In this document: piece after piece, positions 1-16,564 of the stretch | Layout: the number at the start of each line of letters is the position of its first letter | How positions within the stretch are numbered: the first letter of the stretch is position 1 | NCBI GenBank assembly: GCA_003244125.1 | Contig: QHBL01000051.1 | Coordinates: 1,604 to 18,167 of the forward strand | DNA from: Chthoniobacterales bacterium | GTDB taxonomy: Bacteria > Verrucomicrobiota > Verrucomicrobiae > Chthoniobacterales > UBA10450 | DNA length: 16,564 nucleotides | Direction: 5' to 3' | Made by a program: the position numbers and the translations under genes | The notes under the pieces: model-generated | The model's database searches: none | What the model was told of the DNA's origin: nothing | What the model saw: the letters and a program-made list of their open reading frames with translations, nothing else

Positions 1-702
1 CCCCAGCGTCAGATTATCCGGCAACATCCGGGCCAGTTGCCGGTCCGAATCGTAATATTCCAGCGGAATAAACGCCGCTTTCGTCCGGTCGACCAACGCC
101 GACACCACCGCATCGAGCTTGTCGCTGTCCTGCCGGCAAAGCTTATCCAGCAACGACGCCGCCAGCGCCTGCCCGCTCAGGCTCTTGTTCAGCCCCTGCA
201 CCGTTTCCAGCGCCGCGGTCACCTCCGTTTCCGGGAATAACTGCTGAACGATGAGGAACTTGGCCAGCTGCTCGTCCCCGCGTTCCTGTAAATTGTAATG
301 CTGCTCGCTCTTCCGCTCCAGCTCCACCAGCCCGCCCTCGCCCCCCGGCGTATACAACGCCTGCGCGATCAGCGCGCTCTCGGGCGTCCCCGGCGTTTGT
401 CCCTTCGCCTGCATCCGCTGCTCGATCTCGCCCAACATGGACAGGATCTCCGGCGAATTCGGCTGCTGCTGGAGCAACGCCTCGAACTCCTGCATCGCCA
501 GCGCGTAAGAGCCGGCGCTGAAATACGCCTCCGCCAGCTTGCGCGAAACCCGCAGCTTCTCCTCCTCGCGCCCCAGCTTCCCATAAGCCTCTTTTAGAAT
601 CTCCAGGCTCTGGTAATCATCCGGATTCGTCCGGGCGATCACCTCGAACATATCGATCGTCTGGAGAATCTGCGCCTCGTCTGACTGCGTGTGTTCCAGC
701 AC
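1..702 (-). CDS. TPR plus MshEN-like (GspE/PilB-type) protein, N-terminal part
   Basis: This is an open frame running off the left edge, with 234 codons visible from a GTG at 702 (a TTG at 711 is also possible). An in-frame TAG at 718-720 blocks any start further upstream. The N-terminal half is helical, with TPR-like units around residues 20-90 (motifs such as DYQSLEILKEAYGKLG and EAYFSAGSYALAMQEFEALL). The C-terminal visible part (about 155-234) has a LLDKLCRQ...AFIPLEYYD...RMLPDNLTLG pattern. This matches the MshEN/T2SSE N-terminal domain found in front of GspE/PilB assembly ATPases. The ATPase itself, if present, would lie outside the window, so it may be a type II secretion/type IV pilus ATPase or a standalone MshEN protein. 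The start lies only 15 bp from the stop of the truncated tsaD, and no good ribosome binding site is visible, so its own 5' end may also have been affected by the rearrangement. Confidence 0.6.
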   Translation of the reverse strand, partial: MLEHTQSDEAQILQTIDMFEVIARTNPDDYQSLEILKEAYGKLGREEEKLRVSRKLAEAYFSAGSYALAMQEFEALLQQQPNSPEILSMLGEIEQRMQAKGQTPGTPESALIAQALYTPGGEGGLVELERKSEQHYNLQERGDEQLAKFLIVQQLFPETEVTAALETVQGLNKSLSGQALAASLLDKLCRQDSDKLDAVVSALVDRTKAAFIPLEYYDSDRQLARMLPDNLTLG

Positions 703-717
703 GAAAATCAAGCGAAG

Positions 718-1224
718 CTAGATTTGTACCGATGGGCCACCCGGCCGGTGTGCGCGGAAGACAGGCGTCTCGCCTGTCACGGCAGACGGGCGTCTCGCCT
801 GTCGGTCAGTTTCGACAGCCGGGACGGCTGTCTGCCTGGACAGGCGCGGACGCCTGTCTTCCGCGAAAAACGGCGAAAGCAAATGGCCTTCCAGGTGATT
901 GATAGCCAGGAACGGTTTGCCCGCGCCGATGGCGAGCGCCTTCGCCGCCGAATTTCCGACCAGCAACGAGCTGGCCAGACCGGGACCGCTCGTTGCCGCA
1001 AATGCATCCAGTTCACCCAGCTCGATCTCCGCCCGGGCCACAGCGCGCTCCAGCAGCTGGGGCAATTGCACGAGATGATTGCGCGCAGCTACTTCGGGCA
1101 CGACGCCGCCGAATTTCTCGTGCTCGCGAACCTGAGACGCCACCTCGCTGGCGAGCAGTCGCCGGTCGCGCAAAATCGCGACAGCCGTTTCATCGCAGGA
1201 AGTCTCGATCGCCAACACGGTCAT
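718..1224 (-). pseudogene. tsaD: tsaD, truncated after the metal-binding motif
   Basis: TsaD is the Kae1-family subunit that transfers threonylcarbamoyl to A37 of ANN-decoding tRNAs. The N-terminal half is clear: VLAIETSCDETAVAIL at residues 3-18, the FGGVVPEVAARNH segment at 38-50, TSGPGLASSLLVG at 78-90 and the metal-binding NHLEGH with H110 and H114. Homology stops at about residue 120. From A121 to the TAG at 718-720 the frame reads through a 113-bp palindromic repeat plus about 30 bp of unrelated sequence. The family is usually about 330-350 residues. The second ASKHA lobe and its later metal and substrate residues are therefore missing, and no matching sequence follows in the window. 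The ATG at 1224 is the start that fits the family, but it lies at the very edge of another palindrome, so there is no normal leader. As it stands the gene cannot make a working enzyme. A second copy elsewhere or an assembly collapse at the repeat are the alternatives. Confidence 0.85.
753..865. repeat. 113-bp nested palindromic repeat inside tsaD
   Basis: The outer arms begin CGCGGAAGACAGGCGT on the plus strand and end ACGCCTGTCTTCCGCG. Nested inside is a second inverted pair, GGCAGAC (from about 782) and GTCTGCC (to about 837). The whole element could fold into a long cruciform or RNA hairpin. Its right end coincides with residue 120/121 of tsaD, so it marks the break. No ORF or transposase is inside, so it is either a non-autonomous (MITE/REPIN-like) element or a recombination scar. 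Confidence 0.85.
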
Positions 1225-1303
1225 CCCGAGCGAAGCCGAGGGATCCCGTTGCGCAAGCTTAAAGGTAACTTCCACGGGATCCCTCGGCTACGCTCGGGAT
1301 GAC
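1220..1303. repeat. Palindromic hairpin repeat, copy 1
   Basis: The element is an almost perfect inverted repeat. The left arm is GTCATCCCGAG...CCGAGGGATCCCGT and the right arm is ACGGGATCCCTCGG...CTCGGGATGAC. It fills most of the gap between the S41 protease stop (1334) and tsaD. The left end contains the tsaD ATG (read on the minus strand as CTCGGGATGAC). It shares its core with copies at 6796-6876, 11503-11595 and, most closely, 16050-16134. A transcript hairpin here would sit directly at the tsaD start. Confidence 0.9.
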
Positions 1304-1333
1304 AAGTCTGTTCGGCAGTTCCTCGTTCGGCGC

Positions 1334-2632
1334 TTACTGCTTCACCGGCTGGGCACGCCGCGCGTTTTGTTGTGCGTAAATCATCACGCCCTTGAGCGCA
1401 TCGATCGCGCGCAGCATCTGTGGATCCCGCGTCCGGACCTGCGTCTTTTCGTCGTCGGTCTTTACGTCGCTATTGCGCGAAGCGAAGAGCGCCCGTTCCT
1501 GCTCCGTAGTCATGGGCACGGCGATGTTCGGCGCGACGCCATTGCCGTGGATGACCTGCTTGCTCGGGGTGTAATATTTCGCTGTGGTGAATCGCAGGGC
1601 CGAGCCGTCTGGCAACTGCAACACATTTTGCACCGACCCTTTCCCGAACGTCGTTTCCCCGACGATGATCGCCCGCTTCAAATCCTTCAGCGCGCCGGAG
1701 ACGATCTCCGCGCCACTTGCGCTCCCTTCATTCACCAGCACCGCCATCGGAAAACTCGGCCGCTCCTTCGCCACACCGGAGGTCTGATACTCACGCTCCT
1801 GTGAAGCAGCGCGCCCCTGCGTGGAAACGACGGTGGTATTCGGCGGCAAAAACTGACCGCAAACGTCCACCGCGCTGTTGAGCAGACCGCCGGGATTGTT
1901 GCGCAGATCGAGCACGAGCGCCTGCATTCCCTGCTTTTGTAATTCATCGAGCGCCTTGCCCAGGTCCTCCGCCGTCGGCTCGTTGAATTGCACGATGCGC
2001 ACGTAACCGACTTTAAAGGCGCCGGTGAGATCGCGCTCGAGCAAGTGCGCGGCTTTGACGCTTTGCACTTTCACTTCCGCCCGGTCCAGCGCGTAATCTT
2101 TCAGCTCTTTCGTCGATGGCCGCAACACGGTCAGCGTCGCTTTCTGTCCCGATTTGCCGCGCAATAAATTCACCGCCTGTTGCAGTTCGAGCTTCTCCGT
2201 CGGCGCGCCATTGATTTTCAAAATTTGATCGCCGGCCAGGATTCCCGCTTTGGCCGCGGGCGTATCTTCCATCGGCGTGACCACAGTGAGCACGCCATTC
2301 TTCATCGAGACTTCGATGCCGAGGCCGTTGAAGCGGCTGCGGGTGTCGTCCTGCATGTCGCGAAAATCATCCGGCTCCATGAACTGGCTGTGGGGATCGA
2401 GCGAGGAGAGCATGCCTTTCATCGCGGCGTAAACCAGATCGTGATAGCTCGTCTTATTGCCATCGACGTAGTCCTGCCGCAGCAACTGCACCGCCTTGGC
2501 AAAAACGGCGATCTCGCTGTAGCCGTCATCCGCATTGGTCTCGGCCGCGTGCAGATTAAACACTCGCGTGACCAGTAGCGCGTTGATGACCGCGAGCAGC
2601 GCCACGATTGATAAAACGAATCGCCTTCTCAT
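1334..2632 (-). CDS. ctpA: C-terminal processing protease (S41 family, PDZ domain)
   Basis: This is a periplasmic or membrane-anchored serine protease of the CtpA/Prc type, which trims or degrades envelope proteins from their C-termini. The start chosen is the ATG at 2632 (MRRRFVLSIVALL), because it opens directly into a signal-anchor hydrophobic stretch (about residues 4-25). A TTG at 2677 would only add 15 unremarkable residues. The protein is 432 residues, normal for the family. Visible parts are an N-terminal cap helix region with SSLDPHSQFM (about 76-85), a PDZ domain at about 103-175 (GVLTVVTPMEDTPAAKAGIL) and the protease core with RNNPGGLL (about 244-251). The catalytic Ser lies in NEGSASGAEI (S306) and the catalytic Lys in TFGKGSVQ (K331). 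The 25-residue Ser-Lys spacing is the canonical one. It is divergent from the DUF885 gene with 76 bp between the starts. Confidence 0.93.
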   Translation of the reverse strand: MRRRFVLSIVALLAVINALLVTRVFNLHAAETNADDGYSEIAVFAKAVQLLRQDYVDGNKTSYHDLVYAAMKGMLSSLDPHSQFMEPDDFRDMQDDTRSRFNGLGIEVSMKNGVLTVVTPMEDTPAAKAGILAGDQILKINGAPTEKLELQQAVNLLRGKSGQKATLTVLRPSTKELKDYALDRAEVKVQSVKAAHLLERDLTGAFKVGYVRIVQFNEPTAEDLGKALDELQKQGMQALVLDLRNNPGGLLNSAVDVCGQFLPPNTTVVSTQGRAASQEREYQTSGVAKERPSFPMAVLVNEGSASGAEIVSGALKDLKRAIIVGETTFGKGSVQNVLQLPDGSALRFTTAKYYTPSKQVIHGNGVAPNIAVPMTTEQERALFASRNSDVKTDDEKTQVRTRDPQMLRAIDALKGVMIYAQQNARRAQPVKQ

Positions 2633-2708
2633 CCCATCACGAGTGTCGTTCAGTGGGAATTCTTTGGCAACGCGCAAACGGGCGGTTTACCGTCCGCGCC
2701 ACAAACTG

Positions 2709-4469
2709 ATGAGACGTTTCGCCTGCATACTCGCGCTCGCGCTGATGTGGCCGGTGCTCGCGCCCGCCGCGCAGGACGCGGACGCGGAGTTCACCGCCGT
2801 CGCTGAAGAATTCATCAAGGGTTATCTCAACGCGCGACCGCTTCTCGGCACCCAACTGGGCTTGCACGAATACGACGGCCGCGCGCCTGATTACAGCCGG
2901 CTGGCGATCGATGCGGAGCTCCAGCGCCTGCGCCGGTTTGAAGATCGGCTGCGCAAATTCTCACCGGAAAAACTGCGGCCGCGCACGGCGATCGATCTAC
3001 GCATACTCCAGGCGGCAGTGGCGAACGAGCTCTTCGAGTTTCAGGAGACGCACAAATTCGAGCGCAATCCGATGACCTATGCCGAGTGCGCGAATCTTAA
3101 TATTTATATCGCGCGCAACTGGACGCCGCTCGAAGAACGCGTCCGCAGCCTCACCGCCATCGAATCGCAGATTCCGAACACGCTCATCGCGGGGAAAACG
3201 AATCTCGATCCTGTTTTGCCGCAGCCATACGTCGAGCTCGCGATCGAGGTCGCTCGCGGCTCCGCTGATTTCCTGCGCAAGGACATGGTCGCCGCGGTGG
3301 ACGCGGTGAAAGACCAGGAAGTGCGCGGCAATTTCATGGAGGCAAATCGCAAAGCCGTGCTGGCTCTGACCGATTTCGCCACCTGGCTCGAGAAGGAGAA
3401 GTTGCCCAAAGCGTCTCCCGATTTCGGCATCGGCGAGGCGAAGTTTCAGCGCTGGCTCAACGAGACCGAGCTGGTGGATGCGCCACCGGAAAAAATTCTC
3501 GAGTTCGGTCTCGAGCTGATCAAGGCCGACCAGCAGGCGTTCAGCGAAGCGGCAAAAGTGATTGATCCAAACAAACCTGCGACCGAAGTCTTCAAGCTCA
3601 TTCAAAAGGAACATCCGGCGGCGGACCTTTTGATCCCGGAGATCGGCAAAAGTCTCGATCAAATCCGCAGCTTCGTCACCGAGCACAAGATCGTCGGCAT
3701 TCCCTCGAACGTGCGCGCGCAGGTAAAAGCAACTCCGCAATACGATCGCGCTACGACATTCGCATCGATGGACACTCCGGGACCGTTCGAGACGAAGGCG
3801 ACGGAAGCGTTCTACTACGTCACCCCGGTCGAGCCTGAATGGACGGAGCAGCAAAAAGAGGAATGGCTCACTTCATTCAACAAATACGACGCGGACATCA
3901 CCTCAGTGCATGAAGCTTACCCCGGCCACTACGTGCAATACCTGCATCTCAATGCTTCCAGCGCGACGAAAATCGAGAAGATTTTTCACAGCTACGCCTT
4001 CGAGGAAGGCTGGGCGCATTACTGCGAGCAGATGATGCTGGAGCAGGGATTCGGCGGCCCGAAGAAGCCGCCCGGCAGCGACGAGGAGAAGAAGCGCGCG
4101 GCCAAGTATCGCATGGCGCAGGCCGACGAGTCGCTGCTGCGTTTATGCCGGCTGGTCTGCTCGATCAAAATGCATACGCAGAAAATGTCCGTCGATGAAG
4201 CGACGAAGTTCTTCATGGAAAACTGCTACTACGAAGAAAAGCCGGCCCGAAGCGAAGCCATGCGCGGCACCTTCGATTACGGCTACATGAACTACGCGCT
4301 CGGCAAATGGCAGATTCTGAAACTGCGCGATGACTTCAAAGCGCAGGAGGGCGACAAGTTCGCATTAGAGAAATTTCACAATCAACTACTCGACCACGGC
4401 ATGCCGCCCATTCGTTTGCTACGTGAGTTGATGCTGAAGGACAAGGGGAAGTGGGACGCCACCCTGTAG
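2709..4469 (+). CDS. Secreted DUF885 family protein, predicted metallopeptidase
   Basis: The protein has 586 residues from the ATG at 2709. That start gives a clean signal peptide (MRRFACILALALMWPVLAPAA, cleavage probably near residue 21). The frame is open further upstream to 2535, but that extension overlaps the divergent protease gene and has no family match. DUF885 proteins are predicted zinc peptidases that are mostly uncharacterised. The diagnostic HEAYPGH motif is present (H401, E402, H407), followed about 25 residues later by EEGWAHYCEQMM (E432/E433), a likely third ligand region. A conserved MRGTFDYGYMNYALGK-type tail segment is also seen. The length fits the family. The TAG stop falls inside a palindromic repeat (CTGTAGCGG). 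The likely role is degradation of peptides outside the cytoplasm; the substrate is unknown. Confidence 0.88.
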   Translation: MRRFACILALALMWPVLAPAAQDADAEFTAVAEEFIKGYLNARPLLGTQLGLHEYDGRAPDYSRLAIDAELQRLRRFEDRLRKFSPEKLRPRTAIDLRILQAAVANELFEFQETHKFERNPMTYAECANLNIYIARNWTPLEERVRSLTAIESQIPNTLIAGKTNLDPVLPQPYVELAIEVARGSADFLRKDMVAAVDAVKDQEVRGNFMEANRKAVLALTDFATWLEKEKLPKASPDFGIGEAKFQRWLNETELVDAPPEKILEFGLELIKADQQAFSEAAKVIDPNKPATEVFKLIQKEHPAADLLIPEIGKSLDQIRSFVTEHKIVGIPSNVRAQVKATPQYDRATTFASMDTPGPFETKATEAFYYVTPVEPEWTEQQKEEWLTSFNKYDADITSVHEAYPGHYVQYLHLNASSATKIEKIFHSYAFEEGWAHYCEQMMLEQGFGGPKKPPGSDEEKKRAAKYRMAQADESLLRLCRLVCSIKMHTQKMSVDEATKFFMENCYYEEKPARSEAMRGTFDYGYMNYALGKWQILKLRDDFKAQEGDKFALEKFHNQLLDHGMPPIRLLRELMLKDKGKWDATL

Positions 4470-4542
4470 CGGCGCTCTGTGACCGCCGAATCCGTACCGT
4501 AAGAAACGCAACCATTCCGCGATCATAGACGCACCGCTACAG
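4464..4542. repeat. Degenerate inverted repeat, possible bidirectional terminator
   Basis: Arms of about 25 bp (CTGTAGCGGCGCTCTGTGAC at 4464-4483 and, inverted, ATAGACGCACCGCTACAG ending at 4542) pair imperfectly across a 30-bp loop. The element lies between the converging DUF885 and pqiB genes and contains the DUF885 stop codon. It has no U-tract, so intrinsic termination is uncertain. Confidence 0.65.
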
Positions 4543-4593
4543 ACAAGGGAGGAAGGAAGCGATATAGCATTAAAGCTTTACATCAGTGACGCT

Positions 4594-6150
4594 TCAACGC
4601 GATCTTTCGCGGCTCTGTCTTGGCGTGGGGGAGGGTGTTGGCATGTCTTTGGGTTTCCCGAAGATAAGCGCGTTGGGCTTGCGCCTGAGCAGCTCAGTCA
4701 AATCGTGCACCGAACGCAGTGTTTCATCGAGCTGGCGGATCGCGCCTGTTAATTCGCGATAGATTTCCGAATTTTTATCATATCCAGCCAGCGTCTTTTT
4801 CACGCCGGCGAGCGTTTCCGAGAGATTGTTTACCGTTTTCTCCAGGTCCAGAGCCTTTAACTTGTCCAGCAAATCGCCGGCCTTATCTTCCAACTGCGCC
4901 AGACCTCCGGATGGGACCGTGGGCAGGACCTTGTAGTTCGCGATCTCGATCACGCTCGCAGGCCCGGGGTTTTTTTGGATGTCCAAGTCCACGAACTGCT
5001 GGCCAGTGAGCAAACTGCCCGATTTCAAACTGGCGCGCAGCCCTTTCTCCACGTTGCTGGCGATGAATTGCTGGGCGGCGTCGGGATTCTCCGGCGGCAA
5101 CTCGGTAATCAGGCTCGGATCAATTTTTATGAGCACCGGCACTCTCTGCTGCGGATCGGCCGGCAGATACCGGAACGAAATTCCTTCCACGGTGCCGATG
5201 CGAACGCCGCGGAACTCGACCGGCGCCTCGGGGCTGAGCCCGCGCACACTCTCGGTAAAGAGAAGCAGGTAAGGCAGGCTCGTTTTCATCACGAATTTTT
5301 TCGTGTCCTCGAAACTGTTGTAGAGGGTAAAGATCGCGTTATCGGCGACGGGCGGCGAAGTCGTTTCGTCGTCTGGTTCGCTAAAGGTGATCCCGCTCAT
5401 AAGCAGGGTCTCGAGCGTGCCGGTGCGCACGTGCAAGCCGTTCGCGCCCACGTCCACATCGATGCCGCTGATGTTCCAGAATTTGCTGTCGGCGCGGACC
5501 AGCTTTGCGAAATCCGCGTTGATGAAAGCAGTGAACTCGACCTTCCCCGTCTGAGGATGAAAAACGCGGGTCTCGATTTTCCCCGCGTTCAGACCCTTGT
5601 AGGTAATGGTGGAGCCTGGCGCGATCCCGCCGGCCTGATCGGAGACGAGGGTAATATGCAAACCGGGCACGCCTTTTGGAGTAACGGGCGGCTGCTCGAG
5701 CCCGACGAAATCGCGACGTTCTTCTTTGGAAAGACCGGGAGCAAGCTCGATGTACGACCCCGAGACAATGGTGGTCAAACCGGATATTCCCGCTCCGCCG
5801 TAGCGTGGTCGCACCACCCAGATTTGGGTGTCTTTGCGCAACAGTTCGTTCGCCTCGCTCGTCATTTGGAGAGTGACGATGACGCCGTTTAAATCTCGCG
5901 TCAGCCGGACGCGATCGACGGTTCCAATGTTCACGTTCCGGCAAAGCACAGGTGTTTTGCCGGCAATGATGCCCTCGGCCGTTTCAAAACGAACAGTCAC
6001 TTCCGGGCCACGCGCGGAGTAGTATTTCCAAACTAGCCAGAGACTGAGCAGCGCCGCCACCACGGGGATAATCCAAACGGGCGAAAACCGCTGCACCGGC
6101 TTGACTACTGGCGCGACCGGCGGGCGAGAAGGCGAAGTAGGTTCAGCCAT
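4594..6150 (-). CDS. pqiB: PqiB/MlaD-type MCE-domain protein
   Basis: This is an inner-membrane-anchored periplasmic MCE protein that in E. coli builds a hexameric tunnel for lipid or hydrophobic-molecule transport between membranes. It has 518 residues from ATG 6150. There is a proline-rich cytoplasmic start, one transmembrane helix at about 25-44 (WIIPVVAALLSLWLVW) and three MCE domains at about 47-140, 163-258 and 290-395. These carry typical PVLCRNVNIGTVD, ITYKGLNAGKIETR and VEFRGVRIGTVEGI motifs. A coiled-coil-like tail at about 415-490 is expected to extend the tunnel. Three MCE domains and this length match PqiB rather than single-domain MlaD. Its ATG overlaps the stop of pqiA part 2 by 8 bp, which implies co-translation. 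No pqiC lipoprotein follows; the next gene is convergent. Confidence 0.92.
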   Translation of the reverse strand: MAEPTSPSRPPVAPVVKPVQRFSPVWIIPVVAALLSLWLVWKYYSARGPEVTVRFETAEGIIAGKTPVLCRNVNIGTVDRVRLTRDLNGVIVTLQMTSEANELLRKDTQIWVVRPRYGGAGISGLTTIVSGSYIELAPGLSKEERRDFVGLEQPPVTPKGVPGLHITLVSDQAGGIAPGSTITYKGLNAGKIETRVFHPQTGKVEFTAFINADFAKLVRADSKFWNISGIDVDVGANGLHVRTGTLETLLMSGITFSEPDDETTSPPVADNAIFTLYNSFEDTKKFVMKTSLPYLLLFTESVRGLSPEAPVEFRGVRIGTVEGISFRYLPADPQQRVPVLIKIDPSLITELPPENPDAAQQFIASNVEKGLRASLKSGSLLTGQQFVDLDIQKNPGPASVIEIANYKVLPTVPSGGLAQLEDKAGDLLDKLKALDLEKTVNNLSETLAGVKKTLAGYDKNSEIYRELTGAIRQLDETLRSVHDLTELLRRKPNALIFGKPKDMPTPSPTPRQSRERSR

Positions 6151-6781
6151 TGAGTTTATTGGCCGCGTTTTTCGGGCGGGCAGCGGCGTCCCAGATTAAT
6201 CGTGGATCGAAGGTGATCGCGGCCAGCATGGTTAGAATCACGACCGCGGCGAAGGAGATGGCGGCGGCTCCGGCGTGGATCGACATGGTCGAGCCCAGCT
6301 GCACCACCGCCACCAGGATGGCGACCACGAAGACATCCACCATCGACCAGCGCCCGACGAATTCCGTCACCCGATAAAGTCGGGTCATTCCGCGCGGCCT
6401 CCAGCCTGTGCGCGCCGCGAGACAGAGCGCGAGGATGGAGATGATTTTCACGATGGGGATGAGAATGCTGGCAGTAAAGATAATGATGGCCACCGGATAA
6501 TCGTGATCCTGCCAGAATTGAATGACGCCGCCGATGATGGTGTTTTCCTGCGTGCCCTTGTAAGATTCGACGCGCAAAATCGGGAGCAGATTTGCCGGGA
6601 AATAAAGGATCATGGCCGCGAACGTCAGAGCCAGAGTACGCTGCAAACTTTGCGGGTTGCGCAAATGCAGTCGGCCATGACAGCGCGGACAACGGCCGAG
6701 GGCGATCGGATCGACGCGACCGCAGGAATGGCAGAGGGCGAGGCCGGCGGCGGCGGCGGATTCAGGCGCAAAGGTATTCAT
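6143..6781 (-). CDS. pqiA: PqiA-domain membrane protein, second half
   Basis: This is a 212-residue single PqiA domain. An N-terminal zinc-ribbon-like CHSC...CPRC set (C17, C20, C31, C34) is followed by about four membrane segments (about 50-70, 95-122, 148-166, 172-192). The family signature stretches LALTFAAMILYFPANLLPIL and RWSMVDVFVVAILVAVVQLG are present. PqiA is the inner-membrane partner of the PqiB tunnel; its exact role (lipid loading or extraction) is still inferred. E. coli PqiA has two such domains in one chain of about 417 residues, whereas here they are two genes. The start is ATG 6781. A palindromic repeat (6796-6876) fills the 42-bp gap to the preceding gene and extends into that gene's end. 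The stop overlaps pqiB. Confidence 0.92.
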   Translation of the reverse strand: MNTFAPESAAAAGLALCHSCGRVDPIALGRCPRCHGRLHLRNPQSLQRTLALTFAAMILYFPANLLPILRVESYKGTQENTIIGGVIQFWQDHDYPVAIIIFTASILIPIVKIISILALCLAARTGWRPRGMTRLYRVTEFVGRWSMVDVFVVAILVAVVQLGSTMSIHAGAAAISFAAVVILTMLAAITFDPRLIWDAAARPKNAANKLNG

Positions 6782-6795
6782 GCTGCCATCGCATG

Positions 6796-6876
6796 TGTCA
6801 TTCTGAGCGCAGCGAAGAACCTCTCAACATATCCCGGGGAATGGTTCGTGAGGTCCTCGCTTAGCTCGGGATGACA
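6796..6876. repeat. Palindromic hairpin repeat, copy 2, inside the pqi operon
   Basis: The left end TGTCATTCTGAGCGCAGCGA and the right end AGCTCGGGATGACA are inverted versions of the family ends seen at 1220-1303 and 11503-11595. The inner arms (GAACCTC / GAGGTCC) also pair. It lies across the end of pqiA part 1 and just upstream of pqiA part 2. In the mRNA it would form an intra-operon hairpin, as REP elements do, and could alter mRNA stability or the stoichiometry of the two PqiA halves. Confidence 0.85.
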
Positions 6877-7543
6877 GGCTTGGCTGGCTGCTCTCCAGAC
6901 GTGTCCAGATTTCGCGCGGATCTATGGATGCGATCGCGGCGGTCAAACAAATGATCAACCCGACGAAGGCCCAGAAGGACAGGCCCAGGGTTAAAGTCGC
7001 CAGCTTGCCCAGCTTCATCAGGCTAACCAGCACCCCCAGCAAATAGACTTCGATCATGTTCCATTTCCGCGCTCGATAAACCCAGCGGCAAAGTGGAATC
7101 GCGTCCGGCAATCGCCGCCCGGCCATTAACGGCAAAAGCAAATAGAGCAGGCCACCGATCATGAGCGCCGGCGCGGCCAGGGTAAAGATAGCGACCGCCA
7201 TTGCCAGGTAAGGGTAACCTTGATTTTCCAAACCGGAGACGCTTTGCCAAAGCAACATCTGGCTTTCGCGAAATTCCGCTTGCAAGCTGAGGAAGGGGAA
7301 AGAGTTCGCCACTATAAACAGCGGCGCGGCAGCGAGAACAAAGGCGACCGCGCGCCGCAGCGAATTACGCCGGTAGCCAAACAGCAGCGCGCCGCAGCGC
7401 GAGCAGACGATGCGTTCGCCTTCGTGCAAAACCGGGGCCTGAAAAAGCGCGTCGCATTCTGGGCAGGCCAGGTGCTCTGAGGAGCCGGAAGGACGCAGTG
7501 TAAAAGCCGTGCGATCGCTGCGCGGAAGTGTCGCCTGCGTCAT
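6824..7543 (-). CDS. pqiA: PqiA-domain membrane protein, first half
   Basis: This is a 239-residue single PqiA domain with a zinc-ribbon pair CPEC...CSRC (C27, C30, C47, C50). About four membrane segments follow (about 64-86, 111-140, 163-178, 183-205), with RKWNMIEVYLLGVLVSLMKL equivalent to the RWSMVDVF segment of the second gene. It acts with PqiB in intermembrane transport. The ATG at 7543 overlaps the TAA of the upstream permease gene by one base (TAATG), indicating translational coupling. The native domain ends near IDPREIWTRL (about residue 216). The last 17 residues and the stop codon (from about residue 223) are encoded by a palindromic repeat, so the original C-terminus or stop has been replaced by repeat sequence. 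The domain itself looks intact and probably functional. Confidence 0.92.
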   Translation of the reverse strand: MTQATLPRSDRTAFTLRPSGSSEHLACPECDALFQAPVLHEGERIVCSRCGALLFGYRRNSLRRAVAFVLAAAPLFIVANSFPFLSLQAEFRESQMLLWQSVSGLENQGYPYLAMAVAIFTLAAPALMIGGLLYLLLPLMAGRRLPDAIPLCRWVYRARKWNMIEVYLLGVLVSLMKLGKLATLTLGLSFWAFVGLIICLTAAIASIDPREIWTRLESSQPSLSSRAKRGPHEPFPGIC

Positions 7544-9945
7544 TAGGCCACGGGTGCCGCTTTCGGGATCGGTGCACGTTCCGCGATTTCCTCGCTCACT
7601 TCGGTAGCGTATTCCTGAAGCAAACGTTTTTCCCGCTCGCTCAACTGGCGCGGAGCGCTGTCGAAGAGACAGAGTGTGCCGATGGGCTGGCCATTAGGCG
7701 CGCGCAATGGCACGCCGGCGTAAAAGCGCAGCCCGCGCTCGCGCAAAAGCGGGTTGCTGGCGAAGCGACGGTCGCGGACGAGGTCTTCTACGACGAGCAT
7801 TTCGTTGCTGGCGATGACGTGGCTGCAAAGCGAGAACGCGCGCGACATTTGCCTGCTGCTGACCATGTCGTCCGGCAAACCGACCTGACTTTTGAAAAAT
7901 TGCCGTTCCCGGTCCATCAAGCTGATGAGTGCGATCTTCACGTCGAAGACGCGCGCCAGCTTGGCCGTGACGCGGTCGAAGGCGCGCTCCGGCTCGGTGT
8001 CGAGCAGGTTCAATTCGGCCAGAGCAGCGAGGCGTTCGTCTTCATTTGTGGGAATCGGCACCAGAGTCGGTTCTTCGTCCAAAACCGGGGCCAGTTTTGC
8101 CAATTGCACCACAGCGTCGGCCAGCGTGGTCACCACTTCGTCGGCGCCGGAATCGCGCAGGCGTTGCGCCGCGTCAGTCAGATTTTCCGTCGCGCCCCAG
8201 AGTCCGACCACGATTTTTAAATTGGGTAAACGAGTGTGCAGTTTGGTGCACAGATAACGTGCATGGATAACGGTGGTGGGAGCGACGACCGAAATGCAAA
8301 TGGAATCCGCGTTCCCCTTTTCCACCAACTCGATGAGCTCGCCCGCCACCAGTTTGCCCGGCGCGCTCTGCGCTTCGAAAGCATGCACTTCCAATAACTG
8401 GGCCAGCATCGCGCCCACCAGCTCATCGCGTTCGGCCCGAGCCGGCAGGCAATAAACGCGGCAGCCGGGCGCGAGCAGCGGTGATTCGGGCGTGTGTTCG
8501 GCTACTATCTGGTCCGCGTCGATCTTGGATTGCGGCGTCGGACGATTGCCGAGATCCTCGACAATGTCGCGCACAGCTTGCTCTATCGAAAGACGCTGGT
8601 CCGGATTGAGCGCTTCGCGCCGGTAATCCATCTCCGTCGCGGTCACCACCGGAATCAGCACCGAATCGTAGAGCGCGGTGAGCGAGTGCGCTTTTACGTA
8701 GTCTTCCGCCAGCTCGCTCGCTTCATTCAAGCCACCGGTGAGCAGCCGGTGATAACATTCTTCCGCGGGCGTGAGCGCTTCTTCATCGCTGAGCACGATG
8801 CTGAGAAAGGAAAGTCGCGGCACATGCCGGCCCATCACGACCAGACATACCGTCAACGGAGTGGAAAGCATCAAACCAAGCGGTCCCCAAAGCCAGGTCC
8901 AAAAGACCGCCGCGATAATGAGCGCGATGGAAGAAACGCCGGTGTGCCTTCCGTAGAGCAACGGCTCCATCACGTTATTGAGCACGAGCTCGATCCCACC
9001 GAAAAGCGCCACCGTTAAAATGGGCATGAGCCAGGTGGGCGAGACTGCGATGGCAAGCAGCGTGGGCAGACAGGTCGCGATCCACGGGCCGAGATAAGGA
9101 ATGAAACGGAGCATGGTGCCAAAGGCGCCCCAGAGCGCGGGATTAGGCACGCCGATGAAGTAAAGCCCGATCGCGATACAAACGCCGTAAGTGATATTGA
9201 CCGTGAGCTGGAGAAATAGGTAGCGCGAGACGCGGTGAGCGGCGTCTTCCATCGCTCGCGCCGTCGCGCTGATCCGGCCCTGGCCGATGAGACGAATGAG
9301 ACGGCTGCGTAAATCTTCGCGCTGAAAAAGCATGCAGATAACCAGCAGGAACACCAGCGCCGCAGTCCCGAGCGGGCCGAGCAGCGGGGCGATGATCGAT
9401 TTGACCAACTCAACCGGATTGGCTTTCGACGTCTCGACCACCTGCACCGGCATGGCTGGTGGCGTTGGATGCGGCGGCGACGCTACTGCCGTCTCCGGTT
9501 TGCCAGCTTCTTGAGTAACGGTCGGTGCGGACGATCCAGCACCGCCCGGTATCTCCTTTTTGAGTTCCTCCATCGTCTGGGAAAAGCGGGTGAACGCGCC
9601 GCCGCTCGGCACCTTGAAGGAATGAAGCTTGGCTTCAATGTTGACCTTGTAATCGGGCAGCTTCGTGGCCAGATCGACCAGTTGGCGCGTCAGCATCCAG
9701 CCGGCGCCGGCGATGATGCTGAAGATCATCGCCACCACGAACAAGACGGCGGCGATGCGGCCAATCCAGCGCTCGATCCGGCTTACCAGCGGCGAAAGCA
9801 GAAAAGTCAGGAGCGCCGCCAACGCGATGGGAATGAGCAGCTCGCGCGTGAAGTAAAGGGTCAGGACGACAAACGCAGTAAGAGCGAGTGTCCAAAGGCC
9901 GACGAGCGCATCAGCCGCGGCGGTTTTGCTTTTCGGCATCTGCAT
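7543..9945 (-). CDS. AI-2E-type permease fused to B12-binding-like and GAF domains
   Basis: This is an 800-residue protein in three parts. Residues about 12-385 form an AI-2E/YdiK-type permease: paired N-terminal helices, a long periplasmic or loop segment (about 95-175, Ala/Pro-rich at 137-170) and the signature GTMLRFIPYLGPWIA (276-290) with VLNNVMEPLLYG (321-332). Residues about 386-470 form a helical linker (LSDEEALTPAEECYHRLLTG). Residues 493-615 resemble a B12-binding Rossmann domain (ERDELVGAMLAQLLE, then VVGLWG), but the His of the DxHxxG cobalamin motif is absent. Residues 635-787 are a GAF domain of the bacteriophytochrome-neighbour type (LLDTEPERAFDRV, IALISLMDRERQFFKSQVGL, FYAGVPLR). 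AI-2E permeases of about 350 residues export varied small solutes. The extensions suggest that transport is regulated by a ligand or redox state. It is the first gene of the permease-pqiA-pqiA-pqiB unit. Confidence 0.88.
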   Translation of the reverse strand: MQMPKSKTAAADALVGLWTLALTAFVVLTLYFTRELLIPIALAALLTFLLSPLVSRIERWIGRIAAVLFVVAMIFSIIAGAGWMLTRQLVDLATKLPDYKVNIEAKLHSFKVPSGGAFTRFSQTMEELKKEIPGGAGSSAPTVTQEAGKPETAVASPPHPTPPAMPVQVVETSKANPVELVKSIIAPLLGPLGTAALVFLLVICMLFQREDLRSRLIRLIGQGRISATARAMEDAAHRVSRYLFLQLTVNITYGVCIAIGLYFIGVPNPALWGAFGTMLRFIPYLGPWIATCLPTLLAIAVSPTWLMPILTVALFGGIELVLNNVMEPLLYGRHTGVSSIALIIAAVFWTWLWGPLGLMLSTPLTVCLVVMGRHVPRLSFLSIVLSDEEALTPAEECYHRLLTGGLNEASELAEDYVKAHSLTALYDSVLIPVVTATEMDYRREALNPDQRLSIEQAVRDIVEDLGNRPTPQSKIDADQIVAEHTPESPLLAPGCRVYCLPARAERDELVGAMLAQLLEVHAFEAQSAPGKLVAGELIELVEKGNADSICISVVAPTTVIHARYLCTKLHTRLPNLKIVVGLWGATENLTDAAQRLRDSGADEVVTTLADAVVQLAKLAPVLDEEPTLVPIPTNEDERLAALAELNLLDTEPERAFDRVTAKLARVFDVKIALISLMDRERQFFKSQVGLPDDMVSSRQMSRAFSLCSHVIASNEMLVVEDLVRDRRFASNPLLRERGLRFYAGVPLRAPNGQPIGTLCLFDSAPRQLSEREKRLLQEYATEVSEEIAERAPIPKAAPVA

Positions 9946-10129
9946 CAGAGAGCGGTGGCTGCGACCGGACGAAAAGCCGGGGCTCTGTTTCGGGGAGGGT
10001 TCGTTAACAACGCTGGAGGGGCCAGATTGCCCTCACGTATCTTCGCATCTCGCGCCGCGCCTGCGCGCGTTGGCCCGCTGTTGTTGGGTGAACGTTGAAG
10101 GGTCAGATCGCTGAAGGTCGATTCGCCGA

Positions 10130-11431
10130 TCACGGTTCACCTTCCTCCCCCTCTTCGCGCTCGAGCAGCTCCGGCAACAATGGCTGCGGATTTTCCGGCA
10201 TCTCCTCCACGTCGCGCAGCTTCCTGCTCAAGGCGCGCGAACGCACATCCACGTCTTCCATCTTGCGCGCGGCCTGATCGAGCTTGTCCTTCACCGCGGA
10301 AAGCGCGTCCCCGAATTTCCCAAACTCCGTCTTGACCCCAGCTAACAAGTTCCAGACTTCACTCGAGCGCTTCTGAATGGCGAGCGTGCGGAACCCCATC
10401 TGCAAACTGTTGAGCAAAGCTGCCAGCGTCGTGGGGCCGGCAAACACAACGCGGCAATCCCGCTGCACTTGTTCGACTAATCCGGCGCGCCGAATCGCTT
10501 CCGCGTAAAGCCCTTCCGTGGGCAAAAACATGATGGCGAAGTCCGTCGTCTTCGGCGGGTTGATGTACTTCCCGCAAATGTCTTTTGCGCACTTCTTCAG
10601 CTGCGTCTCAAGCCCGCGCATGGCCTCATCGATTTTCACCGCATCCGCATTTTCCTGCGCCGCGACCAGGCGTTGATAATCTTCCACCGGAAACTTCGCG
10701 TCGATCGGCAGCCAGACCGGCGCGCCGTTGTTATCGCCCGGCAATTTGATCGCGAAATCGACGCGCTCGCCCGTGTCATCGCGCGTCGGCACATTGCGCG
10801 CGAACTGCTCGCGTGTGAGCACCTGCTCGAGCAGCGAGCCAAGCTGCACTTCACCCCAGCCGCCGCGCGTCTTCACGTTCGCCAGAACCTTCTGCAACCC
10901 GCCCACATCGCTCGCCAACTGCTGCATCGCCCCGAGCCCTTGATGCACCTGCTCTAGCCGCTCACTCACCAGCTTGAAGGAATCACCGAGCCGCTTCTCC
11001 AGCGTGCTCTGCAATTTCTCGTCCACGGTCGCGCGCATCTTCTCGATCTGTGCCGTGTTCTCCTCCCGCAGCTCTTTCAGCCGCAAATCGACATTGTCCG
11101 TCAGCCGGCGCGCCTGCACCGTCACGCTTTCAAGCTGCGCTCGTAGCATCGCGCTGATTTCACCAAATGATTTGAGCGTGGTATCGCTCACGTTCTTGAG
11201 CGCGCCACCTAATTCCTCGCGCTGCGCTTTCGCTGCATGGGCTGATTCCTCGCGGTTCCGCGCAAATTCATCGCGGAACGTTTTCTCCTCCCGCTCCTGC
11301 GCGGTGGCGAGCGACTCGATTTGTTTACCCAGCTCGGAGCCGCGATCACGGGAACGCGTCAGCAAAAAAGCAAGGAGCACGACGGCCGCGCCGAGACCGA
11401 GACCGATGAGCGCGTAAACGGAGGGATTCAC
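10130..11431 (-). CDS. rmuC: RmuC family DNA recombination protein
   Basis: This is a 433-residue protein. An N-terminal membrane anchor (about 5-25, ALIGLGLGAAVVLLAFLL) is followed by a long charged coiled coil (about 35-165). The RmuC nuclease-like domain runs from about 170 to 395, with the signatures RGGWGEVQLGSLLEQVL (189-205), DFAIKLPG (225-232) and PIDAKFPVEDY (242-251). RmuC limits recombination between inverted repeats in E. coli and has a predicted PD-(D/E)xK-like fold. That known role is notable in a region full of palindromes, though RmuC is common in bacteria generally. The start is a GTG at 11431, chosen because it opens directly before the anchor helix; AAAGG lies very close upstream. 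The acidic tail ends at 10130. It is followed after 184 bp by the permease gene on the same strand and may be co-transcribed with it. Confidence 0.93.
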   Translation of the reverse strand: MNPSVYALIGLGLGAAVVLLAFLLTRSRDRGSELGKQIESLATAQEREEKTFRDEFARNREESAHAAKAQREELGGALKNVSDTTLKSFGEISAMLRAQLESVTVQARRLTDNVDLRLKELREENTAQIEKMRATVDEKLQSTLEKRLGDSFKLVSERLEQVHQGLGAMQQLASDVGGLQKVLANVKTRGGWGEVQLGSLLEQVLTREQFARNVPTRDDTGERVDFAIKLPGDNNGAPVWLPIDAKFPVEDYQRLVAAQENADAVKIDEAMRGLETQLKKCAKDICGKYINPPKTTDFAIMFLPTEGLYAEAIRRAGLVEQVQRDCRVVFAGPTTLAALLNSLQMGFRTLAIQKRSSEVWNLLAGVKTEFGKFGDALSAVKDKLDQAARKMEDVDVRSRALSRKLRDVEEMPENPQPLLPELLEREEGEEGEP

Positions 11432-11502
11432 GCCTTTGAGTACGTGAAACGCGCGCGAGGTTCAAGCGGAGGCAGCGTGCACTTCGCAACGTTGTCCCAT
11501 TC

Positions 11503-11595
11503 GTCATCCCGAGCCGCGCAGAGGGCGAGGGAACCTCACGAACGTGCTAAAGCGTTAGACCATTTGTGACGTTCCTCGCTGTCGCTCGGGATGAC
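11503..11595. repeat. Palindromic hairpin repeat, copy 3
   Basis: Family ends GTCATCCCGAG (left) and CTCGGGATGAC (11585-11595) pair, as do the inner blocks CGAGGGAAC and GTTCCTCG. The loop is longer and unlike that of the other copies. On its right it directly abuts the broken 5' end of a kinase/TPR-like remnant, and on its left it lies 71 bp upstream of rmuC (minus strand). Confidence 0.85.
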
Positions 11596-11783
11596 AGGGA
11601 GAGGGAGCGCTCGCGCAAAACAAGCCGGCCGAACCGATCCTCCTCGCCGGCTATGGAGGACTCAAAGCAGCGCTGGGACCGGAACATCCGCGCGCGCGCG
11701 CCGCCGCGCAGGTGTTGGCGAAATTCTACGAAGCAGCCGGGCGCCCAGAGTTGGCCGCTCCTTACCGCAGCTCGCAGGACTGA
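11595..11783 (+). pseudogene. 3' remnant of a kinase/TPR-type gene
   Basis: Reading on the plus strand in the frame ending at TGA 11781-11783 gives 62 residues, including ILLAGYGGLKAALGPEHP, VLAKFYEAAGRPELAAPYR and a final SSQD. This looks like the last TPR units of the long serine/threonine-kinase or WD/TPR proteins common in Planctomycetes-Verrucomicrobia, whose ends read like LLxGYxGLK...LYEAWGKPExAAxYR. A stop precedes it in frame at 11592-11594, within the palindromic repeat, and no start codon or upstream domain is present. The gene therefore appears to have been deleted from the left exactly up to the repeat. A tiny functional ORF is unlikely. The parent family is recognised from memory only. 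Confidence 0.5.
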
Positions 11784-11848
11784 GCACCGGCAGTACTTGC
11801 AGCGGTTCCACGGCATGCTATGGGCGGCTACGCATTTCGCGAGGGCAA

Positions 11849-13648
11849 ATGGAAACGACGACAACACCAACACGAGCCGAGATTCCCGAAGCTGATAAGT
11901 GGGACCTGACGCATCTCTTCGCTGATGTGGGTAAATGGCAGGACGATGTGGCCTGGATCACGCGCACGTTTCCGCAAATCGCGCGGTGGAAAGGCCGTGT
12001 GGCCGAGTCACCCCGCACCTTGGCCGAGGTGCTCGAGTTCGAGAAGCAGCTCGATCTCAAAATCGAGCGCGTCTATCACTACGCGTCGCTTCAGCTCGCC
12101 GAGGATAGCTCGAACAACGAATACCTCACCCGCGTCGGTCAGCTCCAGAATTTGATGACGCAGATCGGCGAAGCTTCCGCCTTCGTCGTGCCGGAGATTC
12201 AGGCGATCGACGACGCGCGCTGGGAAGAATTCATCCGCGATCCGGCGTTAAGAGAATGGCGTATCCAGTTGCACAAAATCCGCCGGCTGCGCCCGCATGT
12301 TCTGTCGGAGAAAGAGGAACGCCTGCTCGCGCTGGGGGCCGCTGCACTCAGCGGCTACGATGATGCGTTTTCGCAGCTGACGAATGTGGACATGAAGTTC
12401 GGCGTGCTTATCGACTCTGATGGCCGCGAGAAGCCGCTCACGCAAAGCACCTACAGCTCGTTCCTGCTCAAGCGCGATCGCGGAGTCAGAGAGCGCGCTT
12501 TCACGCAGTTTTATGGCGAGTTCACCGATCACCAGTTCACTCTCGCCGCTTCGCTCGCTTACTCAGTCAAGGCCGACGTCTTCCGCGCCCGCGCGCGCAA
12601 TTACCATGGCGCCCTGGAAGCATCGCTCTTCAAAGACGATGTGCCGATTGCCGTTTATGACGGTTTGATCGCGTCGGTGCGCAACGGCATTCCCGCCTTG
12701 TTGCGTTACTACGAGCTACGGCGTCGCGTGCTTAAGTTAAGTGAACTCCATGCCTATGATACCTATGTCCCGTTAGTTCCCGAAATCGATACCCGCATCT
12801 CCTTCGAAGAGGCTATCGAGAAAGTGACCGCTTCGCTTCATCCATTGGGCGACGAATACGTGCAGACCTTGAAAGAAGGTTTGCGCGGCCGCTGGTGCGA
12901 TCGCTACGAGACAAAAGGCAAGCGCAGCGGCGCTTTCTCCAGCGGCAGCTACGGCGCTCCGCCTTATATCCTCATGAACTACAAGGAGGATGTCTTCGCC
13001 GATGTCTACACCCTCGCGCACGAAGCCGGTCACTCCATGCACACCTGGTTCGCCCAGAAATCACAGCTATTTCAAGACTACGACTACCCTATTTTTCTGG
13101 CCGAAGTCGCAAGCACCTTCAACGAAGAGCTCCTCACTCATTCCTTGTTAGAACAGACAACTGATCCGAAGATGCGCGCCTACATCATTAACCGGCAGAT
13201 CGACGACATTCGCGGCACAGTCTTCCGGCAAACCATGTTCGCTGAATTCGAGAAGGTGATTCACACCATCGAAGAATCAGGCGAGGCGCTCACGCGGGAT
13301 GTTTTCAAGAATGAGTATCGTGAACTACTCAAGACATACTTCGGTGACACCGTTGTCATCGATCCGCAGCTCGATTTGGAATGTCTACGCATCCCGCATT
13401 TCTACAGCGCCTTCTATGTTTACAAATACGCCACTGGTCTCGCCGCCGCAGTCGCGCTTTCACAACGCGTGCTCGTCGGCGAACCAGGCGCGGTCGAAAG
13501 CTATCTCGGCTTCCTCAAGTCGGGAGGTTCGAAATTCCCGCTCCAAACATTGAAGGACGCAGGCGTTGATATGACCACAGCCGAACCGGTGCACAGCACG
13601 CTCGCACTCTTCGAGCGGCGGCTAAGTGAGCTCGAGCAACTTCTGTAG
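11849..13648 (+). CDS. pepF: Oligoendopeptidase F (M3 family)
   Basis: This is a cytoplasmic zinc oligopeptidase that cleaves medium-length peptides. It has 599 residues from ATG 11849, which is preceded by GAGGG at 11841-11845. The frame is open back to 11591, but that stretch is repeat and pseudogene sequence, so the longer start is rejected. The N-terminal PepF domain (about 15-190, helical, with WDLTHLF at 18-24 typical of the family start) is followed by the M3 catalytic domain. The zinc motif is LAHEAGHSMHTWF with H391, E392 and H395, and the third ligand is probably E419 in AEVASTFNE. A conserved YKYATGLAAAVAL stretch lies near the C-terminus. The length and order are normal and the gene looks intact. 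Its TAG stop lies in the first bases of a repeat (CTGTAGCCG). It stands alone on the plus strand with repeats on both sides. Confidence 0.95.
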   Translation: METTTTPTRAEIPEADKWDLTHLFADVGKWQDDVAWITRTFPQIARWKGRVAESPRTLAEVLEFEKQLDLKIERVYHYASLQLAEDSSNNEYLTRVGQLQNLMTQIGEASAFVVPEIQAIDDARWEEFIRDPALREWRIQLHKIRRLRPHVLSEKEERLLALGAAALSGYDDAFSQLTNVDMKFGVLIDSDGREKPLTQSTYSSFLLKRDRGVRERAFTQFYGEFTDHQFTLAASLAYSVKADVFRARARNYHGALEASLFKDDVPIAVYDGLIASVRNGIPALLRYYELRRRVLKLSELHAYDTYVPLVPEIDTRISFEEAIEKVTASLHPLGDEYVQTLKEGLRGRWCDRYETKGKRSGAFSSGSYGAPPYILMNYKEDVFADVYTLAHEAGHSMHTWFAQKSQLFQDYDYPIFLAEVASTFNEELLTHSLLEQTTDPKMRAYIINRQIDDIRGTVFRQTMFAEFEKVIHTIEESGEALTRDVFKNEYRELLKTYFGDTVVIDPQLDLECLRIPHFYSAFYVYKYATGLAAAVALSQRVLVGEPGAVESYLGFLKSGGSKFPLQTLKDAGVDMTTAEPVHSTLALFERRLSELEQLL

Positions 13649-13776
13649 CCGTTTCGCTGCAAGCGGTCATCGCACTCCTGTAGCCGTTTCGCTGCGCGAA
13701 ACGTGACACATGAGGCATGGTCACGGAGTAAAATCGCGACGCGCTCTCCCGCGTCGCCCACAGCGCGACGGCTACA
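13643..13776. repeat. Composite repeat with TGTAGCCGTTTCGCTGC units
   Basis: The unit CTGTAGCCGTTTCGCTGC occurs twice as a direct repeat (13643-13660 and 13678-13695). The second copy continues into a local hairpin CGTTTCG-CTGCG-CGAAACG (about 13685-13703). At the right end CGCGACGGCTACA (13764-13776) is the inverse of TGTAGCCGT. The first copy contributes the pepF stop codon. It fills most of the 191-bp gap before the TPR gene, and nothing else is seen there. Confidence 0.8.
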
Positions 13777-13839
13777 AGGTTTCTAGAAATTCTCAAAGCT
13801 CCACCAGCAGTTGGCAAGCTGGCTGCTTGAAGCAAATGC

Positions 13840-14307
13840 GTGAAGCTCGAGCGACAACTTCGCGCCGCCTGCGGATACGCCGAGCTCGGCATGACGGCCG
13901 AATCAATCGCCGAACTCAACGCGATGGACGACGAATACCAGCAGCGTCCGGAAGTGCTGCAACTGCGCCTGCACCATCTCATGCGCAAAAAGCAGTGGAC
14001 GCGTGCGCTCACCGTCAGCCGCAAGCTCTGTCGCGTCGCGCCTCAAGCGAGCGCCGGATTTCTTCACGCCGGTTTCTGTTTGCATCAAATCGGACGCACG
14101 GCGGAAGCGAAGAAACTTCTGCTGAAAGGCCCGAGCGCGCTGCTGAGCGAGCCGATCTATTACTACAACATGGGCTGCTACGAAGTGCTGCTCGGCAACC
14201 TCCAGGACGCGCGGATGCATCTCGACATCTCCTTCAAAATGGACGCGAGCTTCCGCGATCTCGCGAAAAAAGATCCCGACCTCGAGCCGCTGCACGATTT
14301 GCTCTAA
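13840..14307 (+). CDS. Small TPR protein
   Basis: This is a 155-residue soluble protein with no signal peptide or membrane segment. Helical pairs fit four or so TPR-like units: RAACGYAELGMTAESIAELN (about 8-27), LQLRLHHLMRKKQWTRALTV (40-59), GFLHAGFCLHQIGRTAEAKK (73-92) and YYNMGCYEVLLGNLQDARMH (108-127). The tail DPDLEPLHDLL is typical of bacterial TPR proteins. Such proteins are scaffolds; no partner is evident and no function can be assigned. The start is GTG 13840, with GAAG about 9 bases upstream. A longer overlapping frame (13710-14708) is low-complexity arginine-rich shadow coding. A repeat starts right after the TAA stop and leads into the esterase gene on the same strand, so the two may be co-transcribed. 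Confidence 0.8.
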   Translation: MKLERQLRAACGYAELGMTAESIAELNAMDDEYQQRPEVLQLRLHHLMRKKQWTRALTVSRKLCRVAPQASAGFLHAGFCLHQIGRTAEAKKLLLKGPSALLSEPIYYYNMGCYEVLLGNLQDARMHLDISFKMDASFRDLAKKDPDLEPLHDLL

Positions 14308-14308
14308 C

Positions 14309-14368
14309 GAGGAGGGACGAGCTCTGTCTCGTCCCAAATCACTGGACGGAAGGGCCGCCGTCCCTCCA
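14309..14368. repeat. Double-hairpin repeat between TPR gene and esterase
   Basis: The hairpin GGGACGA...TCGTCCC (14314-14335) is followed by GGACGG...CCGTCC (14344-14363), and the outer GGAGGGA/TCCCTCC ends also pair. It begins one base after the TPR stop codon and ends 9 bp before the esterase ATG, occupying almost the entire gap. It could hinder or pause read-through translation into the downstream gene. Confidence 0.8.
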
Positions 14369-14377
14369 GATTGCCCG

Positions 14378-15538
14378 ATGCGTCTGCATCCCGGGGAACT
14401 GCGCGAACGTCTCGCTCCTCTTTTCGAGGAGGATTTCATATCGGGCGGTGACCTCGGCGCCGCGGTTTCGATCTGGCAAAATGGAAAATCGATTCTCGAG
14501 TTGCACGGCGGCTTCCGCGATGCGCGACGCGAGCAGGCTTGGACGCACGACACGATCGTGCTCGTCTGGTCGGCTACGAAAGGGATCGGGAGCGCTTGTC
14601 TGCTGCATGTGTTGCAGGAAAACGGGATCGAACTCAGCCGGCGCGTGGCGGAGTTCTGGCCGGAGTTCGGGCAGAAGGGCAAAAACGAGATCACAATCTC
14701 GGAGCTGATGGCGCATTCCGCAGGACTTTGCGCACTGGATGAGAACGCCGACGTCACTGATGATTCCGCCGTCATTCGCTCGCTCGAAAAGCAGGCGCCG
14801 CTTTGGCCGCCGGGCAGCGCGCATGGCTATCACGCGCGAACGTTTGGATTCCTCATCAATGAGCTGACGCGCCGCATCAGCGGCAGTTCCATTTCAGATT
14901 ATTGGCGGCGCAACTTTGCCGAGCCGCTCGAGCTCGATTTCTGGATCGGCTTGCCCGCAGAGCTGAATGCGCGCTGCGCCACCATCTATGCGGCGAAAGC
15001 GGGTAAGCCGCCTGAACCGGCGCAGTTTTACCGGGATCTCGCCACGCCCGGCACGCTCCAGCGCAAGACCTTCACCTCGCCCCACGGACTTCACGCGGTC
15101 AGCGCCATGAACAAACCGGAAAATCGCGCGCTCGACATTGTTTCTTTCGGCGGGATCGGCAGCGCAACGGCGCTGGCTAAATTTTACGCTATGCTCGCGA
15201 ATGGCGGAGAGATGGAAGGCCGGCACTTTTTCGACCGCTGCACGATCGAGCAAATGACAACCACGTTAGCTAACGGCGTGGATCGCGTGTTTGAAATCCC
15301 AACGGCGTTCTCCGCGGGATTCATGAAAGATTCGGCGGCTGCGCCAAGGAGAATTTTCGGCGCGTCTAAGACCGCGTTCGGCCAGCCTGGCGCTGGCGGC
15401 AGCCACGCGTTCGCCGATCCAGAGAACGGAATCGCTTTCGCCTACGTCATCAACCAGATGGAGCAAACGTTGTTGCCTAACGAGAAGTCGCTGCGTCTGG
15501 TGAATGCGCTGTACAACCAGGTGAATGATGACTGGTGA
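14378..15538 (+). CDS. Class C beta-lactamase-like serine hydrolase (EstB-type)
   Basis: This is a 386-residue cytoplasmic protein (no signal peptide) of the penicillin-binding/beta-lactamase fold, most like EstB-type esterases and LACTB-like hydrolases. The nucleophile motif SATK is at S65-K68, and the base-like Tyr lies in GYHARTFG (Y151), followed by GGIGSATALAKFYAMLANGG (258-277). At the third motif position, where this family usually has FGHPGAGGS and beta-lactamases KTG, it reads FGQPGAGGS (Q336). The absence of a signal peptide speaks against a true periplasmic beta-lactamase. Short-chain ester, amide or D-peptide hydrolysis is more likely, with the substrate unknown. The ATG at 14378 lies 9 bp after a hairpin repeat and has no clear ribosome binding site. 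The TGA stop lies in another repeat (GGTGATAAGTGAATGG). Confidence 0.88.
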   Translation: MRLHPGELRERLAPLFEEDFISGGDLGAAVSIWQNGKSILELHGGFRDARREQAWTHDTIVLVWSATKGIGSACLLHVLQENGIELSRRVAEFWPEFGQKGKNEITISELMAHSAGLCALDENADVTDDSAVIRSLEKQAPLWPPGSAHGYHARTFGFLINELTRRISGSSISDYWRRNFAEPLELDFWIGLPAELNARCATIYAAKAGKPPEPAQFYRDLATPGTLQRKTFTSPHGLHAVSAMNKPENRALDIVSFGGIGSATALAKFYAMLANGGEMEGRHFFDRCTIEQMTTTLANGVDRVFEIPTAFSAGFMKDSAAAPRRIFGASKTAFGQPGAGGSHAFADPENGIAFAYVINQMEQTLLPNEKSLRLVNALYNQVNDDW

Positions 15539-15604
15539 TAAGTGAATGGCGAAACGCGAAACTATTCACTAGTCACTATTCACCATTCACCATTCACCAT
15601 TCAC
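15531..15604. repeat. Tandem ATTCACC array and inverted GTGAAT repeat
   Basis: The heptamer ATTCACC is repeated almost four times head to tail (15578-15604), preceded by degenerate units (ATTCACT, AGTCACT). The opposite orientation AGTGAATGG appears at 15541-15549 and can pair with the array. It lies between the converging esterase and YjbQ genes and overlaps the esterase stop. It may act as a two-way RNA hairpin. It is not a CRISPR, because there are no spacers. Confidence 0.8.
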
Positions 15605-15610
15605 AGCACG

Positions 15611-16027
15611 CTACTCGCCTACCACTGTCACTAGCACCCGCCGCCGGTGCGGCGCGCGCCGGTGTTCGAAGAGAAAGATCCCCTGCCAGGTGCCGAGCTG
15701 CATTTCGCCACCTGCGATCGGGATCGTCTCGCTCGTGCGCGTGAGCGCCATGCGGATGTGCGAAGTGCTGTCATCGGTGCCTTCGTCATCGTGCTCGTAG
15801 GTCGCGTCTTCCGGCACAAGCCGCTCGAAGAATTTCTCGAGATCGCGGCGCGCGGCCGGTGCGGCGTTCTCCATCATGATGAGACTACAGCTGGTGTGCT
15901 GCACGAAAACGGTGACGGTTCCGACGCCAACGCCGGCCTTGCCCACCACTTGCGCGACGTGATCAGTGATGTCGTATGTGCCCTTGCCTGAAGTGGCGAT
16001 TGTGAATTGCTCGGAGACGACGCGCAT
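15611..16027 (-). CDS. yjbQ: YjbQ family (UPF0047) protein
   Basis: This is a 138-residue single-domain protein, the usual family length. Motifs are FVQHTSCSLIMMENA (H44), YEHDDEGTDDSTSHIRMAL (H79, H90) and GTWQGIFLFEHR (E121, H122), which gather conserved polar residues around a putative active site. E. coli YjbQ has weak thiamine-phosphate-synthase activity and some databases name it secondary thiamine-phosphate synthase; its real role is unclear. The start is ATG 16027 (MRVVSEQFTI). The open frame extends to 16357, but that part reads through a palindromic repeat and across hpt. It is convergent with the esterase gene and divergent from hpt. Confidence 0.93.
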   Translation of the reverse strand: MRVVSEQFTIATSGKGTYDITDHVAQVVGKAGVGVGTVTVFVQHTSCSLIMMENAAPAARRDLEKFFERLVPEDATYEHDDEGTDDSTSHIRMALTRTSETIPIAGGEMQLGTWQGIFLFEHRRAPHRRRVLVTVVGE

Positions 16028-16049
16028 GGACTCAGAATAACGCACCTCG

Positions 16050-16134
16050 TCGTCGCGAGCGAAACGCCGAGGGATCCCGCAGCGCCACGCTACGGTAACT
16101 TCCGCGGGATCCCTCGACTTCGGTCGGGAAGACG
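16050..16134. repeat. Palindromic hairpin repeat, copy 4, in the yjbQ-hpt promoter region
   Basis: The arms CCGAGGGATCCCGC and GCGGGATCCCTCG pair. The segment GGTAACTTCC plus CGGGATCCCTCG is nearly the same as in copy 1 (1264-1286), so these two copies form a subtype. It fills most of the 120 bp between the divergent yjbQ and hpt starts, leaving little room for promoters unless the repeat carries them. Confidence 0.88.
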
Positions 16135-16147
16135 TAATGTTTCCAAA

Positions 16148-16564
16148 ATGCAGGAGGACCTCGAGCGGGTGCTCTTTAATGAGACCACCATCCTGCGGCG
16201 CCTCGATGAGATCGCCGCGCAAATCTCCTACGATTATCGCGACCGCGAGCTCACCGTCATCGCCATTCTCAATGGCAGCCTCATTTTCATGGCCGATCTG
16301 CTGCGACGCATCCCGCTGCCGCTCAAGCTCGATTGCCTGAGCGTCGCCAGCTACCATGGCGGAGTCGAAACCACCGGCGAAATCATCTTCCGCCAGGTCG
16401 CTTTACCCGACATCGCCGGGCGCCACATTCTCATCCTCGACGACATCCTCGACAGCGGCATCACGCTCAACGCCATCCGCGAGAAACTGCGAACCGCGAA
16501 TCCGCTCAGCATCCGCGTCTGCGTGCTCCTGCGCAAAATCAAAGAGCGCGCTCGTGCCATCGAT
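16148..16564 (+). CDS. hpt: Hypoxanthine phosphoribosyltransferase, 3' end cut by window
   Basis: This cytoplasmic purine-salvage enzyme converts hypoxanthine (and guanine) with PRPP to IMP (GMP). The 139 visible codons include the AILNGSLIFMADLLRR motif (39-54), the flexible-loop segment SYHGGVETTGEI (68-79) and the PRPP-binding loop HILILDDILDSGITL (93-107). VLLRKIKER (126-134) is the start of the base-binding part. Family members have about 175-185 residues, so about 40 residues are outside the window. The start is ATG 16148; an ATG at 16137 is out of frame. No clear ribosome binding site is visible, and a palindromic repeat ends 13 bp upstream. Confidence 0.93.
   Translation, partial: MQEDLERVLFNETTILRRLDEIAAQISYDYRDRELTVIAILNGSLIFMADLLRRIPLPLKLDCLSVASYHGGVETTGEIIFRQVALPDIAGRHILILDDILDSGITLNAIREKLRTANPLSIRVCVLLRKIKERARAID

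What the first reader, a model, noticed from the sequence alone, without database searches (positions are those of the whole stretch)
718..1224. tsaD cut in half at a 113-bp nested palindrome
The N-terminal lobe of TsaD is intact up to the HxxxH metal motif. The frame then enters a palindromic repeat exactly at its edge and ends. The second lobe is missing and unrelated sequence follows. TsaD is essential or near-essential in most bacteria because t6A37 is nearly universal. Either a second copy exists, another t6A route is used, or the assembly joined two loci at the repeat. Each outcome is informative.
Basis: partly seen in the sequence, partly recalled or inferred. Interest (0 to 1): 0.72.

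Follow-up and report, generated by a model that had tools for sequence, protein, structure and literature searches.

The report
Transposon palindrome inside an essential gene
The palindrome where this soil bacterium's tsaD gene appears cut is a small repeat that relatives carry in frame inside a complete TsaD protein, so the cut is most likely a wrong join at the repeat; transposases linked to such repeats lie in frame inside other housekeeping enzymes of related bacteria.

Summary
The minus-strand frame 1224-718 encodes the first 122 of 314 positions of TsaD, enters a 113-bp hairpin (753-865) and stops 12 codons after its last repeat-coded residues; the C-terminal lobe is absent from the window. 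"TsaD lost" is not supported. Complete TsaD proteins from related uncultured Verrucomicrobia (P0003, P0122, P0125 and others) carry the same kind of repeat in frame at the same residue, right after HLEGHLLSPFF, and continue into the second lobe. In an AlphaFold model of P0003 the insert is a low-confidence loop on a normal TsaD fold. After the repeat the window runs into an unrelated TPR gene. The junction is a join at a repeat: probably an assembly error, less probably a real rearrangement; reads would decide. The repeat resembles, at DNA level, palindromes flanking a REP-associated tyrosine transposase (RAYT) that lies in frame inside CarB of relatives. RAYTs also lie in frame inside MetH, RecG, AlaS, ValS, RarA, MqnA-type and TsaC proteins, TsaC being another t6A enzyme. 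At one CarB site, hosts 98% identical carry RAYTs 60% identical, which suggests replacement. In-frame palindromes are known; my paper searches found no in-frame transposases in housekeeping enzymes.

The parts
718..1224 (-). tsaD 5' part: N-terminal lobe up to HLEGH, then repeat-coded residues and 12 alien codons
   Evidence: TIGR03723 and PF00814 partial matches; listed in the database as the window's own 168-aa protein P0121
753..865 (-). 113-bp REP-like palindrome (family 1), read in frame as (A)EDRRPRLSRQTAVPAVETDRQARRPSAVTGETPVF(R)
   Evidence: 17-bp perfect outer arms; z -8.8; of the three frames on the tsaD strand only the one used is stop-free (all three on the other strand are open); DNA hits to palindromes flanking CarB-embedded RAYTs
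732..752 (-). 21 bp between the palindrome edge and the start of homology to the TPR locus; unassigned
   Evidence: homology of window 1-731 to L081 begins at 731
1..711 (-). 5' part of a TPR-protein gene (runs off the window), with about 20 bp of conserved upstream sequence to 731
   Evidence: TPR Pfam hits; 81% DNA identity to G001:C17, where it precedes a 574-aa and a 730-aa ORF and lies on another contig than tsaD
1220..1303 (-). second palindrome family (family 2) covering the tsaD start codon (1224-1222) and leader
   Evidence: 30-nt arms, 97% complementary; 1205-1303 folds with z -10.4; related copies at 6855-6884, 11503-11596 and 16046-16133
1334..2677 (-). S41 C-terminal processing peptidase, conserved neighbour upstream of tsaD
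   Evidence: directly before tsaD in 27 of 28 relatives L001-L028, about 5 kb away in L013

Best explanation
The 113-bp palindrome is a REP-like element, probably mobilised by a RAYT transposase, that inserted in frame into the loop of TsaD just after the HxxxH motif. It is translated as an extra stretch of about 35 residues in an otherwise normal TsaD. A second copy probably lies upstream of the TPR operon in this genome. The window joins the tsaD side of one copy to the TPR side of the other. The missing C-terminal lobe therefore most likely reflects an assembly join at the repeat (about 0.65), less likely a real recombination between two copies (about 0.25). Shown: the in-frame repeat, the same site in complete relatives, DNA similarity to RAYT-flanking repeats, and a separate location of the TPR gene in the relatives that can be judged. 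Inferred: translation, mobilisation by RAYT, the second copy upstream of TPR, and the assembly error.
For: (1) P0003, 89% identical to the window's N-lobe, reads ...SPFFPEDRRPCLSRQRAVPAVEPQGQQARPLLAMTGRTPVFPHIALVVSGGHT..., the same kind of repeat followed by the missing lobe. Of 142 fetched TsaD-type proteins with both loop anchors by pattern, 15 carry the family-1 signature and go on into SGGHT: 9 with an insert of the window's length (P0003, P0122, P0123, P0125, P0126, P0127, P0130, P0131, P0141; P0122 stands for 55 member sequences) and 6 with a shortened one (P0007, P0029, P0037, P0038, P0045, P0153); P0071, P0124 and P0128, missed by the patterns, were added by eye. (2) In 75 tsaD loci of the family all 74 insertions of 6 aa or more fall at reference residues 19-22 (31 loci), 120-127, this loop (8 loci), or 220-233 (29 loci), and 0 elsewhere. 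Long loop inserts fold strongly: loop 1, 5 of 8 with z<-2 against 2 of 62 short loops; loop 2, 18 of 27 against 1 of 35; core windows 1 of 130. (3) The window repeat hits, at DNA level, repeats flanking CarB-embedded RAYTs: G025:C182 79%, E 2.9e-21; G068:C161 77%, E 5.2e-18; G066:C71 71%, E 2.9e-11. (4) A clear TPR-gene match is found in 31 of 83 family genomes (a 32nd, G069, is weak). In the 29 of these that also have a tsaD match the two lie on different contigs in 28 and about 287 kb apart in G030; in 10 of 11 relatives examined another, convergent gene follows tsaD, and in the eleventh, L001, other ORFs. (5) AlphaFold model of P0003: pLDDT 81, pTM 0.81; only 124-151 (this insert), 258-277 (loop-2 insert) and 383-386 fall below 50 in runs; best PDB match is E. 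coli TsaD, 4ydu, TMt 0.92.
Against: No reads, no host genome and no second copy upstream of the TPR gene were seen; G001 has no such repeat there or elsewhere at E<=0.001. Separate contigs in draft genomes do not exclude neighbourhood where the tsaD contig is cut inside the gene (for example G014, G019, G025, G032, G040, G049). The palindrome in the window is one intact, well-paired element, as a real single copy would be. G001 also shows altered gene order downstream of tsaD, so real rearrangements happen here. Contig ends inside tsaD in other genomes do not cluster at this loop. The tetranucleotide make-up of 1-731 is mildly atypical for the window (2 of 97 blocks as far), while a control in G001 is unremarkable (23 of 102): inconclusive.
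Confidence: 0.72

Rival explanations
1. Real recombination between two copies of the repeat moved the 3' half of tsaD elsewhere; the strain survives with a second complete tsaD, or this is a minority variant in the population.
For: The junction lies at a repeat; gene order downstream of tsaD differs in the closest genome found, G001; the gene upstream of the TPR operon in G001 was not found beside it in the other TPR loci (short flanks).
Against: In 75 of 83 family genomes with a match, tsaD looks single-copy; no other of 182 fetched TsaD-type proteins runs from the repeat into foreign sequence.
Confidence: 0.25
2. TsaD works as two separately coded halves in this organism (split TsaD).
For: The N-lobe frame is intact and begins at a normal start.
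Against: Among 75 tsaD loci of relatives I saw frames cut by contig ends and three possible frameshifts (G005, G008, G070), but no separate N-lobe gene; 12 alien codons follow the repeat here.
Confidence: 0.03
3. The palindrome is an ordinary intergenic terminator or REP and the gene is simply a decayed duplicate of tsaD.
For: Strong hairpin.
Against: The N-lobe sits in the conserved S41-tsaD position and keeps 79-89% identity to complete relatives; the same kind of repeat is coding in complete relatives.
Confidence: 0.07

Closest known systems
REP elements and their RAYT (TnpA-REP) transposases
   Same: GC-rich hairpin repeats, dispersed, flanking a Y1/HUH transposase that hits NF047646 REP_Tyr_transpos in 14 of 14 proteins tried; intragenic REPs are reported (PMC3733652, passages read).
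   Different: REPs are described as mostly intergenic; here the repeats, and whole RAYTs, lie in frame inside housekeeping enzymes. PMC6006769 (passages read) reports REPs in frame inside tnpAREP genes themselves, and says that unexpectedly long proteins, from fusions or annotation errors, were discarded.
Rickettsia palindromic elements (RPE)
   Same: Palindromic repeats inserted in frame in protein genes (mentioned in PMC3733652, passages; the original RPE papers are recalled, not read).
   Different: Other phylum (Verrucomicrobiota); no sequence comparison was made; here a candidate transposase is found, itself inside host genes.
Inteins and other mobile elements that hide in conserved proteins
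   Same: In-frame residence in essential proteins with empty, short and replaced states at one site (recalled comparison).
   Different: No splicing domain appeared among Pfam hits of 19 fusion proteins at E 1e-5; the inserts sit in loops or linkers and appear to stay in the protein.

Membership tests
TsaD (t6A synthase catalytic subunit) | Full-length two-lobe match above curated cut-off | tested here: not met
   159 bits against 296 for TIGR03723, positions 1-122 of 314 only
TsaD (t6A synthase catalytic subunit) | HxxxH metal motif | tested here: met
   HLEGH present in the window frame; both histidines invariant in the 35-sequence alignment A1
REP element of a RAYT system | Hairpin repeat | tested here: met
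REP element of a RAYT system | Dispersed copies in related genomes | tested here: met
   11 of 16 genomes searched have a match; most in G068, 9 matches at 5 places, since a palindrome hits on both strands; only one copy in the window
REP element of a RAYT system | Same repeat flanks a RAYT gene | tested here: met
   G068 and G066 on both sides, G025 on one side
REP element of a RAYT system | GTAG or CGTC tag at the hairpin foot | tested here: inconclusive
   CGTC occurs within the outer arm, not at its foot (sequence)
REP element of a RAYT system | Mobilised by the transposase | not testable with these tools
   needs an excision or insertion assay
Rickettsia palindromic element | In-frame insertion in protein genes | tested here: met
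   15 of 142 TsaD-type proteins, 9 with the whole-length insert
Rickettsia palindromic element | Sequence homology to RPE families | not tested
   no RPE sequence was compared
RAYT (NF047646), for the domains embedded in host enzymes | Score over the NCBIfam cut-off of 80 bits | tested here: inconclusive
   3 of 14 pass (MetH L246 84.1, RecG L242 and L248 82.9); the others lie at 56-79 bits, the free-standing copy L250 at 73.5
RAYT (NF047646), for the domains embedded in host enzymes | HUH motif | tested here: met
   42 of 43 frames by my pattern, which also admits Y for the first H; the Tyr-NP pattern that I used matched 30 of 43 and misses variants

The most novel reading that the evidence does not exclude
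In this family of soil Verrucomicrobia the RAYT/REP system has adopted a coding lifestyle: whole transposases and their palindromes enter and replace one another in frame at fixed loops or linkers of housekeeping enzymes (CarB, MetH, RecG, AlaS, ValS, RarA, an MqnA-type enzyme, and two t6A enzymes, TsaC with a transposase and TsaD with its palindrome), so that the transposase is made as an internal domain of an enzyme and the element is sheltered from deletion, an intein-like strategy without splicing.
Probability: 0.55. Interest if true: 0.87.

Novelty: new variant of a known kind. Interest (0 to 1): 0.7.

Why it matters
It turns an apparent loss of an essential gene into a likely assembly join at a coding palindrome, a trap for genome annotation. 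More widely, it points to transposases living in frame inside essential enzymes, with turnover at one site. That makes testable whether small palindromic elements persist by choosing, or being filtered into, tolerant loops of proteins the cell cannot lose, and whether such enzymes merely tolerate or use the extra domains.

Tried and rejected
Own-genome search for the TsaD C-terminal half, tsaB, tsaC and tsaE: not possible, no genome is held. I looked instead at relatives: N-lobe match in 75 of 83 family genomes and TsaB in 9 of 9 genomes tested. tsaE was not searched.

Idea that assemblies generally break at this loop: contig ends inside tsaD fall at scattered places (reference residues 51, 85, 98, 144, 163, 188, 189 and 307), so this was not supported.

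Idea that 1-731 comes from another organism: tetranucleotide test inconclusive; its identity to G001 (81% DNA) is like that of four other window stretches (74-80%).

Vertical inheritance of the CarB transposase: not well supported. Host identity and transposase identity are only weakly related (rho 0.19 over 18 of the 23 CarB frames; 43 of 2000 permutations as high, so a weak link remains). Left out were L244, which has another transposase type, and four frames cut by contig ends. Pairs such as L122/L276 are 98% identical in CarB and 60% in the transposase; L267/L271 are 98% and 88%.

The sample of transposase frames is biased: 40 of the 43 loci were picked from the list, mostly for long frames, and 3 came from repeat hits. 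A fairer figure is that 106 of the 150 rows listed lie in open frames of 400 aa or more; some genes take two rows, and says more matches were not listed. An open frame alone does not name a host.

PF01797 (Y1_Tnp) was hit in 9 of the 19 fusion proteins scanned with Pfam at E 1e-5 and not in the other 10, among them all 3 CarB and 4 RecG proteins scanned; NF047646 was therefore used as well and hit 14 of 14, 3 over its cut-off.

Paper searches (all ten allowed, open-licence PMC papers only) on palindromic elements in protein genes, palindromes in Verrucomicrobia or Udaeobacter, RAYT, Y1_Tnp fusions and in-frame transposases in housekeeping enzymes listed no description of the latter. Papers seen: PMC3733652 and PMC6006769, passages only; PMC2817692, where none of my terms occurred, so no passage; the others as listings.

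Full report
WHAT IS THERE. The window's minus-strand frame 1224-718 matches the first 122 of 314 model positions of TsaD. Sequence matching TsaD stops after NHLEGHLLSPFF; the frame then reads through a 113-bp palindrome (753-865; 17-bp perfect outer arms, nested inner hairpins) and stops 12 codons after ...ETPVF. Of the three frames on the tsaD strand only the one in use is free of stops through the palindrome, and from GAA to TTC it is exactly 35 codons. To the left the window carries the first part of a TPR-protein gene.

WHO IT IS. The closest genome found is a Verrucomicrobiota MAG (L001, JAFASN010000011.1; 79% identity over the N-lobe). L001-L028 carry record titles of Verrucomicrobia, Spartobacteria, Chthoniobacterales or Udaeobacter. 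The S41 peptidase gene lies directly before tsaD in 27 of these 28 loci and about 5 kb before it in L013. In 10 of 11 relatives examined tsaD is followed by a convergent ORF that I read as a polyprenyl synthetase (by eye, not scanned); L001 is the exception. A clear match to the TPR gene occurs in 31 of 83 family genomes, plus one weak match. In 28 of the 29 that also have a tsaD match it is on another contig, and in G030 about 287 kb away; where the tsaD contig is cut this says little. In G001 the TPR gene precedes a 574-aa and a 730-aa ORF and has 81% DNA identity to window 1-731, ending 21 bp short of the palindrome. G001 has no such palindrome there.

THE REPEAT IS CODING IN COMPLETE TSAD. 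A protein search with the window's own N-lobe and repeat returned P0003, 386 aa, with the same kind of repeat at the same residue and then the missing lobe (89% identity over the N-lobe). Of 182 TsaD-type proteins fetched (the best 120 of each search), 142 have both anchors around the loop by pattern; 15 of these carry the family-1 signature and continue, 9 with a whole-length and 6 with a shortened insert. Two of the 15, P0141 and P0153, are themselves incomplete further on. The patterns missed P0071, P0124 and P0128. Among the 40 without both anchors, looked at by eye, the only one that runs from the repeat into foreign sequence is P0121, the window's own. In 75 tsaD loci from the family (three duplicate loci dropped; some cut by contig ends) all 74 insertions of 6 residues or more against a short reference occur at residues 19-22 (31 loci, mostly a 6-residue clade feature), 120-127 (8 loci, this loop) and 220-233 (29 loci); none elsewhere. 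Inserts in the last two often encode palindromes: loop 1, 5 of 8 long inserts with fold z below -2 against 2 of 62 short loops; loop 2, 18 of 27 against 1 of 35; 1 of 130 core windows. Two of the 8 long loop-1 inserts (L148, and L088 from G001, the closest genome) fold worse than shuffles, so not every insert is a fresh palindrome. In the AlphaFold model of P0003 (35-sequence alignment A1) the fold is that of TsaD (4ydu, TMt 0.92), and the two inserts are the only long stretches with pLDDT below 50.

WHY THE GENE ENDS. Since the repeat is compatible with a complete TsaD, the cut is made by what follows it. In the family tsaD looks single-copy and TsaB is present in all 9 genomes tested, so loss would be surprising. 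The simplest account is that the same repeat lies in tsaD and upstream of the TPR operon in this organism and that the contig crosses from one to the other. I judge assembly error likelier than real recombination, but no result here separates them; the points against include the lack of any general excess of contig ends at this loop.

WHAT MOVES THE REPEAT. The repeat hits genome DNA of relatives (11 of 16 genomes). Several of the best hits lie inside very long frames that proved to be CarB with an internal REP-associated tyrosine transposase: repeat peptide, transposase, second repeat peptide, then CarB again (G068, G066; G025 has the recognisable repeat on one side). The single best hit, in G074, lies in an 81-aa frame with no known host, so copies outside long genes exist too. 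A search with that transposase domain matched 73 of 83 family genomes at E<=0.001; of the 150 rows listed, 106 lie in open frames of at least 400 aa. I examined 43 frames, chosen mostly for length: 23 CarB, 7 MetH (at two linkers), 4 RecG, 3 AlaS, 2 TsaC/Sua5, 1 ValS, 1 RarA/MgsA, 1 MqnA-type and 1 free-standing; 8 of the 43 are cut by a contig or locus end. Hosts were confirmed with Pfam for 19; the others rest on signature words that I chose. The transposase was named by NF047646 in all 14 proteins tried, over the curated cut-off in 3; a HUH-type motif is present in 42 of 43. These are unlikely to be single-assembly accidents: for TsaC, 34 of the 120 proteins listed have the TsaC, Sua5_C and transposase domains together, on contigs up to 651,767 bases; the other listed ones are mostly TsaC without the insert.

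TURNOVER. CarB of G011 and G041 has the site empty; G042 and G019 have a short insert there that looks palindromic by eye, and G001 and G027 short inserts of unclear origin; 23 frames hold a whole transposase, one of them (L244) of another transposase type. Among 18 of these frames, CarB N-parts are 89% identical at the median and the transposases 59%; L122 and L276 are 98% and 60%. That pattern fits repeated insertion or replacement at one loop better than inheritance alone, though a weak correlation remains. The pair L267/L271 shows pN/pS 0.14 in the transposase, so it has been under selection as a protein.

COMPARISON. Coding palindromes are known in Rickettsia, and intragenic REPs in several species (PMC3733652, passages). 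REPs in frame inside RAYT genes are reported, and long proteins were set aside, in PMC6006769 (passages). I found no account of RAYTs in frame in housekeeping enzymes in the ten searches named above. The tsaD case is thus a new variant of a known kind; the truncation itself is probably an artefact.

Noticed in passing
L123:2435-6520, L124:2336-6454, L122:3079-7116 and 20 further loci: CarB (carbamoyl-phosphate synthase large subunit) frames of up to 1388 aa with a REP-associated tyrosine transposase in frame in the oligomerisation domain; same site, differing transposases; empty sites in G011 and G041.
   Followed up: partly
L253:2551-4299, L252:1379-3166; P0183-P0216, P0229: TsaC/Sua5, another t6A enzyme, with a RAYT in frame between the YrdC and Sua5 C-terminal domains; 34 of 120 listed database proteins have all three domains.
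   Followed up: partly
L243:3-3692: MetH frame that appears by eye to hold two RAYT domains, one at each of two interdomain linkers, the first cut by the contig start.
   Followed up: no
L246, L247, L249, L241, L251, L254, L255, L258, L259, L261: RAYT domains in frame in MetH, RecG, ValS, RarA/MgsA, AlaS and a VitK2_biosynth (MqnA-type) protein (L249 by signature words only).
   Followed up: partly
1220-1303: The tsaD start codon (1224-1222) and leader lie in a second palindrome family; relatives L002 and L003 have the same family near the tsaD start. It could hide the start in a hairpin.
   Followed up: no
6855-6884, 11503-11596, 16046-16133: Further copies of the second palindrome family; by eye the first is read in frame at the C-terminus of the protein coded at 6824-7543, and the last lies at the start of a frame that I read as hpt-like, not scanned.
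   Followed up: no
L125 (G022:C28), minus strand: A 471-aa membrane-transporter-like frame (by eye, not scanned) with the family-1 repeat peptide in frame.
   Followed up: no
L090/L139 (G005), L109/L145 (G008), L141 (G070): tsaD of these genomes matches in two or three pieces, as if frameshifted; real or sequencing error not examined.
   Followed up: no
class-level CarB search, for example G100:C111, G328:C1, G247:C2: Many Verrucomicrobiota outside the family show CarB N-half frames of only about 490-650 aa, as if CarB were coded in two parts.
   Followed up: no
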